This document shows positions 1 to 64,000 of a stretch of DNA of 64,000 bases, in pieces (positions within the stretch are counted from its first letter, which is position 1; the number at the start of each line of letters is the position of its first letter). The notes under the pieces are model-generated. The model was not told the origin of the DNA, did no database searches, and worked only from the letters and a program-made list of their open reading frames with translations. This DNA comes from Methanomicrobiales archaeon HGW-Methanomicrobiales-3 (GTDB lineage Archaea > Halobacteriota > Methanomicrobia > Methanomicrobiales > Methanospirillaceae), in assembly GCA_002839605.1 (NCBI GenBank), contig PGYK01000003.1:1-64000 (forward strand), read 5' to 3'. The translations under genes were made by a program, and so were the position numbers.

Positions 1-143
1 CTTCCTCATCCAGATGAAAGAAATCGCGGGGAAAATGATTGTCTGCAACATTCACAGACACTTACAATTTGTCATCGTGAAGGTTTTCTACAGAGCAAAA
101 AAAACAATACCCAAAGGACACGCCGGAGAATCGTGTCAGGCAA

Positions 144-347
144 TTGAAGGAATACAAAGTCATATTATTTGAGGAATCGATAGCGAGTGCACGATTTAGC
201 AAAAACTCAATAGAAAATGAGTTAAATTCTTATGCATTTGATGGTTGGAAAGTGAAAGGATGTTCTATAAGCAACCCATCATCCTTGGCTTTTACTCTCA
301 ATCAACTTATCATCATTTTAGAACGAGACATGCCACTTGAACCCTGA
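144..347 (+). CDS. small hypothetical protein, possibly DUF4177-like
   Basis: A 67-residue ORF starting at a TTG codon; no in-frame ATG lies upstream and no clear ribosome binding site is seen. The N-terminus (MKEYKVILF) followed by a segment with a glycine-tryptophan turn (FDGWKV) resembles the small DUF4177 fold, in which a beta strand precedes a helix and a G-W motif. The codon use is AT-rich compared with the rest of the window. The weak start leaves open that this is the tail of a degraded gene. Function unknown. Confidence 0.4.
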   Translation: MKEYKVILFEESIASARFSKNSIENELNSYAFDGWKVKGCSISNPSSLAFTLNQLIIILERDMPLEP

Positions 348-388
348 TCGGGGATTTGGATATTTTTCTTTTTCGTGTAGATCCGGTG

Positions 389-520
389 CGATGCCTCACG
401 CGAGAAAACGCCTCGCCCGGGTTTTGCGCTTGCGGATTGGCGTACTCACTTCCCAATCGGGGCTTGCCCGGCGAGGCCCCGACAAGGCGGCTCAAACGAT
501 CCCGAAGGGGTGGGGGGATC
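389..520. repeat. dispersed GC-rich repeat, family F copy 1
   Basis: This stretch has the words AAAACGCCTCG, GGGTTTTGCGC, GCGAGGCCCCGAC and GAGGCGGC in the same order and spacing as positions 55608-55741. The internal segments GCGAGGCCCCGAC and AGGCGG can fold back on CGCCTCG. It lies between two minor genes and encodes nothing convincing. No transposase is associated. Confidence 0.6.
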
Positions 521-603
521 GTTTAATTTTGCACAGCCGCCACGAAGAGATCTGTGCCTGCCGTCTTCTTCATTGCCGGGATGTTGCCTCGTAATACCTG
601 AAT

Positions 604-839
604 TTATGCTTTCTCGAACGCTTCGATAAACGCATCCCGTGAAATCCCGGCCTGCGTGCAGATCGTCCGAAGGGTAGACCCTTGATCGTCTCATGATTGG
701 GAATCGTCATGGGCGTTTTCGTTCCATCAGGATTCAGGCGCTCAAGCGAGATATGATTGCCGGACCTGATGATGGTAAAACCGAGAGCCAGAAACGTATG
801 GATGACCCGCTGCTTCGGGGCATCATGGGGAAATTTCAT
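604..839 (-). CDS. hicA: HicA-family mRNA interferase toxin, frameshifted
   Basis: The first 51 residues match the HicA fold: a start like MKFPHDAPKQ, the G-N-H-I segment carrying the putative catalytic His29, and PDGTKTPMTIPNHETIKG. Just after this, near 673-680, one base is missing, apparently from a run of G. If it is restored, translation continues as STLRTICTQAGISRD and stops at 604-606, giving a normal HicA of about 78 residues. As read, the frame runs on to 570 with an unrelated tail. The start codon lies directly next to the stop of the upstream antitoxin (TGAATG), so the two are cotranscribed. Family role: a small double-stranded-RNA-binding-fold endoribonuclease held in check by HicB. 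The toxin is either inactivated or the indel is a sequencing error. Confidence 0.8.
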
Positions 840-1055
840 TCAGACGACAACCTCGGCAACCCGTGCATCGATGATCTCGTCATCGGAAAACGCATCTTTC
901 CCGAATGTTTCGATATGGAAGCGGATCGCTGAGGTGACATCGGCAACGGCTTCTTCGTACGTATCCCCTTCGCCGATAACAACACCTTTCATTCCCACGG
1001 GATAGGCTACATAGCCATCCGGGTGTTTCTCAACAATGATTTTCAAGGGGTGCAT
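840..1055 (-). CDS. hicB: HicB-family antitoxin
   Basis: A 71-residue protein with the HicB/UPF0150 partial RNase H-like fold: MHPLKIIVEKHPDGYVAYPVG, then GVVIGEGDTYEEAVADVTSAI. It ends where hicA begins. GGAG lies 6 bases before the ATG and an AT-rich TTATTATT about 45 bp upstream may be the promoter. There is no C-terminal DNA-binding extension, so this is the short HicB form. Family role: binds and neutralises HicA. Since the partner toxin appears frameshifted, the antitoxin may be kept for its own sake or be on the way to loss. Confidence 0.85.
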   Translation of the reverse strand: MHPLKIIVEKHPDGYVAYPVGMKGVVIGEGDTYEEAVADVTSAIRFHIETFGKDAFSDDEIIDARVAEVVV

Positions 1056-1129
1056 AGAAGTCTCCGATCCTTATGCAGTATTGGTACCCGCGAATAATAA
1101 GGAAATCGCTGGCAGAGGAGCACCTGTCG

Positions 1130-1450
1130 GTCGCACAACAACCAAGGGGGGGTCGCATGGGTACACACTGCCGGCAGAAAACCCGGACCCGGGTACTGAA
1201 CCGCCCCGGTTTTTATTCCAGATTCAGGGCAGGGAAATCCACCAAAAGCACCACCAGGGATGCACCAGACCCGGGGGTCTTTGCGGGGGCAAAAATGAAC
1301 ATGTACCCACGCGACCCCCCTTCATCGCCCGCATTTTTCCTGACGATATAGGCAAAATTTACGCCGTAGATGAGGCCTTGCAGGGTCGTTTTGCCCCAAG
1401 GGGGGTCATGCGGGTACATGGCGGTCGGGGGGAGAACCCGGGCCGCGAAA
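1130..1450. repeat. non-coding stretch with internal GC-rich repeats
   Basis: Between hicB and the hydrolase lies about 400 bp without a convincing gene. It holds two similar blocks, near 1143-1200 and 1396-1450, each with AAGGGGGGTC, then GGGTACA, then GAAACCCG/AGAACCCGGG-type words, and a third, inverted GTACCCACGCGACCCCCC block near 1304. Apparent ORFs on either strand are proline- and glycine-rich readings of these repeats. Confidence 0.45.
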
Positions 1451-1456
1451 ATTCCC

Positions 1457-2314
1457 TCACTCAAGCGGCGACTCGTCCATTTCGAGGAAATTGAGGGCAT
1501 TTTCCCCGTACTCGACCGGGGCATAGTGCGACCCGACATGCGGCAGACCTTTGAACCGCACGAGCCACGAATCGTTGATCTGCCCGGTCATCCGGACCGC
1601 AACTTCATCGGGTGTCAGGACATCATCCGTTCCCACGACGAGCATGACATCCTTGTCGATTGCGGAGAGCTTGTCCCACGACCCGTTCCATACAAGGTTT
1701 GCCTCTGCTTCCTCACGGACACCAGCCGGCTGCGTGGAATCAGTGGCAGAACGGTTGATGATCGTATACAGGAGTTTTGTTTCAGGTACATAGATGCTGT
1801 AGGTCACGGAGTCAAGGACCAGTTTCCGGACCCGTTCCGGGTGATCGATGACCAGCTTCTGGGATACCGAAGATCCCATCGAGACCCCGTACACGTGCAT
1901 GCTGTCATAGCCAAGTGCGGAAATCAGCCCGGCAGCATCGTCCGCGTACAGGGAAATTGTGGGAGGTGCATCATCGTCGCCGCTGTACCCCATTCTCCGG
2001 TGATCGTACGTATAGACGTGGTATTTCGATGCAAGGATCGAGAGGAATGTCTCGTTCCACTGGGTATCCATGGTGGCACTGAATCCCGCAACCAGGAGGA
2101 GAGGTTCACCGGCCCCGAACTCCCGGTAACCCAGCGTGATCCCGTTGACCTCCGCGTACTGGACGGGCGTTGCATTGATCGATACGGCCGGGTAGTGCGG
2201 GGTTGCCTGCACGACCGGGCTGGTGGAAGCAGGAGGGGCAGTTGTACACCCTGCCGTGAAAAGGATGGCAATGATTACCGCGATTGGAAGAATTACCAAA
2301 ACGATCTTGTTCAT
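1457..2314 (-). CDS. secreted alpha/beta-hydrolase lipoprotein
   Basis: A 285-residue alpha/beta-hydrolase. The start at 2314 is chosen because GAGG lies 9 bases upstream and because the protein then begins with a lipoprotein-type signal: MNKIV, a hydrophobic stretch, then the lipobox FTAGC (Cys22 region). The predicted nucleophile is the serine of VYGVSMGS, with Asp in VGTDDVLTPDE and His in GLPHVGSHY completing the triad. The strand before the oxyanion region (GEPLLLVAGF) and the HRRMGYSG segment fit the same family. It should be anchored outside the membrane. The substrate cannot be read from the sequence. It stands alone, flanked by repeats on both sides. Confidence 0.85.
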   Translation of the reverse strand: MNKIVLVILPIAVIIAILFTAGCTTAPPASTSPVVQATPHYPAVSINATPVQYAEVNGITLGYREFGAGEPLLLVAGFSATMDTQWNETFLSILASKYHVYTYDHRRMGYSGDDDAPPTISLYADDAAGLISALGYDSMHVYGVSMGSSVSQKLVIDHPERVRKLVLDSVTYSIYVPETKLLYTIINRSATDSTQPAGVREEAEANLVWNGSWDKLSAIDKDVMLVVGTDDVLTPDEVAVRMTGQINDSWLVRFKGLPHVGSHYAPVEYGENALNFLEMDESPLE

Positions 2315-2556
2315 GAAAAACCTCGAAACCGGTGGCTCTGCACCGGAATTGTGTGCTGTCTTTATTGATCTTGTCAGGAAAATAATTTCCTTTGTTCTTT
2401 TCGGGAAGAAAAGGGGTCGAATGGGTGCAACCACCCCCCGTTCCCGCTGCCAGCCCGTGCCGATTCTCATGGTAAATCATTTCGGGGCAGCAACAGGATC
2501 GCTTCGCAGGCCATCCTGACCGTGCCAGCCGGAAGGTGATAAAAAAAGGGCTCTGT

Positions 2557-3252
2557 AGAAACACGCATGAATCGTTTGGGTTCACACCCGAAGCATGAAA
2601 AACACCCGCGTGCTGGCAAGATATGAGTGCTCCCTGCCTCAGGACCACTCCAAGGCATGGTAGCCCAAGGAGGTTTTTTTTTAAATGTTGGGATATCAGT
2701 AACCCACATTCGATTTTCCCTTTTCTCTCTATGAAACCGAATTGAAGCAGCCGCAAAGGCGCCCTTCGGGGCGGCGGCCGTTCATCACAATTGTGGTATG
2801 GATGGATCAGCGTTCACCACCGGAGCATTTTGCGTTTTTCATGGGAAATCCTGACCACCATTCTGGATTCGATTGCGATGAACCACGGGCGCTCGGGGTC
2901 TCATCGACCCTCGCCTTTGTGGAGCATGAACGGGGCAGGGAATTTTATGAGTGAAAATTGCTAAAAATGGGGGTCAAGGGGGATCGCCCCCTTGGGCTGC
3001 CTCCCCCTCTGGGGGAGAGAGGGGGTCACCTTCACAAATTCCACTGAGCGTTTCTGAAAAGATTTCCCATGAAAATTGGCTTATTCTGGAATAGATGATG
3101 GGGGTTGAGACCCCCATACCCCCGGAAACGATGACCCCCGCCGCCCCCGACGGGGCACCCCCGCGGCGGATCTAGACTGTTGAAAGTATTATTTGCCGAT
3201 TTTCATGTTTCGGATGTGAACCCCCGTTCATGTGCGTTTCTACAGAGCCAAA
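2557..3252. repeat. intergenic cluster of dispersed repeats (families B, A, C, D, A, B)
   Basis: No gene is supported in this roughly 0.9-kb gap. It is a mosaic of repeats found elsewhere in the window: a B element (2557-2605, with GGGTTCACACCCGAAGCATG), an A element (2743-2853, ending TTTTTCATGGGAAATC), a C element (2866-2945, with GCGCTCGGGGTCTCATCG), a D element (2985-3045), an A element in reverse (3062-3175, with GATGGGGGTTGAGACCCCCAT) and a B element in reverse (3206-3252), which directly follows the end of aqpM. Confidence 0.7.
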
Positions 3253-3272
3253 AAAAGAGGATTTTACAACGC

Positions 3273-4013
3273 TCACTCCGCAACGATCCGGTCATAGAAA
3301 ACCGCTGCAGCGACTGCACCGATGACCGGTCCGATGACGTAGATCGGGAAGAACGCCCAGAGGTTCGATCCCCCGAGCAGGAAGTCCATAAGATAGGGGC
3401 CGAACGTACGGGCCGGGTTGAGCGATGCGCCGGAGATGTTGCCGGCCATCGTGATCATCCCGGCGACCGTCAGGCCGATGATGAGCCCGGCAAACCCCGG
3501 CGGGGCACGTTCGTCCACGGCAACGCCCATGATGACAAGCATCAGCACGAATGTTGCGATGATCTCGATTAAGATCGCTCCCCCGTACGCAATCCCGGGA
3601 AACGGTGCCGTAGCCCCGAGCCCGCCGATCGTAACCGCATCCATCCCCACGGTGAGGAAGAAGAGCAGGCTCCCGATTGCAGCGCCGGTGCACTGGGCAA
3701 TGATATACGCAACCGAGTCACCGGCAGGGAACCGTTTTGTTGCCAGGAGGGCGATGGTCACTGCCGGGTTGATATGCGCACCAGATACCCGGCCGAGCGC
3801 GTAGATGACGGCTGCAATAACGATACCGAACGTGATCCCGATCGCAAACCAGTCGCCAAGCCCGCCGAGCTGGCCGATCCCGATATTGAACGGTGTTGCC
3901 GGGCTGGTCCCGTGGGCGATCATCAGCGTGATCGCCGCTGCCCCGGCACCGAAATACACAAGGAGCAGCGTCCCGACAGCTTCTGCAATACTGCGCTTTG
4001 CAAGCGTTGCCAT
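3273..4013 (-). CDS. aqpM: AqpM-type aquaporin
   Basis: A 246-residue MIP-family channel, the same length as the archaeal aquaporin AqpM, with the same N-terminal pattern (KRSIAEAVGT, FGAGAAAITL, PFNIGIGQLGGLGDW). The two pore half-helices are visible as N82-P83-A84 (HINPAVT) and N199-P200-A201 followed by Arg202 (LNPARTFGP). Six hydrophobic segments fit the fold. The ATG at 4013 overlaps the stop of the DUF2180 gene (GTGATG), so the genes are probably translationally coupled; a GTG one codon earlier is the alternative. Family role: transmembrane movement of water and small neutral solutes. A B-type repeat follows the stop codon at once. Confidence 0.95.
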   Translation of the reverse strand: MATLAKRSIAEAVGTLLLVYFGAGAAAITLMIAHGTSPATPFNIGIGQLGGLGDWFAIGITFGIVIAAVIYALGRVSGAHINPAVTIALLATKRFPAGDSVAYIIAQCTGAAIGSLLFFLTVGMDAVTIGGLGATAPFPGIAYGGAILIEIIATFVLMLVIMGVAVDERAPPGFAGLIIGLTVAGMITMAGNISGASLNPARTFGPYLMDFLLGGSNLWAFFPIYVIGPVIGAVAAAVFYDRIVAE

Positions 4014-4225
4014 CACAAATCATCCCCGTACGCAGCCGCACAGGCCGGGCAGAGAATGCGGGGGACCGATCGCTGCGACTTCTTTAACGGGAACGGGTAC
4101 CCGCCCTGCCAGACTTCGGTCTCTTTTCGTATGGCATGATCCATACACAGTCCCATGCCACAGACGATACAGACGGCGACAGCCGTACTCTCCTTTCCTT
4201 CTTTTGCACATACGTAACATTTCAT
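4013..4225 (-). CDS. DUF2180 zinc-finger protein
   Basis: A 70-residue protein with four Cys pairs: MKCYVC at the start, CIVCGMGLCMDH in the middle and ILCPACAAAYGDD at the end. This is the pattern of DUF2180, a small family seen almost only in methanogens and presumed to bind zinc in a treble-clef or B-box-like way. GAGGTGA lies 7 bases before the ATG. It sits between the DUF2193 gene and aqpM, overlapping the latter by 1 bp, so the three genes likely form one transcript. Its function is unknown; a regulatory or chaperone role would be inference. Confidence 0.9.
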   Translation of the reverse strand: MKCYVCAKEGKESTAVAVCIVCGMGLCMDHAIRKETEVWQGGYPFPLKKSQRSVPRILCPACAAAYGDDL

Positions 4226-4253
4226 GATCGTTCACCTCATTTCAATTGCGGGA

Positions 4254-5753
4254 TCAGACCGCTTCCTTCCACTGGCACGAACAGTGCCGGAAATCCATCA
4301 GGGCCGCCGATGCACAGTCCTTGCAGATCCGTGCCGGTGCTGCCGGAACGTCCTTGCTTAAGGCAATGATGTTGGTCATCAGGGTCGCCGTGACCGGCTC
4401 GCTTGTCAGGAGGCACGGGTAGTCGGAGAGGCGCATCATTGCCGAGAACCGGACGGTCATGGCACACGCGGGATACGCGTACCGCTGCGGGTTGGCCATC
4501 ACCTCGTTTTTCAGAATGGGCGAGAGATCGACAGCAAAGCCGCCGACTTTCGGGACGATCGGGCCCGGTCCGGCAGCCTGCATCCGCCGGGCCTTGTCCA
4601 CCATCTTCCAGCCCCGGTAGATCATGTCCATGAAGTCGCAGTTGTGGAGCTCGACGGCCGCACTCCGTTTCGGGTAGAGCTGGACATAGTTGTGGTAGCG
4701 TTTGGTTAACATGTCCACGACCATGATGGCATTGAACCCGTCGAGTTCGAGGATATATTCCGCAGCGCTTGCCGAAGCGCCGGTTGCAACCGACAGGACC
4801 TCCTGCGGGGTCTTCATCTTCGGGGCGGCTGCTTTGAGGGTCTTGTCCATGACTTCGGTGACAGACTCGATGACGGCCATAATCACGTCGTCCTTGCACA
4901 TGTTGTACGTGGACTGGGCGATGTGGTGCGCGATATCCCCGACACAGTAGGCCGGGACGGTCACGATGTTTCCGTAATGGACGCCTTCATCAAGCGAGGC
5001 GTTGACCGCCCCCTGCATCTTCGTGCGGTAGTCCTTCATGTACTTCCGGCAGTCGAACGAGTTCTGGCCCACGGAATCCATCAGGTGTGCCTGTGCATCG
5101 ACCGGCGTATCGTAGATGGACTGGATCATGGATATTTCCTGCTTCACGGCGTCAGCGAGGGTTGAGCCGCCTTCGACTGCATGGGCAAAGACATCCCCGA
5201 AACCGTACGAGGTGTTCATGCCCCACGACTTGGCTGCCAGGATCGCCTGTTTGTGCGCAACCGGAATATCCGTGGTCTTGAGGATCTGGTTGACGATGTT
5301 GCTGCTGCTGCCCGGGATCAGGGCAAAGTCCACCACGCAGGTGGGGCCGTAGAACCCCGCATACCGCCGGGCCGATTCCCTTCCGATCAGGGCTTCGGCT
5401 TTTCCCACCGCCTTGACGAACACATCCACGCTTTTTTGGAACTTTTTGTCCGCATCGCAGAGCATCTCCATGATGACCGGTGTCTGGTAGTGCTCGACAA
5501 ACGGGTCGTCTTCGGGGCGGATGGTCTTTGTCAGGCCTTTTAAAATCGTATAATGGGCATTGACCGAATCGGTGTGCAGGGCAAAGACCGCTTTGCTCTG
5601 GTTCCCAACCGGTTTCATCCCCCTGACCGCATCGACATACACTTTCGTGTCTTCGATGACAAATTTTTCACCGCGTTTCTTTTTTATCTGGTTCACATCA
5701 GCGCGCTGGGCAGCCATCGCTTCCGTGATCATCTTTTTGATTACTTCCTGCAT
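4254..5753 (-). CDS. DUF2193 methanogen protein
   Basis: A 499-residue protein of the DUF2193 family, known from methanogens and without an assigned reaction. Several conserved-looking patches contain Cys and His: FYGPTCVVDF, SFDCRKYMKDY, VHYGNIVTVPAYCVGDIAHHIAQ, LHNCDFMDMIYRGW, and a C-terminal ICKDCASAALMDFRHCSCQW that could hold a metal or iron-sulfur centre. There is no signal peptide or membrane helix, so it should be cytoplasmic. The start has GGGAG about 11 bases upstream. It leads the likely DUF2193-DUF2180-aqpM operon and lies next to the C1 enzyme fae-hps, which suggests, but does not prove, a role in C1 or cofactor metabolism. Confidence 0.9.
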   Translation of the reverse strand: MQEVIKKMITEAMAAQRADVNQIKKKRGEKFVIEDTKVYVDAVRGMKPVGNQSKAVFALHTDSVNAHYTILKGLTKTIRPEDDPFVEHYQTPVIMEMLCDADKKFQKSVDVFVKAVGKAEALIGRESARRYAGFYGPTCVVDFALIPGSSSNIVNQILKTTDIPVAHKQAILAAKSWGMNTSYGFGDVFAHAVEGGSTLADAVKQEISMIQSIYDTPVDAQAHLMDSVGQNSFDCRKYMKDYRTKMQGAVNASLDEGVHYGNIVTVPAYCVGDIAHHIAQSTYNMCKDDVIMAVIESVTEVMDKTLKAAAPKMKTPQEVLSVATGASASAAEYILELDGFNAIMVVDMLTKRYHNYVQLYPKRSAAVELHNCDFMDMIYRGWKMVDKARRMQAAGPGPIVPKVGGFAVDLSPILKNEVMANPQRYAYPACAMTVRFSAMMRLSDYPCLLTSEPVTATLMTNIIALSKDVPAAPARICKDCASAALMDFRHCSCQWKEAV

Positions 5754-5886
5754 GGTGCTGCAACTCCCGGCACCGGCTCATAAGGGGGTGCCTGTAAGGC
5801 AACCTTTGACGCACCACCTATTTAATACCTTGATCGGAACAGGCGAATTGCCCAAACGTTGAATAAAAAAAGGAGTGCCGGATTTT

Positions 5887-7068
5887 TTAGAAATCCGTCA
5901 TGACCCGGAACTGGTCGATCTCTTCCTTGTTGAGCTTGTCGAGGAACTCTTCGGCGGCATGCCCGATGTCTTTTGAGGCGGTGATGGCACGGCCGACAAC
6001 GAGGATGTCAGCGCCTGCCTTGAGGGCGTCCTTGACAACATCGACCCGGATCCCGCCGGCGGTTGCCACGAGCAGCTTGCCGCCGGCAGCCTTCTTGAGT
6101 GCCGGGATGTCTCCCCACGCATGGGCGCTCTCCTCGACATCGATGGCACGGTGGAGTTCAACAATGTCCGGCTTGACTTTTAAGCTCTGGATGAGCTTGA
6201 CCGGGCTGGTCACGTTCAGCATATCAACGATCGAGTAGATGCCAACCTTGCGGGCCTCGGAGATTGCCTTCTCGATGGTAGACATCGGGGCAAGACCAGA
6301 GACGACAACCGCATCAGCGGTTGCATCGGCAGCCATGCGGGCTTCGAGATTGCCGGTGTCGAGGATCTTCATGTCCGCGATGATGAACGCGTTCGGGCGG
6401 AGCTTCCGAATCTCGCCGATGACGCTGAGGCCGAACTTCTTGATGAGCGGGGTTCCTGCCTCGATGATCACGTGGTCGTTCTGGGGAACGGACTTTAAGA
6501 CTTCGGCAACCTTGCCCATGTCAACAAGGTCCATTGCCACCTGGAGATAGGGGGCGTCCCAGAGGCGGGTAACCTTGAATCCCATGATCCCGTGGGCTGC
6601 ACGGTCTTTCTCAAAGACGAGGGTCTTGGTGTCCGGGAACTTGTCGAGTGCACGGTGGAGGGCAAGCTTGGTCGCGCCGTAGTTGTACCGGTAGATCTTG
6701 TTGTAGTCCTTGGCATCCGGGTGGACGAACGCCGAGACCATGATGACAACGCTCTCGATGTCGATTCCCTTGAACAGGTCCTCTTCAACACAGTCCGCAA
6801 CTGCCTTTGCAACCGCCGCCTGGACCGGGCCGAACATCTCGTTGACCTGGCTCATGTCCCGTAACGTGACTTTCGGGATCACAAGGGTGGCGGGCTTCGT
6901 GAGCAGGTTCGGGCGGACAACCGCAAGGAGCGGGGTGTGTCCCATTGAGAGCTGCGAAACCGAATTTGCAAATGCTGAACCGATGGGACCTTCCTTATCT
7001 CCCATTAACAGGTCGATGTGCGCCAGTTCCGCGCCATCGCCAATAAGTGCTTCTCCAACAAGGTACAT
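5887..7068 (-). CDS. fae-hps: bifunctional formaldehyde-activating enzyme / 3-hexulose-6-phosphate synthase
   Basis: A 393-residue two-domain enzyme. Residues 1 to about 165 are Fae (GDGAELAHIDLLMG with the conserved His17), which condenses formaldehyde with tetrahydromethanopterin to methylene-H4MPT. Residues about 175-393 are the HPS TIM barrel (LQVAMDLVDMGK, FIIADMKILDTGN, VELHRAIDVEE, VATAGGIRVD). In methanogens without an oxidative pentose-phosphate pathway this fusion is thought to run from hexulose-6-phosphate to ribulose-5-phosphate, with Fae catching the released formaldehyde. AGGGAG precedes the ATG. The gene is monocistronic or transcribed apart from the DUF2193 operon, with about 130 bp between them. 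Confidence 0.97.
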   Translation of the reverse strand: MYLVGEALIGDGAELAHIDLLMGDKEGPIGSAFANSVSQLSMGHTPLLAVVRPNLLTKPATLVIPKVTLRDMSQVNEMFGPVQAAVAKAVADCVEEDLFKGIDIESVVIMVSAFVHPDAKDYNKIYRYNYGATKLALHRALDKFPDTKTLVFEKDRAAHGIMGFKVTRLWDAPYLQVAMDLVDMGKVAEVLKSVPQNDHVIIEAGTPLIKKFGLSVIGEIRKLRPNAFIIADMKILDTGNLEARMAADATADAVVVSGLAPMSTIEKAISEARKVGIYSIVDMLNVTSPVKLIQSLKVKPDIVELHRAIDVEESAHAWGDIPALKKAAGGKLLVATAGGIRVDVVKDALKAGADILVVGRAITASKDIGHAAEEFLDKLNKEEIDQFRVMTDF

Positions 7069-7254
7069 GAAAATCTCCCTATAGAATTCTTCTCTTTAGT
7101 ATGTGCCTTTCAGATATGATAAAGATTACAAGCGGGTGTTTCCGTGATAGACAAAAAGAGGGGCGTGACGGCAAAAAGGTCCCGGCCGGGCCAGGAAAAA
7201 TGAGGGGGATGGATAAAATGCTCGTAAATCCACAGGGGGAACTGCCGGACCGCA

Positions 7255-8046
7255 TCAGACCAGCAGTTTTCCCGAGAAGACATGGACCGCATGGCCGGCA
7301 AGTATGACGCGGTCTCCCGCGAGTCTCACCCGGACCGAACCACCCCGGGCAGAGCACTGGAACCCGTTCATCTCCGTTTTCTTGAGTTTCTCACCCCAGT
7401 ACGGCGCAAGGCAGCAGTGCGCGGAGCCGGTGACCGGATCTTCCGGGACACCAAACGCCGGTGCAAAGAACCGGGACACGAAATCAAAGTGCGGGAGGTC
7501 GGAGACGGCAGTCACGATGATGCCCCGGGCGCGGATGGCCAAAAGGGCTTCCATATCGGGTTCAAGACTACAGACATCGTCGGCAAGGGGCAGTTCCACC
7601 AGGATATCGAACCGGTTCCGGCCGGTGTACAGCGGCTCGACACCCAGAGCCCGGCCAAGACCGGGTACCGGCATGGAGGTGGCGGGAGGTTCAGCCGGGA
7701 AATCCATGCTGATCCAGTCCCCGTCCTGCCAGGCGGACAGCGGGCCGGAGAGAGTGGTAAAGGAAATCGCCGCACCGGCAGGCACCCGGCCGGTCTGGTA
7801 CAGCACGGACGCGGCGGCAAGCGTGGCATGGCCGCAGAGCTCGACTTCCTTTTCGGGGGTAAACCACCGGAGGTTCCATTTATCTCCTTCGGGTGCAAGA
7901 AACGCGGTCTCGGAGTGCTTCAGCTCGGCGGCCACCTGCTGCATCCACGCTGCATCGGCCGGCCCGTCCGGGATACAGACGCCCGCCGTGTTCCCGCGAA
8001 ACGCGGAGCTGGTGAAGGTATCAACGAGATGGAGTTCTGCCTGCAT
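7255..8046 (-). CDS. PhzF-family isomerase/epimerase-like protein
   Basis: A 263-residue PhzF-fold protein. Diagnostic segments are VDTFTSSAFRGNTAGVC, the conserved acidic residue in ELKHSETAFLAP, the ELCGHATLAAASVL motif, and near the C-terminus FGVPEDPVTGSAHCCLAPYW. The family contains PhzF and related isomerases of diaminopimelate-epimerase fold, but most members have no known substrate. The start at 8046 is preferred because TATAAAAAA (8071-8079) lies about 28 bp before the ATG, which implies a nearly leaderless transcript; an upstream ATG at 8100 would be promoter-overlapping. Confidence 0.9.
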   Translation of the reverse strand: MQAELHLVDTFTSSAFRGNTAGVCIPDGPADAAWMQQVAAELKHSETAFLAPEGDKWNLRWFTPEKEVELCGHATLAAASVLYQTGRVPAGAAISFTTLSGPLSAWQDGDWISMDFPAEPPATSMPVPGLGRALGVEPLYTGRNRFDILVELPLADDVCSLEPDMEALLAIRARGIIVTAVSDLPHFDFVSRFFAPAFGVPEDPVTGSAHCCLAPYWGEKLKKTEMNGFQCSARGGSVRVRLAGDRVILAGHAVHVFSGKLLV

Positions 8047-8070
8047 ACTGATGAGTTGCGTGCCGGGGGC

Positions 8071-8079
8071 TATAAAAAA
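8071..8079 (-). promoter_or_regulatory. TATA box of the PhzF-like gene
   Basis: Read on the minus strand, TTTTTTATA is centred about 28 bp before the ATG at 8046, the usual TATA-to-start-site spacing in archaea. Transcription would begin at or just before the start codon. Confidence 0.6.
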
Positions 8080-8189
8080 TTCGCCGCGGGAGGGCTCCAA
8101 TCCCCATTCCCGCCATTGCCGGATATGGAAAAAGAGGGCGCCAATTTTTTGACAAAACTGCTCTCTGGAGAAATCCTTTTGAGAAACGG

Positions 8190-8640
8190 ATTAGTGGAAC
8201 TTATGAAGGTGACCCCCACTCTCACCATGAGAGGGAGGCCGCATGCGGGGACGATCCCCCTCTATCCCCATCTTTTTGGCATTTTTCACTCAAAAATTCT
8301 CTGCCTCATTCATAATCCATAAAGGCGAGGGTCGATGAGACCCCGGGCGCCCATGGCTCCTTCGCAATCGAATCCAGTAGGGTGGTGAGGATCTACCATG
8401 AAAAATGCGAAATGACATTATGAGGGGAATATGCTGTCTCCATACTCACGAATGTGATGAACGGCCGCCGCCCCGAAGGGCGCCCCGCGGCGGCTTCAAT
8501 TACCGGTTTCCCGAACCGGAAATTGCCCCGCCGTATTCCGCGAGGGAGCCAGAATCGGGTGTGCTCAAAGAAATCCCCCGTGTAGCGTTTTTCATCCTTT
8601 GGGTGTGAACGCCCGTCCCTGCACGTTTCAATAAAGGCAT
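8190..8640. repeat. intergenic cluster of dispersed repeats (families D, C, A, B)
   Basis: The gap between the PhzF-like gene and the receiver-PAS gene holds no gene. It contains a D element (about 8190-8270, GAAGGTGACCCCC onwards), a C element in reverse (8318-8380, AGGGTCGATGAGACCCCGGG), an A element in reverse (8397-8505, with CCGCCGCCCCGAAGGGCG) and a B element in reverse (8585-8635, GGGTGTGAACGCCCGTCC). Confidence 0.65.
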
Positions 8641-8748
8641 GCCATTTTTCCCGGTGCACACCATCGGGGGGACCGGTCGCTCTTCTGCACCCGGCCGAGC
8701 ATCTTATTATCCGGTGGGATTCAAGCAGATAGGTAAAGGGGAACATTG

Positions 8749-9651
8749 ATGCTTTCCATCCTTGTTGTCGATGACGAACAGGACCTGCTTGACCTTGCCG
8801 TGCAGTACCTCGCCGAACCGGGCGCAACGGAAGTGCTGACTGCACCATCGGTTGATGCGGCGCTTTTTATCCTTGCAACAAAACCGGTGGATGCCATCGT
8901 ATCAGACTACGAGATGCCGGACAAAGACGGGATTGCATTTTTACAACACCTGCGGGGCCGGGGCAGTACCGTCCCGTTCATCATCTTCACCGGCAAAGGA
9001 CGGGAGATCGTTGCCATGCAGGCGCTCAATTACGGTGCCGACTTCTACCTCCAGAAAGGGAGCCATCCGGACACGGTCTTTTTGGAACTCCGGAATATGA
9101 TCACAACGGCAGTTGAACGCCGGAGGGCAGTTGCAGAAGCAGAAGCGCTTGCACAACGAATCGAGCACCAGGCCCAGATCCTTGACGAGATCCTCTCCTC
9201 AATTCCCGACCCGGTCCTCATCATCGACCCGGACGGGTTCATCACCTACGCTAATCTCGTGGGCGCCAGGGTACTCGGGTTTTCCCGGATGGCAATCCTT
9301 GGGAAACATCTCCGGGAACTCAGGGTTGCAGGAGAGGCTGTGGATCTGCTTTCTGCTGCCGCGGAGAAGGTCTTCCTGACCGGCGAGAAAAACATAGTCG
9401 ACATCCCCTGGGACGGCAGCCTTGCGGTACAACGGTACCGCTGTTCGATCTCTCCCCTCCACACCACCACCGGCCGGATCAATGCCGTGGACGTGATCTT
9501 TACTGATATCACAAACGAAGTCCGGATGGCAGAAGAACTGCGCCACTGCCGGACCGAAGTGAACGCGCTGCTTGACGCGAAAAAAACCCTTAAACGGTGC
9601 GTCCGCTCGAAAGGAAACGTGAAAGAAGAATGTGGGGTTGGTGAGATTTGA
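8749..9651 (+). CDS. response regulator receiver-PAS protein
   Basis: A 300-residue protein starting at the ATG at 8749 with AAAGGGGA just upstream; an in-frame TTG directly before is less likely. Residues 1-120 form a receiver domain: the acidic pair in VVDDEQD, the phosphoacceptor Asp in VSDYEMPDKDG and a conserved Lys in YLQKGSHP. A short coiled segment (RRAVAEAEALAQRIEHQA) leads to a PAS domain (about 145-260; ILSSIPDPVLIIDPDGFITYAN). No kinase or DNA-binding output is present. Such receiver-PAS proteins are very common in Methanomicrobiales and probably act as signalling adaptors for a kinase encoded elsewhere. The last 25 residues look unrelated to the PAS fold. Confidence 0.88.
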   Translation: MLSILVVDDEQDLLDLAVQYLAEPGATEVLTAPSVDAALFILATKPVDAIVSDYEMPDKDGIAFLQHLRGRGSTVPFIIFTGKGREIVAMQALNYGADFYLQKGSHPDTVFLELRNMITTAVERRRAVAEAEALAQRIEHQAQILDEILSSIPDPVLIIDPDGFITYANLVGARVLGFSRMAILGKHLRELRVAGEAVDLLSAAAEKVFLTGEKNIVDIPWDGSLAVQRYRCSISPLHTTTGRINAVDVIFTDITNEVRMAEELRHCRTEVNALLDAKKTLKRCVRSKGNVKEECGVGEI

Positions 9652-9808
9652 ACTCACGATCGACGGGTCTCTCCGACATGCGCATCAGTGCTCCAACGGG
9701 TCATCATCGAATTAACTCAGGAGACCCATTGTTCATCATCTGCGAGCACATTGTAAGAACGCAAAGACCGCTGGAGCCCGTCGCCATACCGGGCTAGGCC
9801 ACAACCCC
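9633..9808 (-). tRNA. tRNA-Trp (CCA anticodon) with a 102-nt intron
   Basis: On the minus strand the acceptor halves GGGGTTG and CAACCCC pair, the T arm reads GTGAG-TTCAAAT-CTCAC and the D arm GCC...GGC. The anticodon stem ACGGG/CCCGT closes the loop CTCCAG-A once an intron at 9669-9770 is removed, giving anticodon CCA and splicing after position 37. A bulge-helix-bulge can be drawn at the junction: CTCC pairs with GGAG and AGC and AGA form the three-base bulges. The 3' end is not encoded as CCA. The intron carries a box C/D RNA, listed separately. Confidence 0.95.
9681..9745 (-). ncRNA. box C/D guide RNA inside the tRNA-Trp intron
   Basis: Read on the minus strand, the intron has a C box ATGATGA (9733-9739), D' box CTGA (9717-9720), C' box ATGATGA (9701-9707) and D box CTGA (9685-9688). 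The D guide has TGGAGC, which pairs with GCTCCA of the anticodon loop and puts the fifth guide base before box D opposite C34. The D' guide has TGGGTCTC, which pairs with the 3' anticodon side and puts its fifth base opposite position 39, here a C. Intron-encoded guides for positions 34 and 39 of tRNA-Trp are established in Euryarchaeota, so the RNA most likely directs 2'-O-methylation of its own host tRNA. Confidence 0.92.
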
Positions 9809-9947
9809 GTGTTTTTGTTCTGCTCATCAGGATGCTTTTTGATCCTGACTCAATAAAATCGCAGTGCAGCAACTTAAGGATTTTGTTCCGGTGCATGAGG
9901 AAGGCAGGGAACCCGGTTTGGAGCGGGCCCTGCCTGTACGACTGCAT

Positions 9948-9974
9948 GGTGCACCACCCGTTCCACGGTGCACC
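9948..9974. promoter_or_regulatory. paired GGTGCACC palindromes upstream of the acyl-CoA ligase
   Basis: Two perfect GGTGCACC palindromes start at 9948 and 9967, 19 bp apart (about two helical turns), and lie 27-53 bp ahead of the TATA box of the ligase gene. The same arrangement with the same 19-bp spacing occurs at 12934-12959. The placement suits an activator or operator site. The binding protein is unknown. Confidence 0.4.
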
Positions 9975-10000
9975 ACTTCACCGGATAAAATCACTAATCA

Positions 10001-10008
10001 TATATTAT
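10001..10008 (+). promoter_or_regulatory. TATA box of the acyl-CoA ligase gene
   Basis: TATATTAT is centred 27 bp before the ATG at 10031, so the message should start at or next to the start codon. No ribosome binding site is present in between. Confidence 0.65.
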
Positions 10009-10030
10009 CTGCATCCCCACGCTTACTCAC

Positions 10031-11731
10031 ATGGATGAGGGAAGTTATGCAAGCGGGACTTCGACATTTCCGCTGATGGGAATGACGATCGGCGAGATGG
10101 TCGACAAGATAGCAGAAAAATACCCGGATACTGATGCCGTGGTCTCCATGCACCAGAATATCCGGTGGACCTACCGCGAGTTCAACGAGCGGGTGAACGA
10201 GGTTGCCCGCGGGCTCATGGGTATGGGCGTTGCAAAAGGCGACCGCGTGGGAATCTGGGCAATGAACCACGCGGAATGGATCCTTGTCCAGTTCGCCACA
10301 TCGAAGATCGGGGCGATCATGGTCAACATCAACCCCGCGTACCGCACCTACGAGCTCGAGTACGTGCTCAAGCAGTCGGAGATTTCCACCCTCTTCATCC
10401 AGGGCCGGTTCAAGACCTCGGATTATATCGGGATGTTCTACGAGGCCTGCCCCGAGGCCTACGAGGCCAAACACGGCAAGATCTCAAGCGAGAAGTTCCC
10501 GTTTTTGAAAAATGTCATCTTTATCGGAAGCACGATCTACCAGGGCATGTTCACCTGGGAAGATCTCCAGAAACGGGCCACCGAGATCTCGCATGAGGAA
10601 CTGGTTGAACGCGGGGAGTTGCTCACGTTCGACGACCCCATCAACATCCAGTACACCAGCGGGACCACGGGTTTTCCCAAAGGCGTGGTCTTAACGCACC
10701 ACTCCATCCTCAACAACGGGTACATTATCGGGGAGGGCATGGGCTTTAGCGAGAAAGACCGGCTCTGCATTCCCGTGCCGTTCTACCACTGCTTTGGCAT
10801 GGTGCTTTCAAACCTTGCCTGCCTCACCCACGGATCAACCATGGTCATCCCCGCCCCGGCCTTTGATCCTGAAGAGGTGCTCAAAACCATCGAGAAGGAA
10901 CGCTGCACCGCTGTCCACGGTGTCCCCACGATGTTCATTGCAGAACTTGCCCACCCGAATTTTGGCAAATACAACTTAACCTCCCTCCGGACGGGCATCA
11001 TGGCCGGTTCCCCCTGCCCCATCGAGGTCATGAAGGAAGTTAACCAGAAGATGCACATGAGCGAGATCGTGATCGTGTACGGCCAGACCGAGACCGCACC
11101 CGGGGTCACCATGACAACCACGAAGGACCCGGTCGAACGCCGGGTGACAACGGTGGGCCGGGCATTCCCGCACACCGAGCTCAAGATCATCGACCCCGCG
11201 ACCGGCAGAATCGTCCCCCATGGCGGCGTGGGCGAGATCTGTGCCCGGGGCTACTGCGTCATGAAATGCTACTACAACAACCCGTCCGCCACGCAGGCAA
11301 CCCTTGACAAGGACCACTGGAACCATACCGGCGATCTCGGCACCATGGATGCGGAGGGGTACTTCAAGATTGTCGGCCGGTTAAAGGACATGGTCATCCG
11401 TGGCGGCGAGAACATCTATCCACGGGAGATCGAGGAGTTCCTCCATCACCACGAGAAGATTGCCGATGTGTACGTGGTCGGGGTTCCGGATGTCAAGTAT
11501 GGCGAAGAGCTCTGCGCCTGGGTGAAGATGAAAGAGGGCCAGACCCTTACCGAGCAGGAGATCAAGGACTACTGCCAGGGGAAGATCGCCCGGTTCAAGA
11601 TCCCGCGGTACGTGATGTTTGTAACAGAGTTCCCCATCACCATCTCCGGCAAGATCCAGAAGTTCAAGATGCGCGAGGAGTCCATCAAGTTCCTCGGTCT
11701 CGAGGATGCCTCGAAGATCCAGACCGCGTAA
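10031..11731 (+). CDS. AMP-forming acyl-CoA synthetase (fatty-acid/aryl acid-CoA ligase family)
   Basis: A 566-residue ANL-superfamily adenylating enzyme. The phosphate-binding loop [11 protein letters not shown] begins near residue 208, the YGQTE motif is near 350, the TGD motif near 433, the hinge [16 protein letters not shown] follows, and the catalytic lysine is in ISGKIQKFK near 541. All are intact. Expected reaction: carboxylic acid + ATP + CoA to acyl-CoA + AMP + PPi. The sequence type is that of medium/long-chain acyl-CoA synthetases, but the actual acid is not readable, and methanogens of this order lack beta-oxidation, so it may serve lipid recycling or acid activation. It is probably leaderless, controlled through the TATA box and the paired GGTGCACC sites. 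Confidence 0.93.
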
Positions 11732-11832
11732 CGCGGAACACAAAAGCCCCATCCTTTTTTTTGCGTTCTTTAGAAAACCCGCGATGCCTGCGGCCACAGG
11801 CACACACAACGGAAACTGGATCTCCATTTTCT

Positions 11833-12535
11833 ACTCTGTAGAAACAGGCATGAACCGATTAGGTCCACACCAGAACGATGAAAATATGCAGAAAAATAAC
11901 GTCCTCGCCCGCATCCTTGCACTCCTTATGGGGGCGACAAGGCCCCCAACGTCGCGCAATGGTCGGGCTGCGGATGCGATTGTGCCCAATATGGCGTGCA
12001 TGCAGGACACTCGGACAGAGGACCCCAGCGAATATTTTCATGGGAAACGGACATGAACCGCTCAGGTTCACACCCGAAGCATGAAAAACGCTGCATGCGG
12101 GATATCTTTTTAGCACTTCCCGATTCAGGACACCTCACAGGGAACGTTTGGAAGAAATATCCGGTCCGGAAAACCGGTAATAGAAGCCGCCGCGGGAGCG
12201 CCCCCGCGGGGGCGGCGGCAGGAATCGCAACCGGGGTATGGGGGTCTCAACCCCCATAATCTATTCTTCTGGAAATTGTGTTTTTATGGGAAATCCGCAG
12301 TCCGGATAATTGTTACCCCCCTTCTCGCCATCCCTGCCCCCAAGGGGGCTTATGGCGCATGCGATGCCTCCGCATTACCCGTACAGGACACTCGACAAAA
12401 ATTGCTTTCACAAAAACAGAAATTGAGGCCGCCGCGGGAGCGCCCCCGCGGGGGCGGCGGCAGTAATCCCCAAGGGGGTATGGGGGTCTCAACCCCCATA
12501 ATTTATTCTTCTGAAAATTGTGTTTTTCATATTTA
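11833..12535. repeat. intergenic cluster of dispersed repeats (B, E, B, A, A)
   Basis: No gene is supported between the ligase and 12664. Present are a B element (11833-11885), an E element in reverse (about 11900-11992, with AATGGTCGGGCTGCGGATG), a second B element (12046-12090), and two A elements (12183-12297 and 12424-12535), each with a CCGCCGCGGGAGCG hairpin, the ATGGGGGTCTCAACCCCCAT hairpin and a TTCTTCTG...TGTGTTTTT tail. A further partial E word (GCGCAAGGATACGGGCGAGG) is at 12558-12577 and a B element in reverse at 12600-12655. Confidence 0.7.
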
Positions 12536-12663
12536 ATCATCTGAAGTGATTATGGGAGCGCAAGGATACGGGCGAGGATGTCTGTTTTACGTTCCGGTTA
12601 TTTTTCCTGCTTCGGGTACGAACCCCCGGGGTTCATGCTCGTTTCAACCGAGCAAGAAAAAAA

Positions 12664-12861
12664 TTACAGGAGCCCGAACCACACCACATACGAGCTTGCG
12701 ATCATCACGATGAGGATCAGGATGAGGATCTTGTACCAGCATGATGTGCAAACTCCAACCGGCCCATGTTCCCTGCCCTCAGGGGCTGCACCTGAACAGA
12801 CCCGACAGGGTGTACCTCCTGCGGGGTTGTGCTTTTCAAACGCTTCGTGATGGTGAGTCAT
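12664..12861 (-). CDS. small CxxC membrane protein
   Basis: A 65-residue protein: a histidine-rich start (MTHHHEAFEKH), two cysteine pairs (PCRVCSGAAP and GVCTSCWYK) that look like a zinc ribbon, and one C-terminal transmembrane helix (about 44-62). GAGAGGCTGAT directly precedes the ATG, and a TTTATTA element lies about 28 bp upstream. A pair of GGTGCAC words 73-98 bp upstream repeats the arrangement found before the acyl-CoA ligase. A B-type repeat follows the stop codon. Function unknown. Confidence 0.6.
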   Translation of the reverse strand: MTHHHEAFEKHNPAGGTPCRVCSGAAPEGREHGPVGVCTSCWYKILILILIVMIASSYVVWFGLL

Positions 12862-12933
12862 ACCATCAGCCTCTCTTTTTTTTGGTAATAAACCGTATCG
12901 GTTTTCCCGCGGGGGGTTATCGGAACGGCAACG

Positions 12934-12959
12934 GGTGCACCGTCATGAGGGTGGTGCAC
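12934..12959. promoter_or_regulatory. second paired GGTGCAC site
   Basis: GGTGCACC begins at 12934 and GGTGCAC at 12953, the same 19-bp spacing as at 9948/9967. It lies about 45 bp beyond the likely TATA box of the minus-strand small gene starting at 12861, so it could be a shared regulatory site. Confidence 0.35.
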
Positions 12960-12973
12960 GTATGACGAGATCC

Positions 12974-14368
12974 TCACGGCCGGAGCAGCGTGAACCGGAA
13001 GACAACGCCCCTGCCCGGCTCACCGGGCACGCGGTCCTCCACACCGATACTCCCGCCATACCGCTCGATAAGCGTCTTGCAGATGAAGAGCCCGAGTCCC
13101 TTCCCGCTCACGGTGGTATCCCCGCGCTGGAACCGGTCAAAGACCCCCGGTTTCAGGTTGTCCGGGATGCCTGGGCCGGAATCGGCAACCGTTACCATTA
13201 CTTCGGTCTCCTGCTCTTCAACACGGATCACGACCTGCGGTTCTTTTCCCCCGTACTTGATGGCATTCCCGATGAGATTGGCAAAGACAGACGAGAGCAT
13301 CTCATCGGCAAGAACAGTTGCCGTGCTCCCGTCATAATCGATAGGTGTTTCGGAAAACCCGGCAATTTCACCGTTGATGACTGAGGACAGCCGGATCGGG
13401 ATCCGGTTCGCGCCACCATCCCGTATCTTCCGGAGGGTGGAGATGTTTTTGATGATCTCGTCGCTCTTTTCTAAGGATCTCACCAGGTTTCTGGCCATGT
13501 CTTTTGAAGGATCAGCAGAACGGGTTTCCAAAAGCCGGCCATAGTTGAGGCTTGCCGTGTTGATGTTGTTGATGTCATGGGTCAGGATGTCGAGATAGAG
13601 GTTTGCGTCCTCATGGAGCCGGAGGAGTTCCCCGTCCAGCCGTTTCTTTTCCGTGATATCCACAAAGGTGAGCACCGCGTGGTTTCCCGAGATCTTCCTG
13701 CCGACAACAACCGCTGCCCAGTTCGTGCCATCGCACCTGCGGAGGGTTGCCTCGGTAGCCGGTGACGTGCACGATGACTGGAGGGAGGAGAAGATCCGGG
13801 ACGGGTCGCTGATGAACATTTCAAGAGTTATTAAGTCAGTCTCTTGTGCCGGCATGCCGGTGGCATGCCGGAAGCGCTGGTTCATCTCGGTGACGTGCCC
13901 GGTTGTGATATCCACCACCGCAACCCCGTTCTCCGTGTTGTCGAAGATCGCGTGGTACTTCCGTTTTTCGAGCAGGAGGTAGTGGGTGAGGTAGGAGACG
14001 ATCAGGGCAATCGCGACCAGGAGGATTGCCCGGAGCCCGGCCGCGAAAAGGTCATCAGTATTGGGGTACCGGAAGATGACCACGGCCCCGAAGAAGAACA
14101 TCGAGATGAGGTAGACGACAAGCACACCCCTGCGCCGGTAGAAATACGGAAACAGGATCGCGGGGATGGCATAGAGCGCTCCTATCACCTGGGGGGAAAT
14201 TCCGCTCATGAGCAGGATGATCGTGGCCACCATCAGGACAAACGAGAAGAGGATCAGGCTGGCCTTCCAGTAGGCGGACGGGATCCCGAAGGGTTCCTCC
14301 GGGACATCGTAGATGTCCGCATAGGGATCATATCCTGTCAGGGGGCCGGATGGCGAATTATCCTTCAT
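12974..14368 (-). CDS. membrane PAS sensor histidine kinase
   Basis: A 464-residue kinase. Residues about 30-130 hold four to five membrane helices with short loops (an MASE-like sensor), followed by a PAS domain (about 137-255; IFDNTENGVAVVDITTGHV). The phosphoacceptor region is YLDILTHDINNINTASL, in which His is followed by Asp rather than the usual Glu, a form frequent in methanogen kinases. The ATPase has the N box NLIGNAIKYGG, G1 DSGPGIP and G2 GKGLGLFI, all intact. No partner regulator is adjacent. No good ribosome binding site precedes the ATG at 14368. The signal sensed is unknown. Confidence 0.92.
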   Translation of the reverse strand: MKDNSPSGPLTGYDPYADIYDVPEEPFGIPSAYWKASLILFSFVLMVATIILLMSGISPQVIGALYAIPAILFPYFYRRRGVLVVYLISMFFFGAVVIFRYPNTDDLFAAGLRAILLVAIALIVSYLTHYLLLEKRKYHAIFDNTENGVAVVDITTGHVTEMNQRFRHATGMPAQETDLITLEMFISDPSRIFSSLQSSCTSPATEATLRRCDGTNWAAVVVGRKISGNHAVLTFVDITEKKRLDGELLRLHEDANLYLDILTHDINNINTASLNYGRLLETRSADPSKDMARNLVRSLEKSDEIIKNISTLRKIRDGGANRIPIRLSSVINGEIAGFSETPIDYDGSTATVLADEMLSSVFANLIGNAIKYGGKEPQVVIRVEEQETEVMVTVADSGPGIPDNLKPGVFDRFQRGDTTVSGKGLGLFICKTLIERYGGSIGVEDRVPGEPGRGVVFRFTLLRP

Positions 14369-14450
14369 GAAAGTGTACGAGCCTATGCGGGGGGCAGGTT
14401 GAAAAAGGTTGTGGGATTAAAAAACTGCAACGTGCCTCCCGCGGGAATGA

Positions 14451-14681
14451 TCACGGACCGGAATCTTTCCTGCCGACCCGGAGTTTTTCGATTTTTGCGG
14501 CAATGCGTGACCTGGCTTCTGCGGTTGCCACCTCATCGCGTTCCAGCGCAAGGGTGAGGATATCACCTTCGCGGCATCCCTTGGGAAGGTTTCCTGCGGG
14601 GATGGTGATCCGTACGGTCTCGTCCTCCCGCCCGATAAGGATTGCAATGCCGCCCTCGATCCGGTCAACCGTTACCTGCAT
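14451..14681 (-). CDS. DUF3006 small protein
   Basis: A 76-residue protein with the DUF3006 pattern: TVDRIEGGIAILIGREDE, then ITIPAGNLPKGCREGDIL, and an arginine-rich helix at the end. The family is regularly encoded next to ComEC-like metallo-beta-lactamase proteins, and here it follows one after 6 bp on the same strand. Its function is unknown; a small beta-barrel that helps the neighbouring hydrolase is a reasonable inference. Confidence 0.85.
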   Translation of the reverse strand: MQVTVDRIEGGIAILIGREDETVRITIPAGNLPKGCREGDILTLALERDEVATAEARSRIAAKIEKLRVGRKDSGP

Positions 14682-14687
14682 ACCAGT

Positions 14688-16097
14688 TCAGCCCTCCGCA
14701 CGTTGGTCGATGATCGTCCCGCTGCCGTCCCGCAGGACTGCCTCGTCACCGGTGTTGGCAAAGACCGGCCCGGTCATTCCCATGAAGAGCGCGGTATCGT
14801 TCATCATCCCGCTGCCGGCATGGACGGTCACCTGATCGCCGGGCAAGAGGAGAAATGCCGGGAAGATATAGAGGTCGCGGGTGTCTGCATCCGAGAGGGT
14901 CCAGCCGGCAAGGAGAACCACATCCGCGCCGGTGTTCGCAAGCCTGACCCACTCGCCGTTCAGGTTCTGCCGGTCATCGCCCGGGGCATCGAACTGCACC
15001 GCACTGATCCGGACCGATGACGCGTTCCCGATCTGGACCGGTGGAAGCGTAAACGAGGGGACCGGGACAGTCACGTTCTCCGGAATCGTGGGAAGAACGA
15101 ATGATACCGGCGTACCGGTCGTGGTCGCCTGCGGGGGGGCGGGAGACGGGATCGGCGTAGCGGGGGTTGGTGCAAGAGTGGGCAGCAGCCAGATATCGTC
15201 TCCCGCAGATTCGGTCATGACCGAGTACGTCTCCCCGTTGCTCCGGATAAGAATTGTTCCGTCCACGTCCGTGCGGAAGACGGCCACCCCCGCCCGGGCG
15301 AGCCGGTCCAGGGTCTCCTGGTGCGGGTGGCCATACGAGTTGCCGGCCCCTGCTGAGATGATCGCCGTCTCCGGGCTGACCCGGGAGAGGAAGGCTGATG
15401 AACCCGAACCGGAACTGCCATGGTGCCCGACCTTGAGGATTTGGGCGTCAAGCGGGTAGCCGCTCTTTGCCATCACATCCTCTGCACCGGTGGTGGCGTC
15501 ACCCGTGAAGAGGAGGTTTACGGTGCCGTACGAGATCCTCAGAACAATGCTGTTGGTGTTGAGATCGTCGCCGATCCGCTCCTTTGGGGGCGAGAGGACG
15601 AGGATACGGAGGGCGGGATCAAGGTCGATGGTCTGGCCCTGTTCTGCGACAATGTAGGGGATGTTCTTCTCATCCACGGTATCGAGGAACCGTTCGTACA
15701 GGACGGAGGTTGAGGGCATCCCCGGATCGAGCACCTGCGCAACCGGAAAATTTTCGAGAACGTCCTGCATCCCGCCGATATGATCGGCATGCGGGTGGGT
15801 GGCAACGAGAAGATCGATCCTTTGGACCCCGAGACGGTGCAGGGCACGGACAACGTCGCCGCCCCGGTCTGTGTCGCCGGCATCGATGACAATCACCCGG
15901 TCTTTGAAGAGGATGATCGAACCGTCACCCTGCCCGACATCGAGAAAGTATGCCCGCAGGTCGCCGGTTGTTCCCTGCCGGAGGGAGGAGTGGGGACTGT
16001 CGCCAAGGATACCGGTGAATACAGCCGTGCCGAGCAGTGCAAGGATCAGGATGCAGATCGCGAGGACTGCTGCCCGTGATGAACTTTTTCGCTTCAT
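14688..16097 (-). CDS. ComEC-like metallo-beta-lactamase-fold hydrolase with lamin-tail domain
   Basis: About 469 residues from the ATG at 16097 (an ATG 21 bases earlier, overlapping the dadD end, is possible). An N-terminal hydrophobic anchor is followed by the metallo-beta-lactamase domain: YFLDVGQGDGS, the metal motif THPHADHIGG, GDATTGAEDVM and KVGHHGSSGS. A threonine/proline-rich linker (about 305-335) leads to a C-terminal lamin-tail-like beta domain with GEWVRLANTGADVV and GWTLSDADTRD. It should lie outside the membrane. Family members resemble the soluble part of ComEC and are thought to act on nucleic acids or phosphodiesters; the substrate is unknown. It is part of a run with mtiP, dadD and DUF3006. 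Confidence 0.9.
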   Translation of the reverse strand: MKRKSSSRAAVLAICILILALLGTAVFTGILGDSPHSSLRQGTTGDLRAYFLDVGQGDGSIILFKDRVIVIDAGDTDRGGDVVRALHRLGVQRIDLLVATHPHADHIGGMQDVLENFPVAQVLDPGMPSTSVLYERFLDTVDEKNIPYIVAEQGQTIDLDPALRILVLSPPKERIGDDLNTNSIVLRISYGTVNLLFTGDATTGAEDVMAKSGYPLDAQILKVGHHGSSGSGSSAFLSRVSPETAIISAGAGNSYGHPHQETLDRLARAGVAVFRTDVDGTILIRSNGETYSVMTESAGDDIWLLPTLAPTPATPIPSPAPPQATTTGTPVSFVLPTIPENVTVPVPSFTLPPVQIGNASSVRISAVQFDAPGDDRQNLNGEWVRLANTGADVVLLAGWTLSDADTRDLYIFPAFLLLPGDQVTVHAGSGMMNDTALFMGMTGPVFANTGDEAVLRDGSGTIIDQRAEG

Positions 16098-16104
16098 GCT
16101 GCGG

Positions 16105-17421
16105 TCACGCGGGGGCATCCTGTGCCCGCTTCACGAGATCCGCTGCCGCCTTTGCCGCACCGGCAAGGATCTCCATCTCGCCCGGGATCTCGCGTTCGAG
16201 CATGAGCACGGCCCCGTTGCAGATGGTGGTCTCGACCGCACTGCCGGAACAGGAGTAGATGAGGTTCGAGGCTGTGTTGTGGAGCGGGGTGTTGCAGGAG
16301 ATCTTTGTGCTGACAAGGATGATGTCGGCCGGGGCACCAACTGCCAGTTTCCCGGTCGGGAGACCCAGCGCCTTTGCCCCGTTTGTGGCAGCCATGAGAA
16401 GCGCATCGGGCGCCGGCAGGATGGTCGGGTCGTTCCAGAAGAACTTCTGGAGGAGGGCAGCAGTCTTTGCCTCCTCGAACATGTCGAGGTTGTTGTTGGA
16501 TGCGCAGCCGTCGGTACCAAGGCAGGGGTTTGCCCCGGCAGCGGAGAGCCAGTGGTACGGCATTGCCCGGTTGGTGGCAAGTTTCATGTTACTCGACGGG
16601 TTGTGCGAGGCAGAGACCCCGCGTTTCCCAAGCAGGGTGCACTCGGCTTCATCCAGCCAGCAGCAGTGGGCGGCAACCGTGCGTGGGGTCAAGATACCGC
16701 AGTCGTCAAGGTAGGGGGCCGGGGGTTTGCCGTGCTGGGCAACACAGTCGGTGACTTCCTTTTCGGTTTCAGATACGTGGATATGGATGCCAATCTTCTC
16801 CTGTGCGGCAAACTCCGCGCACCATTTCAGGCCATCGGGCGAGACCGTGTAGATCGCGTGGGGCCCGACCGCGGCGGAGATCCGGGGGTTGTTCAAGGAG
16901 CGGATGGAACGGATGAGGTTCTCGGTGGCCTTGCACTCGGCCTCCCGCTTACCGGCATCGAAGAGGTCGATGAACCCGTACGAGAGCGTTGCACGGATAC
17001 CGGCTTCCGTAACGGCTTTTGCAGCCTCCTCCATCATGAAGTACATGTCGTTGAACGCGACCGTCCCGGTCTTTATCATCTCGAGGCAGGAGAGTTTTGT
17101 CCCCCAGTACACGTCAGCGGGGGTGAGATGGGCCTCTAAGGGCCAGATCTTCTGGCTAAGCCAGTCCTGGAGGATCATGTCGTCGGCATAGCCCCGCAAA
17201 AGGCTCATTGCCGCGTGGGTGTGGGTGTTCACAAGGCCCGGAAGGGCAAGTGCACCGTTCCCGTCGATAACCAGATCGGCCTCGCCCCGGTACTCATTCC
17301 GGACACCCTCGCCGATGGCACCGATGGTGCCGTCATCGTTCACAAAGATATCTACCGGGTTGTTGTCAACCTTCACGTCCGCAATCAGGATCGACTGCTG
17401 CCTGCCAAAAATATCATCCAT
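16105..17421 (-). CDS. dadD: 5'-deoxyadenosine/MTA/SAH deaminase (DadD family)
   Basis: A 438-residue amidohydrolase. Metal ligands are visible as His67 and His69 (NTHTHAAM), the HIHVSE segment, the VAAHCCWL segment and the aspartate of LGTDGCASNN. The family deaminates 5'-deoxyadenosine, S-methyl-5'-thioadenosine and S-adenosylhomocysteine to inosine forms. The gene directly follows an MTA/MTI-phosphorylase-type gene (14 bp gap), which supports the route MTA to methylthioinosine to hypoxanthine plus methylthioribose-1-phosphate. 5'-Deoxyadenosine from radical SAM enzymes is another likely substrate. Confidence 0.93.
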   Translation of the reverse strand: MDDIFGRQQSILIADVKVDNNPVDIFVNDDGTIGAIGEGVRNEYRGEADLVIDGNGALALPGLVNTHTHAAMSLLRGYADDMILQDWLSQKIWPLEAHLTPADVYWGTKLSCLEMIKTGTVAFNDMYFMMEEAAKAVTEAGIRATLSYGFIDLFDAGKREAECKATENLIRSIRSLNNPRISAAVGPHAIYTVSPDGLKWCAEFAAQEKIGIHIHVSETEKEVTDCVAQHGKPPAPYLDDCGILTPRTVAAHCCWLDEAECTLLGKRGVSASHNPSSNMKLATNRAMPYHWLSAAGANPCLGTDGCASNNNLDMFEEAKTAALLQKFFWNDPTILPAPDALLMAATNGAKALGLPTGKLAVGAPADIILVSTKISCNTPLHNTASNLIYSCSGSAVETTICNGAVLMLEREIPGEMEILAGAAKAAADLVKRAQDAPA

Positions 17422-17435
17422 TCTTCTTCCTCCGC

Positions 17436-18107
17436 TTACCCCAGGTTTTTGATGATCGTATTCAGGATCTCACCGGTCCGGTCCCGGTACTGTTTTGAGA
17501 TCTCCAGCACCTCTTCATAGGTCAGTACGCCGTCTGCAAGCCCGTTGGCATAATTGTCCACCGTGCAGATGGCAGCAAACGGCATCCCGAGTTCCCCGGC
17601 AAGCGTTGCTTCAGAGGCAAGCGTCATGCCCACGAGATCGGCGCACCGGGAGAGCGCGGCGATCTCGGCGATGGTCTCGAACCGGGGGCCCCGGGTCTGC
17701 ACATAGGTGCCGCCCAGCCGGGCTTTTGGGATGATGCGGTGCAGTTTCTCCGAGAGATCGGGTGAGAGGGACGGCATCACGTGCTCGATGGCGTGGTCGT
17801 GGATGGAGGGGATGTCGGTCATGCTCACGTAATCGGTGGGGATGACAAGCGAGCCCGGGCAGATCTCGCGGTTCAGGGACCCGGATGAACCAAACGCAAT
17901 GATGCGATCTACACCCGCGATTGCGAGCGCTGCCATGCTTGCCCGGAAATTGATCCGGTGCGGCGGGAGACCGTGCTGGTGGCGCATCAGGAGCGCGATG
18001 TCCCCGAGGAGGAGATCCGCATTGCCAAACGGCGTATCGATCCGCTTCTTTTCAAGCTGCGGAAGCGTGGAGAAGAGGAGGCTGGTCCCGCCGATGATGC
18101 CCAGCAT
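17436..18107 (-). CDS. S-methyl-5'-thioinosine phosphorylase (MTAP/PNP family)
   Basis: A 223-residue purine nucleoside phosphorylase of the MTAP type. Motifs: LGIIGGTSLL at the N-terminus, LMRHQHGLPPHRINFRA, GSSGSLNREICPGSLVIP, GGTYVQTRGPRFET and VGMTLASEATLAGELGMPFAAICTVDN-like pieces around residues 135-165. The protein is shorter than human MTAP and fits archaeal methylthioinosine phosphorylases, which act after DadD. The expected products are methylthioribose-1-phosphate and hypoxanthine. A GGGGG stretch lies just before the ATG. It is the first gene of the minus-strand run that continues through dadD, the metallo-hydrolase and DUF3006. Confidence 0.9.
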   Translation of the reverse strand: MLGIIGGTSLLFSTLPQLEKKRIDTPFGNADLLLGDIALLMRHQHGLPPHRINFRASMAALAIAGVDRIIAFGSSGSLNREICPGSLVIPTDYVSMTDIPSIHDHAIEHVMPSLSPDLSEKLHRIIPKARLGGTYVQTRGPRFETIAEIAALSRCADLVGMTLASEATLAGELGMPFAAICTVDNYANGLADGVLTYEEVLEISKQYRDRTGEILNTIIKNLG

Positions 18108-18280
18108 CAGCGCCCCCCCGCCGGCTTCTTTTGGAACACGGTCTTTTTCCTCGCGGTCATCTGCATGATATTCCTTATCCGTAAACTGGTTGGCAGGAGC
18201 AGCACTAATAACTAGCGCATTTTACCCGGAACAGGTTTCCGGTAAGCGTAAAATAGGAACACACACCATTATTTCTTTGT

Positions 18281-19405
18281 ATGGGCACCTTTTTCACCGT
18301 CAGCGACGAGGCGATAAAGAACGGCGAGTGCACGGACAGCTACTTTCTCCGGGCCGAAGAGGCATTACATGACGACAACCTCAACCCGGAAGTTGTCATG
18401 GAGGTTACCGCCACATCGCTTCCGGACGCGTACGCGGTCTTCTGCGGGCTTGCCGACGTCCTCGCCCTGCTCGACGGTGTCCCGGTGACGGTCGATGCCA
18501 TGCCCGAAGGCACCGTATTCTTCAACAACGAGCCGGTGCTCCGGATCAGTGGGAAATACCGCGATTTCGGCCGGCACGAGACGGCCATCCTCGGATTTCT
18601 CTGTCATGCATCGGGTGTTGCAACGGCAGCAGCACACATCAAAACTCTTGCGGGCGACCGGCAGGTCTTCTCTTTTGGCTCCCGGCGCCAGCACCCTGCC
18701 ATCGCGGCCATGATCGAGCGGGCTGCCTGGATCGGCGGGGTGGACGGGGTCTCCAACACCTGTGCCCCGGAAGGGATGCCGATTGTCGGGACCATGCCCC
18801 ACGCATTCGTGATGTGCTACAAAACCCCCGAAGACGCATGGCGGGCGTTTGATAAGAGTGCTCCCGCGTCCGTTCCCCGGATTATGCTCTGCGACACGTA
18901 CTGCGATGAGAAATCCGAGTCACTCAGGGCCGCTGCCTGCGGGGCGACCGCAGTCCGGCTCGATACCCCCCGGTCCCGGCGGGGAGACATGCGGGCGATC
19001 ATCGAAGAGGTGCGCTGGGAACTCGATTGTCATGGCCACAAGGACGTGAAGATCTTCTTGTCCGGCGGGGTGACCCGGGAGGACGTGATCGCGTACCGGG
19101 ACTGCATCGATGCCTTTGGCGTGGGTGGAACGATCGCCAATGCCCCGGTCATCGACTTTGCGATGGACATCGTGGAGATCGAAGGTGAGCCGAAAGCCAA
19201 GCGGGGCAAGCGGTGCGCCATCAAGCAGGTCTACATAAAGAGCGATGGCGGGCACGTCGTGCTGCCGGCACGGGAGAAGGCGCCGGAAGGAGCCGAGCCG
19301 CTCCTCGAACGCTATATCGAGAACGGGAAAGTGGTGCAGGACTCATGGATGCAGGACGCACGAAAGCGGGCAGCAGCGATGGTTGCCAAAATGAAGATCG
19401 CCTGA
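18281..19405 (+). CDS. nicotinate phosphoribosyltransferase, archaeal type
   Basis: A 374-residue nicotinate phosphoribosyltransferase-like enzyme: FFNNEPVLRISGKYRDFGRHETAILGFL-type N-terminal segments, FSFGSRRQHPAIA, DGVSNTCAPEGMPIVGTMPHA, RLDTPRSRRGDM and the phosphate-binding IFLSGGVTRED followed by FGVGGTIANAP. Reaction: nicotinate + PRPP + ATP to nicotinate mononucleotide in NAD salvage. GTAAAATAG (18248-18256) lies about 29 bp before the ATG, so the mRNA is nearly leaderless. It is divergent from the methylthioinosine phosphorylase gene. The C-terminus contains a lysine-rich turn (PKAKRGKRCAIKQVY). Confidence 0.92.
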   Translation: MGTFFTVSDEAIKNGECTDSYFLRAEEALHDDNLNPEVVMEVTATSLPDAYAVFCGLADVLALLDGVPVTVDAMPEGTVFFNNEPVLRISGKYRDFGRHETAILGFLCHASGVATAAAHIKTLAGDRQVFSFGSRRQHPAIAAMIERAAWIGGVDGVSNTCAPEGMPIVGTMPHAFVMCYKTPEDAWRAFDKSAPASVPRIMLCDTYCDEKSESLRAAACGATAVRLDTPRSRRGDMRAIIEEVRWELDCHGHKDVKIFLSGGVTREDVIAYRDCIDAFGVGGTIANAPVIDFAMDIVEIEGEPKAKRGKRCAIKQVYIKSDGGHVVLPAREKAPEGAEPLLERYIENGKVVQDSWMQDARKRAAAMVAKMKIA

Positions 19406-19502
19406 ATGCCGGCACCCTGTTCCATTGTCCGACCCGTATGCAACCTGAAAAACCGGCGTTCGAACCCACCGGTTTTAATAGGTAAAAGATAAACTGCGTT
19501 CT

Positions 19503-20645
19503 ATGGCGAAACCCGAAAAAACTCCGGAACTGAAGCGGACATGCCCTGCCTGCAACAGCCCGGTCAGGACGGGTTTCAAATTCTGTGAATTCTGCGGGAC
19601 GAGAATACCGGAACTCTCAACCTGTACCCACTGCGGAACCCAGTTCATTACGCCCAGAAAATTCTGTGACCTGTGCGGAGCCAAAGTTGTCCTTGAGGTG
19701 CAACCACCGCCATATGAGGAAACAGACGACCTGCAACCTGCTGTTGATGTAGATACTGAGGATTCTGGGGCCTGTGATGAGGATTACGGTACTTATGATG
19801 AGGAAATTCCGGAGCAGGATGAGTTCCAGGAAGACTACCCGGAGGAATTCGCAGGCCAGGAGGAGGATGAGCCCCCCCTTGATAAAGCAGGCGGAATTGC
19901 AGAACCGGATACCGATGAACTGCTGGAAAAATTCGGGAAGGAGTACCGGGACGATGAGACGCTTGAAGCCCCCCGCAGGTTCGGTTTTTCGTTTTTTTCA
20001 CGAGCCGGCAGAGGATCGCAGGCTCCGGCTCCTGCACGATCACCCGTTCCATCTTCAGATGGTGTCGATGACGCGCTGTTCCTCGCAAAAAAGAAGGAAA
20101 GACCGGCCAATCCGCGGGTAAACCTGACCTTTGTTATCGGGGGCGTACTCGTGCTGGCGATCCTTATCGCGGCAGGGTATTTCATCGTTCTCCCGCTGCT
20201 CGCGGAACCCTCAGATCCCGGTGTCCACAGCAGTGTAACGGTTGCAGATATCACGGATCTTCCGGAGGCAACCGCGGTCACGAAAATCCCGTACGGTTCG
20301 TCGGGATCCGGATCCTCATCAGCCAATCCGCTCGTCCCCCGGCCAACCGAGACGATCCCTTCGGGACAGACGCTCTACTTCCACGTGGACAAAGATCCGG
20401 TTACCGCAAAGATAACCGTCATCTTTGCCGGAAGTGCCGGGGTGGGCAGCATCAGCAGCGCTGAGGTGAAGGTGACTCACCCGAACGGGGCGGTGGCTAC
20501 GGGGATCATCCTGCCCCTGAAAGGGGTGAGTGAGATCACCCTTGATGGATCGAAAGAGACCGACCGGCTGGAGATCATTGCAACGATGACCACCGGCGAG
20601 ACCTACCGGGTCCGGGACGAGCTCCTTCCGTTGTGGAAGCAGTAG
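19503..20645 (+). CDS. zinc-ribbon single-pass membrane protein (paralogue 1)
   Basis: A 380-residue protein. The N-terminus has two zinc ribbons (CPACNSPV...FCEFCGTR and CTHCGTQF...FCDLCGAK). A long acidic, low-complexity linker (about 65-155) comes next, then a basic patch and one membrane helix (about 203-228). The outer C-terminal domain (about 280-380) is beta-rich: LYFHVDKDPVTAKITVIFAG, VKVTHPNGAVATG, LDGSKETDRLEIIATM and GETYRVRDELLP. The same domain order and matching C-terminal phrases occur in the gene at 21374, so the two are paralogues. TTTTAATA lies 26 bp before the ATG. A regulatory or sensing role with the ribbons inside the cell is inference. Confidence 0.88.
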   Translation: MAKPEKTPELKRTCPACNSPVRTGFKFCEFCGTRIPELSTCTHCGTQFITPRKFCDLCGAKVVLEVQPPPYEETDDLQPAVDVDTEDSGACDEDYGTYDEEIPEQDEFQEDYPEEFAGQEEDEPPLDKAGGIAEPDTDELLEKFGKEYRDDETLEAPRRFGFSFFSRAGRGSQAPAPARSPVPSSDGVDDALFLAKKKERPANPRVNLTFVIGGVLVLAILIAAGYFIVLPLLAEPSDPGVHSSVTVADITDLPEATAVTKIPYGSSGSGSSSANPLVPRPTETIPSGQTLYFHVDKDPVTAKITVIFAGSAGVGSISSAEVKVTHPNGAVATGIILPLKGVSEITLDGSKETDRLEIIATMTTGETYRVRDELLPLWKQ

Positions 20646-20754
20646 CGTTACGGGAGGTGGTGCCCGATTTTTACCCGGGGGAAATTGTCCCTGAACGAAG
20701 GTTCGCCCCCGGACTTTGAAAACCGGATGAATCTGTGAATATGTCTGTCCTGGC

Positions 20755-21215
20755 CCGGCCATTGCGCGACGATGGTGGCAATACGACCACTCTCAAGCGT
20801 CCGCGCAATGGTCGGGCTGCGGGTGCGATAGTGCCCCTTATGATCTCCTTTCGGGATTTCATACGGGTATTTCCCCGGACTTTTTTTTAAAAAAAAACCG
20901 AATTGATACCGCCGCGGGAGCGCCCCCGCGGGGGCGGCGGGGTTCATCATTTCCGGGGGTATGGGGGTCTCAACCCCCATCATCTGTTCCAGAAGAAGCC
21001 ATTTTTTTAGGGGAAAACCTGCCAGAAATCGTAGATTGATCTGCGATGGAGCCACGGGCGCTCGGGGTCTCATCGACCCTCGCCCCGTGGAACAGGCCAT
21101 ATATGGGCGCCTGCATCTGAATGCTAGAACCGGGGGTTTTTAGGGCTTGTCCCCTTGGTGTGCCTTCCCCTAATGGGGAGAGGGGGGCACCCTCGCAATT
21201 CCACAAAAAGACCCT
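20755..21215. repeat. intergenic cluster of dispersed repeats (E, A, C, D)
   Basis: The 0.7-kb gap between the two paralogous zinc-ribbon genes has no gene. It holds an E element in reverse (20755-20845, with CGCAATGGTCGGGCTGCGGG), an A element (20908-21015), a C element (21033-21095, GCGCTCGGGGTCTCATCG) and a D element in reverse (about 21130-21215). Confidence 0.65.
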
Positions 21216-21373
21216 GTGGGAATGATTTCACCAGATCAGAATTCTTCAGCAGCGGATGCACCGGAATTCCCAAAAGCTATGGAGAACTCCCGGCCCCGCG
21301 ATCATCAAAGCAGTTTTTAACCCCGGAAACAAAAACCGCGGATTTTTATAACGGCACTGACTAAACGCGTGTC

Positions 21374-22354
21374 ATGGAGGATCCTTCCCTGCCGTCCGGC
21401 ATCCTGCGTACCTGTACCTCGTGCGGGAGCCCCCTCGGGACAGATCAGAAGTTCTGCGAGATCTGCGGCACGAAAGCAGAAGCGCTGCCCGTCTGCCGGA
21501 AGTGCGGTGCCCTCTTCATTGCCCCCGTCAAGTTCTGTGAGCTATGCGGTACTCCGGTCATACCGGATGGGAGTGATCAGGACCCTCTGGACAAAATAAC
21601 GGTTACGGAGTCAGATCCGTACGACCATGATGAACCGAAAACTCCGGAGCCGGAACCAATAGACGTTACGGAGCCAACACACCTGCAACCCGGGCCGGAA
21701 GAGACTGAACCCGTCCAGACACCCAAGGCGGAAAAACCCCCCGCCCGGCCTTCTGACAATGCACTCTTCCTGCCGGATGAGGAAATGCCCGGAGGATCGG
21801 AAAAACCCCCGGCGAAAAAAACCTTCCCGACCACAGCCCTCATTGCCGGTGCGATTGTTGTTGTACTCATCGTCATCGCCGCGATATTCTTCATCGGCCT
21901 GCCGGCACTGCAGGGAGGCACGTTATCTGCCGGGACAGCACCGTTAACGGTCAACACCCCCCTCCCCGACCAGACAACCCTCCCGGCCACCATGCCGACC
22001 ATGACACCGACTCCGGTCCCGACTGACACGGCTGATCCATCCCTCCCGCTCCCGACCCAGATCATCCCAAAAAACCAGGAGGTCTTTTTCCAGGTCCAGA
22101 AAGATCCGATCACTGCTGAGATCACGGTACTCTTTGCCGGCGGACCGGGGATCAACAGCATCAGCAGCGGGGACGTGAAAGTGACACGCGAAGACGGGGC
22201 AGTAGTGACTGGCAGCATCAGACCCTCAAAGGGTGATACGGAACTGACACTCTCCGGGTCGAAAGGTTCGGACCGCGTTGAGGTCATTGCAATGATGTAT
22301 AACGGCCAGACCTACCGGGTCTATGACGAAGTACTGTCCTATAAAGAGCGGTGA
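21374..22354 (+). CDS. zinc-ribbon single-pass membrane protein (paralogue 2)
   Basis: A 326-residue paralogue of the protein at 19503. It has two zinc ribbons (CTSCGSPL...FCEICGTK and CRKCGALF...FCELCGTP), an acidic proline-rich linker (about 70-150), one membrane helix (about 157-180), a threonine/proline-rich stretch, and the same C-terminal beta domain (VFFQVQKDPITAEITVLFAGG, VKVTREDGAVVTG, LSGSKGSDRVEVIAMMYNGQ). A TTTTATA box lies about 27 bp before the ATG. The shared outer domain and variable linkers suggest a conserved ligand- or partner-binding module on the cell surface. Confidence 0.88.
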   Translation: MEDPSLPSGILRTCTSCGSPLGTDQKFCEICGTKAEALPVCRKCGALFIAPVKFCELCGTPVIPDGSDQDPLDKITVTESDPYDHDEPKTPEPEPIDVTEPTHLQPGPEETEPVQTPKAEKPPARPSDNALFLPDEEMPGGSEKPPAKKTFPTTALIAGAIVVVLIVIAAIFFIGLPALQGGTLSAGTAPLTVNTPLPDQTTLPATMPTMTPTPVPTDTADPSLPLPTQIIPKNQEVFFQVQKDPITAEITVLFAGGPGINSISSGDVKVTREDGAVVTGSIRPSKGDTELTLSGSKGSDRVEVIAMMYNGQTYRVYDEVLSYKER

Positions 22355-22459
22355 ATGGTCGCCCTGTAACGGCAACGCAGCCATCCGGGAATAAAACCGG
22401 CAGCAGCCAGCGCAATATTGATAATGCTGTGTCATCTATCATTGGCCTGAGGAGTGAGA

Positions 22460-22936
22460 ATGAAATTCTGCGGTGAATGTGGTACGGAGAACCCGGACAC
22501 CAACAGTTTTTGTAAGAATTGCGGGAAGGGGCTGAGGAAACCTGCGGGCACAGTACCAGAGGCGTCCCCGGCAGCCGGGCCGGCAGCAGTACCGGCGCAG
22601 CAGCAGGTTCCTGAAGCAGCCCCGATGCAGCCGCGACCCGTTGAGGCTCCTGCCGTAACTCCGGATATTCCGGGGCCGGGGGCGGTGCCAAAACGGACCT
22701 GGCTTGGCATCATCAGTCTCATACCGGCAATCTTCTCATGGATCCTGTACCCGGTTCTCCTTGGCATTGTCGCTGTCGTATTCGGGATAGCAAGCATCGC
22801 CCTTGCACGCAGGCAGGGAACACGATTCCCGGTTGCCGGAGTTATTGCCATCATAATCGGGCTTCTTGCCATCATTGTCAACATCTTCTGGCTCGACATC
22901 TTCCCGCCGCCACAGGTTCTGCCGCCGATCCAGTGA
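22460..22936 (+). CDS. zinc-ribbon multi-helix membrane protein
   Basis: A 158-residue protein starting at the ATG at 22460, with GGAGTGAG five bases upstream. Residues 1-25 form one zinc ribbon (FCGECGTENPDTNSFCKNCGK), then a proline/alanine-rich linker (about 30-80), then two to three membrane helices (about 87-150) of the DUF4190-like kind with a conserved arginine-rich turn (ALARRQG). A close relative lies at 28292. It belongs to the local group of zinc-ribbon membrane proteins. A B-type repeat follows the stop codon. Confidence 0.82.
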   Translation: MKFCGECGTENPDTNSFCKNCGKGLRKPAGTVPEASPAAGPAAVPAQQQVPEAAPMQPRPVEAPAVTPDIPGPGAVPKRTWLGIISLIPAIFSWILYPVLLGIVAVVFGIASIALARRQGTRFPVAGVIAIIIGLLAIIVNIFWLDIFPPPQVLPPIQ

Positions 22937-22969
22937 CGGTACCGGGTCACCGGTACGATCCCTTTTTTG

Positions 22970-23560
22970 CTCTGGTAAAAAGAGCCTGAACCGACAGGGT
23001 TCACACCCAAACGATGAAAAACACTCCCTTTTTCCTAGGTGGGTGCTCCGGTTCAGGGACTCGATACGGCACGGGGGGATAAATTACCGGATATGATATG
23101 AACCCGAATTGAGGCCGCCGCGGGAGCGCCCCCGCGGGGGCGGCGGCAGGAATCGCAACCGGGGGCATGGGGGCATCAGCCCCCATAATCTGTTCTTCTG
23201 GAAATTGTGTTTTTCATGGGAAATCATTCCCACGGTGTCATTTTGTGGAATTGTGAGGGTGCCCCTCCCCTCTCCCCATTAGGTGGAGGCAGCCTGCGGG
23301 GGCAAGCCCCCAAAACCCCCGGTTCCATCATTTTGGTTTCAAGTGCCCATTTACCTCCTGCTCCACAAAGGCAAGGGTCGATGAGAGCCCGAGCGCCCGT
23401 GGCCCCATCGCAGATCAATCTATAATTTCTGGCAGGTTTTCACCAGAGCAGAGAAATAAAAACCGGTAATTGAAGCCGCCGCACAGGCGCCCTCCGGGGC
23501 GGCGGTAACCCCCTATCATGGGGGTATGAGGGCAGTCAGCCCCCTGCATCGCTTCAGAGG
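22970..23560. repeat. intergenic cluster of dispersed repeats (B, A, D, C, A)
   Basis: Between convergent genes lie a B element (22970-23025) just behind the stop of the zinc-ribbon gene, an A element (23112-23223), a D element (23243-23330), a C element in reverse (23360-23425) and an A element (23472-23560). No coding potential is supported. Confidence 0.7.
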
Positions 23561-23578
23561 ATCTCACCAGATCCAGAA

Positions 23579-24784
23579 TTACCCTTCCTTTCCTGCCGGG
23601 ATCATTCCCAGATATGGGGAGAGGAACAACGCTGCCGCACCGGCCATGAGGAGAACCGTGCAGACAAAGAGCAGCCCCGAACTCAATACCGCGATGAGAT
23701 CGATTCTAGTGACGGCGCCGATGATCAGTCCCGCCAGCAGCCCGGCCCAGAGGTAAACAAATGGCAGCAGGCAGGAAAGAGCCGGGATTTGCCACTTCTT
23801 TTTCCCTGCCACCCACAAGGCAGAGAGCATGACAGGAAGGATATAGACAAGGCCGACCAGCGTCCCGCCGAATATGATGAAAACAACCGTTGCAACCCCG
23901 GGGCTGAAACTCAGTAGCGAATACACCCCCTGCGATAACAGGACAATGCCAAGAAGCGGCACAAGTACGAGACGCATAACCGGTTTCACCGAAGGATTCT
24001 CGTCAATCGTCCGGGCAACAAACGGGCTGAACGAGTAATAGATTGCGTTCAGGGCCGTGACGTACCTGGAGCCGAGGTAGTCCTGTCTGATGGTATCGTC
24101 CCGGAAGTCCCGCACGAGCTGGACCTCGCTTGCCATGGGAGAGCCAAACGTTGCCGTGACAATCAGGCAGTCGCTGAATCCCTCATCCCTTGCCGCTGCC
24201 TGTGCTTCTGCTGCCATCTCTGCTTCGCGCACCTCCGCAGCACCCTTTCTGTCACCGACAACATCATACACTTCTGCCCCCTCATGGAAGATTTCGGCCT
24301 GCTGCTCGTATTTGCTGTCGGACGTCATCTCCATTGCTTTATTGTAATTCCTTTCCGCCTCAGTGCACGCATCTTTTGTCTTCTCATAAAGGGATCTGGC
24401 ATAGGGATCTGCGGCATAGAACCCGGACGCTACGCCGAACGTGGATTTCTGTTCCAGCGATGCTGCCAGGAACGTGGAGACTGAGCCGGAGAGCCGGCCT
24501 TCTGCCTGCTCCTTTGCAATGTATGCCTCTGCCCGCTCATCATGCATCCGGCTGTATTCAGTACACTGGCGTTTCCAGTAATTTCCCTCATCGACAAAAT
24601 CCTCCGCGGTGTTCAGGAATACCGGGCGTTGCTGGCCCAGTTTCTTATCAATCATGGCGATGCCCTCTGAAAACGGTATCAGGAAGTCATCCGCGGTCAC
24701 GTCGCTTTCGGCATGTACCGGGGGAATACTAATTACCAGTATGAGAAGCACGGCCAGAAGTGGAAGATGCACACGCTGCCCCAT
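23579..24784 (-). CDS. secreted helical protein with CFI-box and multi-helix C-terminus (paralogue 1)
   Basis: A 401-residue protein. A signal peptide (about 1-26) is followed by a helical, TPR-like region (about 30-200) rich in Tyr, Glu and Ala with RNYNKAMEMTSDSKYEQQAEIF. The CFI-box region follows: CLIVTATFGSPMASEVQL, then VRDFRDDTI and YYSFSPFVAR (about 205-265). The rest has four membrane helices. The leader GTAAGCTGACTCCAAAGGG before the ATG closely matches that of the next gene. Family knowledge: CFI-box domains are named C-terminal conserved modules of unknown role. It is 50% or more alike by eye to the neighbour at 24974. Confidence 0.85.
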   Translation of the reverse strand: MGQRVHLPLLAVLLILVISIPPVHAESDVTADDFLIPFSEGIAMIDKKLGQQRPVFLNTAEDFVDEGNYWKRQCTEYSRMHDERAEAYIAKEQAEGRLSGSVSTFLAASLEQKSTFGVASGFYAADPYARSLYEKTKDACTEAERNYNKAMEMTSDSKYEQQAEIFHEGAEVYDVVGDRKGAAEVREAEMAAEAQAAARDEGFSDCLIVTATFGSPMASEVQLVRDFRDDTIRQDYLGSRYVTALNAIYYSFSPFVARTIDENPSVKPVMRLVLVPLLGIVLLSQGVYSLLSFSPGVATVVFIIFGGTLVGLVYILPVMLSALWVAGKKKWQIPALSCLLPFVYLWAGLLAGLIIGAVTRIDLIAVLSSGLLFVCTVLLMAGAAALFLSPYLGMIPAGKEG

Positions 24785-24973
24785 ACATGCCCTTTGGAGT
24801 CAGCTTACAAAAAGCATGCGCCCCGGCTTTTCCGCTCACGACCCGAAACAGCGAGTATCAGGGACCGGATTCGTGCAGGCAGGAAAGGGTTCGGGGGCAG
24901 TTGAACGGACGCGTTATGTACAAAAAAAGAGCCGGGTTCATTCACGATGCTCCTGCCACAAAGAAAAAAAGGT

Positions 24974-26179
24974 TCACTCATCCTGTCCTTTTGGCGAGAA
25001 TCCCAGGTATCCGGCGAGCTGCAGGGCCATTGCTCCGGCAATGAGGATTGCAGTACAGAAAAAGAGAAGGCCACTGCTGAGTGCGGCGACCAGATCGATT
25101 CTGAACATTACCCCTATCGCAAGAACAGGAAGCAGCGAGGTCCAGAGAAGGACAAACGGCAAAAAGACCCGTCGTGCAGAGACCCGCCACTGCCCCTTCC
25201 GCACAGCGATCCAGAGGGCGGCAAGCACAAGGGGCATGAGATAGACCAGCCCGACCAGCGCACCACCGGCAACAATGAAGACAACCGTTGCAATCTCCGG
25301 GCTGAAAGCGAGCAGCGAATAGATCACCTGCGAGATGAGCACGATCCCGATGAGCGGGGCAAGTACGAGGCGCATCACCGGCTTTGCGGACGGGTTCTCA
25401 TCAATCGCCCGGGCAACGGACGGGCTGAACGAGTAATATACCGCATTCAATGCTGTTACATAGCGCGAACCAAGCCAGGTCTGTTGCATGGTATCATCGC
25501 GGAAACTGCGAACCAGCTGGACCTCACCGGCCATTGGGGACCCGAACGTCGCCGTGACAATCAGGCAGTCGCTGAAGCCCTCGTCCTTTGCTTCTGCACG
25601 GGCCATAGCAGCCGATTCCGCCTCACGTACCTCACTGGCTCCATCCGCATCTCCGATAATGTCATATAATTCCGCCGATTCGCGGAAGATCCGTGCGTGC
25701 TGCTGGTAGTCATCGGGGCGTGTCAGTTCGAATGCCTTGTTATATTTTATTTCCGCCTTGCTGCAGGAATATTTCATAGAGGACCAGTCAATACGTGCCA
25801 TTGGATTCTTTTCGTAAAAATCATTCATCATCGGCGTTTCCTGGAGTGCAACACGGGTTTCAGCATTGACATTAAGCATCATGTCCCAATCGCTGCTGCC
25901 GACGTGCCCGACGTACGGGAGTTCGTTGTTTCCCATTTCTCCCTTTATCTGGAGTATATAGGCACGAAACTTTGCATTATAACTCCTGCTGTTTTCTTCA
26001 CATCGTTCTTTGTCCTTTTCTGCTTCCCGGATATAATCACTGGCATCCTTCTGGTAACCGAGTTCCGCACCGCCCAGTACATCGAGTAACTGGTCCTGAA
26101 CATCCGCATGAGCCGGTGCGACTGCAAAACCGAGAAGAAGAAGTACCGCGACAGCAGCAGCAAGCAGCCTGTTCCTCAT
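24974..26179 (-). CDS. secreted helical protein with CFI-box and multi-helix C-terminus (paralogue 2)
   Basis: A 401-residue paralogue of the preceding protein, of identical length. Signal peptide (1-24), helical region with AEIKYNKAFELTRPDDYQQHARIFRE-like repeats, then CLIVTATFGSPMAGEVQLV, RSFRDDTM and YYSFSPSVAR, then four membrane helices. The upstream sequence GTAAGCTTAATCCAAAGGG before the ATG is nearly the same as in the other paralogues, so promoter or translation leader was copied with the gene. The N-terminal half differs most between copies, as expected for a ligand-binding part. Confidence 0.85.
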   Translation of the reverse strand: MRNRLLAAAVAVLLLLGFAVAPAHADVQDQLLDVLGGAELGYQKDASDYIREAEKDKERCEENSRSYNAKFRAYILQIKGEMGNNELPYVGHVGSSDWDMMLNVNAETRVALQETPMMNDFYEKNPMARIDWSSMKYSCSKAEIKYNKAFELTRPDDYQQHARIFRESAELYDIIGDADGASEVREAESAAMARAEAKDEGFSDCLIVTATFGSPMAGEVQLVRSFRDDTMQQTWLGSRYVTALNAVYYSFSPSVARAIDENPSAKPVMRLVLAPLIGIVLISQVIYSLLAFSPEIATVVFIVAGGALVGLVYLMPLVLAALWIAVRKGQWRVSARRVFLPFVLLWTSLLPVLAIGVMFRIDLVAALSSGLLFFCTAILIAGAMALQLAGYLGFSPKGQDE

Positions 26180-26249
26180 ACATGCCCCTTTGGATTAAGC
26201 TTACAAAAAAGTAATGCCGGGTCCCGGGATTTGGGACCCGGAGCAGCTC

Positions 26250-26921
26250 TTATTGCCGCCTACGGTGGAGGATCACTACCGCGCTCATGACCCCGAGGAG
26301 TGGCAGCCACCACGGCAGGGGAAGGTACATATCAGATTCCGCGTGTGCCAGAGCAACCGCCGCTGCGTCCCGGACCTGTCCGGCTTCCTCTGTCTGGCCG
26401 AGCGCATCATAGATTCCCGCGCCCTGGTTGAAGATCTCGGCCTGCTGACGGTAGTCGTCCTCCGGAGTCTTATCGAGCGCTGCATTGTAATTCTGCTCTG
26501 CCTCATTGCACGCCGCAAGCATGGAGTCCCAGTACGTCTGTGCCAGCGGATCTTTCTGGTGGAAACCCGTACTCATGACATATCCCCGCTGCTGGAGCGT
26601 CGGGTTCTTCAGGTTGTTCATCAGCGCTGCCGTATCCGCGGCGGGGTTCTGCGCGAGCGCCTCCTGCCGGACATATGCACGCAACTGTTCGTCATACAGA
26701 TTGCTGTAGTATTCACATTTTTCCTTGTGGGCATTACCGGCATCGAGATAGTCCTGTGCTGTCCACTGGTAGGCGGGTTTCGGATCGGTCAGGTCAATGC
26801 CGAAAAAGTCAAGCGAAGCTTCCCGGGCAAGGTCCTCCGCACGTTCAGCATGGACCGGAACCACGGCAAGTACGATGAGAATAAGCGCGGAAAGAGCGGG
26901 TATCAGCAGGTCAATCCTCAT
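26250..26921 (-). CDS. secreted helical protein with single C-terminal anchor (paralogue 3)
   Basis: A 223-residue protein that shares the signal peptide and helical domain with its neighbours (AQDYLDAGNAHKEKCEYYSN; QNYNAALDKTPEDDYRQQAE) but lacks the CFI-box. It ends with one hydrophobic helix (LPWWLPLLGVMSAVVIL) and HRRRQ, the layout of a membrane anchor with a positive tail. Its ATG has the same AAAGGGGCATGT leader as the two CFI-box paralogues downstream. It probably displays the helical domain outside the cell. Confidence 0.8.
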   Translation of the reverse strand: MRIDLLIPALSALILIVLAVVPVHAERAEDLAREASLDFFGIDLTDPKPAYQWTAQDYLDAGNAHKEKCEYYSNLYDEQLRAYVRQEALAQNPAADTAALMNNLKNPTLQQRGYVMSTGFHQKDPLAQTYWDSMLAACNEAEQNYNAALDKTPEDDYRQQAEIFNQGAGIYDALGQTEEAGQVRDAAAVALAHAESDMYLPLPWWLPLLGVMSAVVILHRRRQ

Positions 26922-27086
26922 ACATGCCCCTTTACGCCGAAATAGAATAATTTAACCGTTCGATATTCACACCATGACCCTGCCGGCAGGCAGCCGCATA
27001 CCGGACAGATCCTGTGGTGCAGAAGAAGAAACCGCCCGGGCTGTTCCCAATCAGATGCTCTGGTGAAATCATTCCCAGGGAGTCAT

Positions 27087-27172
27087 TTTGTGGAATTGCG
27101 AGGGTGCCCCTCCCCTCTCCCCATTAGGTGGAGGCAGCCTGCGGGGGCAAGCCCCCAAAACCCCCGGTTCTA
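27087..27172 (+). repeat. dispersed repeat, family D
   Basis: This copy (TTGTGGAATTGCGAGGGTG onwards to CCCCCAAAACCCCCGGTTC) matches 23243-23330 almost base for base and can form GGGGGCAAGCCCCC-type hairpins. It abuts the end of the 27181 gene. Confidence 0.7.
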
Positions 27173-27180
27173 TCATTTTT

Positions 27181-27891
27181 TTATTTTTTCCTGCGGCCCA
27201 GGAGGAACACCCCGCCGATGATCCCGAAGACCGCAATCCATGCCGGCAGGGGGAGAAGAGAGGAGAACAGGTTCTTTTTCACTTCCATCGCAGCACTTGC
27301 AGCAGCAGCCTTTTCGCATTCGATAAACCCTTCTTCGTCTCCGCTCAGAAGATACGAATCGGCGGCATCGGACCAGATCGATGCCTGGCGCCGGTAATCA
27401 TCCGGTTTCACAACATTGAGTGCCATGTTGTATTTTTCCCGGGCACACGTACAGTACCGGTACTTATCATCATAATAACCGGCCATCTCCGGGTCCGCGA
27501 TCCCGTATCCGGGTGCCGGGTTTGAAAGATAGGCCAGTTTCGAGGAATCTCCAAGAATTTCATCGCGGCTCCAGCCCTCGCCAAACGGATTGCCCGCCGC
27601 GGCCGACATTTCCAGCTGGCGATCGACCATTTTTTCTGAATACTCGCGGCATTTTTCTGCACATTCTCTTCCGGCCTCCTGCCATTGTTCGGCACTCCTG
27701 ACGTAGACCGGAACAGGATCGTCAAAAGCCGCCGCGCCATTGACAATGATAGTGGTTAAGAATTCCCCGGCATCCACCTGTACATCGGATGACACATCGC
27801 TGCCGGTCTTTCCGTCTGCGCTGACCGGGACTGTCAGAAAGACGGCTGCCGACATGAGCAGCAGGATCAGCACATATCTGGAGAACAGCAT
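27181..27891 (-). CDS. secreted helical protein with single C-terminal anchor (paralogue 4)
   Basis: A 236-residue protein with a signal peptide (about 1-26), a helical domain related to the neighbours (VRSAEQWQEAGRECAEKCREY; KYNMALNVVKPDDYRRQASIW; ADSYLLSGDEEGFIECEKAA) and a C-terminal anchor (LLPLPAWIAVFGIIGGVFLLGRRKK region). It lacks the CFI-box. It is the most diverged member of the group. An insertion element-like sequence lies just upstream of its start. Confidence 0.8.
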   Translation of the reverse strand: MLFSRYVLILLLMSAAVFLTVPVSADGKTGSDVSSDVQVDAGEFLTTIIVNGAAAFDDPVPVYVRSAEQWQEAGRECAEKCREYSEKMVDRQLEMSAAAGNPFGEGWSRDEILGDSSKLAYLSNPAPGYGIADPEMAGYYDDKYRYCTCAREKYNMALNVVKPDDYRRQASIWSDAADSYLLSGDEEGFIECEKAAAASAAMEVKKNLFSSLLPLPAWIAVFGIIGGVFLLGRRKK

Positions 27892-27935
27892 TTACTGACA
27901 ATTTCAATGAGGGGTAATTAATCTTGTGTTTTTGC

Positions 27936-28215
27936 AGGACTTACGCGGTTTGCTTCCGTTCAAGCGCGAGACAATAGTAAGAACTCACTTAAAAAAACCC
28001 GCATGAAGTCAAAGACTTCGCACCCATGCAATGAAAATTTTGTATTGCATACTCAATTTCCGGTTGTATTGAGAATCGTCGATAAACATCAAAATTTTCG
28101 CTCGTGCATTCCGGGGGGTTCAAACTCGCTCGATCTCCATTTCGGGTCTGTCTAAACCTTGAATTGGCGCTATTAGATCTCAGATCTTTTTGTCGAAACC
28201 AACTGCGTAAGTCCT
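27936..28215. mobile_element. MITE-like element, about 280 bp
   Basis: The stretch starts with AGGACTTACGCGGTTTGCTT and ends with the inverse of AGGACTTACGCAGTTGGTTT: 17 of 20 bases agree, 11 of them in a row at the tip. The inside is AT-rich, unlike its surroundings, and encodes nothing. Termini of the type GGACTTACGCA occur in insertion sequences, so this looks like a non-autonomous derivative. No clear target duplication is visible and no transposase is in the window. Confidence 0.65.
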
Positions 28216-28291
28216 ATAACGATAAAAACTGACAAAAACACAATATTTTTCAACTGTCCAACTGAACATTCAGGTCAGATGAGGCGATATC

Positions 28292-28771
28292 ATGTTCTGT
28301 GGTGAATGCGGCACACAAAACCCGGATACCAACCAGTTCTGCAAGAACTGTGGCAAACCCCTCCGCAAAGCTCAGCAAACTCCCGCAACTCAACCGGTAA
28401 CACCACCCGAAACCCCGCATGTCATGCCTCCCCCGGCACAACCTGCCTCTGTTCCACCCCTGGCAACCGGAGTTCAGCCACCAGTTCTCGTTGCGGGATC
28501 TGCGAACCCCGTTGAAAAACCGCCACGGAACACGAAGATGCTTGTTCTAGGCATCGTCGGGGTCCTGCTTGGCATCGGTTCATTCTTACGGTACCCATAC
28601 CTTCTGGCGATTCTCGCCATAATCATTGGTGGCTTTGTCATAGCAAAACCCGAGAACAGGAAAGGTGCGGTTTTGATTGTTGCCTGCATTGCAATCCTGA
28701 TAGGGATTGCCTCCTTCCTGTTTGATATGTTTTATCTTGTTATTCTGCCACCGGTTCCCCCGGAAATCTGA
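28292..28771 (+). CDS. zinc-ribbon multi-helix membrane protein (paralogue)
   Basis: A 159-residue relative of the protein at 22460: one zinc ribbon at the start (MFCGECGTQNPDTNQFCKNCGK), a proline-rich linker (about 27-80) and a membrane part with three helices (about 85-155) ending in VILPPVPPEI, much like the other copy's end (IFPPPQVLPPIQ). GAGGCGAT stands 4 bases before the ATG. It lies between the MITE-like element and a convergent CFI-box gene. Confidence 0.82.
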   Translation: MFCGECGTQNPDTNQFCKNCGKPLRKAQQTPATQPVTPPETPHVMPPPAQPASVPPLATGVQPPVLVAGSANPVEKPPRNTKMLVLGIVGVLLGIGSFLRYPYLLAILAIIIGGFVIAKPENRKGAVLIVACIAILIGIASFLFDMFYLVILPPVPPEI

Positions 28772-28804
28772 ATTGTCCGGTGGAAAAAAATTCTTTTTTG
28801 ATAT

Positions 28805-29827
28805 TTATGCCGAAACGGCATCTTTCCGGCCAACATACCGGGACAGTGACAAAAGAAGGGCACCGGTCGTGAGGATGATGGTAGCAACCACAAAGAGCCC
28901 TGAGGCTACCGTTGTCAGCAGGTCCAGGGAGAATGCCGACCCCGTCACGATAAGAAGGAGAAGAACGCCCCATACCCCTGCTACCGGCAGGATACGCCGG
29001 ATATTCCCGCCATCCCAGCCGCGAAGACGGGCAATCCACACACCTGCCAATGCGGTCGGGAAGACATAGATAAGGCCAAACAGGGTACTTCCGACAATGA
29101 TGGCAGCGATGGTTGCCAGCTCGGGATTGAAACTCAGGAAAGAATACATGACCTGGGCAATGAGAACGATCTGGAGAATCGGGGTTATCAGTACCCGCAT
29201 GACCGGTTTCGTGACCGGGTGTTCATTGATATACGTTGAGACCTGGGGACTGAACGAGTAATACCATGCATTGAATCCTGGCATGAAACGGGATCCCGTA
29301 TAACTCTTCACAATCGAATCGTCACGGAAGCTCCTGACCAGCTGCACCTCGCTTGCCAGGGGAGACCCGAATGTGGCAGTAACAATGAGACAACCATAAT
29401 CCTGGATTGAGCCTTTCTCTTGTCCTTTGGCCTCCCACTTGGCTGCGTTTGTGTATGCCTCCTGTTTCTCGGCCTCGTGACCTCCCCATTTCGCATACGT
29501 ATCGCCTTTCAACTTCTCTATGGAAGCAACCGCTAATTCGGCAGAACCGTCATCTCTTTCAGAGGATGTCATCGCACTCATTTGAGCTGCATTGAAATTT
29601 GTTATCGCATCCTCGTAGTTACCATTTTCCAACGCTCTCTTACCTTCAATCTTGAAATCATAATAGCCCCACTGCGTCTTGGGCTTCTCCTGGAGGAGAT
29701 TCGGGAGGCCCACGCCAATAATGGGCGCTGACAGGGAAGCATCCATCGAGGCAGCCTGGAGGGGGGGCATTACAATGAAGAGCAGGCAGATCAGCAGAAG
29801 AATGTGTCCTGATTTACGGTGTGTCAT
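28805..29827 (-). CDS. secreted protein with CFI-box and multi-helix C-terminus (paralogue 5)
   Basis: A 340-residue protein with a signal peptide (about 1-25), a shorter helical domain with a TPR-like unit (ALENGNYEDAITNFNAAQMSA), then the CFI-box: CLIVTATFGSPLASEVQLV, RSFRDDSI and YYSFSPQVST, then four membrane helices. The N-terminal half differs from those of the 401-residue paralogues, whereas the CFI-box and membrane part are well conserved, so these C-terminal modules have been recombined with different outer domains. Convergent with the zinc-ribbon gene at 28292. Confidence 0.82.
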   Translation of the reverse strand: MTHRKSGHILLLICLLFIVMPPLQAASMDASLSAPIIGVGLPNLLQEKPKTQWGYYDFKIEGKRALENGNYEDAITNFNAAQMSAMTSSERDDGSAELAVASIEKLKGDTYAKWGGHEAEKQEAYTNAAKWEAKGQEKGSIQDYGCLIVTATFGSPLASEVQLVRSFRDDSIVKSYTGSRFMPGFNAWYYSFSPQVSTYINEHPVTKPVMRVLITPILQIVLIAQVMYSFLSFNPELATIAAIIVGSTLFGLIYVFPTALAGVWIARLRGWDGGNIRRILPVAGVWGVLLLLIVTGSAFSLDLLTTVASGLFVVATIILTTGALLLSLSRYVGRKDAVSA

Positions 29828-30029
29828 CCATCATACATTTTTTGGGAGGAAGTTAAATCTTTTGAATCCAGCCAGTGATTTTTTTTGGATTCGATCTACT
29901 CCTGCAAGCCCCGTGACGATTTTTCCTGTCCTGCCGCAGGCATCCATGTGCGTTCGTTCTCATAAAACAGCAACAGCATTTTGGAAGATTCAAACAAATT
30001 AACTCATGGCAAGAAAAGAGAAGTAATGA

Positions 30030-32279
30030 ATGGCCGATGATACAAAAATTCCCAAGGATACAATTCTGCGGGATACATCAACAACAGGGACATCGGGGGT
30101 TTTCGGAGGAGCAGGAAGGGAGATCATCGGGGAACCAGTGCATCCGGAAAACAGCATGGAATGGTGGTTTGTCCAGGGCTCATTTGAGGGAAAAACCATT
30201 GGGCACCGGCATTTCATGGTAAGCATCTTCCGGTTTGATCTCCAAAAGAAAGGAGCGGCCCCGTATGACAATTATTATGCACTTATCTCGGTGCTTGACC
30301 CGGCCACTGGGGAAAATTCCATTACAAGCAGGGCGGAATCCAAAATTATCAACCGGCTCTCTGACCATGCCATGGAACTGAAATCCACGGATCTTCACCA
30401 GGCACTCCTTGAGACGTATATCGAAGAACTCAGGAACTATGGACCCCCGGCCCCTATAACAACAGAAGAAGAAAGACCGGAAATCGAACAAAATCCGTTC
30501 TCATTTTTTTGGAAAGACCTCACATTTCGCATCAACGATACTGGTATTTATCTCTCCTTCGATTTGGCTGGCAGCGGCGGGAGGTGCCGGTTCCATCTCA
30601 AACCACAATCCTCCCGCTACACGCTTGAAAACATCGGAACAGGGCCCGACCGGACCATGACCTATGCCACCTGGCCCCGGCATATCATCACCGGGCAGAT
30701 GGACGGGGAACCCGTGACCGGAACCGCATGGTTCGATCACCAGTGGGGCAACACAGGATGGTTCCTTTCAAGTCCCAGGGGAGGTGACCTCTCCGGCTGG
30801 GACTGGGCCGGAATCAATGGCGCTGACGGTTCTGATTGGATCTTCTTAACCTTCCGCAACCCAAAAAACGGGGACATCATCAGCCGTTTCGCCGCACGGT
30901 TCAAGGAGGGCGAAGAGGTTCGGACATTTTCAGATTTCTCCATACAGCCGGTGCGTTTCTGGACCAGTGAGAAGACGCATATCAGATATCCAATAGCACA
31001 GCAGATCGAAATTGAGGAGATTTCCGCACGGTTTGTCCTGGAGCCGGTCACTGACGACCAGGAGATACCGGTCCTTGGCCCCATGCGGGCAATCTGGGAA
31101 GGTGCAACGGTTGTCACAGGGTCAGTTGGAAACGATCCGTTTTACGGCACCGCCCGGCTTGAGCTTCAGGGATATGGTTATATCTTTGATTTCGGGCAGT
31201 TCATCGAAAACCACGTAAACCGGATCCAGAAATGTATTGAATCGTTCCTCCCGGAAAACCCCGGGGATGAAGATTTCATGAGGCTTGTTGGCCCCTCATT
31301 CGGGATTCAGGACAGTGCGGCATTAACAGATACGATCATTCGCCCGGCCTGGGACCTGCTCTCCCGTAAGAAAAAAAACTGGCGGCCGGTATTTGGCCTG
31401 CTTCTCCTTGAATCGCTCGGGATCAATTCCGAAAAATACGAGATGCTGCTCTCGGTCGTGCCAGAATTAACCCACACGGGAACGCTCATTATTGACGATA
31501 TCGAGGATGGAGCCGTTGTCCGCCGGGGTGACACCTGCATTCATCACCGGTATGGGACAGATGTGGCAATCAATGCAGCAAATACCCTGTATTTCCTCCC
31601 CTCGGTGCTGTTCAGCACACATCCCGATCTCTCGGATTCCCAGCGCCTCGAGTTTTTCCGGATTACTCACGATTCCTTTATCAAAGGGCATTTTGGCCAG
31701 GCTCAGGATATTTACTGGACGAAAAACATGAATGAGGAGAATCTTGCCATGTGGATGGATGACAGCATGGCAGAACAGATCCTCCGGATGTATGAGTTCA
31801 AGACCGCTTCGGCAGCAATAGCTACGGCTGAAGCGGGATGTATCCTTGCCGGAACCACTCCCGAAGTGCGTGAGGCATGTGTTGCCTATGCCCGGGCCCT
31901 TGGTATTGCGTTCCAGATAATCGATGATATCCAGAGTTTTTTACCGGATCAGGAGCCCGGAGATCAGCCGGGGGATGACCTGGCTGCGGGGAAACTTACG
32001 TACGTGATCATCAGGGCGCTTGACCTGCTGAACGATCCTGACCGCTCCCGGCTCCAGGAGATCCTCTGCTCAAAACGCTTACGGCAGGATCCTCATACCC
32101 TGGACGAGGGAATTGCCCTGGTCCGGAAATCCGGAACCCTCTCAGCATGCCGGGCAGAGGCGCACATGATGACAGCGAGGGCATGGGTGGAGTTCTCCCA
32201 AATTGTACCCCCCTCAGAGCCAAAGGTCATGCTCCGGTTATTCACAAAGAACCTCCTGGACCCTGATGGTTCTCCATAA
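30030..32279 (+). CDS. fusion of CrtC/AttH lipocalin-like domain and polyprenyl diphosphate synthase
   Basis: A 749-residue protein. Residues about 30-400 resemble the CrtC/AttH (carotenoid 1,2-hydratase-like, double lipocalin) family: ENSMEWWFVQGSFEG, GHRHFMVSIFRFD, WFDHQWGNTGWF and SGWDWAGINGADG. Residues about 440-740 are an all-trans polyprenyl diphosphate synthase, with the first aspartate-rich motif DDIED (489-493), the RRG that follows, the GHFGQAQDI segment and the second aspartate motif IIDDIQ (632-635). Both halves keep their signature residues. Polyprenyl synthases join isopentenyl units; CrtC-type enzymes hydrate isoprenoid double bonds, so a made-and-modified isoprenoid is a plausible product, by inference. 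The gene stands alone, with no other isoprenoid gene next to it. Confidence 0.88.
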   Translation: MADDTKIPKDTILRDTSTTGTSGVFGGAGREIIGEPVHPENSMEWWFVQGSFEGKTIGHRHFMVSIFRFDLQKKGAAPYDNYYALISVLDPATGENSITSRAESKIINRLSDHAMELKSTDLHQALLETYIEELRNYGPPAPITTEEERPEIEQNPFSFFWKDLTFRINDTGIYLSFDLAGSGGRCRFHLKPQSSRYTLENIGTGPDRTMTYATWPRHIITGQMDGEPVTGTAWFDHQWGNTGWFLSSPRGGDLSGWDWAGINGADGSDWIFLTFRNPKNGDIISRFAARFKEGEEVRTFSDFSIQPVRFWTSEKTHIRYPIAQQIEIEEISARFVLEPVTDDQEIPVLGPMRAIWEGATVVTGSVGNDPFYGTARLELQGYGYIFDFGQFIENHVNRIQKCIESFLPENPGDEDFMRLVGPSFGIQDSAALTDTIIRPAWDLLSRKKKNWRPVFGLLLLESLGINSEKYEMLLSVVPELTHTGTLIIDDIEDGAVVRRGDTCIHHRYGTDVAINAANTLYFLPSVLFSTHPDLSDSQRLEFFRITHDSFIKGHFGQAQDIYWTKNMNEENLAMWMDDSMAEQILRMYEFKTASAAIATAEAGCILAGTTPEVREACVAYARALGIAFQIIDDIQSFLPDQEPGDQPGDDLAAGKLTYVIIRALDLLNDPDRSRLQEILCSKRLRQDPHTLDEGIALVRKSGTLSACRAEAHMMTARAWVEFSQIVPPSEPKVMLRLFTKNLLDPDGSP

Positions 32280-32340
32280 CAAGTGTGCCATACGCCAACC
32301 CCAATCCTTTTTACCTGATCAGATCCTACTAGATAGGAGC

Positions 32341-32412
32341 GGGCTGGTAGATCAGTGGTAGATCGCTTCCTTGGCATGGAAGAGGCCGCGGGTTCAATTC
32401 CCGCCCAGTCCA
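32341..32412 (+). tRNA. tRNA-Ala (GGC anticodon)
   Basis: The acceptor halves GGGCTGG and CCAGTCC pair (one G-U), the T arm is GCGGG-TTCAATT-CCCGC, and the anticodon stem CTTCC/GGAAG holds the loop TTGGCAT with GGC at 34-36. The discriminator is A. No intron and no encoded CCA. Confidence 0.95.
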
Positions 32413-32541
32413 TCTTTTCATCCCGCAGTTTTTAAAAATCGCGGATTCTCCCGCCAGGGATCATTCCCGCATTTTTCCCGTTACGGTTCCCACCCATTTT
32501 TTACCTTGCAGCACCAAACAGGGTTTTAGGACAGACCCGGT

Positions 32542-33543
32542 ATGGTGCAGACATTCCTCTTCTCGGCAGGCGGCCTGCGGTGCGCAATGCCGCTATCCGA
32601 TATCCAGTCGGTTATCCAGATGGCAGCCATGCAGCCTGCCGACTCTGAAAAACGCGGTCTTTCCGGCACCATCAACCTCCATGGCAGGATCATTCCGGTC
32701 TATGCCATGGGGACGCTGCTCGGGATGCCCGGCCATCCCCCGCAGGTCTCTGATATGCTCCTCATCACCTGTGCGGGCAGGGAGACGATTGCCCTGTGGA
32801 TCGACGGGATCCGCAGCGTTGATGAACTCCTGCTCTCCGCTCCCGGGGAGGACACCCTGGAAGGTGGCGGCATTTCCATCCCGGGCCTTGACCTCACTCC
32901 TGCCGGCGTGGTCCTGATCACGGATATTGCATCGTTCCTCGCTCACCCTCCGGAAAAATCCGCACTTGACGCACTCAGGGCGTTACGAAGAGCAGAGGAT
33001 TATACGCTTGTGCACGGGGGATTCGGACAGGATCCCGCTACCGTACAGGCAATCCTCGAAGAGCGCGCCGCAAAGATGCTCCCTCCCGAGCCGGGAACAG
33101 GGGCAACGGAGATGACGGAAGTACTCCGTTTCCAGCTGGCCTACCGTCAGTATGCCATCGAGATGAAGTTTGTCCGGGAAGTCATCCTCACCGGTGAGAT
33201 CACACCGGTTCCCGGCACACCGGACTTCATCTGCGGCATCTGCGCAGCCCGCGGCCAGATAATCTCGCTTGTGGATCTCCGTGCCCTCCTGAAGATCCCC
33301 GAGAAAGGTCTGACCGACCTGAACCGGGTGATCGTGATAACGAACGGGAAGATCACGTTTGGCATCCTTGCCGACAACATCAGCGGAGCCGGGTCAGTCT
33401 CCCTTGACCGGGTAGTGCCACCTGGTTCTGCGGATCCTCCCGGCAGCCGGCGGTACCTCAAAGGGATCCTTGACCAGGACATCTTCGTCCTCGACGCAAA
33501 AAAGATCCTTGAGGATCCCGAAATCATTATCGATGATGCGTAA
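32542..33543 (+). CDS. double CheW-domain adaptor
   Basis: A 333-residue protein made of two CheW domains. The first (about 1-140) has VQTFLFSAGGLRCAMPLSDIQ and GTINLHGRIIPVYAMG; the second (about 195-325) has VLRFQLAYRQYAIEMKFVREVI, GICAARGQIISLVDLRALL and ILADNISGAGSVSL. Between them is a linker of about 55 residues. CheW links chemoreceptors to CheA; a double form could bridge neighbouring units of the array. It leads a four-gene same-strand set: adaptor, receptor, CheA hybrid, receiver kinase. Confidence 0.92.
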   Translation: MVQTFLFSAGGLRCAMPLSDIQSVIQMAAMQPADSEKRGLSGTINLHGRIIPVYAMGTLLGMPGHPPQVSDMLLITCAGRETIALWIDGIRSVDELLLSAPGEDTLEGGGISIPGLDLTPAGVVLITDIASFLAHPPEKSALDALRALRRAEDYTLVHGGFGQDPATVQAILEERAAKMLPPEPGTGATEMTEVLRFQLAYRQYAIEMKFVREVILTGEITPVPGTPDFICGICAARGQIISLVDLRALLKIPEKGLTDLNRVIVITNGKITFGILADNISGAGSVSLDRVVPPGSADPPGSRRYLKGILDQDIFVLDAKKILEDPEIIIDDA

Positions 33544-33660
33544 AGGGTGTTCTGGTCAGCCCCGGTTTCCCTGCAGGATCGGATCATTAGGTTAATACAA
33601 TCCGGCACCAGTCTATTTTCTCAATTACCGGAGGATATCAAAAGGGGGCTTTTGAGAAAG

Positions 33661-36048
33661 ATGCTTGAATCGTTTACCAACATGAAGGTCGGGACCAAAA
33701 TCCTGGTCATCTGCCTGTTCCTGGCAATTATCCCGACGCTGCTCCTCGGCGTTGTGGCATACACAAGCTCAAGTGCTGTCATCAGCGAACAGACGGAGCG
33801 GTTACTGGAGACGCAGGTTTTGGACATGAAAGGGTGGACCAATGATGTCTACAAGCTCACGCGGAACAAGGTCAACAGTGACCTCAATGTTGCAAAACAG
33901 AACTTCTACGGCAAGGGTACTCCCGAAATTATCAATGACCAGATGACCCTTATCGACAGCAGCGGAAAGAAGTATGTTGTGAACGACAACTACGAGATTG
34001 TCGATAACGTCCAGCGAATGGTCGGCGGGGCGGCGACCGTCTTCCAGGTATACAATGACAGTTATGCTGTCCGCATCTCCACCAATGTCCTTGACACCGT
34101 CGGGAACAGGGCCGTCGGCACGCACCTGACCGATGATGTCTACGACTATACCGTAAATAACGACAAGACCTATTATGGCAGGCGGGACCTTTTCGGGAAG
34201 AACTATGTTACCGCGTACGAACCGATCAAGGACCCCCGGGGAAAGATCATCGGTGTCCTTTTCGTTGGAACCGAAGAAGGGCAGACCCTTGATGTTATCA
34301 AGACCAGTATCCGGGATACCGTTGTCGGCCAGAACGGGTACATGTATGTTATCGACAGCAAAGGGACGGTTCTTGTACACCCGTCACTGGCCGGGCAGAA
34401 CTGGCTGGACAAGGATTTTGTGCAGGAGATGTTTGTCAATAAAGAGGGTGCAATTCCCCACGAGGTCGACGGGACCGAGGTCCTTGATGCCTACACCTAC
34501 TATGAACCCCTCGACTGGTATATCGTCTCCCGTGCCGAATTATCAGATTTCACCGGCCCCATCGATACCATCAGGAATACCATCTTTGCGCTGATGATCG
34601 CCTCAATGGCACTTGGCGCAACCATCGCCATCCTCTTTGGCCGCTCGATCTCCGGCCCGCTGCAGCAGGTTGTCATCATGATCAGCGAGCTGAGAAACGG
34701 GCACTTATCGGCACGACTCAATATCCGCAGGAAGGACGAGATCGGTGTCATGGCAGCCACCATGGATGAGTTTGCCGAAGATCTCCAGACCAATGTTGTC
34801 GGGGATATCAAAAAGATCGCGAACGGGGAGTATATCGAGGAGTTCTCAAAACCGGTCGATGAACGCGACGAGATCCGGCCTGCCCTCCGGATGATGGTTG
34901 AATCCCTTGACCACCTCCACAAGGAGACCATCAAGCTCACGGATGCTGCCCGTGCCGGGGATCTCTCGGTTCGCGGGGATGAATACGCGTTCCGGGGCGG
35001 GTACCGCATGATCATTGCCGGTTTCAACAAGACCCTCGAGACCATCACCGAACCGGTCAACGAAGCAATGCGCCTTTCCCGGTTTTATGCAGCCGGCGAT
35101 TTCACGGCCCGGTTCGATGACAAAATCCCGGTTGCCGGCGAGTTCGTGGCCTATCGCGATGCCCTCAACACGACCGGTATCGAGCTCCAGCGGCTGATGA
35201 AACTCATCAACGAGGAACTGTATGAAGGGGTCAGCGTCCTCTCGCTTGCGTCAAGCGAGATCTTGAGCATCACCACCCAGCTCTCGTCTGCCAGTTCGCA
35301 GACGGCAGACACGGTCAACACGACCTCAGATACCGTAGAAGGGGTCAGGAAGAAGACGGATCTCGTGAACCAGAAGACCAAGGAGATGTCGGATAAAGCC
35401 ATGAAGGCGCTCGCGGTCTCCGGTGACGGGCAGCGCTCGGTCCAGGAGATCCTTGACGGGATGAACCATATCCAGCGCCAGATGGACATGATCGGCATGA
35501 ATGTTATCAAGCTCCAGGAGCAGAGCCAGGCCATCGGGGAGATCATCGCAACGGTGACCGACATCTCCGAGCAGTCGAACCTGCTTGCGGTCAACGCCTC
35601 CATTGAAGCGGCAAAAGCCGGGGAACTGGGCAAGGGTTTTGCCGTTGTAGCCCACGAGATCCACAACCTTGCCGAGCAGTCCAAGCAGGCAACGGGGAAC
35701 ATCCGCACGATCTTAACCGATATCCAGCGGGGCGTCTCTTCAACCGTGGTCTCGACCGAGCGCGGTACAAGTTCCGTTGCCGATGCAGCCCGGCGGACGA
35801 GCGACGCCAAGGAAGCCATCGAAGTGCTCACCCGGTCGATCGCCGATTCATCCCGGGAAGCCATCGAGATCGCATCCTCCATCCACGAGCAGGCATCCGG
35901 CATGGACCAGATCTCAGGCGCCATGGAGAACATCCGGGATGCTGCCCAGAAGAACCTCGAGATCACAAGGAAAGCCGAGAAGACGGCAGAAGACCTGCAC
36001 ACGCTGGGCGTCCGGTTAAAGAAGATCACCGAACAGTACCATGTCTGA
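33661..36048 (+). CDS. methyl-accepting chemotaxis protein with Cache sensor and several HAMP domains
   Basis: About 795 residues from the ATG at 33661; a GGGGG lies 13 bases upstream, and a TTG nine bases earlier is also possible. Two membrane helices (about 11-33 and 300-322) frame an outer Cache-type sensor (with [26 protein letters not shown] and [19 protein letters not shown]). Inside, a HAMP domain is followed by two further HAMP-like units (residues about 375-515), then the signalling domain with the receptor tip [21 protein letters not shown] and [18 protein letters not shown]. The ligand is unknown. No CheR or CheB is encoded nearby. Confidence 0.92.
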
Positions 36049-36060
36049 AGGCTTCTCGAA

Positions 36061-38484
36061 ATGACGGATCCGGATCACGAATTCCGGAAGAAGCTGCTTG
36101 CCACGTTCCGGGAGGAAGCGGACGAGCACTTAACCGAGATCACCGGGGATCTGCTCGCAATTGAGAAGGCAGATCCCAAAGATGCAGCGGAGCATATCGA
36201 GCGGGCCTACCGGAAAACCCACAGCCTCAAGGGGGCCGCCCGGGCAGTGCAGATGCGGGAGATCGAGAGCATCTGCCAGAACATCGAGACGGTCTTCTCG
36301 GCCATGAAAAAAGGGCAGTACATGCCGGATGCGGAAGCGTTCGATCTCTTCCATGAAGCCATCAGGGTTGTGAGGAACCTTATGGGTGACGGGGAACCGG
36401 CCGGGGGGTCCGCAGGCGAGATCACCCGCAGGATCCGCATGATTGGGGTGGACGCAAAACCGGTCAGCGGGATACCATCCCGCGATACCGCACAAAAGCC
36501 GGCGGTCCCCACTCCCGCTCCCCGTGAGAGCGTGTCCTGTGCGCCGTATCAGGAGCAGGAGGGGTACGTTTTGGCGATGACTGCCAAAAACCTGCCCGGG
36601 GGCACTGCCGCCATACCGGGAAGCGATCCCGCGGTCGGATTTTCCCTGCCGGGAGGAGGTTTCCCGCAACAGGCCATCAAAGACACAAGGACCGTCCGGG
36701 TTGCCGCAGACAAACTGGACCGGCTCATCACGGGTTCGGACAACCTGCTCTCAACCCGGCTGTTCATTGCCCACCGGCTTCAGGAACTCGAGGAGATGAC
36801 CACACGGTTTGGCATCTGGCGCTGGAACCACACGCTGGTCTCAAACGATCTCCATCATCTCAGGGAGACCTCGTTTGGCAAGCAGCGCACGGAACTGCCA
36901 CCGGATCTTGTCCTGCCACTCCAGCGGATCGTGGAGTTTTTGGAATACAACCGGGAATTTGTTGCAGCACTCCAGCACGATCTTGGCGCCCACATTCACG
37001 AGACCGAGGTCGACCAGTCGGCGCTCGAAGCGAGCACCAAGACGATCTCCGACCTGATCCATGATGCGGTCCTGCTGCCCATTGCAACCGTGCTGGTGCC
37101 TTTCAACGGGCTGGTGCGGGATTATTCACGCAAGACCGGCAAGCAGGTGGACCTGGTACTTGAAGGCGGGGAGATCGAGATGGACCGGCGTATTCTTGAG
37201 GCACTCAAGGATTCCATCATGCACCTGATCCATAACAGTATCGACCACGGGATCGAATACCCGGACATCCGTGCCAAAAAAAACAAACCGGAACGCGGGA
37301 CCGTGCGGATCCGCATCGTTCCGCTCTCCGGCAGCAAAGTCAATATCGAGATCTCCGATGACGGGGCCGGTATTGATCCTGCCGGGATCCGCAGGGCTGC
37401 GCGGGAACGGGGTTTTATCACCGAAAAAGAAGAGGCGGATCTCTCCGACAGCCAGATCCTCTGGTTTGTCTTTAAGTCGGGATTGTCCACAAGCCCCATC
37501 ATCACCGATCTCTCGGGCCGGGGCCTTGGTCTTGCCATTGTCGAGGATGCTGCAACCCGTCTTGGCGGGAACGTCTCCATTGCATCGGAAATGAACACCG
37601 GCACCACCATCCGCATCACGGTACCGGTCCGGCTTGCCACGCTCAGGGGCGTGGTAGTCCGATCGGCCAACCAGCGGTTCGTGCTCCCCATGCAGCAGGT
37701 CAAACAGGTGATGCGGGTTGGGACCGATGCCATCGTGTCCGAAGGTGAACACCAGTCGCTCCTCTTCGAGGGCGAAATGATCAGGACGATCCGGCTTTCC
37801 GATGCGCTCGGGATCCTCTCAACCCCTTCATCGGACGAGAGGAGGACGCACGTGCCGGTCATCATCCTTGCGTATGGTGCCGGCCAGATTGCCTGCATGG
37901 TTGACGAGGTGGAACAGGTGCAGGAGATCGTTATCAGGCCGCTGGGAAGCCAGCTGCGGCGGGTAAAACGGATCACCGGGGCGGTCTTACTGGGCGACGG
38001 TTCGCTTGCGCTGGTCCTCGATCCCCTGGAACTGATCCAGAAGTCCCTCACGGGCACACCCATAACTCCCAAAAAGGTCATCGGCCGGCTCAAGGAGAAG
38101 AACGTGCTGGTGGTCGAGGATTCGGTTACGTCCCGCACCCTTCTCCAGACCCTGATCGAGCGGGCAGGCTATCATGTCCAGACCGCAAACGACGGCATCG
38201 AGGCATTCGCAATCCTTAAACAGGACCAGATCGATATTGTTGTCTCGGATATCGATATGCCCCGTATGAACGGCTTCACCCTCACGGAGAAGATACGCGC
38301 TGACGAGCGCCTGTCCCACCTCCCGGTCGTGTTAGTCACCTCGCTTGATTCACCGGAGGACCAGAAGCACGGTCTTGCCGTCGGGGCGGACGCGTATATC
38401 GTGAAGAGCAGTTTTGAACGCCATGGAATCCTGGATGTCATTGCAACGCTGCTTGCAGGACACAGGAAAAAAGAGGCGTCCTGA
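36061..38484 (+). CDS. CheA-type histidine kinase with C-terminal receiver
   Basis: An 807-residue hybrid kinase. N-terminal Hpt domain with the phosphoacceptor His54 (RKTHSLKGAARAV), a variable linker (about 120-215), dimerisation helices, ATPase (HLIHNSIDHGIE, DDGAGID, GRGLGLAIV), a CheW-like domain (about 535-665) and a receiver (about 680-805) with VVEDSVTSRTL and the acceptor Asp in VSDIDMPRMNG. The whole set of CheA parts is intact, and the receiver replaces a separate CheY or acts as a phosphate sink. Twelve bases separate it from the receptor gene, so they are cotranscribed. Confidence 0.94.
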   Translation: MTDPDHEFRKKLLATFREEADEHLTEITGDLLAIEKADPKDAAEHIERAYRKTHSLKGAARAVQMREIESICQNIETVFSAMKKGQYMPDAEAFDLFHEAIRVVRNLMGDGEPAGGSAGEITRRIRMIGVDAKPVSGIPSRDTAQKPAVPTPAPRESVSCAPYQEQEGYVLAMTAKNLPGGTAAIPGSDPAVGFSLPGGGFPQQAIKDTRTVRVAADKLDRLITGSDNLLSTRLFIAHRLQELEEMTTRFGIWRWNHTLVSNDLHHLRETSFGKQRTELPPDLVLPLQRIVEFLEYNREFVAALQHDLGAHIHETEVDQSALEASTKTISDLIHDAVLLPIATVLVPFNGLVRDYSRKTGKQVDLVLEGGEIEMDRRILEALKDSIMHLIHNSIDHGIEYPDIRAKKNKPERGTVRIRIVPLSGSKVNIEISDDGAGIDPAGIRRAARERGFITEKEEADLSDSQILWFVFKSGLSTSPIITDLSGRGLGLAIVEDAATRLGGNVSIASEMNTGTTIRITVPVRLATLRGVVVRSANQRFVLPMQQVKQVMRVGTDAIVSEGEHQSLLFEGEMIRTIRLSDALGILSTPSSDERRTHVPVIILAYGAGQIACMVDEVEQVQEIVIRPLGSQLRRVKRITGAVLLGDGSLALVLDPLELIQKSLTGTPITPKKVIGRLKEKNVLVVEDSVTSRTLLQTLIERAGYHVQTANDGIEAFAILKQDQIDIVVSDIDMPRMNGFTLTEKIRADERLSHLPVVLVTSLDSPEDQKHGLAVGADAYIVKSSFERHGILDVIATLLAGHRKKEAS

Positions 38485-39791
38485 TGCCGGAGAACGCGAT
38501 CCCTGCCGGCACAATCCTTGTTGTGGAAGACAGCCGGACGCAGGCAGAATACCTTGGCCATATCTTAAAGAAAGGTGGGTTTTCCTACATCCTTGCAGAG
38601 AACGGGAAAGCCGCGCTCGCGATGGCGGCACAGGAGAAGCCCGCCATCGTCCTTTCCGACATCCTGATGCCGGAGATGGACGGGTACGAGCTCTGCAGGA
38701 CCATCCGGCAGAACCCGGATCTTGCAGATATCCCGGTCATCATGGTCACCCAGCTCTTCGATCCCGCCGATGTTCTCAAAGGCCTTGAAGCCGGGGCCGA
38801 CAATTTCATCATCAAACCCTTTGACCAGGAGACCGTTTTTTTGCGGATCTCAGAAGCCCTCCATGGCAGGAGCAGGGGCGAAAACGGGCAGGCTGCGCCC
38901 GTCATGGAAGTGGTTTTTTCCGGCCACCGGTATGCCATCCATGCGAGCAAACTCCAGATACTCACCATCCTGCTCTCCACCTATGATCTGGCGATCCGGA
39001 AGAACGCCGACCTGCACGAAGCGCAGGAGCGCCTGCTCACAATGAACGAGCAGCTCCAGCAGATGGTCGAGGAGTTGCAGGTGGCAAACGAAGATCTCCA
39101 GCTGGAGAACACCACCCGGGAACGCGTTGAGCGCGATCTCGCGCAAGCGAACAAGAAACTCCAGCTCATGACCAGCATCACGCGCCACGATCTCGTCAAC
39201 CAGCTCACCGTCCTGCAGGGGTACCTGGAGCTTGCCGATATGCTCGAAAAAACCGATCCTGAAAAAGCGGGAGAGTATCTCAGAAAGAGCATCGCCGTTG
39301 TTCAGAAGACTACCGGCACCATCCAGTTCACCAGCGAGTACCAGAAGATCGGGGTTGCGAGCCCCGTGTGGCACAATGTTACTGCCTGTATCGATACCGC
39401 ACAGCGGTATGCAACGCTGGGTTCCATACGGCTCGTAAACGAGATCCCGGCAGGCGCAGAGATCTATGCCGACCCCTTGATCGAGAAGGTCATCTTCAAC
39501 TTAATCGACAATGCCATCCGGTACGCCTCAACCCTCTCAACCATCCGGTTCTGGTTCCGGATGGAGGAGAGCAGCCCCATCATCGTCTGCGAGGACGATG
39601 GTGTCGGGGTTCCGTACGATACCAAGGAACGGATCTTCACGTACGCGTATGGCACCAATACCGGCATGGGCCTCTTCCTTGTCCGCGAGATCCTCTCCAT
39701 CACCGATATCACCATCAGCGAGACCGGCATCCCTGGAAAAGGGGCACGGTTCGAGATCCGCCTTCCCCCGGAAGGGTACCGGGTTGCCTGA
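38484..39791 (+). CDS. receiver-histidine kinase
   Basis: A 435-residue protein starting at an ATG that overlaps the stop of the CheA gene (TGATG). Receiver domain (about 8-125; VVEDSRTQAEYLG, acceptor Asp in LSDILMPEMDG, KPFD at the end), a long coiled coil (about 165-220), the phosphoacceptor site SITRHDLVNQLTVLQGYLELA, where His is followed by Asp, and an ATPase with IFNLIDNAIRYA, DDGVGVP and TGMGLFLVRE. It could take phosphate from the CheA hybrid and pass it on, or be a separate output arm of the same receptor. Confidence 0.92.
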   Translation: MPENAIPAGTILVVEDSRTQAEYLGHILKKGGFSYILAENGKAALAMAAQEKPAIVLSDILMPEMDGYELCRTIRQNPDLADIPVIMVTQLFDPADVLKGLEAGADNFIIKPFDQETVFLRISEALHGRSRGENGQAAPVMEVVFSGHRYAIHASKLQILTILLSTYDLAIRKNADLHEAQERLLTMNEQLQQMVEELQVANEDLQLENTTRERVERDLAQANKKLQLMTSITRHDLVNQLTVLQGYLELADMLEKTDPEKAGEYLRKSIAVVQKTTGTIQFTSEYQKIGVASPVWHNVTACIDTAQRYATLGSIRLVNEIPAGAEIYADPLIEKVIFNLIDNAIRYASTLSTIRFWFRMEESSPIIVCEDDGVGVPYDTKERIFTYAYGTNTGMGLFLVREILSITDITISETGIPGKGARFEIRLPPEGYRVA

Positions 39792-39864
39792 AGCGGGATC
39801 CGGGTACCCGGGCCCGGATCCCGACCAGTACTTCTTAAAGTTTCGTGATAATCATTCACGTGCT

Positions 39865-40494
39865 ATGCGCATCCGCGACCTGATCCTGCCGGAAGACCGG
39901 ATCTTTCTTGTCCTCTTTTTAGAGATGGCAGATCTGATTGCACAAGCCTCATCAACGCTTGACGAGATCACGCACGAGCTGCCGGAAGGAACTGAAAAGG
40001 CCCACAAGGTGCGGCAGCTCGAGCATCACGGGGACGAGATCACCCGGAGGATCTTCGAGCACCTCGACGAGTCGCTCATCACCCCGCTCGAACCCGAGGA
40101 GATTGCCCGCCTTGCCCCGGTGCTTGATGATGTTCTCGACCGGCTCGACTGGGTTACCCACCAGGTCTGCAATTACGGGATCCCCGAAACCAACGATGTC
40201 TTAAAGGAATACTCGTACCTCATCATGCTCGCAACAACGGAGATCTCGCATGCGGTCACCATTCTTTCGACCCTGAAAAGCCTCAATGAAGTCAGGGGCC
40301 ATGCACAGGAGATCAGCCGGCTCTACAACCTCTCGACCGAACTCCTCTCGCGGGCGATCCTTGAACTATTCAAGACAAAAGACCTCCTGCTGATCATCAA
40401 GCTCAAGGATATTTACGAGGGGATGGCAAAGGTGATGGAGAAATGCAATGATGTCGGCCATGCCCTTGAAGACATAGCCAAGGCACACGCATGA
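39865..40494 (+). CDS. DUF47 (PhoU-like) phosphate transport accessory protein, copy 1
   Basis: A 209-residue all-helical DUF47/PhoU-related protein: MRIRDLILPEDRIFLVLF, QLEHHGDEITRRIFEHLDESLITPLEPEEIARLA-type acidic motifs, and a C-terminal LKDIYEGMAKVMEKCNDVGHALEDI. The pattern E-x-x-D/D-E in the helix (HHGDEITRR) matches metal-binding residues of PhoU. The stop overlaps the start of the PiT gene (ATGA), so the two are translationally coupled. Family role: partner or regulator of PiT phosphate transporters. TTCTTAAAG lies about 30 bp upstream as a possible TATA box. Confidence 0.9.
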   Translation: MRIRDLILPEDRIFLVLFLEMADLIAQASSTLDEITHELPEGTEKAHKVRQLEHHGDEITRRIFEHLDESLITPLEPEEIARLAPVLDDVLDRLDWVTHQVCNYGIPETNDVLKEYSYLIMLATTEISHAVTILSTLKSLNEVRGHAQEISRLYNLSTELLSRAILELFKTKDLLLIIKLKDIYEGMAKVMEKCNDVGHALEDIAKAHA

Positions 40495-41694
40495 TCGGAT
40501 TCGAACCCCTCATCCTGTTCGGTATCATCCTTGCCCTTGGCTTAAACTTCGTCAATGGCCTCAATGACGCGTCGCACTCGATTGCCACCGTGGTTGCAAC
40601 AAAAGCCCTCTCTCCGGCAAAAGCGGTATTTTTTACCGCGCTGTGCAATCTTATCGGACCGTTCCTGTTCACGACCGCGGTTGCCGCAACCATCGGGACG
40701 GCGATTGTCGCCAGTGACGGGCTGACGCCCCTCTCGATCGTGGTTGCCATGGGTGCAGCCATCATCCTTGTCTTTGTTGCAACCCGGTCCGGCATCCCGA
40801 TCTCGAGCAGCCATGCCATGGTCGGGGGCCTGCTCGGTGCCGGGGTAGCCGTTATCGGGCTGTCCGCAATCATCCTCCCCTCATTAACCAGCGTGATGGA
40901 GGTTGCCCTGTACGGTATTACGGGTGCCCTGCTGGGTGCAGTGGCACTTGGCCTTTTTACCGCATCGTTTCATGAGGACACCCGGTTCGGGGCACTGCTG
41001 GGGGCGCTCTGCGGGGCATCGCTTGTCATTCCGGTGATGATGGTTCTCGGGCGCATCCAGATCGGGGGGCTTCCTGCCATCGTCCTCTTCATCTTCATCT
41101 CACCGGTCCTCGGGATGGTCGGTGCGTTCGTCTTCGATGTCCTCATCTCGCATCTCTTCGGCCATTCGCGGCGGAACCGGATGCGGAGGATCTTCCAGCC
41201 GCTGCATGTTCTGGCCTGCCTCGTGCAGGCAACAGCCCACGGGGCCAATGACGGCCAGCACGCGGTGGGTGTTATCACGGCCCTGCTGGTTGCGTCAGGC
41301 ATGCTGCTCTCGTTCGAGGTTCCCGGCTGGGTTGTCCTCACCTCGGCCCTTGCCATCGGTCTTGGCACCTGTTTTGGCGGCTGGCAGGTGGTGGACAAGA
41401 TGGCAAAAGAGATTACAAAGATCCGGCCGTACCAGGGATTCTGTGCAGCAACGGCAAGCAGCGCCATCCTTGTTGCCGTGACGCACGCAGGAATCCCGGT
41501 TCTCCTCAACCCATGCCATCAACGGGGCGATCATCGGCGTGGGTGCAACCCGGGGGAAGAATGCGGTGCGGTGGAAGGTTGTACGCGAGATGCTGACTGC
41601 GTGGATCATCACCATCCCGCTTGCCGTTGTTGTGGCGTATGCCATGTATTTCATTGTCGGGCTTTTTGTCTCCCTGCTGCCGGCGTGGGGATAA
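40491..41694 (+). CDS. PiT-family inorganic phosphate transporter, copy 1, frameshifted near the C-terminus
   Basis: A phosphate permease with 10 or more membrane helices and both family signatures: NFVNGLNDASHSIATVVATKAL at the N-terminus and ATAHGANDGQHAVGV later. Near 41502 one extra base breaks the frame inside the motif GIPVSSTHAINGA. Skipping it restores S-S-T-H-A-I-N-G-A-I-I-G and a normal end at 41694 (about 400 residues). As read, the frame runs to 41723 with a Cys/His-rich tail that does not resemble any PiT. The intact remainder points to a sequencing error or a recent mutation. Same-strand partner of the overlapping DUF47 gene. Confidence 0.88.
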
Positions 41695-41752
41695 ATGCCC
41701 ACAATATTTCGCTATATTTTTAACATCTACCGGCGATACTAGGGTGTTTGTT

Positions 41753-42382
41753 ATGGGTCTTCGCGAGTTGTTAATACCGCAGGATAAGGTTTTTTTTGAC
41801 CTGTTTGAGAAACAGGCAGGGATTGCAAAGGAGGCTGCGTGGCAGCTGGTTGCCCTCACCGAGGATTTTACCAATGTCAAGGAGAAGCGCCATGCAATCG
41901 AGAAACTGGAGCACAAGGGCGATCTTCTCACCCACGATATCTACAACCAGCTCAATACCACGTTCATCACCCCGCTGGATCCTGAGGAGATCTCGAGGCT
42001 CGCTTCATCGCTTGACGATGTGCTGGACTTCATTGACGGGGCAACCGAGAAGATGTTCTATTACGGGATCGGGGCTCCGGACGTGCACATGGTGGAACTG
42101 GCAAAACTGATCCATCTCTCAACCACGGAGCTTGAGGGTGCGGTGAAAGGAATCCGGTCCATCAAGGACCCCCGTTACATTGAGGAGCGCTGTATCGAGG
42201 TGAACCGGCTCGAGAACCTGGCCGACGATGTTCTTGCCCAGGCTGTGACGGAACTCTTTAAGACTACCGACGCCATTGCCATCATCAAGCTCAAGGACAT
42301 CTACGAGCACCTTGAGACCGCAACCGACCGGTGCGAGGATGTGGCAAACGTGCTCTCGGATATCGCAATCCGCCACTCATGA
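41753..42382 (+). CDS. DUF47 (PhoU-like) phosphate transport accessory protein, copy 2
   Basis: A 209-residue paralogue of the copy 1 protein, same length and motifs (IEKLEHKGDLLTHDIYNQLNTTFITPLDPEEISRLASSLDDVLDFIDG as separate conserved pieces; LKDIYEHLETATDRCEDVANVLSDIAI). GCTATATTTTTAA lies about 40 bp before the ATG as a likely promoter, so the second pair has its own transcription. It is followed by the second PiT gene after 31 bp. Confidence 0.9.
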   Translation: MGLRELLIPQDKVFFDLFEKQAGIAKEAAWQLVALTEDFTNVKEKRHAIEKLEHKGDLLTHDIYNQLNTTFITPLDPEEISRLASSLDDVLDFIDGATEKMFYYGIGAPDVHMVELAKLIHLSTTELEGAVKGIRSIKDPRYIEERCIEVNRLENLADDVLAQAVTELFKTTDAIAIIKLKDIYEHLETATDRCEDVANVLSDIAIRHS

Positions 42383-42413
42383 GACCGCAGCAGATGAGCC
42401 CTGAGAGGACGCC

Positions 42414-43445
42414 ATGATCGAAGCATCCGTGGAACTGGTCATCGCCATCATCGTGATTGCGTTAATCTTTGACTTTACCAACGGGTTCCACGATGCGGCA
42501 AACTCGATTGCCACCGTGGTCTCGACAAAGGTCCTCTCGCCACGGAACGCGGTTCTCATGGCCGCGGCTTTTAACTTTGTTGCGGCATTCGGCTTCGGGG
42601 TCGCGGTCGCAAGCACCATCAGCAAGATCATCGAGCTCAAGGTCGTCCCGGCCGGGATCATCCCCTACATCATCCTCTCCGCCCTCACCGGGGCCATCAC
42701 CTGGAACCTGATCACGTGGATCTCGGGGCTGCCCACCTCCTCGTCCCATGCCCTGATCGGCGGGCTTGCGGGTGCGGGGCTCTCCGCTGCCGGGATGGCG
42801 GCCATCAAGTGGACCACGGTCGAGGTTGTCGCCCTCTTCATGGTCGTCTCGCCCTTGATCGGCCTTGCCTGCGGGTTTCTCTTTATGGCAGTCATCCTGC
42901 GGCTCACCCAGCACGCCAACAAGCAGTCGGCCGAGACCTACTTCAAACGGCTCCAGCTCTGTTCGGCTGCCGCGTACAGTTTCAGCCACGGGACCAACGA
43001 TGCCCAGAAGACGATGGGGATCATCCTGCCGCTCCTCTTCTCCATCGGGTATTACGGCGCTAATGCCGACCCGAACCACCTGACGGTGCCGCTGTGGGTG
43101 ATCCTCGCAGCGTACGGGGCTATCTCTCTTGGAACCCTCTCGGGCGGCTGGCGGATCGTCAAGACGATGGGGTACAAGATCACCAAGCTGCGTCCGGTGC
43201 ACGGGTTTGCTGCCGAGACGGCCGGGGCTTCGACCATCATCGGCGCCTCCCTTCTTGGGATCCCGGTCAGCACCACGCATGTCATCTGCTCTTCCATCAT
43301 GGGCGTGGGGACGACCATGGGGACGAGCACGGTGAAATGGGGGGTTGCCCGGACGATCGCGTGGGCATGGATCCTCACCATTCCCATCAGCGCCCTCATC
43401 GGGTTTACCGCGTTTGCGGTGATCCGGGTGATCATCGGGTACTGA
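42414..43445 (+). CDS. PiT-family inorganic phosphate transporter, copy 2
   Basis: An intact 343-residue PiT transporter with about 10 membrane helices. The two inverted signatures are visible: FTNGFHDAANSIATVVSTKVL and SFSHGTNDAQKTMGI, with GLPTSSSHALIGG and GIPVSTTHVICSS as further matches. GAGAGGACG precedes the ATG. Transport is expected to be driven by cations (H+ or Na+). Being complete, this copy may carry phosphate uptake while copy 1 is disturbed. A B-type repeat and other repeats follow the gene. Confidence 0.94.
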   Translation: MIEASVELVIAIIVIALIFDFTNGFHDAANSIATVVSTKVLSPRNAVLMAAAFNFVAAFGFGVAVASTISKIIELKVVPAGIIPYIILSALTGAITWNLITWISGLPTSSSHALIGGLAGAGLSAAGMAAIKWTTVEVVALFMVVSPLIGLACGFLFMAVILRLTQHANKQSAETYFKRLQLCSAAAYSFSHGTNDAQKTMGIILPLLFSIGYYGANADPNHLTVPLWVILAAYGAISLGTLSGGWRIVKTMGYKITKLRPVHGFAAETAGASTIIGASLLGIPVSTTHVICSSIMGVGTTMGTSTVKWGVARTIAWAWILTIPISALIGFTAFAVIRVIIGY

Positions 43446-43537
43446 TCAAATGGTTGCCGGCCGGGGTGGATTCTTTTTTCCCCTGCCGGGTTTTTACCGG
43501 CCCGCGATTGCCGTCCGCCTCTGCCGTATCGTTGAAA

Positions 43538-44036
43538 CGGTTCATGTCCTGTTTCAATGAGCATGGGCCGGCAGGGTTCTCACCCGTGTGATGAAAACCG
43601 GATGATTCGCGGTAGAAACGGGCATGAATTGGTAAGGTTCATGCCAGTTTCTTCAGAACACTTTTTTTAGGGAAACATCCATGAACGCCTGTTCCTCCAC
43701 ATTTCCCATGAAAAACGAGTGTTCTTAACAACAAATGATGGGGGTTGAGACCCCCATGCCCCCAAGGGGATAACTGCCGCCGCCCCGAAGGGCGCCCCGC
43801 GGCGGCCTCAATTCGGTTTATTCCATGGAAATCGCCCAACTGGGTTCCTCAAAATGAGAATCCTGTATGGAAACCATAAAGGGCACAATCGCATCCGCAG
43901 CCCGACCATTGTGCGACGCTCTAGGGCCTCCCCGCCCCCATAAGGAGCGCAAGGATACGGGCGAGGACGGTTATTTCCCTGGTATTTTCAGACTCCGGGT
44001 GTGAACCTCCGTTCCTCCACGTTTCACCAGAGACAG
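43538..44036. repeat. intergenic cluster of dispersed repeats (B, B, A, E, B)
   Basis: The 0.75-kb gap after the second PiT gene has no gene. It contains a B element (43538-43600), a partial B element (43610-43650), an A element in reverse (43675-43820, with ATGATGGGGGTTGAGACCC), an E element (43878-43965, with CCCGACCATTGTGCG and AAGGAGCGCAAGGATACGGG) and a reversed B element (43985-44036). Confidence 0.7.
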
Positions 44037-44205
44037 GGAACCGGCACGTGCTATCGTTCTGCCGCACGACACCCATTCCGCGCGCCATATTCCGGCCGGG
44101 CAAAAGTATGCGGTAAAATAAAAGATCGGCTATCCGGGGATCTTCCGTCGTGAAGTGCGACCAACGAGTATTTAATTGACCATCTCATTGTTTGTAGTAA
44201 TCACC

Positions 44206-44481
44206 ATGCTCTGCGAACTCAACACCCCTTTGACCTTACGGATGATGGCACTCGGCCGGCCGCTGTATGAAGCGGAGCGGATCGCGACCATTGTCACGGT
44301 CTGGGTGGTGCTGCTCTGTGCGATGATGGGATATTCCGTCTCCATGGATCGCGTGCCGCAGCCGTTCCGGATCGGAAGGTCCAGTCCGGCGCCGGGCACC
44401 GCTGCCGCGGGCATGCGTGGGATTTTCCCGGCCATTGCCGGGACCGCGGGCATACGGGCCCGTACTCTTCTGACCCGATAG
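44206..44481 (+). CDS. small hypothetical protein with one membrane helix
   Basis: A 91-residue ORF from the ATG at 44206, with TATTTAAT (44169-44176) about 33 bp upstream. One hydrophobic helix (about 22-42; IVTVWVVLLCAMMGY) is preceded by LGRPLYEAERIAT. The C-terminal half is glycine/alanine/arginine-rich. I do not recognise it. The promoter and helix argue for a real gene, the composition of the tail against. Confidence 0.38.
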   Translation: MLCELNTPLTLRMMALGRPLYEAERIATIVTVWVVLLCAMMGYSVSMDRVPQPFRIGRSSPAPGTAAAGMRGIFPAIAGTAGIRARTLLTR

Positions 44482-44621
44482 GTGCCGGGCGGGACCGGCG
44501 GTATCTGCTTTTTGTTAAGCGGATGCTGTACGACCGGGGCCCGGCAGTATCGCGAGTGTACGAGCGGAGCGGATGCTTCTGCCGGTAACGCGAGAGGAAC
44601 AGGATTAAAACAAAAGAAGTG

Positions 44622-44999
44622 ATGCCTATACCACCAGAAAAACATAGCCGGGATGCACAATGCCCGGCAGGAACAAAGAAGACGGTACCGGACGTGACAA
44701 AACCCGATTCGGGCAGACCTGCCCGCGAAGTTGATCGCGTCACGGCACTGCGTGGGCCGGAGCTTCCGGCACCACGGATGACCGAAAAGATCCGGAGAAA
44801 ACTCTCAGAACGGCTCTTTATCCAGGACTCGGACCTGCCGTACGCGGAACTTGAGGAGTCGCTGCGAAAGATGGTTCTTGCGGTTGCCGAGCGGCAGGAC
44901 CGGCTCGCGGAGGGACTGCTCATCAAGCTCAACGATATCGAGTACCGGCTTGATGACCTGGAATGTGGCCGGCACCCGGACGATGCGGGGGGATCGTGA
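44622..44999 (+). CDS. hypothetical protein with coiled-coil C-terminus
   Basis: About 125 residues from the ATG at 44622 (a GTG directly before is possible). The first 45 residues look disordered and rich in proline and charge; then comes a helical part with the segments MTEKIRRKLSERLF, LPYAELEESLRKMVLAVAERQD and IKLNDIEYRLDDLE, likely a coiled coil. No known family. It overlaps the next gene by one base (TGATG) and so belongs to a small same-strand set up to 45683. Such sets of short, arginine-rich, high-GC genes are typical of accessory regions. Confidence 0.55.
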   Translation: MPIPPEKHSRDAQCPAGTKKTVPDVTKPDSGRPAREVDRVTALRGPELPAPRMTEKIRRKLSERLFIQDSDLPYAELEESLRKMVLAVAERQDRLAEGLLIKLNDIEYRLDDLECGRHPDDAGGS

Positions 45000-45235
45000 T
45001 GCCCCGGCGCCCGACCGAACATGACGGCAATGTGCCGCTCTGGCTCATCCCGGCCGTGATCCTCCAGTGGATCAAACGAGTCGGCGAGGATCTCGAATGG
45101 GTCCGGATCCGCCGGACCGCCCACCACTACTACACGGTGAGCGTCCGGATCCGGTCCGTGAAGCGCGAGTTCAGCCAACGGGCCGCGGCGGCCATCGCCC
45201 GCCCGGCGGTTTTACCGGGAGGGAATGCCGTATGA
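44999..45235 (+). CDS. hypothetical protein, 78 residues
   Basis: The ATG at 44999 overlaps the preceding stop codon (GTGATG). The protein MPRRPTEHDGNVPLWLIPAVILQWIKRVGEDLEWVRIRRTAHH is followed by an arginine-rich stretch. A short hydrophobic patch (LWLIPAVILQW) with charged helix behind it suggests membrane or protein binding. Family not recognised. Confidence 0.5.
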   Translation: MPRRPTEHDGNVPLWLIPAVILQWIKRVGEDLEWVRIRRTAHHYYTVSVRIRSVKREFSQRAAAAIARPAVLPGGNAV

Positions 45236-45275
45236 GCGGGAGAGGAACTGCTGCAGGCCGAAGGGCAGGTGCTGC

Positions 45276-45683
45276 ATGAGAAAGGGCAGGCCGCCGCATG
45301 TCACGCTGAGGAGAGCAGAAGCCATTGCACGGAAACGCGGGGATGTTATCCCCGTCCCGGGCGGCCGGTGCGATGCCTTCGACCTCATCATCTGCGAAGA
45401 GTTCCGCACGGTCTTTGTCCGCGTCCGCTGTACCCTCAGCCGGTTCACGTGGCCGCTCGAGGTCCTGCAGCAGTACCGGCACGACATTGCCCGGGTCTGC
45501 CGGCTCCCGCTGACCGCGGTTGTCGCCCGGGAGTTCTGGCTCCGGATGCCGGACGGGAGGTGGCAGTTCTTCCTGGTCCGGTGCGATGGTATCACCGAGA
45601 TCGGCCCGGATGGGAAGTACTGGCCAAAAGCGGAGCTGCCGGTGGAGGCGGGAGTGAGACCGGAGGAGAGGGAAGGAGAATGA
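45276..45683 (+). CDS. hypothetical protein, possibly a degenerate nuclease fold
   Basis: A 135-residue protein beginning MRKGRPPHVTLRRAEAIARKRG; GCAGGTG precedes the ATG. The following VIPVPGGRCDAFDLIICEEFRTVFVRVR has the beta-hairpin and aspartate layout of PD-(D/E)xK nucleases such as Hjc-like proteins (a D, then a strand, then an E...V-x-V-R), but the lysine is replaced. The end contains FLVRCDGITEIGPDGKYW. This fold call is inference only. It is the last gene of the small set. Confidence 0.5.
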   Translation: MRKGRPPHVTLRRAEAIARKRGDVIPVPGGRCDAFDLIICEEFRTVFVRVRCTLSRFTWPLEVLQQYRHDIARVCRLPLTAVVAREFWLRMPDGRWQFFLVRCDGITEIGPDGKYWPKAELPVEAGVRPEEREGE

Positions 45684-45785
45684 TGGAGGAAACTAATTTT
45701 TTTGGGCCTCCCCGCTCTTTTCATGAGATGCTGACCATTCTATCAGCTTTTCTTGGGGGGTGTCTGCCGGAACAAGGCGTCCCGA

Positions 45786-46196
45786 TCAGATCATACCAAT
45801 GAGATCCCGTGTTGTGCAGACATGGAGGAGATCCTGTTTTCGGAAGTGCCGGTCCTCGGTCCAGATATGATCGATGCCGAGCGCAATCCCGACTGCCAGG
45901 AACGGGGCATCGTTTTCATCAACCGGTTTCATGATCTCTATTGCGTGCTGGTACTCCGATTCAAAGTCTTCGAACGGAACAAGAACGACCTGGTCGAGCA
46001 GGGTGTGCATGAGCAGATCGAAGTCGTGTTCCGTGATCTTTGCCTTTTTCATGAGATACGGCCGGTGTTTGAAGAGTTCGATCCCGATATAATCGGGCGC
46101 AAAAAAAAGAAAAGAGCGGTGCAGGATAATTTTTCGCGACGTGGAATCTTTTAAGAGACCTGCCATAATCCGGTTTGTATCAATGACAAGTCTCAT
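45786..46196 (-). CDS. vapC: PIN-domain toxin (VapC-like)
   Basis: A 136-residue PIN-domain protein. The acidic active-site residues are Asp6 (MRLVIDTNRIMAGLL), Glu in IGIELFKH, Asp in VDENDAPFLAVGIALG and Asp in WTEDRHF. The family are Mg-dependent endoribonucleases held inactive by the adjacent antitoxin. It starts 16 bp behind the RHH-type antitoxin gene. The long form with SRKIILHRSF after Asp6 matches the archaeal PIN family of arrangement "PIN_3". Confidence 0.88.
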   Translation of the reverse strand: MRLVIDTNRIMAGLLKDSTSRKIILHRSFLFFAPDYIGIELFKHRPYLMKKAKITEHDFDLLMHTLLDQVVLVPFEDFESEYQHAIEIMKPVDENDAPFLAVGIALGIDHIWTEDRHFRKQDLLHVCTTRDLIGMI

Positions 46197-46212
46197 GGTT
46201 TCCAGCCTCTGT

Positions 46213-46458
46213 TCACCTGCGGGTTTTTTTCAATGCTTTCTGCTTGTAATGCTCCTGGACTCCTTCCTTTACCTTGTAGTCGAGTGCCATGATATCCTCT
46301 TCCGCAACCGTACTGTGCTGCGTCATGGTATCGAGCATTGCAAGTTTTTTTGCGTAATCCTCGATCGCCCGCCGCGCAATCTCGCTCCACCGCACTTCGC
46401 TGTGCGCCTTGACAATCCGGTGAACATCCTCCGGGAGGGACAGGGTCATGTTCGGCAT
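46213..46458 (-). CDS. vapB: ribbon-helix-helix antitoxin (VapB-like)
   Basis: An 81-residue protein with a ribbon-helix-helix start (MPNMTLSLPEDVHRIVKAHSEVRWSEIARRAIEDYAKK): beta strand, then two helices, as in Arc/CopG-type antitoxins. A C-terminal tail rich in Lys/Glu would wrap the PIN toxin. It precedes vapC in the same operon. It would bind its own promoter, located between 46459 and about 46500, where TGTGAACTC and GTTCACA-type words (46488 region) give a candidate site. Confidence 0.85.
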   Translation of the reverse strand: MPNMTLSLPEDVHRIVKAHSEVRWSEIARRAIEDYAKKLAMLDTMTQHSTVAEEDIMALDYKVKEGVQEHYKQKALKKTRR

Positions 46459-46564
46459 CGTATCACCACACAGGATTATGTGAGTTCACATATTTAACAG
46501 GATTCCGGAACCGCGTAAAAAGACCGATTCGATCTGAACTGTTCGGAATTTCCGGATGGTTGCT

Positions 46565-46805
46565 TCACAGGCGGGTTCCACGGGGGATAATCGATTTGTT
46601 GACATCAACAAAATGATCTGAAGTCGCGTGGTTTGACGTTTCGCACGATTTTTTGGCTTTTTTTTTGAACACCTGAAAAATTCCGCCATTCAGAATACCC
46701 GAGAAGTACCTGCAGATCACGGGCAAACCAGAATTCCACGCCATCCTGTTCATGGACATAATCCTCGAAGTTTTTATGGAGGCGGCTGACCTGGTCGTGC
46801 TTCAT
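46565..46805 (-). pseudogene. remnant of a DinD-like (DNA-damage-inducible D) gene
   Basis: From the ATG at 46805 one reads MKHDQVSRLHKNFEDYVH and FWFARDLQVLLGYSEWRNFSGV, which match the N-terminus of DinD (W-x-A-R-D/E-L, L-G-Y-x-x-W-x-N-F). The frame breaks in a poly-A run; the next frame continues KKAKKSCETSNHATSDHFVDVNKSI, the following DinD segment, and stops after about 35 residues. The rest of the gene is absent. A short third-frame piece (ACEATIRKFRTVQIE) behind it recalls RhuM proteins, but weakly. Confidence 0.6.
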
Positions 46806-46919
46806 GGTACTCGTATATCTGATTCCGGACTGGTGACCAATTAAGATATGCGCTGTGTGGAGTGAAACTGTGCCAGGTGCGGGATATATTGGGGGCACCC
46901 GGGAGGCGACTGGCGGGAG

Positions 46920-47945
46920 TCACGCTTCTCCCGAAGAGACACTCCCGGAAAGGGTATCTCCCACTATCCGATCCGGGCTCGCAGCGGGCTCCGTTTACCC
47001 CCTTTTCCCTCCGCCCGGATCAATTTCATGCAAATTAGGGGGTATTCCGTACATGGGTTTTGCATCCGGGGCGACTCCTTCGTTTCCCGGCGATTCTGAC
47101 GGTTTTAAAAGGCCGTGTAAAACGAAAATAGAGCTGAAATACTCATCGAAAGTCAGGGTCGCATGGGGTACAGGAGGACCGGATGAACCGGGAGGGGGTG
47201 GATGCTTCTCCGGCAGATCCGGCATTTCATTCCTTTTTCCCCCTCATAAAGAATCTCCCAAAAAAGAGTCTCTCCCAGGGTCGGATCCGGGCCCGTACAG
47301 GGCTCCGTTTGACCACTTTTGCCTCCGCCCGGATCATTTCCGTGCAAATTAGGGGGTATTCCGTACAGGGGTTTTGTATCCGGGGCGGTTCCTTCGTTTC
47401 CCGGCGATTCCGGTTGATTTGCGAGGCCGTGTAAAACGAAAATAGAGCTGAAATACTCATCGAAAGTCAGGGTGGGGCGGGCAATCGGAGGTAGGCCGGG
47501 AACCAGGTGGCCGGAGGGGCGTTGTGGGGGTTTTCCGGATCCGGGGGTCACGACGGGGAATGAACACCGGGGAAGGGGGTCTTTGAGATGAGGGGGGTGC
47601 TGGAATATTTTTTCCGGATTCATCCTCCCAAAAAAGGGTCTCTCCCAGGGTCGGATCTGGGCCCGTACAGGGCTCCGTTTGACCTCTTTTGCCACCGCCC
47701 GGATCATTTCCATGCAAAAGGGGGGGTATTCCGTACATGGGTTTTGGATCCGGGGCATATCCTTCGTTTCCCGGCGATTCCGGCCTGTTTGCAGTGCCGT
47801 GTAAAACGAAAATAGAGCTATAATACGTGGCAAAAGTCAGGGTGGGGCGGGCAATCGGAGGTATGCCGGGAACCAGGCGGCCGGAGGGGCGTTGTGGGGG
47901 TTTTCCGGATCCGGGGGCTACGACGGGGAGTGAACACCAGGATCG
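46920..47945. repeat. tandem array of three complex repeat units
   Basis: Three partly degenerate units of about 320-370 bp occur in a row. Each has a segment with CCCGTACAGGGCTCCGTTTG (46938-47033, 47258-47349, 47636-47716), then one starting GGGGGTATTCCGTACATGGG and ending CGTGTAAAACGAAAATAGAG (47038-47160, 47351-47473, 47725-47845). Units 2 and 3 also share GGCCGGAGGGGCGTTGTGG (47474-47556, 47845-47925). All long ORFs here are Pro/Arg-rich shadows of the repeat. No gene is supported in this 1-kb stretch. Confidence 0.75.
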
Positions 47946-47947
47946 CT

Positions 47948-48110
47948 GCCGGGAGTTCTTCACCGCAAATCATCGACAAACGCGTGGCAGCCCGGGCACC
48001 ACCAGCCGACCGGCACCGGGTGCATCTTCCCGGACGGTCCGCGGGTCCGGACATACGCCCGGTACAGGTGCTGGCGCCGGTTCGGGCCGGTTGGTGTGCG
48101 GCAGCCGTTC
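47948..48110. repeat. direct repeat flanking the caspase-like gene, left copy
   Basis: Positions 47948-48110 agree closely with 50012-50160: GAGTTCTTCACCGCAAATCA against CAGTTCTTCACCGCAGCTCA, then AAACGCGTGGCAGCCCGGGC and CGGTCCGCGGGTCCGGAC in both. They are in the same orientation and bracket the 48216-49952 gene. Confidence 0.75.
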
Positions 48111-48154
48111 GGGCAGGAGGGAGGATGGGGGGATTGATGTGGGGGCGGGCGCAC
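47960..48154 (-). CDS. small CxxC protein
   Basis: A 64-residue, proline- and arginine-rich protein with two cysteine pairs: CPNGC near residue 14 and CPGCHAFVDDLR at the end. The C-terminal half (HLYRAYVRTRGPSGKMHPVPVG, then WWCPGCHAF) reappears in the second repeat copy at 50020-50200, so the coding potential is conserved, which favours a real gene. It is divergent from the caspase-like gene 61 bp away. It may bind zinc. Function unknown. Confidence 0.5.
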   Translation of the reverse strand: MRPPPHQSPHPPSCPNGCRTPTGPNRRQHLYRAYVRTRGPSGKMHPVPVGWWCPGCHAFVDDLR

Positions 48155-48215
48155 CCGGTGAGATTATATCCTATCCCCGCTGACACCCGGGTATGCAGAT
48201 TCCGGGTGAGCGCTT

Positions 48216-49952
48216 TTGAATGGATTGCCATCAACCAATATCGTGTACCTCTTCTCCGTCATGCACAAACTGGTGGGGGGCCAGGAGATCATCGGGGAAC
48301 TCCGGGACTTTTTCCTTGCAAAAGGGTACGAACCGGGCCGGATCGTGTCAAACGCCGATGCAACAATCGAAGACCTCAAAGCAATCCCGCATAACTGCTC
48401 GGTCTTCTTCTTCAACTCGCACTCCTCGTACCGTTTTGGGACTGACCGTACGGTCCCCCTCTTTGCCTGCCTCATGACCGCAACACCGGTGAACGAAGAG
48501 ACAGAAGAGCGGTATGCCGGCGATATCCGGGCCGGCCTTGTCACGACCTTTTCGGACGACACGGAGGGTTTCGGGGAGCGGTACTGGATTACGGAGAAGT
48601 TCATCCGGAAGTACTGGCGGTTTCCGGACAACAGCCTTGTCTTCCTCCACGCCTGCATGTCGTTTAACGAACCCCTGAACACCATCCTGCTCTCTCCCGT
48701 GACCTCCGATGAAGAGACCACGGGCTGCGGGGCCGGCGTATTCTGCGGCTGGAGCTGGGGCGCCACCGGGGACCTTGCGCCACGGTACCTTTTCGACCGC
48801 CTGCTGGGCGCAAACCTTATCCGGGAGGAGACGCGGCGGGAAGATCCACCCCAGCGGCCCTTTGACATCGATGCCGTATGGGAGGACATGGCCGTGCCCG
48901 GCCGCAACCTGATCGACGACTATGATGCGCACACGAAGCATGCAACGAAACTGGAGTACGGCCGGCGGCCCGGTTGCACGCTCGGCCTGCTTGCCCCAAG
49001 CATTGAGCATGCGACATTTGATGAGCAGGAGAAGATCGTAACGCTGACCGGCGCCTTTGGCACCGGAACACCGAAGGTCCGGGTCTTTGTCAAAGAGACG
49101 CCGGGCGGTTTCATCTCTGAGGGAGACACGGAGCTCATTGCCGGACCCGGTGACAGCCCGCAGGAGCTCACCTGTATGGGGATGCCGGAGAGGGGGCGGG
49201 GTTCAGCAGGGTACCTGGTCGCCGCGGCCGATTACGGCAGCGGATCCCTTGTCATGAGCAATGCCGTGCCCGTGACTTCCTGGCGCGGGACGTTCACGTT
49301 CACCCTGCGCCTGCCGGACCAGGATGCAGACAGTCCCGGGATCGGGCAGGTCACGACCCCCGTCTTCCTTCGCGGCGACATTCACCGGCCCCGGAAAAAG
49401 CCGGGAGTGGCGCCCTATCCACGCCCCTGTACTTTCTGCACGGTCCTTGACCCGGAGACGACCGGGCAGTATACGAGCGGCGGGGACTATACGTCCCAGA
49501 AGAACGGCTATTCCTGTCACTGGCACGGGTCCGGCTCCATGCCGCATGACGGCGAACAGGTCATCGGGGTCTGGGGATGGCACCGGTTCCCGATGGGGCC
49601 GTTGCAGCCGAAACTCTTTGTTGACATCCTGACCCGCGAGAACCAGGTCCTGGTTGACATCAGGGACGAGAAGGGGAAACTTATCGGGGAGAACCTGGTC
49701 TTCCCGGTCAATGTCCTGTACCTGGCCAATGAAGTGAACAGGCTGCCGTTCATCTTCGACTTCCTCAACGGCTCCCTGACCTGGGCCGAGGCGGACGGGA
49801 AGTACGAACGGTCGTATGATATCCCGGGCAACTGCATCGAGGCGCCGGTGTACTGCGGTGATTTTCCGGATGCGGAGAAAATTGTCATCGGCCGACTCCG
49901 GTGGGAGACGCTGAAGGCCGAATTCATCCCGGATAAAGATACAGAGTCCTGA
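48216..49952 (+). CDS. predicted caspase-fold (clan CD-like) protein with C-terminal beta domains
   Basis: A 578-residue protein. The TTG at 48216 is chosen as start because GGGTGAGC stands 6 bases before it and because the first strand (NIVYLFSV) is then included; an ATG follows at 48261. Residues 1 to about 250 fit a caspase/C25/CHAT-like fold: SVFFFNSHSSYRFG supplies a His box (His69) and NSLVFLHACMSFNE a Cys box (Cys147), with a glycine-rich GVFCGWSWGATGD after it. The C-terminal part (about 300-570) is beta-rich, with GAFGTGTPKVRVFV resembling a TIG/Ig-like strand and a possible Cys pair in CTFCTVLDPETTG. No signal peptide. The fold call rests on motif spacing only. It is a likely cysteine peptidase, or an inactive relative, of unknown target. 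Confidence 0.65.
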   Translation: MNGLPSTNIVYLFSVMHKLVGGQEIIGELRDFFLAKGYEPGRIVSNADATIEDLKAIPHNCSVFFFNSHSSYRFGTDRTVPLFACLMTATPVNEETEERYAGDIRAGLVTTFSDDTEGFGERYWITEKFIRKYWRFPDNSLVFLHACMSFNEPLNTILLSPVTSDEETTGCGAGVFCGWSWGATGDLAPRYLFDRLLGANLIREETRREDPPQRPFDIDAVWEDMAVPGRNLIDDYDAHTKHATKLEYGRRPGCTLGLLAPSIEHATFDEQEKIVTLTGAFGTGTPKVRVFVKETPGGFISEGDTELIAGPGDSPQELTCMGMPERGRGSAGYLVAAADYGSGSLVMSNAVPVTSWRGTFTFTLRLPDQDADSPGIGQVTTPVFLRGDIHRPRKKPGVAPYPRPCTFCTVLDPETTGQYTSGGDYTSQKNGYSCHWHGSGSMPHDGEQVIGVWGWHRFPMGPLQPKLFVDILTRENQVLVDIRDEKGKLIGENLVFPVNVLYLANEVNRLPFIFDFLNGSLTWAEADGKYERSYDIPGNCIEAPVYCGDFPDAEKIVIGRLRWETLKAEFIPDKDTES

Positions 49953-50011
49953 GGGCCGGACACCGGCGGCAATGAGGACGTGATCTGCCAGGGCCCCGTC
50001 ATCCCGGGCCG

Positions 50012-50160
50012 GCAGTTCTTCACCGCAGCTCATCAACAAACGCGTGGCAGCCCGGGCACGACCGGCCGACCGGCACCGGGTGCATCCTGCCGGCCGGTCC
50101 GCGGGTCCGGACGTACGCCCGGTACAGGTGCTGGGGCCGGTTCGTGCCGGTTGGTGTGCG
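50012..50160. repeat. direct repeat flanking the caspase-like gene, right copy
   Basis: This is the partner of the copy at 47948-48110, in the same orientation. See that entry for the shared words. Confidence 0.75.
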
Positions 50161-50200
50161 GTGGCCGTTGGAGCTGGGGGACTTGTGGGCATTCGATGAG
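50020..50200 (-). pseudogene. degenerate second copy of the small CxxC gene
   Basis: In one minus-strand frame the reading HLYRAYVRTRGPAGRMHPVPV, then SCPGCHAFVDELR and stop at 50020-50022, matches the protein encoded at 47960. Upstream the cysteines of the first pair are gone (SSNGH instead of CPNGC) and no in-frame start is found; the ATG lies in another frame. It appears to be a decayed copy created by the flanking duplication. Confidence 0.45.
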
Positions 50201-50239
50201 AGGTGTGGCCGGGTGGGGGCGCATCTGATATGTGGGTGT

Positions 50240-50281
50240 GACGCTCAACGGGGCTCCGCCCCTCGCCGCGTGGGCTTCCCC
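50240..50281. repeat. 42-bp inverted element, left end of the GIY-YIG/AbrB/TIM module
   Basis: It contains GACGCTCA, then CGGGGCTCCGCCCC, then GCCGCGTGGGCT. It equals the reverse complement of 52381-52422 at 38 of 42 positions. The core GGGGCTCCGCCCC can form a hairpin, so it may also end transcription of the GIY-YIG operon, whose stop is 20 bp away. Confidence 0.75.
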
Positions 50282-50300
50282 ATGAGTAAAAAAAGATATC

Positions 50301-51182
50301 CTATTTTCGGTTCCTGAATTGGTATTCCGGTGCTTTCCGGTACTTTTCAAAATAATTCCCAATGAGATCATTTTCCAGTTCTTTGAGCTGATGCGGCAAT
50401 ACAGGAGTTTCCAGAATGTGGTATGAGAAAAATAGGTCTCGGTCATCCCACGACTTTTGGCTATGATCAGATAATCGCTTGGAACAATTTTCCGATTCAC
50501 CAACATAGACAATTTCGTGAGAAATTGAATCCATGAGAATATACAGACCCTGTTTTTGTTGAATTGAACGGGTATATTTCTTCTCAAGACGTTCGATGGT
50601 ATTCCATTGAAGTCCCATCCAGTCGGCACTTCCGGGTTTTCCCACATCAGGTAAGGGAGGATGGCATAATCCTCCAGCCGGGTTATCTTTGTTGCTTGTA
50701 TCTAATTTTCCACCTCGAATTCCCGGATCGCCATTCCTTTTTTTCCGATCTGTTGATTTCCGGTATCTTTTATGAAAGCGTCCGAAGTTACAAAGGGTGG
50801 ATTCCCCACGCTCCTGTCGGTACCGGTACAGGAGAAAACACTCCATCCCCCGCCTGCCACTCATAGATGTATCGAGTGGGGAAGCGGAACACTCGTACTC
50901 AAATCCTTCTGCATCCTTCCAAGCCCAGAGTGATGGAGCCGCTGTGTGAGGAGCATTCCACGGCATCAGATCAGTTTTTTTGATATTGTGCCGGAGTTCG
51001 TTCAATCTTTTGTGTACAGTCCTCTGGGTTTCACCGATATACATGAGAAAATCTTTGCCGATGGGTCTTATCCGGTAGAGACCTGGCTTGTGGGGGATTT
51101 GCCTGAAGTCATGTTTATCTGCAGAGAACGGAACCCAAGGGGACCATGGAAGAGAGGCCCAATTTGTTTCAAAATATTCCAT
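50301..51182 (-). CDS. protein with two GIY-YIG domains
   Basis: A 293-residue protein with two complete-looking GIY-YIG units. The first has GLYRIRP (Gly34-Tyr36), MYIGET (Tyr48-Gly50), the arginine of RTVHKRLNELR and a late glutamate helix (GMECFLLYRYRQERG, then LCNFGR). The second (about 215-290) has GLYILMD, VYVGESENCSKRLSDH and LENDLIGNY. A charged linker (about 150-205) joins them. GIY-YIG proteins are Mg-dependent endonucleases in repair, restriction and mobile elements. It follows the AbrB-type gene after 24 bp and is AT-richer than its surroundings, which suggests transfer. Confidence 0.85.
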   Translation of the reverse strand: MEYFETNWASLPWSPWVPFSADKHDFRQIPHKPGLYRIRPIGKDFLMYIGETQRTVHKRLNELRHNIKKTDLMPWNAPHTAAPSLWAWKDAEGFEYECSASPLDTSMSGRRGMECFLLYRYRQERGESTLCNFGRFHKRYRKSTDRKKRNGDPGIRGGKLDTSNKDNPAGGLCHPPLPDVGKPGSADWMGLQWNTIERLEKKYTRSIQQKQGLYILMDSISHEIVYVGESENCSKRLSDHSQKSWDDRDLFFSYHILETPVLPHQLKELENDLIGNYFEKYRKAPEYQFRNRK

Positions 51183-51206
51183 CTTTCAACCCCGGAACAG
51201 ATGGAA

Positions 51207-51398
51207 TTATCCGGACTTTGCGGAATAGACCCGCTCGTACTGGAGGATAACAGTGTCCTTTTCAGTTTTGGCAATAAGCTTGAAAACGTCGCCGGGATTT
51301 ATTTTGAAGGATTTTACAACTTCCGAGGGGATAGTGAGATCCAGAGAGTTGCTTCCATGATGAAGGCGGGACTTCACGGTATTTTCGATTTCTGCCAT
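51207..51398 (-). CDS. AbrB/SpoVT-type DNA-binding protein
   Basis: A 63-residue swapped-hairpin protein: KSRLHHGSNSLDLTIPSEVVKSFKINPGDVF and then KLIAKTEKDTVILQYERV, the usual strand-helix-strand of AbrB/MazE-like regulators. The start at 51398 is favoured over one at 51422, since the latter would run through the operator. It precedes the GIY-YIG gene in the same operon, so it is likely its autoregulator. The palindromes upstream are the expected binding sites. Confidence 0.82.
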   Translation of the reverse strand: MAEIENTVKSRLHHGSNSLDLTIPSEVVKSFKINPGDVFKLIAKTEKDTVILQYERVYSAKSG

Positions 51399-51412
51399 AC
51401 ATCCCGGATGGC

Positions 51413-51450
51413 AAATGCACATTTAGCGCTTAATGCACATTATGTGCATT
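51413..51450. promoter_or_regulatory. operator with three AATGCACAT half-sites
   Basis: AATGCACATTATGTGCATT at 51432-51450 is a perfect 9-bp inverted repeat around one base, and a further AATGCACAT lies at 51414-51422 in direct orientation 18 bp away. The site is 16-52 bp before the AbrB start and 43-80 bp before the divergent TIM-barrel gene, so one regulator could control both. Confidence 0.7.
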
Positions 51451-51492
51451 AAAGTTCAGAAACCAGTTTGATCCTATTCTTTCCTTGTTATA

Positions 51493-52371
51493 TTGACCAT
51501 CTCGTACGTTTTTCCCAATACTTCAGAAATTCCCCAGCGTGGCGGGCTCGATGAACGATGGAAGCTCGCCGAGTCGGTGGGATGCTCGTTTGTTGAAGTC
51601 CCGGCAGACCTGATCAAGAAAGGATCGGAAGTAACTGCAACGGGACAGGGGCTCTGCACATTTCTGACAAAGGAGAGTATCGCAACACTCTATAAAACAA
51701 TAAAAAATCCATCCGGAAAAATTCCCTACATTCTCCATACAGAGCCCTCTCTTTCAAGAACGGATAATTTTGGGATAAAGTCCCAGGCTCCGCTCCGGTG
51801 GAATGATCCGGTATGGGTTGAAAAATTTGTCCGGATGATTCTCGATCTTTCGGATTTTCTTGGTAACACTCCGGCAAAGATTGAGATTCATCCCGGCGAC
51901 CGGAGGAATTCTTTTGCAGATATTGTCCGGAGCGTGAAAACAATCCAGACAGGTTTTGTGGATACATTTGGAATCTTACCTGAAATCCTTCTTGAAAACC
52001 GAACCGGGCAATTCATATCCGAGGGTACAGCAATTTTCAAGTTCTGGGAATATGTGATGCGGCACAATCCGGAAATCGAGGATTCATTTGGTATTGTGCT
52101 GGATATCCAGCAGCTCTCGACTGTAACCCGGCAGAATTTTCTGCCATCGTTTCACCAGATTCCTCCTGCATGCCTGAAAGGGTTTCATATCCACCGGCTG
52201 CACCGGCCACCGAAAATTGACGATGGGATTCCATGGCCGGAAGTGTTTGCGTTAATCTCCGGAATTGAGCATGATGTGATCATAAATCCAGAGATTCATC
52301 ACAACAATCAGGTTGCAAGAGTGATCGGTTTTTGTAAAGAGATGCTCACAGAGGAAGAGCATAAAATGTAA
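51493..52371 (+). CDS. xylose isomerase-like TIM-barrel protein (AP-endonuclease 2 superfamily)
   Basis: A 292-residue protein from the TTG at 51493; no in-frame ATG is near the start. It begins MTISYVFPNTSEIPQRGG and AESVGCSFVEVPADLI. Metal ligands of the superfamily appear as KIEIHPGDRR, EILLENRTG, GIVLDIQQL, GFHIHRLHRPP and IINPEIHHNN, matching His, Glu, Asp, His and Glu at the strand ends. The superfamily includes sugar isomerases and endonuclease IV. Since it sits divergent to a GIY-YIG nuclease and shares its operator, a nucleic-acid role is possible but not shown. It ends just before the second inverted element. Confidence 0.8.
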   Translation: MTISYVFPNTSEIPQRGGLDERWKLAESVGCSFVEVPADLIKKGSEVTATGQGLCTFLTKESIATLYKTIKNPSGKIPYILHTEPSLSRTDNFGIKSQAPLRWNDPVWVEKFVRMILDLSDFLGNTPAKIEIHPGDRRNSFADIVRSVKTIQTGFVDTFGILPEILLENRTGQFISEGTAIFKFWEYVMRHNPEIEDSFGIVLDIQQLSTVTRQNFLPSFHQIPPACLKGFHIHRLHRPPKIDDGIPWPEVFALISGIEHDVIINPEIHHNNQVARVIGFCKEMLTEEEHKM

Positions 52372-52380
52372 TAGATTCCG

Positions 52381-52422
52381 GGGCTAGCCCACGCGGCAAG
52401 GGGCGGAGCCCCGATGAGCGTC
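52381..52422. repeat. 42-bp inverted element, right end of the GIY-YIG/AbrB/TIM module
   Basis: Reverse complement of 50240-50281 with four mismatches, 10 bp after the stop of the TIM-barrel gene. AGGGGCGGAGCCCC in its middle can form a hairpin, so it may act as a terminator as well as mark the module edge. Confidence 0.75.
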
Positions 52423-52641
52423 AAATCCCCCGTAGTCATTTCCCCCCCGGCGGAACATTTTCTGTTCCTTTAATCCGGCCGCATCAAAGACAAACCACGC
52501 CAATCCGGCCCGGATACACATCCCGTTTTTCCTAAAAACCGTTTCATAATAAAAGCCCATTGACCTGCCTGATCCATGGTTGTATGTCAAACGGGCCCCG
52601 CTGACCCGGCACGGGAACTCCAACTCCCGCACCGGCCCTTT

Positions 52642-52659
52642 GAGAGGTGCGCACCTCTC
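52642..52659. promoter_or_regulatory. 18-bp perfect palindrome
   Basis: GAGAGGTGCGCACCTCTC lies in the 370-bp gap upstream of the 52793 gene, 133 bp before its ATG. It can be an operator or a strong hairpin. Apart from the inverted element at 52381 and this palindrome, I see nothing else defined in the gap. Confidence 0.45.
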
Positions 52660-52792
52660 CCGGGGAAAAAATCCGACAGGAAAAAACCTGGAGGACACGA
52701 AGGATGGCAGCGTCATTCTTCGGTACAAAAAACCGCCGGAATTCCGGAGGAATGTCCGGCACAACCAGAAACCCACCAAAGAGGAACCAACC

Positions 52793-53296
52793 ATGGCAGA
52801 CTTTATCGAGAAAACCAATGTAAAGACGGCGGTCCGGAATCTCGCGACCCCGATCGCAGATGTAGCGGCATTCGACGCAATCGTCCAGTCCGTGATCACG
52901 GACAACGCATTCGGCTGCGTTGCCTACACGGAAGGCGGCGTTGCCCACCAGCCCGTGGAGAAGACCAAGGAAGCGTACGTGGCAAAGATCGTGTACCAGA
53001 ACACCGAAGCAAAGACCGTAGGCAACCAGTCCGGCAAGTACCCCACAATCGCCGGGTTCAATGCCGGGGCAGCAGCAATCCTTGCCAGCGCCGAACTCAC
53101 GGCAGCCCACGGGGGAACCCCGGTACGGGATTTGGCAGACGAGACCTACGCAGCCACGCTCAGATGCCGGGACCCGAACGGCGAACTGTACTTCGTGACC
53201 TTCACGCGCGACCGCGTGAACCTCACCTCGTACTCGGACGACGGGATCCGCACCAGGGTCGAGACCTGGGCCGACACCGTTGCGGCACTGGCCTGA
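52793..53296 (+). CDS. hypothetical protein, 167 residues
   Basis: GAGG stands 9 bases before the ATG. The protein begins MADFIEKTNVKTAVRNLATP, with FDAIVQSVITDNAFGCVAY, KEAYVAKIVYQNTEAKTVG, NAGAAAILASAELTAAHGG and FVTFTRDRVNLTSYSDDGIRTRV. It has alternating strands and helices and no signal peptide. I do not recognise the family. Its even composition, lack of Cys pairs and place before small membrane genes recall viral structural or tail-type proteins, but no other viral gene supports that. Confidence 0.65.
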   Translation: MADFIEKTNVKTAVRNLATPIADVAAFDAIVQSVITDNAFGCVAYTEGGVAHQPVEKTKEAYVAKIVYQNTEAKTVGNQSGKYPTIAGFNAGAAAILASAELTAAHGGTPVRDLADETYAATLRCRDPNGELYFVTFTRDRVNLTSYSDDGIRTRVETWADTVAALA

Positions 53297-53583
53297 AGGA
53301 GACGGAGGAGAATAACAAATTTTTTTGGCAGGGAATTCAGGGAGACGCAGACGCTCTTGGGGGAATGCAAGCATTCCCCCGCACGCTCGTGGCATCCCCA
53401 ATGGCGATGACGACGTATTACCGGTCAGCCAACTCGCTTGAAAATTTTTTAGCGAACCGGAATCCGTCGTCCTCACCCACGCCCCCGCCCCCGACGGGGC
53501 AGGGCTGGCGTAAGGGGGGCGATCCTGCCTTCCTGGATTTTTCCTGCCCACCTGAAACGAAGACAAAACCGAGGCACACCATC

Positions 53584-53748
53584 ATGGAAACAGAAATTAT
53601 TGCCATCCTGCTCGGGGCCGTCCTCCCCATCTACCCGATCCTGTACGCGATCCACCAGCGGATCGGCAGGTACGACGAGGTAGTGGAGGAGTTCAAACGG
53701 CTCCGGCAGGAGCACGAACAATGGAGGGATACGTATCATGGACTCTGA
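53584..53748 (+). CDS. small membrane protein with coiled-coil tail
   Basis: 54 residues: METEIIAILLGAVLPIYPIL, one membrane helix, then a charged helix (RYDEVVEEFKRLRQEHEQW). The ATG at 53584 is preceded by GGCACACCATC, with no clear binding site. It overlaps the start of the next gene by 11 bases (frame shift of one), a sign of coupling. The shape (N-terminal helix plus charged coil) is found in phage XhlA-like and holin-associated proteins; this is a resemblance only. Confidence 0.55.
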   Translation: METEIIAILLGAVLPIYPILYAIHQRIGRYDEVVEEFKRLRQEHEQWRDTYHGL

Positions 53749-54214
53749 TCTGACACCCGTCGCAACGGTTACCGGCCTGTACCGGGGGACCTTCTGCGGC
53801 TTGGAACCACTCACACGAGACACGCCCCTCACGCTTGAGGAGGTCCGGCGCAACCCGGTCTTCTACGAGCTCGAACTGCACGATGAACACGAAGACGCTG
53901 ACCTGATCATCGATGTCATCTACGACAACATGGCACCGATGCGCCTCCAGGATCTCATGCGTGGCACCGACCTCCCGCGGGGAATCCGGTTCTGGCCGGA
54001 CTGGTTCGAGATCCCGCCCTATCGCGAGATGCGCGACATTGACGGCCGGCGCGTGTATCCCCGGGCACCGGGCACCCACACGGTCCGGATCCGGACGGCA
54101 CGGAGGAAGCGCGAACAGCGGGGAAAGACCCGGAATTTCAGCCCGGCTAACGGCGGGTCAACGAGCCCGGTCTTCGAGCTCACCATCGCGGCCGACCGTG
54201 ACGGGGACCGCTGA
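53738..54214 (+). CDS. hypothetical protein, 158 residues
   Basis: Begins MDSDLTPVATVTGLYRGTFCG inside the end of the preceding gene. The middle is acidic (VFYELELHDEHEDADLIIDVIYDNM) and aromatic (FWPDWFEIPPY), the end basic (TARRKREQRGKTRNF) and ends with a strand-rich FELTIAADRDGDR. No family recognised, no membrane helix. Part of a three-gene set (53584, 53738, 54231) on one strand. Confidence 0.6.
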   Translation: MDSDLTPVATVTGLYRGTFCGLEPLTRDTPLTLEEVRRNPVFYELELHDEHEDADLIIDVIYDNMAPMRLQDLMRGTDLPRGIRFWPDWFEIPPYREMRDIDGRRVYPRAPGTHTVRIRTARRKREQRGKTRNFSPANGGSTSPVFELTIAADRDGDR

Positions 54215-54230
54215 GGCAGGAGGCAGTGTC

Positions 54231-54809
54231 ATGTTCGAAGACGAACGCACCACCCGCATCGCCATCTGCGGCAGCGGGATCCTTCTTGCCCTCATTTTTT
54301 TCCTCGCAGAGCTCCCGCCCCTCCTGCTGATCGTGCCGGCCGGGATCCTCTTCCTCGGCCTCGTTGCCGATCCTTTCGAGACGCACGCGGTCTGGTACGG
54401 GATGCTCAATGTCCTTGGGATCTTCGAATTGCCGGAGATCACGGAGATCGAGCGGCTCACGTATCAGGAAAAGCGGCATTACTTCTGGTTCGGGGAGGTT
54501 TCGATGGCCGCCATCCTGGCCGGGGTGTTTGCGGTCCCGCTCGGGATCTTCATGGCCGGCCGGACAGAGATGTCCCTTGCGTTCATCGGTGCTGCAATCC
54601 TGTTCCTGCCGCTGTTTGTGTTCCTGCCGAAGTTGATTAAGCGTGCGATGAAGGCGGATGCGGATGCCGTTATCGGGACGTTCGGGAAGAACGAGCAGGT
54701 CAGAAAAGTGTTCTGGACCCTGTTCATCTCGATGGCCGGTCTTGTGCTTGCACAGGTCGTGGATCCAGCACTCGCGGCAAAAGTAGTCGCTATACTTGCC
54801 GGAACATAA
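54231..54809 (+). CDS. multi-helix membrane protein
   Basis: 192 residues, with AGGAGG 7 bases before the ATG at 54231, the clearest ribosome binding site in this area. Membrane helices: about 11-50 (two), 98-120, 125-150 and 160-190. Between them is a charged loop (EITEIERLTYQEKRHYFWFGE) and a lysine-rich segment (LIKRAMKADADAVIG). No known family. It closes the three-gene set. Confidence 0.65.
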   Translation: MFEDERTTRIAICGSGILLALIFFLAELPPLLLIVPAGILFLGLVADPFETHAVWYGMLNVLGIFELPEITEIERLTYQEKRHYFWFGEVSMAAILAGVFAVPLGIFMAGRTEMSLAFIGAAILFLPLFVFLPKLIKRAMKADADAVIGTFGKNEQVRKVFWTLFISMAGLVLAQVVDPALAAKVVAILAGT

Positions 54810-54979
54810 TCTTCCCCTTTTTGTTCCGGACAGAGATACACCCGTAAAATTAATGAGGAAAATCTTCAGATCTACCCGGACGACCACCGGTTGTTCGTGG
54901 ATGAACACAAAAAGAACCCCCCGTTTCATTCACCGGTACAGGAAATATCAATAGAGCCGGCAACCCATAGAAAATATCC

Positions 54980-55480
54980 ATGGCCGACAGCACGTTTCCG
55001 GATCCCGCCCCCCGGAAAAATCTCCTCAACTATCTTGTATGGATCTTCATTGCAGCAACTCTTCTCCTCGCCATTATATTCTGGTTTAACGTCTTTGGCA
55101 TTCTCTCTGGTACCAGCATGAAAACAAGCGAGTGCAGCTTTTGTGCAGATCCCATGACCGATTCCGCTCCGGCAATCCGGACCGGCCCGGATTCCATCCA
55201 TATCGTCATGCGGCCGGATGCATCGATACACCATCATCAGGTGCCGGTAGTGAATATTTACGTCAACGACCGTGACGTCAGCAACCAGTCACTCATTGCA
55301 GCCGCTGACCTTGCCATTGTCATCAGCCCGCCGGAAGGACTTGTCTTTGCTGATGGGTCGTCTGTGACCCTCTCGGGAAGCGGGGTTGCCGGCAACACGA
55401 GCATGCCGGTTCACCTGCAGGTTGTTGCCAGCTACCCGGACACGGGAAAGCGGGTGGCAATTGGGGAGCAGCTCTTCTGA
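54980..55480 (+). CDS. membrane-anchored outer-domain protein
   Basis: 166 residues: a short inner end, one membrane helix (about 17-42; LVWIFIAATLLLAIIFW), and an outer domain with a CSFCADP motif and several beta strands (IHIVMRPDASIHHHQVPVVNIYVND, VFADGSSVTLSGSGVAGN). The outer part looks like an Ig- or cupredoxin-like fold. The ATG at 54980 has no clear binding site. It stands alone; the 80 bp before it contain AT-rich stretches. Confidence 0.6.
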   Translation: MADSTFPDPAPRKNLLNYLVWIFIAATLLLAIIFWFNVFGILSGTSMKTSECSFCADPMTDSAPAIRTGPDSIHIVMRPDASIHHHQVPVVNIYVNDRDVSNQSLIAAADLAIVISPPEGLVFADGSSVTLSGSGVAGNTSMPVHLQVVASYPDTGKRVAIGEQLF

Positions 55481-55607
55481 TGATTACGGGGATGGGGAGA
55501 TAACCCCGTTTTTTGGAGGAGGCATGTTATTCCTACGAAGAAACGCAGTCATGATTAGGGTGTTGATGATTAGATAAGGGCTGAACGGTTGATGAACCAG
55601 GGTTACG

Positions 55608-55741
55608 ATGCCCTACGCGCAAAACGCCTCGTCGGGTTTTGCGCTACTCATTACCGGACTCCGGCAGAGTGTGCAATTTCCTGCCCAGCGAGGCCCCGAC
55701 GAGGCGGCCGAGCGACCCCCGAAGGGGGTGGGTGGGCTCGC
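55608..55741. repeat. dispersed GC-rich repeat, family F copy 2
   Basis: Shares with 389-520 the ordered words AAAACGCCTCG, GGGTTTTGCGC, GCGAGGCCCCGAC, GAGGCGGC and CCCGAAGGGG. The two ends of the window thus hold copies of one element. Confidence 0.6.
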
Positions 55742-55928
55742 ATTATCAATACAATAATCAAGCCGGGAGTTAATCGAAAATTATTATGATAACAGCATCA
55801 TTTATCAGTGGCGCTATTGGGTTGATTGCCACTTTTTTTTAGCGCATGTTATTTTTCCCCACCATTATTCAGAACAAAAGAAGATTTAAAAAAAAATGAC
55901 TGCTACTTGTTTTGATGAAAATCCTCAT

Positions 55929-56036
55929 ATGAAAAATGCACTCATTCGGGATCAAAATAATGCTAAAATTGGATTTGCCTTGTTAACAATTGGACTCTTT
56001 TTCCAGATGCTCGCTTTATTCCTTCAGATGATCTAA
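55929..56036 (+). CDS. short hydrophobic peptide, 35 residues
   Basis: A 35-codon ORF (MKNALIRDQNNAKIGFAL and then a hydrophobic end) in an AT-rich stretch. It has the form of a single-helix membrane peptide, with a charged N-terminus and 18 hydrophobic residues. It converges on and overlaps the end of the endonuclease III gene by four bases. No convincing ribosome site. Weak support. Confidence 0.3.
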   Translation: MKNALIRDQNNAKIGFALLTIGLFFQMLALFLQMI

Positions 56037-56680
56037 TCCTTATTTTTCCTTACCCCCCGGCACTCCCCGCTGATCACACACTCCCCACAAAGCGGCTTCT
56101 TCGCATCGCAGGTTGCCCGCCCGTGCGCAATCAGGACATCGGTGAGATCCCCCCACGTATCCTGCGAAAAGAGCCGCATCAGATCGCGCTCGATGACTGC
56201 CACGTTGTCGGTATCGGAGAATCCAATACGCTGCGCCAGCCTCCGGACGTGCGTATCCACCGCGATACCCTCGTTTTTACCCATCGCGTGGTAGAGCACG
56301 ATGTTTGCCGTCTTGCGCCCGACACCGGGAATGGTCAGGAGCTCGTCCATGGTCTCCGGCACGCTGCCGCCGAAATTGTCGAGCAGGGCCTGCGAAGCGG
56401 CGATCAGGTTCTTTGCCTTCGCGTGATAATAGCCGAGGCTGTGGATGATCATCTCCACGTCCTCCTGGTTTGCTTTCGCGAGTTTTGCCGGTGTAGGGTA
56501 TCTTAAAAAGAGCGGTTTTTTGACTTTGAGGACTGCCTTGTCCGTGGTCTGGGCAGAGAGGATGGTGAGGATTAAGACTTCAAACGGGGTTCCGCGGCAG
56601 ATCTTGCCTGCCGGTTCGCGGGCGTCAGGATACCGTTTCAAAAGAGTGGCATAGATTCGTGCAGCGTCCTGCTGTTTCAT
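56033..56680 (-). CDS. nth: endonuclease III
   Basis: A 215-residue HhH-GPD DNA glycosylase/AP lyase starting at the ATG at 56680. The helix-hairpin-helix with the catalytic lysine is LTIPGVGRKTANIVLYHA, the catalytic aspartate is in VDTHVRRLAQRIG, and the C-terminal iron-sulfur loop is C-x6-C-x2-C-x5-C (CDAKKPLCGECVISGEC). All residues are present. Role: removal of oxidised pyrimidines in base excision repair. The gene lies 8 bp from tRNA-Pro, on the same strand, so the two may share a transcript. Confidence 0.95.
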   Translation of the reverse strand: MKQQDAARIYATLLKRYPDAREPAGKICRGTPFEVLILTILSAQTTDKAVLKVKKPLFLRYPTPAKLAKANQEDVEMIIHSLGYYHAKAKNLIAASQALLDNFGGSVPETMDELLTIPGVGRKTANIVLYHAMGKNEGIAVDTHVRRLAQRIGFSDTDNVAVIERDLMRLFSQDTWGDLTDVLIAHGRATCDAKKPLCGECVISGECRGVRKNKD

Positions 56681-56688
56681 GGTCCGTA

Positions 56689-56763
56689 TGGGGTAGGGCG
56701 GATTCGAACCGCCGTCAAAGCGTCCCAAACGCTCTAGGATGGACCAGGCTACCCTACTACCCC
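56689..56763 (-). tRNA. tRNA-Pro (TGG anticodon)
   Basis: On the minus strand the acceptor GGGGTAG pairs with CTACCCC, the T arm is GGCGG-TTCGAAT-CCGCC and the anticodon stem GAGCG/CGCTT holds the loop TTTGGGA, anticodon TGG. Discriminator A. No intron. Confidence 0.95.
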
Positions 56764-56822
56764 GCGCCATCATAGTTGCGCCGGGAATGTAAAAATAGGT
56801 GATGGTGGATTGAAGAAAAAAA

Positions 56823-57527
56823 TCAGACCGGGAAGGGATTTTTGCCGGATTCCGAGACAATGGTTCCCACGAACTTTCCGGAAAGGATCGCATTTGAAAG
56901 GTTCTTTGGATCCCGGCCGTCAAGCACGACAAGGGGAATACGGCTCCGTTCCACGATCCGTGCAGCAATCACATCAAGCACATTGTTTGAACCGGCTGAC
57001 AGGGCCGTTTTCCCGACAATTTCCAGGAGTTGCGCAGGAGTGAGCGTCTCAAACCTCTTTGCATCGGAAAATTTGTTCGGGTCCTTGTCGTACGCGCCGT
57101 CAACGGACGTTGCGTTGATGAAGACCGAAGCGCCGACCCGCTCGGCAAGAACGGCAGCAACCGCATCGGTGGTCTGGCCCGGCGTGATCCCGCCCATGAT
57201 CACAATCCTTCCCGACTCTGCGAATTTCTTTGCCTCGTTGTGCGTTTCGGCAACCACCGGGTACGCATCCTTCCCAAGCGCAGCGATGAGGAGCGTGGCA
57301 TTCAGCCGGGTGATGAGGATCCCGATCTCGTCCGAGGTCCCTTCATCGATCCCAAGAGCCCGCGATACCTCGATATAGCGCCGGGCTTCGCCTCCCCCTC
57401 CGACAACGACATACAACTGGCACTTCTCTGCGATCGCCCTGAGTACCGGAACGTATTCCCTGATGCGGTGGCTCTCCAGCTCCGGGATCAGGATGGAACC
57501 GCCAAGCGAGATGACAACGGTCTTCAT
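56823..57527 (-). CDS. pyrH: UMP kinase
   Basis: A 234-residue amino-acid-kinase-fold enzyme: VVISLGGSILIP at the start, VVVGGGGEARRYIEV, MGGITPGQTTDAVAAVLAE, SVDGAYDKDPN and GSNNVLDVIAARI. Reaction: UMP + ATP to UDP + ADP in pyrimidine synthesis. It is the archaeal short type of PyrH, without the bacterial GTP-regulation segment. No ribosome binding site precedes the ATG at 57527. It is divergent from a zinc-ribbon gene and thus shares only about 40 bp with it. carA and carB, for the same pathway, lie 5 kb away. Confidence 0.95.
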   Translation of the reverse strand: MKTVVISLGGSILIPELESHRIREYVPVLRAIAEKCQLYVVVGGGGEARRYIEVSRALGIDEGTSDEIGILITRLNATLLIAALGKDAYPVVAETHNEAKKFAESGRIVIMGGITPGQTTDAVAAVLAERVGASVFINATSVDGAYDKDPNKFSDAKRFETLTPAQLLEIVGKTALSAGSNNVLDVIAARIVERSRIPLVVLDGRDPKNLSNAILSGKFVGTIVSESGKNPFPV

Positions 57528-57568
57528 TGCATTAGTTTTTGTAGTGGATGCACATAGACTTGTTCACT

Positions 57569-57769
57569 ATGTTCTACTGTCCGAAATGCAAGAGCCAGGA
57601 GATCTTTCCGGAAGTCGGGGGGTATGTCGGCTCGATCTATGTCTGCAAGGACTGCGGGTACCGGGGCTCGTTCGTTCTCGAAGTGGACTCGCCCGAGGGC
57701 ATAAAGAACGTGGAAAAGGAGGAGCGGATGCACAAACGACCCGTCCGCTCCCACACAAAAGAAGGATAA
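57569..57769 (+). CDS. small zinc-ribbon protein
   Basis: A 66-residue protein from the ATG at 57569 (one at 57548 is possible). FYCPKCKSQEIF and VCKDCGYRG give a typical two-knuckle zinc ribbon with a beta sheet between. Basic C-terminus (MHKRPVRSHTKEG). It precedes amrS by 6 bp, so they are cotranscribed. Function unknown; comparable archaeal proteins resemble RNA polymerase subunit M/TFIIS-like ribbons. Confidence 0.7.
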   Translation: MFYCPKCKSQEIFPEVGGYVGSIYVCKDCGYRGSFVLEVDSPEGIKNVEKEERMHKRPVRSHTKEG

Positions 57770-57775
57770 CCGGGT

Positions 57776-58789
57776 ATGCATGAGGCACGGCAGTTCGAGA
57801 AACTCATCAACGGGGCCGTGAGATGCTCGCTCTGCAACCACCGGTGCACGATTAACGAGGGAAAGCACGGCATCTGCGGGGTGCGCTGGAACGAGCACGG
57901 GACACTCGACGCAAAGACGTACGGGAAGATCAGCGCGGAAGCCGTCGACCCCATCGAGAAGAAACCGCTCTTCCATTACCTGCCCGGCACCCGCTCGTAC
58001 TCCCTTGGCAGTATCGGGTGCAACTTTCACTGTAAACACTGCCAGAACTGGCACATTTCCCGGGCAGCGTTTGACGAGGCGCATCTCCGCACGCTGTCGC
58101 CTGAAGAGGGGGTGCAGCGGGCACTTGCAAGCGGCAGCGCATCCATCTCGTGGACCTACAACGAGCCGACCATCTGGCACGAGTATGCGCTCGATATGGG
58201 AACGCTCGCCCGGCAGAAGGGGCTCGGCACGATCTATGTGACGAACGGGTACATCACCGAAGAGGCCCTGCGCGAACTCGCCCCCATGCTCGGGGCATTC
58301 CGGGTGGACATCAAGGCATTCACAGACGATTTTTACAAGAGCGTCTGCGGGGCTCATCTCCAGCCGGTGCTCGATTCCGCCATCCTCGCCCGCGAGCTCG
58401 GGATGCATGTCGAGACCGTGACGCTCGTCATCCCCGGCCTCAACGACAGCAGGGAGGAGCAGGAATCCCTCATCCGCTGGGTGATTGAAAATCTCGGGCC
58501 GGACACCCCCATGCACTTCTCGGCGTTCCACCCGGATTACCAGATGACCGACCGGGGGGCAACACCGGTTGCCACCCTTGAGAAGATCTACACCCTTGCA
58601 AAAGAACTCGGCCTGCATTACCCGTATCTCGGCAACGTGTACCACCACCCGGGCGAGAACACGTACTGCCCGTCCTGCGGGGCAACCCTCATCGAACGTT
58701 CAGGATTCTCTGCCCGGTTCGTGGCACTCGAAGACCGGCAGTGCACAGCCTGCGGCGGGAAGGTAGAAGTGGTCCGCAATGCTAGCTGA
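57776..58789 (+). CDS. amrS: AmmeMemoRadiSam system radical SAM enzyme
   Basis: A 337-residue radical SAM protein. The iron-sulfur motif is CNFHCKHC (C-x3-C-x2-C) near residue 82, preceded by a cysteine-rich N-terminus (VRCSLCNHRC, GICGVRW). Further matches: SISWTYNEPTIWHEY, VTNGYITEEAL, VDIKAFTDDFY, TPMHFSAFHPDYQM and the C-terminal CPSCGATLIERSGF plus CTACGGK. The family belongs to the widespread AMMECR1-MEMO-radical SAM gene set; the target is not known. Here the MEMO and AMMECR1 genes are not next to it. It overlaps the Mut7-C gene by 11 bases. Confidence 0.92.
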   Translation: MHEARQFEKLINGAVRCSLCNHRCTINEGKHGICGVRWNEHGTLDAKTYGKISAEAVDPIEKKPLFHYLPGTRSYSLGSIGCNFHCKHCQNWHISRAAFDEAHLRTLSPEEGVQRALASGSASISWTYNEPTIWHEYALDMGTLARQKGLGTIYVTNGYITEEALRELAPMLGAFRVDIKAFTDDFYKSVCGAHLQPVLDSAILARELGMHVETVTLVIPGLNDSREEQESLIRWVIENLGPDTPMHFSAFHPDYQMTDRGATPVATLEKIYTLAKELGLHYPYLGNVYHHPGENTYCPSCGATLIERSGFSARFVALEDRQCTACGGKVEVVRNAS

Positions 58790-59276
58790 TCCCCTGCATG
58801 AGAACCGGTTCATCGTGGACCGGATGCTCAGCACGCTCACCCGCTACCTCAGGTTCATGGGCTACGACACCACTAGTGCAAACAACCTTTCAGAAGGGCG
58901 CCCGGACGAGGATACCCTGCTCCTTGCCATGGCAGAACAGGAAGGCCGGATCCTCGTAACCCGGGACGCGGAACTGGCACGGCGGGGAAAGGAACGGGCG
59001 GTCCTCATCAGGGATGAAGATGTGTTGGAGCAGGTGCAGCAACTCGTCAGCTGCAAGCTTATCCAGCGCCGGGTTGCCTTAAGCCGGTGCTCGCTCTGCA
59101 ACACCCCCCTGCGGGAAGCAACTACCTGCGAGATTGGAGAAGCGGAGTATGCCCCCAAAGACTGGCGGGGATTCTCATTTTACTGGTGCGAGCGGTGCAG
59201 GAAACTCTACTGGAACGGTTCGCACGGGAAGCAGCTGGAAGAGCGGATCCTCAAAGGGGAAGGGGCTGGGAAATGA
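58779..59276 (+). CDS. Mut7-C RNase domain protein
   Basis: A 165-residue protein with a PIN-like Mut7-C domain: FIVDRMLSTLTRYLRFMGYD (first Asp), RPDEDTLLLAMA and ILVTRDAELARRG, followed by a zinc ribbon (CSLCNTPL, then WCERCRKLYWNGSH). The family is predicted to be a ribonuclease. The start at 58779 lies inside the end of amrS (GCAATGCTAGCTGA). It closes the set zinc-ribbon, amrS, Mut7-C. Confidence 0.9.
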   Translation: MLADPLHENRFIVDRMLSTLTRYLRFMGYDTTSANNLSEGRPDEDTLLLAMAEQEGRILVTRDAELARRGKERAVLIRDEDVLEQVQQLVSCKLIQRRVALSRCSLCNTPLREATTCEIGEAEYAPKDWRGFSFYWCERCRKLYWNGSHGKQLEERILKGEGAGK

Positions 59277-59329
59277 CGTGAGGAGAGAGGGGGAGGAAAC
59301 CGTTGATAAACAGGAAAATGGTAAGGGGA

Positions 59330-59577
59330 TTTCCCATGAAAAATGCGGAAAAGAATATTGATGGGGGCTGATGCCCCCATACCCCCGTGGGGATTACTGC
59401 CGCCGCTCCCGTTTGGGCGCCCCGCGGCGGCTTCTATTACCGGTTTTCCGAATCAGAGATTGCCCCGCTGTACTCCGCGAAGGGGCCAGAATCGGGGGTG
59501 CTTAAAAGAAATCCCCCGTTTAGCGTTTTTCATGCTTCGGGTGTGAACTCCCGTTCATGTGCGTTTCACCAGAGCAT
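59330..59577. repeat. dispersed repeats A and B in reverse orientation
   Basis: The 300 bp between convergent genes contain an A element (59330-59450, beginning GATTTCCCATGAAAAATGCG and with ATGGGGGCTGATGCCCCCAT) and a B element (59520-59577, GCTTCGGGTGTGAACTCCCG) ending just behind the stop of the hydrolase gene. Confidence 0.7.
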
Positions 59578-59583
59578 AAGAAT

Positions 59584-60363
59584 TCAGATCTCGTGCGCCA
59601 GCATGCGGAAGAACTCTTCTGCTGCATACCGCTCGGTCCATGGCCGGTGGCCGCATTTCTCTAAAAGGATGAACCGGAAATTTGGAAGAACCTGGCTGAG
59701 CGGGTCATTGACACCCCGGGCCGGGTGGGGGTCGGTGTCGCCGTGGATGGCGATGACCGGGCAGGTGATCTTCTCTGCGAGCCGGAGAATGACTCCCTCT
59801 TTTCGCAAGTGTGCAGCCTCGTCCCAGACCCCCCGAAAGACATCGTACCGGCAGGGGAACCCCGCATCTTCTGCGGTTGCGGCATCGTAGGCATCGGCAC
59901 GGGTCAGCAGGGTACCAAGATCGGCAAGGAGCAGGTCCCGGTCGGGAAAGGTATCGTCGTTCAGGTGCGCGAGGATCTCCTGGACCGCCACCCGTTCATT
60001 CTTTGGAAGGCGCGCCATCCGGGTCTGGGTGATCGCGGAGGCATACTGCTCCTCAAAGGGAGGGCTGCTGACCAGGATGAGTTTTTTGACAAGCTCCGGG
60101 TAGCGGGCGGCAAAGAGCCACGAGAGGAATGCTCCCCAGGAGAAGCCGATGAGCGTAACCGGGCCTGCGGCATGTTCCTGCAGGACCAGACGGAGTTCCT
60201 CAACCTGCCCGTCAACGGTGATTTCGGACTGGAACGGCTCAAGGATCCCGGTGATATTGGAGAGTTCGCGGGCAACCGGGGCCATCTCGCCGGGGGCGCC
60301 CGGGCCGCCGTGAATCACCGCCACTGCAAACGGCCCATGACCCCACTTCCGTACCGGTCTCAT
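59584..60363 (-). CDS. alpha/beta-hydrolase, proline iminopeptidase-like
   Basis: A 259-residue hydrolase with VAVIHGGPGAPGEMAP (oxyanion HGGPG typical of prolyl aminopeptidases), the nucleophile in IGFSWGAFLSWLFA, the aspartate in IAIHGDTDPHPARG and the histidine in LEKCGHRPWTER. The start at 60363 is supported by CTATTTGTA (60389-60397) about 30 bp upstream. No signal peptide, so it is cytoplasmic. The true substrate is not known. Confidence 0.88.
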   Translation of the reverse strand: MRPVRKWGHGPFAVAVIHGGPGAPGEMAPVARELSNITGILEPFQSEITVDGQVEELRLVLQEHAAGPVTLIGFSWGAFLSWLFAARYPELVKKLILVSSPPFEEQYASAITQTRMARLPKNERVAVQEILAHLNDDTFPDRDLLLADLGTLLTRADAYDAATAEDAGFPCRYDVFRGVWDEAAHLRKEGVILRLAEKITCPVIAIHGDTDPHPARGVNDPLSQVLPNFRFILLEKCGHRPWTERYAAEEFFRMLAHEI

Positions 60364-60388
60364 ATACCTACAACTATCTCCGGAAGAG

Positions 60389-60397
60389 TACAAATAG
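60389..60397 (-). promoter_or_regulatory. TATA box of the hydrolase gene
   Basis: CTATTTGTA on the minus strand, centred 30 bp before the ATG at 60363. Confidence 0.5.
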
Positions 60398-60485
60398 TCC
60401 GCGGTGGTGGGAGAATGGTTTTTTTGTTCCGGTATGGGGGGAAAAATGAATCGCGGTGTGAAAAAAGGAACGGATTGCAGGAGGA

Positions 60486-60830
60486 TTATTCGGTTAATTC
60501 CTTCTCAATCTCCATCTTGATCCGGTCAAGGGCAATCCTGCCGATCCGGGTGATGCGCCCGTTGACCAGTACCATGGGGATCGGGGGGTGATCGCGCTCA
60601 ACGATCGTGCGGATATGGTCCGGCACCCCATCATCGACAAGCGTGAGTTTCAGGACCACCTTGTCGCCGTAGATCTTCTGGAGGACCCGCTCCAGTTCCA
60701 AAAATGCATCGGTAAGTTTTCCTTTGAGGTAGCAGCCGGTAAGGCCGCAGGTGCGGTTCTCATCGCAGGGAAACGGTGAGCACTCCGATGTTTTCAAGCC
60801 GACAACTTCTATCTGCACGATCCCGGTCAT
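60486..60830 (-). CDS. thioredoxin-fold protein with four conserved cysteines
   Basis: A 114-residue protein from the ATG at 60830; GTTATTTAG (60852-60860, read on the minus strand as CTAAATAAC) lies 26 bp upstream. Cys17, Cys22, Cys28 and Cys33 (TSECSPFPCDENRTCGLTGC region) sit where thioredoxins carry the active-site loop, and PPIPMVLVNG gives the cis-proline turn. The extra cysteines could bind an iron-sulfur cluster. It follows the ferredoxin:disulfide reductase-like gene and so may be its redox partner. Confidence 0.75.
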   Translation of the reverse strand: MTGIVQIEVVGLKTSECSPFPCDENRTCGLTGCYLKGKLTDAFLELERVLQKIYGDKVVLKLTLVDDGVPDHIRTIVERDHPPIPMVLVNGRITRIGRIALDRIKMEIEKELTE

Positions 60831-60888
60831 ACCGGAAATATTATCCCGGATGTTATTTAGGGATTGGGAAATGCACGAAAAAAGGGCT

Positions 60889-61404
60889 TCAGATGAACCG
60901 CTCGAACCGATCCTTTGTAACCTTGCAGATCGGGCAGATGCCCGGTGGCTGTTCCCGGGCACAGAGATACCCGCAGACCTTGCAGCGCCAGACCGGTAAG
61001 GGGAAGACCGGTACCGGGCCGGTTGTTACGGTCCGGACTGCCGGAGCTTTTCCCCGCAGGGAGCGCGGGGGCCGTCGCTCGGGTACAGGTGCGACCTGAG
61101 CTGCGCCCCTTACTATTTCATCACTGACATAGAGGGCACAGTAACAGGCACCGTACTCACTCAGGTCCGGGTCACGGTAATCGCACGGGCAGACAATGTC
61201 CCCATCCTCAGCAGATTTCCCGCTTGCGAGACGGCAGGGACACGCCCGGTACCCGTACCGCTGCTCGTTCTTTAACAGGCCGCGGATCAGGTTTTTGGTA
61301 AATTCACTATCGGGATTGAACCGGTATCCTCCGTCTTCGGCTTCCTTTTTCAGCTGCAGGTATACCCGGTCTACGTCGCTCTCGCTCACACCGGTGAAAT
61401 TCAT
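60889..61404 (-). CDS. ferredoxin:thioredoxin reductase catalytic subunit fused to rubredoxin-like domain
   Basis: A 171-residue protein. Residues 1-105 are the FTR beta-type catalytic domain with its cysteine pairs: [20 protein letters not shown] and GACYCALYV, which bind a 4Fe-4S cluster and the active disulfide. After a linker the C-terminus (about 135-171) is rubredoxin-like: [10 protein letters not shown] and [17 protein letters not shown]. The fusion would pass electrons from ferredoxin or the rubredoxin iron to a disulfide partner such as the adjacent glutaredoxin or thioredoxin-like protein. The ATG overlaps the glutaredoxin stop. Confidence 0.92.
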
Positions 61405-61682
61405 GACCCCAGTGCCTCCCTGATCTCCTGCTCGCGGAACCCGACAATTACCTTTTTATTATCGATAACCAGCGTGGGAAACGAGCCGCTGGGATTGAAC
61501 TTTTCAACCTGTGCAATCGCGTTATCCTGTTCGGTTCCATCGAGCAGGTCCACGTAGGAATAATCGAACGCAACCCCTATCTGCCGCAAAAGTTCCTTGG
61601 TCTTGTTGCACCACCCGCAGGTAGAGAGTGCGTACAGCATCACCGTTCCCTTGTTCTTCCCGTCAACATGTTCCACTGCCAT
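61401..61682 (-). CDS. glutaredoxin-family protein
   Basis: A 93-residue thioredoxin-fold protein: [19 protein letters not shown] with the active-site pair [20 protein letters not shown] with the cis-proline, and a C-terminal helix. GGTGAAG stands 7 bases before the ATG at 61682. It overlaps the FTR-rubredoxin gene (ATGA), so both proteins are made together, and it is a natural substrate of that reductase. Confidence 0.9.
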
Positions 61683-61772
61683 GATCACTTCACCAGCTGT
61701 TCAATGAAAGGAAATTGGGCCAGGTACTACTTAAAACCGGGGATAGATCGCAAAAAAGGATGGCGGCTGCCA

Positions 61773-62270
61773 TCACTTGTTCTTCATGATGATCTCGACA
61801 TCCTCAAGGAGGGCCTGGAGATCTTCCTCGTGCTCCACTTCCTGCGAGAGGATGGTTAGGAGCACGTTGTACGTGACCGGGTCCGTATCCCGTGTCTTCT
61901 TGAGCAACGAATTGTACGTCTTAATCGCACACTGCTCGCCCTTGATGTTCTGCTCAAGGATCTTCACGATGAACGGATCGTCCGGGGCATCGTACCCGCA
62001 GTTGGTGAGCGTGTACCAGTCCTGCGGTTTTGTCACGGGCGTTCCGCCCAGCTGGATGATGCGGGTGGTCAGGAGCGTGGCATGGGCCAGTTCCTCAGTC
62101 GCATGGAGGGTGAGTTCGGAGATGACCGCCTCCTTGTTCGGACCTTTGACCACTTTTGAGCCGATCCAGTACTGGTAGTATGCCAGCCACTCATCGGAAT
62201 AGGCCTTGTTTAACAGGGTTATGAGTTCCTTTACATCGGTATCAACAATCTTCTGTCCAAGAGTTCCCAT
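61773..62270 (-). CDS. ferritin-like di-iron protein (bacterioferritin/Dps-like)
   Basis: A 165-residue four-helix bundle: the helices carry glutamates and histidines in the ferritin pattern (YSDEWLAYYQYWIG, LHATEELAHATLLT, IKGEQCAIKTYNSLL, LSQEVEHEEDLQALLED). Likely iron storage or detoxification of peroxide. GGTGAAGACC precedes the ATG at 62270. It heads the redox group (ferritin, glutaredoxin, FTR-rubredoxin, thioredoxin-like); the gap to glutaredoxin is about 90 bp. Confidence 0.9.
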   Translation of the reverse strand: MGTLGQKIVDTDVKELITLLNKAYSDEWLAYYQYWIGSKVVKGPNKEAVISELTLHATEELAHATLLTTRIIQLGGTPVTKPQDWYTLTNCGYDAPDDPFIVKILEQNIKGEQCAIKTYNSLLKKTRDTDPVTYNVLLTILSQEVEHEEDLQALLEDVEIIMKNK

Positions 62271-62427
62271 AGGTCTTCACCTTTTTTCCGGTAATCGGCG
62301 GAATGATCCACTATCGGAAGCCATCCGATATATTGGTATCCGTTACGGCACCGGAGAGGAGCTACCCAGACCGCTTGCTGCCATGAAGAACCAAAAAAAG
62401 CATGTGTAGGACAGGACCTGCATTATC

Positions 62428-62435
62428 GTTAATTA
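62428..62435 (+). promoter_or_regulatory. TATA box of carA
   Basis: GTTAATTA is centred about 24 bp before the ATG at 62455, so the carAB message is nearly leaderless. Confidence 0.5.
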
Positions 62436-62454
62436 CTATTCAGGCACATTAGCT

Positions 62455-63519
62455 ATGGATATCATGAAGGCAGTCCTGGGTCTTGAGGATGGGCATATTG
62501 TCCGGGGGGAAGGATTTGGTGTTGAAGGGGAATGCACCGGGGAACTGGTGTTCAATACCCTGATGTCGGGATACATGGAGGCGCTCTCCGATCCCAGCTA
62601 TTTTGGCCAGATCCTCCTTTTCACGTTCCCGACAATCGGCAATTACGGTGTCGACACACAGAACATGCAGAGCCAGAATGTCAAGGTCCGGGCAGCAGTC
62701 TGCCGCGAGATCTGCAGCAAACCCGATGCAGCCCAGAACCTGAGGGAGTACTTTGAGCAGAAGAAACTCCTTGGGATGTGCGGCGTTGATACCCGGAGCC
62801 TGACCATCAGGACCCGGGTCCACGGGACCTTGCGGGCAGCCCTTCTTGTCGGGAGCGATGATGGCGAACAGGCAGTTGCCCTTGCTAAAAAAGCGCCCAC
62901 TCCCGCCGAGATCGATCCCATTCCCGAAGTATCGTGCAAAGCGCCTTACCGCATCCCGGGAAAAGGAAAACGCATTGCGATAATCGATCTCGGCCTCAAG
63001 ACCAATATGATAACCAGCCTCTCCCGCCGGAAAGGCGACCTGTACATCTTCCCCCACGATACCGATCCTGAAGAAATTTTTGCCGTTGAGCCGGACTGCC
63101 TTTTCCTGACCAACGGTCCCGGGGATCCCAAACGGGCGGTAAAGACCATTGCCACCGTGAAAAAGTGCATCGGGGAACTGCCCATATTCGGGATCTGCAT
63201 GGGCAACCAGATCACCGCACTGGCACTTGGCGGAGAGACGTACAAACTCAAGTTCGGCCACCGGGGCGCAAACCAGCCGGTCAGGTATCATGACGGCAGG
63301 ATCTTCATCACGACCCAGAACCACGGGTACGCGGTGGACAGGGACTCACTCCCGGAAGGATGTGATGTGACGTTCCTGAATGCAAACGACGGGACGGTCG
63401 AGGGATTCGAGAACCTGGACTTACGGATTAACTGCGTCCAGTTCCATCCCGAAGCCCATGCCGGGCCCATGGATACGGAATGTCACTATTTTGACGGCCT
63501 GTTCAGGAGGCTCGGATAA
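62455..63519 (+). CDS. carA: carbamoyl-phosphate synthase small subunit
   Basis: A 354-residue glutamine amidotransferase subunit. The N-terminal half ([41 protein letters not shown]) binds the large subunit; the C-terminal half is the GATase domain with the catalytic Cys in [10 protein letters not shown] and His/Glu in [11 protein letters not shown]. Reaction: frees ammonia from glutamine for carbamoyl phosphate, used in pyrimidine and arginine synthesis. The ATG at 62455 fits the TATA spacing; an ATG three codons later is the alternative. The stop overlaps carB (TAATG). Confidence 0.96.
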
Positions 63520-64000
63520 TGCCAAAACTTGAGCATATCAAAAAGGTCCTCATCATCGGGTCGGGGCCGATCCAGATCGGGCAGGCAGCAGAGTTCGATT
63601 TCTCCGGAAGCCAGGCCTGCCGGGCCATGCACGAGGAGGGAGTTGAGGTTGTCTTGATCAACTCCAACCCTGCAACGATCCAGACGGACCCGGAGATGGC
63701 AGAGACCATCTATATCGAACCCATCCGGGCCGATGTGATTGCAAAGATCATCGAGAAGGAGAAACCCGACGGGATCCTCTCCGGCATGGGTGGCCAGACC
63801 GGGCTCAACATGACCGCTGAACTTGCCGAGAAGGGCGCGCTCGCAGGAGTCGAGATCCTCGGCACGCCCCTTGAAGCGATCTATCGTGGCGAGGACCGGC
63901 AGAAATTCCGGGAACTGATGCTTGAGATCGGGGAACCGATCCCAAAGAGCATGATCCTCACGAGCATGACCCAGGTGGACGAAGTGATCGAGGCTATCGG
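63519..64000 (+). CDS. carB: carbamoyl-phosphate synthase large subunit, 5' part
   Basis: The first 160 residues are present and the gene runs past the window end. The start [61 protein letters not shown] and [11 protein letters not shown] are the classic N-terminal motifs of CarB's first ATP-grasp half. It overlaps carA by one base. Together they supply carbamoyl phosphate; pyrH lies upstream for a later pyrimidine step. Confidence 0.96.

Follow-up and report, generated by a model that had tools for sequence, protein, structure and literature searches.

Convergent CFI-box and zinc-ribbon genes in Methanoregula and near relatives point to an undescribed cell-surface unit

Surface anchoring in archaea can be tied by gene order to a lipid-synthesis enzyme, as is the case for archaeosortase A with PssA/PssD in Haloferax and Methanosarcina, where the surface protein is lipidated (PMC7157517). 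The VARTIG system of Thermococcales is Ig-based and operonic, with a hypervariable C-terminus (PMC8416519). The component families of the locus described here are already known by name without function: for the CFI-box, a literature search found no papers and no assigned role, and a search for the name DUF4190 found no paper.

The locus lies in a window (the whole stretch of 64,000 nucleotides that was analysed, lying in contig C11 of a 2.59-Mb genome) from Methanomicrobiales archaeon HGW-Methanomicrobiales-3. Among named genomes, the closest relatives of these CFI-box proteins come from the Methanoregula MAGs UBA11803, fen_80, PtaB.Bin085 and fen_47, and the genome is taken to be a Methanoregula. 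A preliminary description had placed nine ORFs at 19503-29827; all are present there, and a codon-usage caller picks all nine (with a truncated start for Z4). The ORFs had been read as two interleaved families, with the cluster ending at 29827. Three groups are found instead, namely Z1/Z2, Z3/Z4, and the TPR-like C1-C3 with A1/A2, and the unit extends further, to the LPPS gene at 30030-32279. CFI-box genomes comprise the genome itself, four of 35 congeners (G019, G002, G013 and G023) and two genomes of the same family from a phylum sample (G104 and G368). Based on gene order, co-occurrence, domain make-up and charge pattern, all directly seen, we give a probability of about 0.5 to the reading that these genes form an accessory cell-envelope module, carried in a variable island of Methanoregula and near relatives, in which an outer TPR protein and an inner zinc-ribbon partner would meet in the membrane.

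Protein groups of the locus

The claim of four zinc-ribbon proteins holds, as Z1-Z4 pass Pfam cut-offs (PF13240/PF12773): PF13240 (Zn_Ribbon_1) scores 28.3-32.1 bits in all four, above the gathering cut-off of 25 bits, and Z1 also passes for PF12773 (DZR, 33.8 bits). They do not form one family, since the zinc ribbon is the sole part common to Z1/Z2 and Z3/Z4; the Z1-Z2 match reaches E=5e-54 and the Z3-Z4 match E=1e-27, while cross-matches mostly span about 20 residues. Z1 (380 aa; 19503-20645, plus strand) consists of a double zinc ribbon, an acidic linker, one TM and an outer C-terminal domain. Its relative Z2 (326 aa; 21374-22354, plus strand) is 34% identical to it and 73% identical to an orthologue in G013. 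The double zinc ribbon of both is cytoplasmic. Relatives of the Z1/Z2 outer domain, many of them small ORFs, occur in 60 of the 60 relatives searched (the one such ORF examined, L240, starts as a lipoprotein), and Z1/Z2 stand without CFI-box or TPR genes in G029 and G020; on these two grounds, the idea that Z1/Z2 are tied to the CFI genes was dropped.

Z3 (158-160 aa; 22454-22936, plus strand) and Z4 (28292-28771, plus strand; PF13240 at 32.1 bits) share the zinc-ribbon pattern CGECGTxNPDTNxFCKNCG, followed by a proline-rich linker and a DUF4190-like TM part, which has three helices in Z4. DUF4190 scores of 19.4-23.6 bits do not reach the gathering cut-off of 35 bits (in Z3, E 9e-4, below cut-off). 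The structure model of Z4 was poor (pLDDT 58), too weak to support a fold search. In G104, the CFI motif itself has decayed, and in the partner proteins, as in Z3, a soluble N-terminal domain and a Pro-rich linker lead into the DUF4190 pattern. The N-terminal domain of these partners (L109:9219-9929 and 11399-12139), with the pattern YQDNTG..WWAIS..DGSWLKWTG, replaces the zinc ribbon, the TM part being kept; the two TM parts are 79% identical and their CFI partners 37% identical.

The third group is encoded on the minus strand. C1 (23579-24784; NF041770 at 63.5 bits) has a signal peptide, a TPR-like outer domain, a CFI-box (23954-24169) and hydrophobic helices, and C2 (24974-26179; CFI-box 25349-25567; 64.5 bits) has the same build and is 54% identical. 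A1 (26250-26921) joins a signal peptide and a C1-type TPR-like domain to a single C-terminal anchor (LPLPWW..TM..RRR), a build repeated in A2 (27181-27891; LPLPAW..TM..RRKK). C3 (28805-29827; CFI-box 29177-29392; 62.5 bits) has a signal peptide, a short TPR-like outer domain, a CFI-box and hydrophobic helices. The CFI-box assignment is borne out, C1, C2 and C3 scoring 62-65 bits against a cut-off of 40, and so is the description of secreted and anchored proteins, signal peptides and C-terminal anchors being directly visible. A helical domain common to all five secreted proteins had also been proposed. It is shared by C1, C2, A1 and A2 (E 1e-34 to 1e-9; for example, 1.7e-34 for A1 against C1 and 1.4e-19 for A2 against A1); C3 drops out, with a BLAST E of 0.08 and matches at TPR superfamily level only, and its outer domain is at best a distant relative.

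Judged from profile matches and a structure model, the domain common to C1, C2, A1 and A2 appears TPR-like. The CFI-family profile matches TPR chains in the PDB (E 5e-5), and for residues 40-198 of the AF2 model of C2 (pLDDT 82) the best rows are mostly TPR chains, the top one at Z 12.7 and rmsd 1.6 over 78 residues, on a scale where helical folds can reach Z values up to 13 by chance. This match list spans the TPR part alone. Foldseek gave no match in the PDB at E<=0.001, and none of the Pfam TPR models scored above cut-off in the window proteins; a protein of G022 (C103) reaches 27.0 for TPR_2, where the cut-off is 27.

The scan of the genome itself returned C1, C2 and C3 as its only CFI-box genes. 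A genome scan with C2 alone as query recovered no relatives, unlike an alignment query. The CFI-box is widespread in archaea, one genome scan placing it at 453 tblastn-confirmed sites. One genome of the phylum sample (G139) matches the CFI-box 14 times, and the proteins concerned vary widely in length. Residues C205, R224, R227 and Y248-P253 (the YYSFSP block) are invariant in 23 CFI-box sequences, and the Cys, the two Arg and YYSFSP are common to the CFI-box proteins of Thaumarchaeota and Bathyarchaeota. The proposal that varied N-terminal domains are combined with a conserved C-terminal membrane region holds: outer domains are 27-42% identical and CFI/TM parts 45-73%, and outside the order the CFI module bears unrelated outer domains (e.g., Ig-like, metallophosphatase). 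This divergence is in keeping with a display module whose outer parts can be exchanged; relaxed constraint would look alike, and the suggestion that the system actively diversifies its outer domains gains no support here.

Four hydrophobic helices are predicted after the CFI-box, as the preliminary description had it; the charge pattern is compatible with an outside N-domain only if helix 1 is not membrane-spanning. Averaged over 23 CFI proteins, K/R number 0.04 in the loop from helix 1 to helix 2, 4.3 in the loop after hydrophobic helix 2, and 2.4 in the C-tail. The N-domain is placed outside by the signal peptides and by the type I layout of A1 and A2, and this placement, combined with the positive-inside pattern, suggests that helix 1 is interfacial and non-crossing. 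This would place the CFI-box at the outer face, beside this Pro-containing helix.

The LPLPxW motif of A1/A2 was considered as a sorting signal and set aside: it has no support from curated models (no sorting-signal model, e.g., PGF-CTERM, matched A1 or A2 in Pfam or NCBIfam at E 0.1), and the anchors of relatives differ. An exosortase/archaeosortase homologue is present in the genome.

Pairing within a variable island

The interval between NAPRT and CheW is a variable island. In the window, it holds the cassettes {Z1,Z2}, {Z3,C1,C2,A1,A2} and {Z4,C3,LPPS}; G029 has {Z1,Z2} alone, G019 {Z4,C3,LPPS} alone, and G013 {Z1,Z2,Z3,C,A,A}. CheW directly follows NAPRT in G035, G016, G022 and G008, where the island is empty, and in other congeners NAPRT is followed by phosphate-transport genes. 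A dispersed intergenic repeat with 67 genome matches occurs in the window at 20895-20989, 21010-21238, 23085-23460 (plus strand, between Z3 and C1) and 27065-27179. Its two modules, A (which has a GC-rich hairpin) and B (about 230 bp), are found alone or joined, in either relative orientation; an Rfam scan of the region, this repeat included, gave no match. Two copies that are 97% identical (23220-23334 and 27065-27179) flank C1-C2-A1 and could promote rearrangement.

Such a setting lends itself to a possible alternative, less probable than the envelope-module reading, in which the island is a hot spot that collects and duplicates surface-protein genes, and C and Z genes are neighbours by shared history, with no joint function. 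The variability of the interval, empty in several congeners, the independent gain and loss of Z1/Z2, and the repeats around the C1-C2-A1 block all speak for it. Nevertheless, the arrangement of the C-Z pairs is constant. The 11 CFI-box genes detected in Methanomicrobiales (seven genomes) all belong to ten arrays, and every array meets a Z3/Z4-type gene tail to tail; Z3 is the partner of the C1/C2/A1/A2 array, Z4 and C3 are separated by 33 bp, and the G013 orthologue of Z3 (72% identical) stands in the same convergent order with the CFI gene there. The gaps are 32-141 bp in eight cases, the exceptions being 325 bp (G368) and 642 bp (Z3/C1, where the gap holds the dispersed repeat). A single orientation in ten of ten pairs, across two or three genera and with outer identity down to 30%, counts against a hot spot, as do similar pairs without a CFI-box at other chromosomal sites (in G022, and on C198 of G013).

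A survey of gene neighbourhoods in relatives, set beforehand as a check, found the two families adjacent at the same site in G019, G002, G013, G023 and G104 (in G368 they are on a short contig), and also adjacent at other sites, on C50 and C103 of G022 and C198 of G013. G022 lacks the CFI-box; its two Z3/Z4 relatives, weaker at 115 and 108 bits, each neighbour a TPR-like gene with a single anchor, convergently on C50 and divergently on C103. On C198 of G013, one TPR-like single-anchor gene is joined by one relative of Z3/Z4 and one of Z2. Of the 14 better Z3/Z4 matches, 13 adjoin a secreted-type gene (rough background, about 20% of genes). The zinc-ribbon partner thus accompanies an exported protein rather than the CFI-box itself. 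Comparing the identity matrices of the C-terminal module and the Z TM part gave a mirror-tree r of 0.46 (Mantel p=0.001), which falls to 0.03 when the two Z partners of the window are exchanged. The mirrored trees show that the pairs travel together; linked co-inheritance alone could mirror trees without interaction. Given the fixed tail-to-tail order and the pair-wise co-inheritance, the link exceeds local duplication.

Among 75 comparison loci of other archaea (Bathyarchaeota, Thaumarchaeota and others), no zinc-ribbon membrane gene was adjacent to the CFI-box, an approximate count as the gene caller missed some CFI genes. Set beside the CFI-box genes detected in Methanomicrobiales, all in paired arrays, this makes the pairing look like an invention of this order. 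As CFI-box proteins elsewhere manage without such a neighbour, the partner is not part of CFI function as such.

The partner could also be of a more general kind. It is unlikely, though partly overlapping with the envelope-module reading, that Z3/Z4-type proteins are small membrane regulators or chaperones for the export or insertion of any adjoining secreted protein, rather than partners dedicated to CFI-box proteins. This would suit the 13 of 14 better matches beside a secreted-type gene, and the Z3/Z4 relatives on C96 of G002 and C57 of G019, which follow a Cys-rich secreted gene and not a TPR gene. Against a general role, the closest relatives (above 200 bits) accompany CFI-box genes in all cases but one (C136 of G002), and the pair trees match. 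Full-length matches above 200 bits come from only the five CFI-box genomes of the genus, own included, in a search whose profile had been built from paired genes. Cys-rich secreted proteins without a Pfam match were seen directly upstream of Z3/Z4 relatives in two genomes (L111:4957-5511 and L112:6517-7092).

Least probable is a role in conflict or immunity, in which variable outer domains would work with an inner partner much as in polymorphic toxin-type loci. The variable island, the faster-changing outer domains, the stable two-gene unit and the precedent of a hypervariable membrane-associated module of another kind in Thermococcales (VARTIG, PMC8416519) speak for it. Against it, Pfam and NCBIfam searches of the nine proteins turned up no domain of the toxin, nuclease or Ig kind, and Z is not recognisable as an immunity protein.

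A lipid enzyme beside C3

The LPPS gene (30030-32279, plus strand) encodes 749 aa, in which CrtC/Lipocalin_9 domains are fused to a polyprenyl diphosphate synthase (PF00348 1.7e-46, PF17186 1.1e-18, PF07143 2.8e-10). C3 and LPPS are arranged divergently wherever both occur, in five genomes (the window, G019, G002, G023 and G104), at a spacing of about 170-500 bp. In the window, the divergent promoter region covers 29828-30029, with elements at 29853-29865 (minus strand) and 29990-30002 (plus strand); an alignment of four genomes shows conserved BRE/TATA-like elements at both ends. The pattern TCAAANRNWTTWA, derived from these sites, has only two exact matches in the 64-kb window, both being the promoter-like elements.

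The fusion is found in three of 35 congeners, all three with a C3-type gene. More broadly, the CrtC/lipocalin-polyprenyl synthase fusion is rare, with a full-length relative in four of 60 relatives. In other families (G051, G392 and G395), LPPS relatives stand beside a PEP-synthase-like gene with no CFI-box genes nearby, so the C3-LPPS link is lineage-specific. On account of these genomes and of G013 (66% complete), which gave no LPPS match, LPPS was rejected as an obligatory part.

The proposed unit and known systems

The C-Z pairing is well supported, and from it we infer a mechanism that includes physical interaction, ligand binding, co-expression and a lipid role. At the core of the envelope module would be a two-gene unit, tail to tail, of an exported TPR-like protein and a small Z3/Z4-type membrane protein. 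The former would be displayed outside the cell and may bind a protein or cell-wall ligand. It would be held either by a single TM anchor or by the CFI-box module, in which three membrane-crossing helices come after a CFI-box and interfacial helix at the outer face. The Z3/Z4-type zinc ribbon would be cytoplasmic, and its protein, meeting the TPR protein in the membrane, could serve from the inner side as an adaptor, coupling or stabilising it. For the C3/Z4 cassette, co-expression of LPPS is probable, as is a role of this enzyme in making or modifying a polyprenyl lipid for use at the same place in the membrane. A far more speculative version, which we consider quite improbable, would make the CFI-box and the non-crossing helix an outer-leaflet site for lipid binding or attachment (through the invariant Cys), with the lipid coming from LPPS, the zinc-ribbon protein as gate-keeper, and a route separate from archaeosortase.

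The conserved pair and the LPPS tie lift the finding above a local curiosity. Tying the CFI-box to one small inner-membrane partner and a lipid enzyme offers a handle on the job of this domain, and names three genes for joint study, of the C, Z and LPPS types, whose order points to an undescribed cell-surface unit.

Compared with described families, C1-C3 resemble CFI_box_CTERM (NF041770) in curated score and invariant residues; what sets them apart is their TPR-like outer domain and the zinc-ribbon gene as partner. In Z3 and its G104 counterparts, the pattern that follows a soluble domain and linker is like that of DUF4190 proteins (PF13828), with scores below cut-off. In the archaeosortase system as in C3/LPPS, gene order connects surface anchoring with an enzyme of lipid synthesis; however, C3 is polytopic and is not a PGF-CTERM protein, and the enzyme is a polyprenyl synthase fusion. 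The parallel shows that gene order beside lipid enzymes can be functional in archaea, and implies no membership for C3/LPPS. VARTIG shares with this island the variable setting, the membrane and secreted proteins, and the changing outer parts, whereas the present system is TPR-based, is arranged in convergent pairs and conserves its C-terminal membrane part. As far as the literature searched goes, the convergent C-Z pair and its tie to LPPS are new.

Follow-up and report, generated by a model that had tools for sequence, protein, structure and literature searches.

The fused gene and its domains

The window is the whole 64,000-nucleotide stretch of DNA that was analysed, and it belongs to a host genome of 2.59 Mb that is 98% complete (G000, contig C11). 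The following features were assigned at the locus.

30030..32279, + strand: fused AttH/CrtC-fold and polyprenyl diphosphate synthase gene (single uninterrupted 749-codon ORF, Pfam domains)
30126..31205, + strand: N-terminal AttH/CrtC double-lipocalin domain, residues 33-392 (PF07143 and PF17186, model fold matches)
30735..30737, + strand: codon of Asp236, aligned with CrtC Asp268 and proposed as proton donor (alignment to carotenoid-cluster CrtC)
30798..30806, + strand: Trp257-x-Trp259, aligned with CrtC Trp283/Trp285 (alignment; 12/12 fusions)
31212..32264, + strand: C-terminal trans-polyprenyl diphosphate synthase domain, residues 395-745 (PF00348, fold matches)
31494..31508, + strand: first Asp-rich motif DDIED, residues 489-493, followed by RRG (12/12 fusions)
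31923..31937, + strand: second Asp-rich motif DDIQS, residues 632-636, with Ser for the third Asp (fusion alignment)
28805..29827, - strand: CFI-box-CTERM membrane protein gene, divergent neighbour (NF041770, 62.5 bits against a cut-off of 40)

In the Pfam search, CrtC (PF07143) matched residues 154-241 with 41.6 bits against a gathering cut-off of 22.5, and Lipocalin_9 (PF17186) matched residues 253-382 with 68.1 bits against 26.2. The polyprenyl_synt family (PF00348) matched residues 437-682 with 158.9 bits, above its gathering cut-off. A preliminary description had claimed one 749-residue polypeptide combining a double-lipocalin domain with a prenyl synthase, and this was confirmed by the single ORF lying exactly at 30030-32279 and its Pfam domains.

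A hydrophobic N-terminal leader is absent from the fusion and was present in 24 of the 43 AttH relatives examined. Therefore, the fusion can meet cytosolic diphosphates. The observed domains, the conservation of their active sites and their evolution as a unit suggest that the protein is quite possibly a bifunctional cytoplasmic isoprenoid enzyme.

Active-site residues of the AttH/CrtC-fold domain

The N-terminal domain was aligned with the carotenoid-cluster CrtC of Roseobacter (L188), and the Rg-to-Roseobacter residue numbering was counted back from Asp268. The roles of the CrtC residues Asp268, Trp283/285, Trp110, His239, Trp241 and Tyr266 follow the available parts of PMC4717167 and PMC12402844. 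Asp236 aligned with Asp268, and Trp257/Trp259 aligned with Trp283/Trp285. Trp45 aligned with a residue that is probably CrtC Trp110. Asp236, Trp257, Trp259 and Trp45/46 were invariant in 12/12 aligned methanogen fusions. In contrast, His239, Trp241 and Tyr266 of CrtC are not conserved in the window protein, which has Asp207, Thr209 and Trp234 at these positions, and none of the 12 fusions carries His or Trp at the His239/Trp241 positions. The claim of a CrtC signature was thus half true: the Asp and the Trp pair are present in all 12 fusions, but the domain is of the AttH type and lacks the His239/Trp241 equivalents.

The counterparts of Asp236, Trp257 and Trp259 were also invariant in the 43 AttH rows aligned. 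Conservation of the Asp and the Trp pair is therefore a trait of the whole family and does not prove a hydratase; on this alignment these residues may be structural rather than catalytic. The methanogen fusions fall into the window's own family (f1) and two other families (f2 and f5). The motif WxDxQWGN..WxW was found in 4/4 aligned f1 fusions, while its QWGN part was altered in 8/8 f2/f5 fusions, with Trp239 lost in each of them.

A true CrtC was ruled out, since the protein lacks residues essential to that enzyme and the host genome carries no gene for squalene/phytoene synthase. No match to SQS_PSY (PF00494) was found in the host genome, and a carotenoid pathway in the host was rejected on the same ground. 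SQS/PSY genes, whose family counts were assigned by hand, occurred in 0/5 f1 fusion genomes, in 7/9 f2/f5 fusion genomes and in 13/52 f2/f5 genomes without the fusion (p 0.004, uncorrected). CrtC substrates include geranylgeraniol and farnesol, which are hydrated at the terminal prenyl unit according to the available part of PMC12402844.

Predicted structure and fold matches

An AlphaFold2 model built with 48 sequences had a mean pLDDT of 77.8 and was poor at residues 471-527; a single-sequence model of the N-terminal domain (pLDDT 36.5) was useless. Folds were compared by VIA-align, and nearest here means nearest among the matches listed. The best of these for the N-terminal model (residues 29-384) was NE1406/AttH (2ich_B), with Z 33.7 and 2.6 A over 293 residues at 25% identity. 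This match placed two orthogonal lipocalin-like barrels in the domain, and the WxD...WxW signature is common to both proteins. AttH proteins are free-standing or lie in longer ORFs beside ABC permeases, whereas the domain in the window is fused to a prenyl synthase.

Among the matches listed, kievitone hydratase (7a0q, Z 28.2; also 7a0t) came nearest of the solved enzymes whose activity is known. It has the same double-lipocalin fold, with WYDRQWGNT..WTW where the window protein has WFDHQWGNT..WDW. However, kievitone hydratase is a secreted single enzyme of fungi with 16% identity to the N-terminal domain, and QWGN is lost in the f2/f5 fusions. Its reaction is the hydration of a prenyl group to a tertiary alcohol, as described in the available parts of PMC5805349 and PMC6013536. 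Further matches were the pericyclases CghA, Fsa2 and Phm7 (Z about 21-22) and, by their PDB titles, 25-phosphosteroid lyase structures (9g2i, Z 21.1 and 3.6 A over 269 residues; 9fzn, Z 20.7).

The C-terminal domain matched solved polyprenyl synthases with Z of about 21-24. The prenyltransferase (PT) domain of the fungal copalyl diphosphate synthase PvCPS, a bifunctional cyclase-prenyltransferase fusion, was among its matches (Z 21-22). In both proteins a modifying domain is joined to its own prenyltransferase, and the PT domains are similar in fold, but the modifying domain of PvCPS is a class II cyclase and that of the window protein has the AttH fold. The PvCPS match would fit an N-terminal domain that acts as a proton-initiated, class II-like terpene cyclase, in which a neighbouring double bond instead of water quenches the cation and a cyclic prenyl diphosphate results. 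CghA, Fsa2 and Phm7 form rings by [4+2] chemistry in the same fold, and the available part of PMC4717167 bases its proposed CrtC mechanism on an analogy with squalene-hopene cyclase. However, the nearest characterised structure among the matches listed is a hydratase. Protonation-driven cyclisation of a prenyl diphosphate is not known to us from any enzyme of the CrtC/AttH fold, and such a cyclase is quite unlikely here.

The prenyl synthase domain

The C-terminal domain shares its fold and the FARM, RRG, KTA and GQxxD motifs with trans-polyprenyl synthases (PF00348) and archaeal IdsA. The FARM DDxxD, the RRG, the Lys of KTA and the Gln and Asp of GQxxD were retained in 12/12 fusions. The second Asp motif was DDxxS in three fusions, NDxxC in one and DDxxN in eight, so that its third Asp was absent throughout. 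The preliminary statement that both aspartate-rich motifs are present was therefore only partly right: the first, DDIED, is canonical, but in the second, DDIQS, Ser replaces the third Asp. A DDxxN second motif occurs in eukaryotic GGPP synthases, and the altered motif thus does not exclude activity. Loss of the Asp motifs or the CrtC signature in homologues, which had been raised as evidence against the preliminary interpretation, was not seen among the methanogens, where signatures of both types were retained in 12/12 aligned fusions.

The domain scored 113.9 bits against IdsA_Meth (NF040698), below the equivalog cut-off of 468. In the C-domain tree, the sampled methanogen and bacterial fusions and two free-standing Streptomyces synthases formed one clade (100/99), and the remaining 17 synthases, including ten from methanogens, fell outside it. 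The fusion clade is thus distinct from methanogen IdsA, from which the fusions also differ in their second motif (DDxx[S/N] or NDxxC), and an origin from the housekeeping IdsA was rejected by this tree. A further polyprenyl synthase is encoded separately in the host genome (C16:477904, 232 bits) and is likely its housekeeping IdsA.

Spread and evolution in the methanogen class

The class was scanned in 232 genomes, with an alignment of the 12 fusions for the N-terminal domain (E <= 1e-8) and with a C-domain alignment for the synthase (E <= 1e-30). The N-terminal domain was matched in 14 genomes, which belong to 7 of the 40 genera and to 3 families. The C-terminal domain was matched in the same 14 and in G058, where the synthase half is reduced to a broken remnant (L124, 9761-10728). 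This remnant suggests a recent loss of the fusion. With both profiles, no intact copy of either domain type standing apart from the other was seen in the 232 genomes. In a wider phylum sample, 8/392 genomes matched the N-terminal domain, and two of these matches (G407 and G325) were weak and free-standing.

The preliminary description had proposed looking for the same fusion elsewhere, and it was recovered in 14/232 class genomes and in co-linear bacterial versions. The two halves shared a reading frame, as an intact single ORF, in 12 of the 14 fusion genomes; the other two (G186 and G142) have frameshifted ORFs and were excluded from the 12-row alignment. Independence of the two halves, the second condition raised against the preliminary interpretation, was thus not seen among the methanogens at the level of reading frames. 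In all seven pairs computed, dN was below dS in both halves (N half, dN 0.043-0.173 and dS 0.086-0.879; C half, dN 0.014-0.103 and dS 0.109-1.142). Both halves are under purifying selection. An assembly chimera or chance ORF was ruled out by this codon-level constraint and by the recurrence of the fusion in the class and in bacteria.

In the fusion tree, f1 was separated from f2 and f5. One f2 genome (G019) clustered with the f5 rows with support of 100/100, a placement that suggests gene transfer between families. A foreign base composition was rejected for the fusion gene, which has a GC of 0.529 where the whole window has 0.564. Among seven other fusion loci, six deviated from their flanks by no more than 0.02 and one (L114) exceeded them by 0.035.

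Irregular gene models were seen at several loci. One genome carries the kinase-fusion cluster described below three times in near-identical form, at about 20 kb spacing and across contig ends (G049:C1; L114, L115 and L116), which represents tandem amplification or an assembly artefact. A three-domain kinase-AttH-PT protein, given by an 1814-aa ORF at L116, was rejected. The kinase C-terminus there is out of frame, and the ORF is read as a frameshift artefact because the two sister copies keep kinase and fusion separate. Six loci (L112, 8380-8580, and the equivalent positions of L113, L117, L119, L122 and L123) contain no in-frame ATG, GTG or TTG before the conserved stretch just upstream of the first Trp pair. 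A Shine-Dalgarno-like stretch immediately precedes a conserved GTT, ATT or ATC codon in all six, suggesting a non-canonical start codon.

Gene neighbourhood

In the window's family, genes for a CFI-box-family membrane protein and a zinc-ribbon protein lie beside the fusion in 5/5 loci. A run of related CFI-box-CTERM-type genes occupies 23579-29827 of the window on the - strand, upstream of the fusion (23579-24784, 24974-26179, 27181-27891 and 28805-29827). A tRNA-Ala(GGC) gene lies just 3' of the fusion (32341-32412, + strand); it was found in 4/5 f1 loci, also L003, L005 and L111 but not L004.

In f2 and f5, a gene for a phosphotransferase of the rifampin phosphotransferase (RPH) type lies directly upstream of the fusion on the same strand in 9/9 fusion genomes from five genera; the remaining neighbours vary among genera. 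The encoded proteins are roughly 880-940 aa long, and some copies from MAGs are frameshifted. A kinase of this type was found in only 1/52 sampled f2/f5 genomes without the fusion (G001, 965 bits), giving a Fisher p of 6e-10, uncorrected for relatedness. The genome search detected no RPH-type kinase in the window's genome. The neighbour kinase shares with RPH, PigC and RedH the layout of PPDK_N, middle domain and PEP-utilizers domain (5fbs, E 5.8e-73) and the catalytic His, which is kept in the swivel domain of 8/8 aligned copies. However, it scores well under the equivalog cut-offs (RIF_Ptrans_rph, 308.9 against 999). A TATA-like box and a Shine-Dalgarno-like stretch were seen by eye between kinase and fusion at six loci, and because the TATA-like box separates the two genes, their co-transcription is not implied.

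The constant kinase neighbour makes conceivable a kinase-assisted elimination in f2 and f5, in which the RPH-type kinase would phosphorylate a tertiary prenyl alcohol and the AttH domain would eliminate the phosphate to leave an alkene. The model for this is the pair of 25-hydroxysteroid kinase and 25-phosphosteroid lyase from anaerobic sterol degradation, in which an AttH-fold protein (9g2i and 9fzn) and a kinase act on a tertiary isoprenoid alcohol, a logic described in the available part of PMC8449060. However, 25-hydroxysteroid kinase is an ADP-forming kinase of about 40 kDa from another family and is not RPH-like. Identity to the lyase is 9%, the sources available to us in part describe no prenyl-synthase fusion for this pair, and the window's own family lacks the RPH-type kinase. 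We regard such an elimination as distinctly improbable.

Two other arrangements were noted by eye. In a distant archaeon, a free-standing AttH-like gene is divergent from a putative gene for a geranylgeranyl-reductase-type flavoprotein (L174, 5628-7779). Elsewhere, two genes resembling phytoene desaturases stand close to one for a distantly related kinase (377 bits, G018; L173, 8110-15747).

Bacterial relatives

A tblastn search of plasmids recovered this architecture from Streptomyces canus NBC_01585 and from Tolypothrix PCC 7601 and PCC 7712. The S. canus protein (747 aa) is co-linear with residues 26-738 of the window protein at 26% identity (E 2.6e-58), and its second Asp motif is DDVID. 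The PCC 7601 protein has 1509 aa and is fused further to a sulfotransferase and a glycosyltransferase; its domains are as follows.

Residues 8-218: Sulfotransfer_3
Residues 315-695: GT28/EryCIII-like
Residues 809-1141: CrtC and Lipocalin_9
Residues 1201-1452: polyprenyl_synt

The preliminary idea that chain building is coupled to another activity gains from this homologue with its extra glycosyl- and sulfotransferase domains. In RefSeq, both the Streptomyces and the Tolypothrix versions are called simply polyprenyl synthetase family protein, and the AttH half is therefore hidden in current annotation. Nitrosomonas stercoris has a version of 649 aa whose N-terminal half could not be recognised as AttH (probability 5.6 in a comparison with the AttH profile). 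The fusion may have arisen once or more than once: the N-domains of the methanogen fusions did not group with those of the bacterial ones, but a single clade was not rejected (p-AU 0.206).

No fusion relative was found in viral contigs. Among cyanobacterial-phylum genomes, with two candidates per genome scored, 2/386 matched at E <= 1e-40, both with free-standing PTs, which is a weak result. A general pairing of bacterial AttH genes with prenyl synthase genes was rejected: a PT gene lay nearby at only one of 76 non-fusion loci (L075), where no operon was evident. Five other S. canus plasmids carry truncated copies of the synthase part (hits H42-H46; query residues 525-746, 90-94% identity). 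Bacterial AttH domains also occur in ORFs of at least 1000 aa (L069, L012, L013; plasmid hits H13-H14 and H17-H18), where a single match carries annotations for both lipocalin-like genes and ABC transporter permease genes.

ABC-exporter genes flank the PCC 7601 fusion, coding for a DevC-type permease, an ATPase and a membrane fusion protein. Beside the S. canus fusion, and divergent from it, lie paired genes for an ABC permease and an ATPase. These neighbours are consistent with a non-catalytic lipocalin, an AttH domain that would only bind or shield the hydrophobic product of the synthase and hand it on, as a carrier or for product release. AttH members are tied to ABC/LolD-type lipid systems and bind ligand mimics in their barrels, according to the available part of PMC2954199. 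The CrtC-type Asp is not universal in the distant fusions, being Glu in S. canus and missing in Nitrosomonas. However, Asp236 and the Trp pair are invariant in all 12 methanogen fusions, and those members of the fold that have been characterised (CrtC, kievitone hydratase, Fsa2/Phm7/CghA and 25-phosphosteroid lyase) are enzymes. A mere carrier is unlikely.

Proposed activity

The preliminary description had offered a hydrated lipid tail as its example, and a hydratase for archaeal membrane lipid tails of the hydroxyarchaeol type was considered. The host, as a methanogen, makes ether lipids, and the fold is known for chemistry that places a tertiary hydroxyl on an isoprenoid chain. However, only 14/232 class genomes have the fusion, the synthase clade stands apart from the housekeeping IdsA, and related fusions occur in bacteria. 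Moreover, hydroxyarchaeol formation in Methanosarcina is assigned to a phytoene-desaturase homologue, which lacks the AttH fold, in the available part of PMC10821996. A role of this kind is highly improbable.

We tentatively favour, as a plausible reading, that the C-terminal domain builds an isoprenoid chain and the N-terminal domain performs proton-initiated chemistry on a C=C bond, most likely hydration to a tertiary alcohol. From the observed domains, conservation and partner genes we infer the substrate, the chain length and the following steps and their order. The synthase domain would elongate an allylic diphosphate with IPP to an all-trans chain, probably of C20 or longer by the usual rules for the small residues just before the first Asp motif. 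Asp236 would protonate a trisubstituted C=C bond of the new chain, Trp257 and Trp259 would stabilise the resulting cation, and water would quench it to give the tertiary alcohol. The hydroxyl could then serve as a handle for partner-specific tailoring. In f2 and f5, the upstream RPH-type kinase would transfer a phosphoryl group to it; in Tolypothrix, it would be glycosylated and sulfated; and in bacteria, the adjacent ABC systems would export the product. Such tailoring cannot be assumed in the window's host, because its genome lacks the dedicated kinase and an SQS/PSY gene. The missing equivalents of CrtC His239 and Trp241, the altered second Asp motif and the poor model at residues 471-527 also count against this reading.

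Significance of the fusion

Both folds are known, and their combination of AttH/CrtC fold and prenyl synthase is apparently unreported, which is a lead and not proof; no report of such a fusion or cluster was found in the open PMC literature, outside which most subscription journals lie. The fusion points to an undescribed isoprenoid product. A broader proposal, which we consider possible but rather doubtful, is a new terpenoid-forming architecture spread by gene transfer among archaea and bacteria. In it, AttH-fold acid catalysis would be permanently coupled to its own prenyl synthase, hydrating or cyclising the chain just made and feeding undescribed exported or membrane isoprenoids (phospho-, glyco- or sulfo-). 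On this proposal, methanogens would possess a dedicated terpenoid pathway outside ether lipids.

The fusion makes the testable claim that building an isoprenoid and altering its double bond are the work of a single enzyme. If true, this would extend the terpene-tailoring prenyltransferase fusions by a modifying domain of a new kind. It would also give a possible substrate class to the widespread AttH family. For the methanogens, it would indicate an unrecognised isoprenoid.

Follow-up and report, generated by a model that had tools for sequence, protein, structure and literature searches.

At positions 50240 to 52422 of the 64,000-nucleotide stretch of DNA that we analysed (the window), two genes face a third across one control region, and an inverted copy of the same 42-bp element follows each outer 3' end. 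The preliminary description likened this arrangement to a compact defence or repair unit that could move as one piece. Do the three genes form such a unit, and what are the elements that border them?

Gene content and shared control region

The features of the block are collected in the table. Open reading frames were called mechanically in the window and in the relatives, many of which are draft genomes on short contigs.

Table. Features of the block, in window coordinates
Feature	Position	Strand	Evidence and remarks
42-50 bp two-hairpin element, subtype A	50237-50285	+	outer border of the GIY-YIG side; covariance model 70.6 bits
293-aa protein with two GIY-YIG domains	50301-51182	-	PF01541 7e-9; 23-sequence alignment; predicted model pLDDT 91.5
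63-aa AbrB/MazE-type protein, predicted autorepressor	51207-51398	-	PF04014 6e-4; doc_partner 2e-4
Predicted operator: 17-bp palindrome (51433-51449) and a further half site	51416-51449	.	shared divergent promoter region
292-aa TIM-barrel protein, TTG start	51493-52371	+	fold of ketose 3-epimerases / AP endonuclease 2; predicted model pLDDT 91
42-50 bp two-hairpin element, subtype B	52377-52425	-	behind the TIM-barrel gene; covariance model 71.4 bits

The interior of the block has a GC content of 45.2%; no other 2.1-kb stretch of the window is as low (window median 56.8%), and the GC3 of its genes is 0.44-0.53 compared with 0.77 in the two genes adjoining the block. These values agree with the preliminary description of the block as AT-richer than its surroundings. 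Alignment of 50240-50281 and 52381-52422 likewise reproduced the inverted element at both ends (38 of 42 positions identical), and profiles and predicted folds the double GIY-YIG protein, the AbrB-type protein and the divergent TIM barrel.

The GIY-YIG protein matched the Pfam profile at 36.2 bits (cut-off 22.6), and the best solved matches to its predicted model were GIY-YIG domains, among them that of UvrC and, at lower similarity, that of Hpy188I. By inspection of the alignment, domain 1 retains GLY, YIG, R59, E114 and N132, E114 being absent from some paralogues. The family occurred in 30 of the 60 genomes searched, almost all of them of this genus, often with several members per genome and often broken. 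The defence model PDC-S14 gave a weak match (1e-8) covering one domain.

The TIM-barrel protein matched no family in Pfam or NCBIfam and none of the known defence models. Foldseek connected its predicted model to ketose 3-epimerases (E 1e-9), with AP endonucleases also among the closest solved folds; identity to the ketose 3-epimerases and AP endonuclease 2 is about 12-16% and the TM-score about 0.6. The protein has E168, D204, H232/H234 and E267, which are candidates for the metal-binding Glu-Asp-His-Glu set of this superfamily, and E267 is absent in two relatives. The distribution of the family is patchy: 6 of 60 genomes had a member, and relatives occur in Desulfobacterota, ANME-1, Heimdall- and Bathyarchaeota, Thermococci and many Methanoculleus. 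In the Methanoculleus homologues (L012, L013) KPV replaces the NPE motif, and the genes lie in a stable, non-defence neighbourhood of thioredoxin-like and membrane-protein genes, which suggests a different role. The neighbours of the Desulfobacterota homologues (L157, L177) include, by eye, lookalikes of EVE-type proteins, DNA methylases and type I restriction subunits.

The AbrB protein scored below cut-off with PF04014 (20.1 bits, cut-off 24.7) and TIGR01439 (12.9 bits, cut-off 28.3), and its match to the NCBIfam model doc_partner was also below the curated cut-off; MazE/AbrB-type profiles alone scored, and a WYL domain gave no match. We set its start at ATG 51398 as the most likely one because homologues align from there, and in an alignment of seven sequences identity to the window copy was 68-92%. 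The gene was present in 11 full copies in 10 of the 39 genomes of the genus, with one partial match besides; no other of the 108 genomes searched from the family had it, and another family of the order has a more divergent relative (46% over 46 aa). The GIY-YIG gene lies 24 bp downstream, adjacent and in one operon, while the starts of the divergent AbrB and TIM-barrel genes are separated by a perfect 17-bp palindrome, ATGCACATTATGTGCAT. The control region proposed earlier for the divergent genes thus contains a palindrome, whose role as an operator is predicted. A 33-bp pattern of this putative operator had a single match at 0 mismatches in each of six genomes of the genus, always beside the AbrB gene. 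The conserved palindrome is suggestive of repression by the AbrB protein of its own promoter and, as judged from these sequence searches, gene and palindrome are specific to the genus; we present them as new.

Other features lie nearby in the window. A 173-nt direct repeat, 90% identical between its copies (47948-48120 and 50008-50180), surrounds the gene of a 578-aa protein (48216-49952) just left of the block, and a 300-nt direct repeat occurs three times in tandem-like order at 46941-47924 (71-90% identical). A PIN_2 domain protein (1e-22) and a small partner encoded upstream of it, on that same strand (45786-46458), are a probable VapBC-type pair. Several further families of GC-rich repeats, 40-116 nt long, are spread through the window in both orientations, for example at 12170-12285, 20895-20989, 23098-23213, 43701-43806 and 59361-59423.

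Defence genes beside the predicted regulator

In other genomes of the genus, the AbrB gene was accompanied by different genes. Its neighbours were DndB (1e-157), DndA and further Dnd/Pbe-like genes in G011, a Schlafen-type helicase (PDC-S41, 5e-129) in G034, a UvrD helicase (1e-52) in G012, a type III methylase (8e-166) in G031, and Vsr (6e-30), Dcm (7e-86) and a GHKL ATPase in G062. G061 has two copies, one beside a kinase/HD protein and the other beside an HD protein and a GHKL ATPase; the loci of G030 and G025 had no recognisable neighbour. The defence genes of G012 and G031 are oriented convergently with the AbrB gene and lie outside its operon. As the same predicted switch, AbrB gene and operator, is found in sister genomes next to different defence genes, its neighbours appear interchangeable.

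As PADLOC includes general families, we compared these loci with random genes. Strong PADLOC matches (E<=1e-50) were found beside AbrB at five of the nine other loci compared with 0 of 20 random genes (p about 0.001 by simple hypergeometric arithmetic, in which neighbouring blocks within one genome are not independent). The neighbours of the element gave a weaker signal at the same threshold, 6 of 30 as opposed to none of the 20 random genes (p about 0.04), and a pair among these six matches is mutually homologous. Both lines of evidence lend indirect support to the earlier proposal of a defence unit; against it, the defence models miss the TIM-barrel protein and match the GIY-YIG protein weakly. 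The block is probably an accessory gene set of defence type, in a genus whose named relatives place it among the Methanomicrobiales.

The element and its homology borders

In the window's genome (2.59 Mb), the two window copies were the only ones at <=3 mismatches; their arms, extended to 48 nt, are 88% complementary. Genome-wide counts were derived from searches, in which 20 of 149 genomes, the window's own included, carried the element. A covariance model trained on 25 copies recovered it in 34 of the 39 genomes of the genus and added one weaker copy in the window's genome (G000:C12:43716). The copies fall into two subtypes, both present in other genomes: the left window copy is of subtype A, CAACGGGG...GGGCTTCCCC, and the right one of subtype B, CATCGGGG...GGGCTAGCCCC. 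Because the window copies differ in subtype, they are no simple duplicated pair, and this difference, together with the presence of the element in 34 of 39 genomes, argues against one transposon-like piece. We found no target-site duplication at the window elements. A convergent transposon pair was accordingly rejected on its mixed orientations, two subtypes and lack of duplication; the block has the inverted ends of an IS-type transposon, but neither a target duplication nor a transposase inside it. The element is a repeat dispersed across the genus, and the idea that its two window copies move the block as one piece is not supported.

The element is low-copy in each genome, clustered and composed of two hairpins. 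Its hairpin GGGGC-loop-GCCCC has a constant stem and a varying loop (TCC, TGGC, AGGC, TTC); since the stem barely varies and the loops alone do, covariation cannot provide proof of the structure. A search of Rfam gave no match at E<=1. Among the 65 strong copies, 24 had another within 10 kb, compared with 1.2 expected. Many elements start 4-8 bp past a same-strand stop codon, ahead of the next gene, and others point towards a gene on the other strand, at most a few tens of base pairs from its stop codon, as those behind the TIM-barrel and GIY-YIG genes do; in five AbrB loci, the element lies directly 3' of the AbrB stop codon. AT-rich DNA was not consistently on the inner side of the element (17 of 35 copies, p 0.47), and that pattern was rejected. 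Subtype A elements at L093, L095, L100 and L131 lie within longer repeats of several hundred nucleotides followed by the same small gene, which at L131 adjoins a gene that by eye is like ArdC-type antirestriction genes.

DNA homology between loci often begins or ends at the element, and we observed this in several independent comparisons. The 3' part of the window's GIY-YIG gene and its element match G015 from 50239 inward, that is, from the outer edge of the element, and the outer flank is unmatched. For a block with a Schlafen-type helicase, G019 and G034 align from the element's first base onward, the other side being different. G005, G012 and G035 share a 1.57-kb HNH+HIT block at 81-86% identity; an element immediately precedes this block in G035, another immediately follows it in G012, and in G112, too, the block starts behind an element. 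In both G005 and G032, homology of a block with a DUF3427 helicase stops at an element, and among the five AbrB loci with an element after the AbrB stop codon, mutual homology stops at the far edge of the element. These comparisons support the view that the element is a general, clustered junction of the genus and a real border of blocks, a property that we likewise present as new. The earlier statement that it bounds this block is consistent with the homology border in G015; as a pair belonging to this module, the elements are better understood as two instances of that general junction.

Readings of the block and known systems

The complete trio was found in one other genome, G004, with the same spacing and a conserved shared operator, and with a GIY-YIG gene broken after about 100 residues. 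Elsewhere the families are mostly apart: the GIY-YIG gene was present without AbrB in most genomes of the genus, and among the 33 TIM-barrel loci of a genome scan, an AbrB or GIY-YIG partner was noticed in none of the listed neighbourhoods except that of G004. The three families thus do occur side by side outside the window, but the separate distributions of the GIY-YIG and TIM-barrel genes do not agree with one piece moved by the 42-bp element.

Our preferred reading, to which we assign a probability of roughly 0.6, is that the block is a defence-type gene pair controlled by an AbrB autorepressor and that the genus shuffles its defence genes at element junctions. The AbrB/MazE-type protein would bind the palindrome between the divergent promoters and hold down both its own transcript (AbrB and GIY-YIG) and the TIM-barrel gene. 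Infection or stress would release the repression, so that both partners are expressed: the GIY-YIG protein may cut DNA, and the TIM barrel may be a metal enzyme whose substrate is either DNA (its ends or abasic sites) or a sugar or nucleotide, giving the pair a putative antiviral role. The 42-50 bp repeat would be a dispersed intergenic junction joining gene blocks, and units would be exchanged most simply by homologous recombination between element copies, across short homology. If this is right, operator and element together would point to defence genes, among them uncharacterised ones like the GIY-YIG/TIM-barrel pair; the archaeal AbrB-type switch would join the few known regulators of defence islands, and the element would offer a sequence-defined place for studying how such islands are assembled.

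An unlikely alternative is that three independent accessory genes happen to be neighbours in a plastic, repeat-rich region, the element being an ordinary REP-like or transcript-end repeat that moves no genes. The rarity of the trio and its broken GIY-YIG copy are in line with this, as are the other repeats of the region and the position of the element just behind stop codons, like many REPs; moreover, the TIM-barrel protein of the window's genome is nearer to a solo homologue in G029 (67% identity) than to that of G004 (55%). The identical spacing and conserved operator in both trio genomes, the defence enrichment beside AbrB and the coincidence of homology borders with elements argue against mere chance.

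Two readings assign the element a more specific part. We consider it quite unlikely that the locus is an archaeal, integrase-less counterpart of integrons, in which an AbrB-autoregulated promoter unit would end in the 42-50 bp two-hairpin site and interchangeable defence units with that site at their borders would be exchanged behind it, so that defence islands grow under one switch. It is very unlikely that the element is a dedicated site for a recombinase that inserts defence cassettes behind the AbrB-controlled promoter. The homology breaks at element edges, the placement 4-8 bp past same-strand stops and right after the AbrB stop, and the clustered runs, mostly of one orientation (11 of 15 close pairs), would suit such a cassette system. 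However, the orientation bias is not significant (p 0.12), orientations are mixed across all copies and the window's elements face inward. Furthermore, an integron integrase (TIGR02249) was above cut-off in none of the 39 genomes, the best being a partial match of 171 bits in G023, and the Y1 (RAYT-type) transposase PF01797 was found in only 5 of the 39 and not in the window's genome, whereas the element is in 34. We also considered an integron attC site: an RYYYAAC-like GCTCAAC is seen but is broken in subtype B, and this candidate was rejected, again with no integrase above cut-off. Finally, a toxin-antitoxin pair of a MazE-like antitoxin and a GIY-YIG toxin, with an unrelated TIM barrel, would fit the MazE-like fold, the antidote model doc_partner and the adjacency of the two genes in one operon, but is highly improbable, since GIY-YIG often occurs without AbrB and AbrB with many other partners, and the two are therefore no obligate pair.

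Known systems offer partial parallels to the locus. The GIY-YIG protein shares fold and motifs with nucleases such as the UvrC N-domain and Hpy188I, and differs from them in having two domains per chain and long family-specific stretches; its nuclease role is predicted. The TIM barrel has the fold and the conserved His/Glu/Asp positions of D-tagatose/ketose 3-epimerases and AP endonuclease 2 (EndoIV), from which its low identity and its lack of a Pfam or NCBIfam match set it apart. In the cassette arrays of integrons, archaeal ones among them, exchangeable units are delimited by a short site that recurs directly behind the genes (PMC9668308). The window element is also a short repeat behind genes that bounds exchangeable units, but it is short and non-attC, occurs in both orientations without an integrase above cut-off, and borders units that are partly multigene. 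REP and GTAG- and CGTC-tagged palindromic repeats are short intergenic hairpin repeats near stop codons (PMC3733652), as is the element, which unlike them is low-copy, clustered and two-hairpin, with Y1 transposases mostly absent. The junction pattern thus resembles both integrons and REPs, minus their hallmark enzymes.

The closest parallels to the regulator are the WYL-domain defence regulators BrxR and CapW, which are small, lie beside varied defence systems and have an inverted-repeat operator upstream of their own gene (PMC9122601, PMC9122588). The AbrB protein is likewise a small predicted regulator with varied defence neighbours and an upstream palindrome, whereas it is AbrB/MazE-like, 63 aa long, archaeal, confined to one genus and devoid of a WYL domain. 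RptR, a repressor of restriction-modification islands tied to bacterial type I systems, binds TAGCTA (PMC12255303); compared by context rather than fold, it shares with the window's system a small repressor-type gene, a palindromic site and nearby restriction genes, while the latter has a 17-bp palindrome and varied partners and is found in archaea. By analogy, the AbrB protein, a predicted repressor, would work like BrxR, CapW and RptR, yet from outside the WYL BrxR family.
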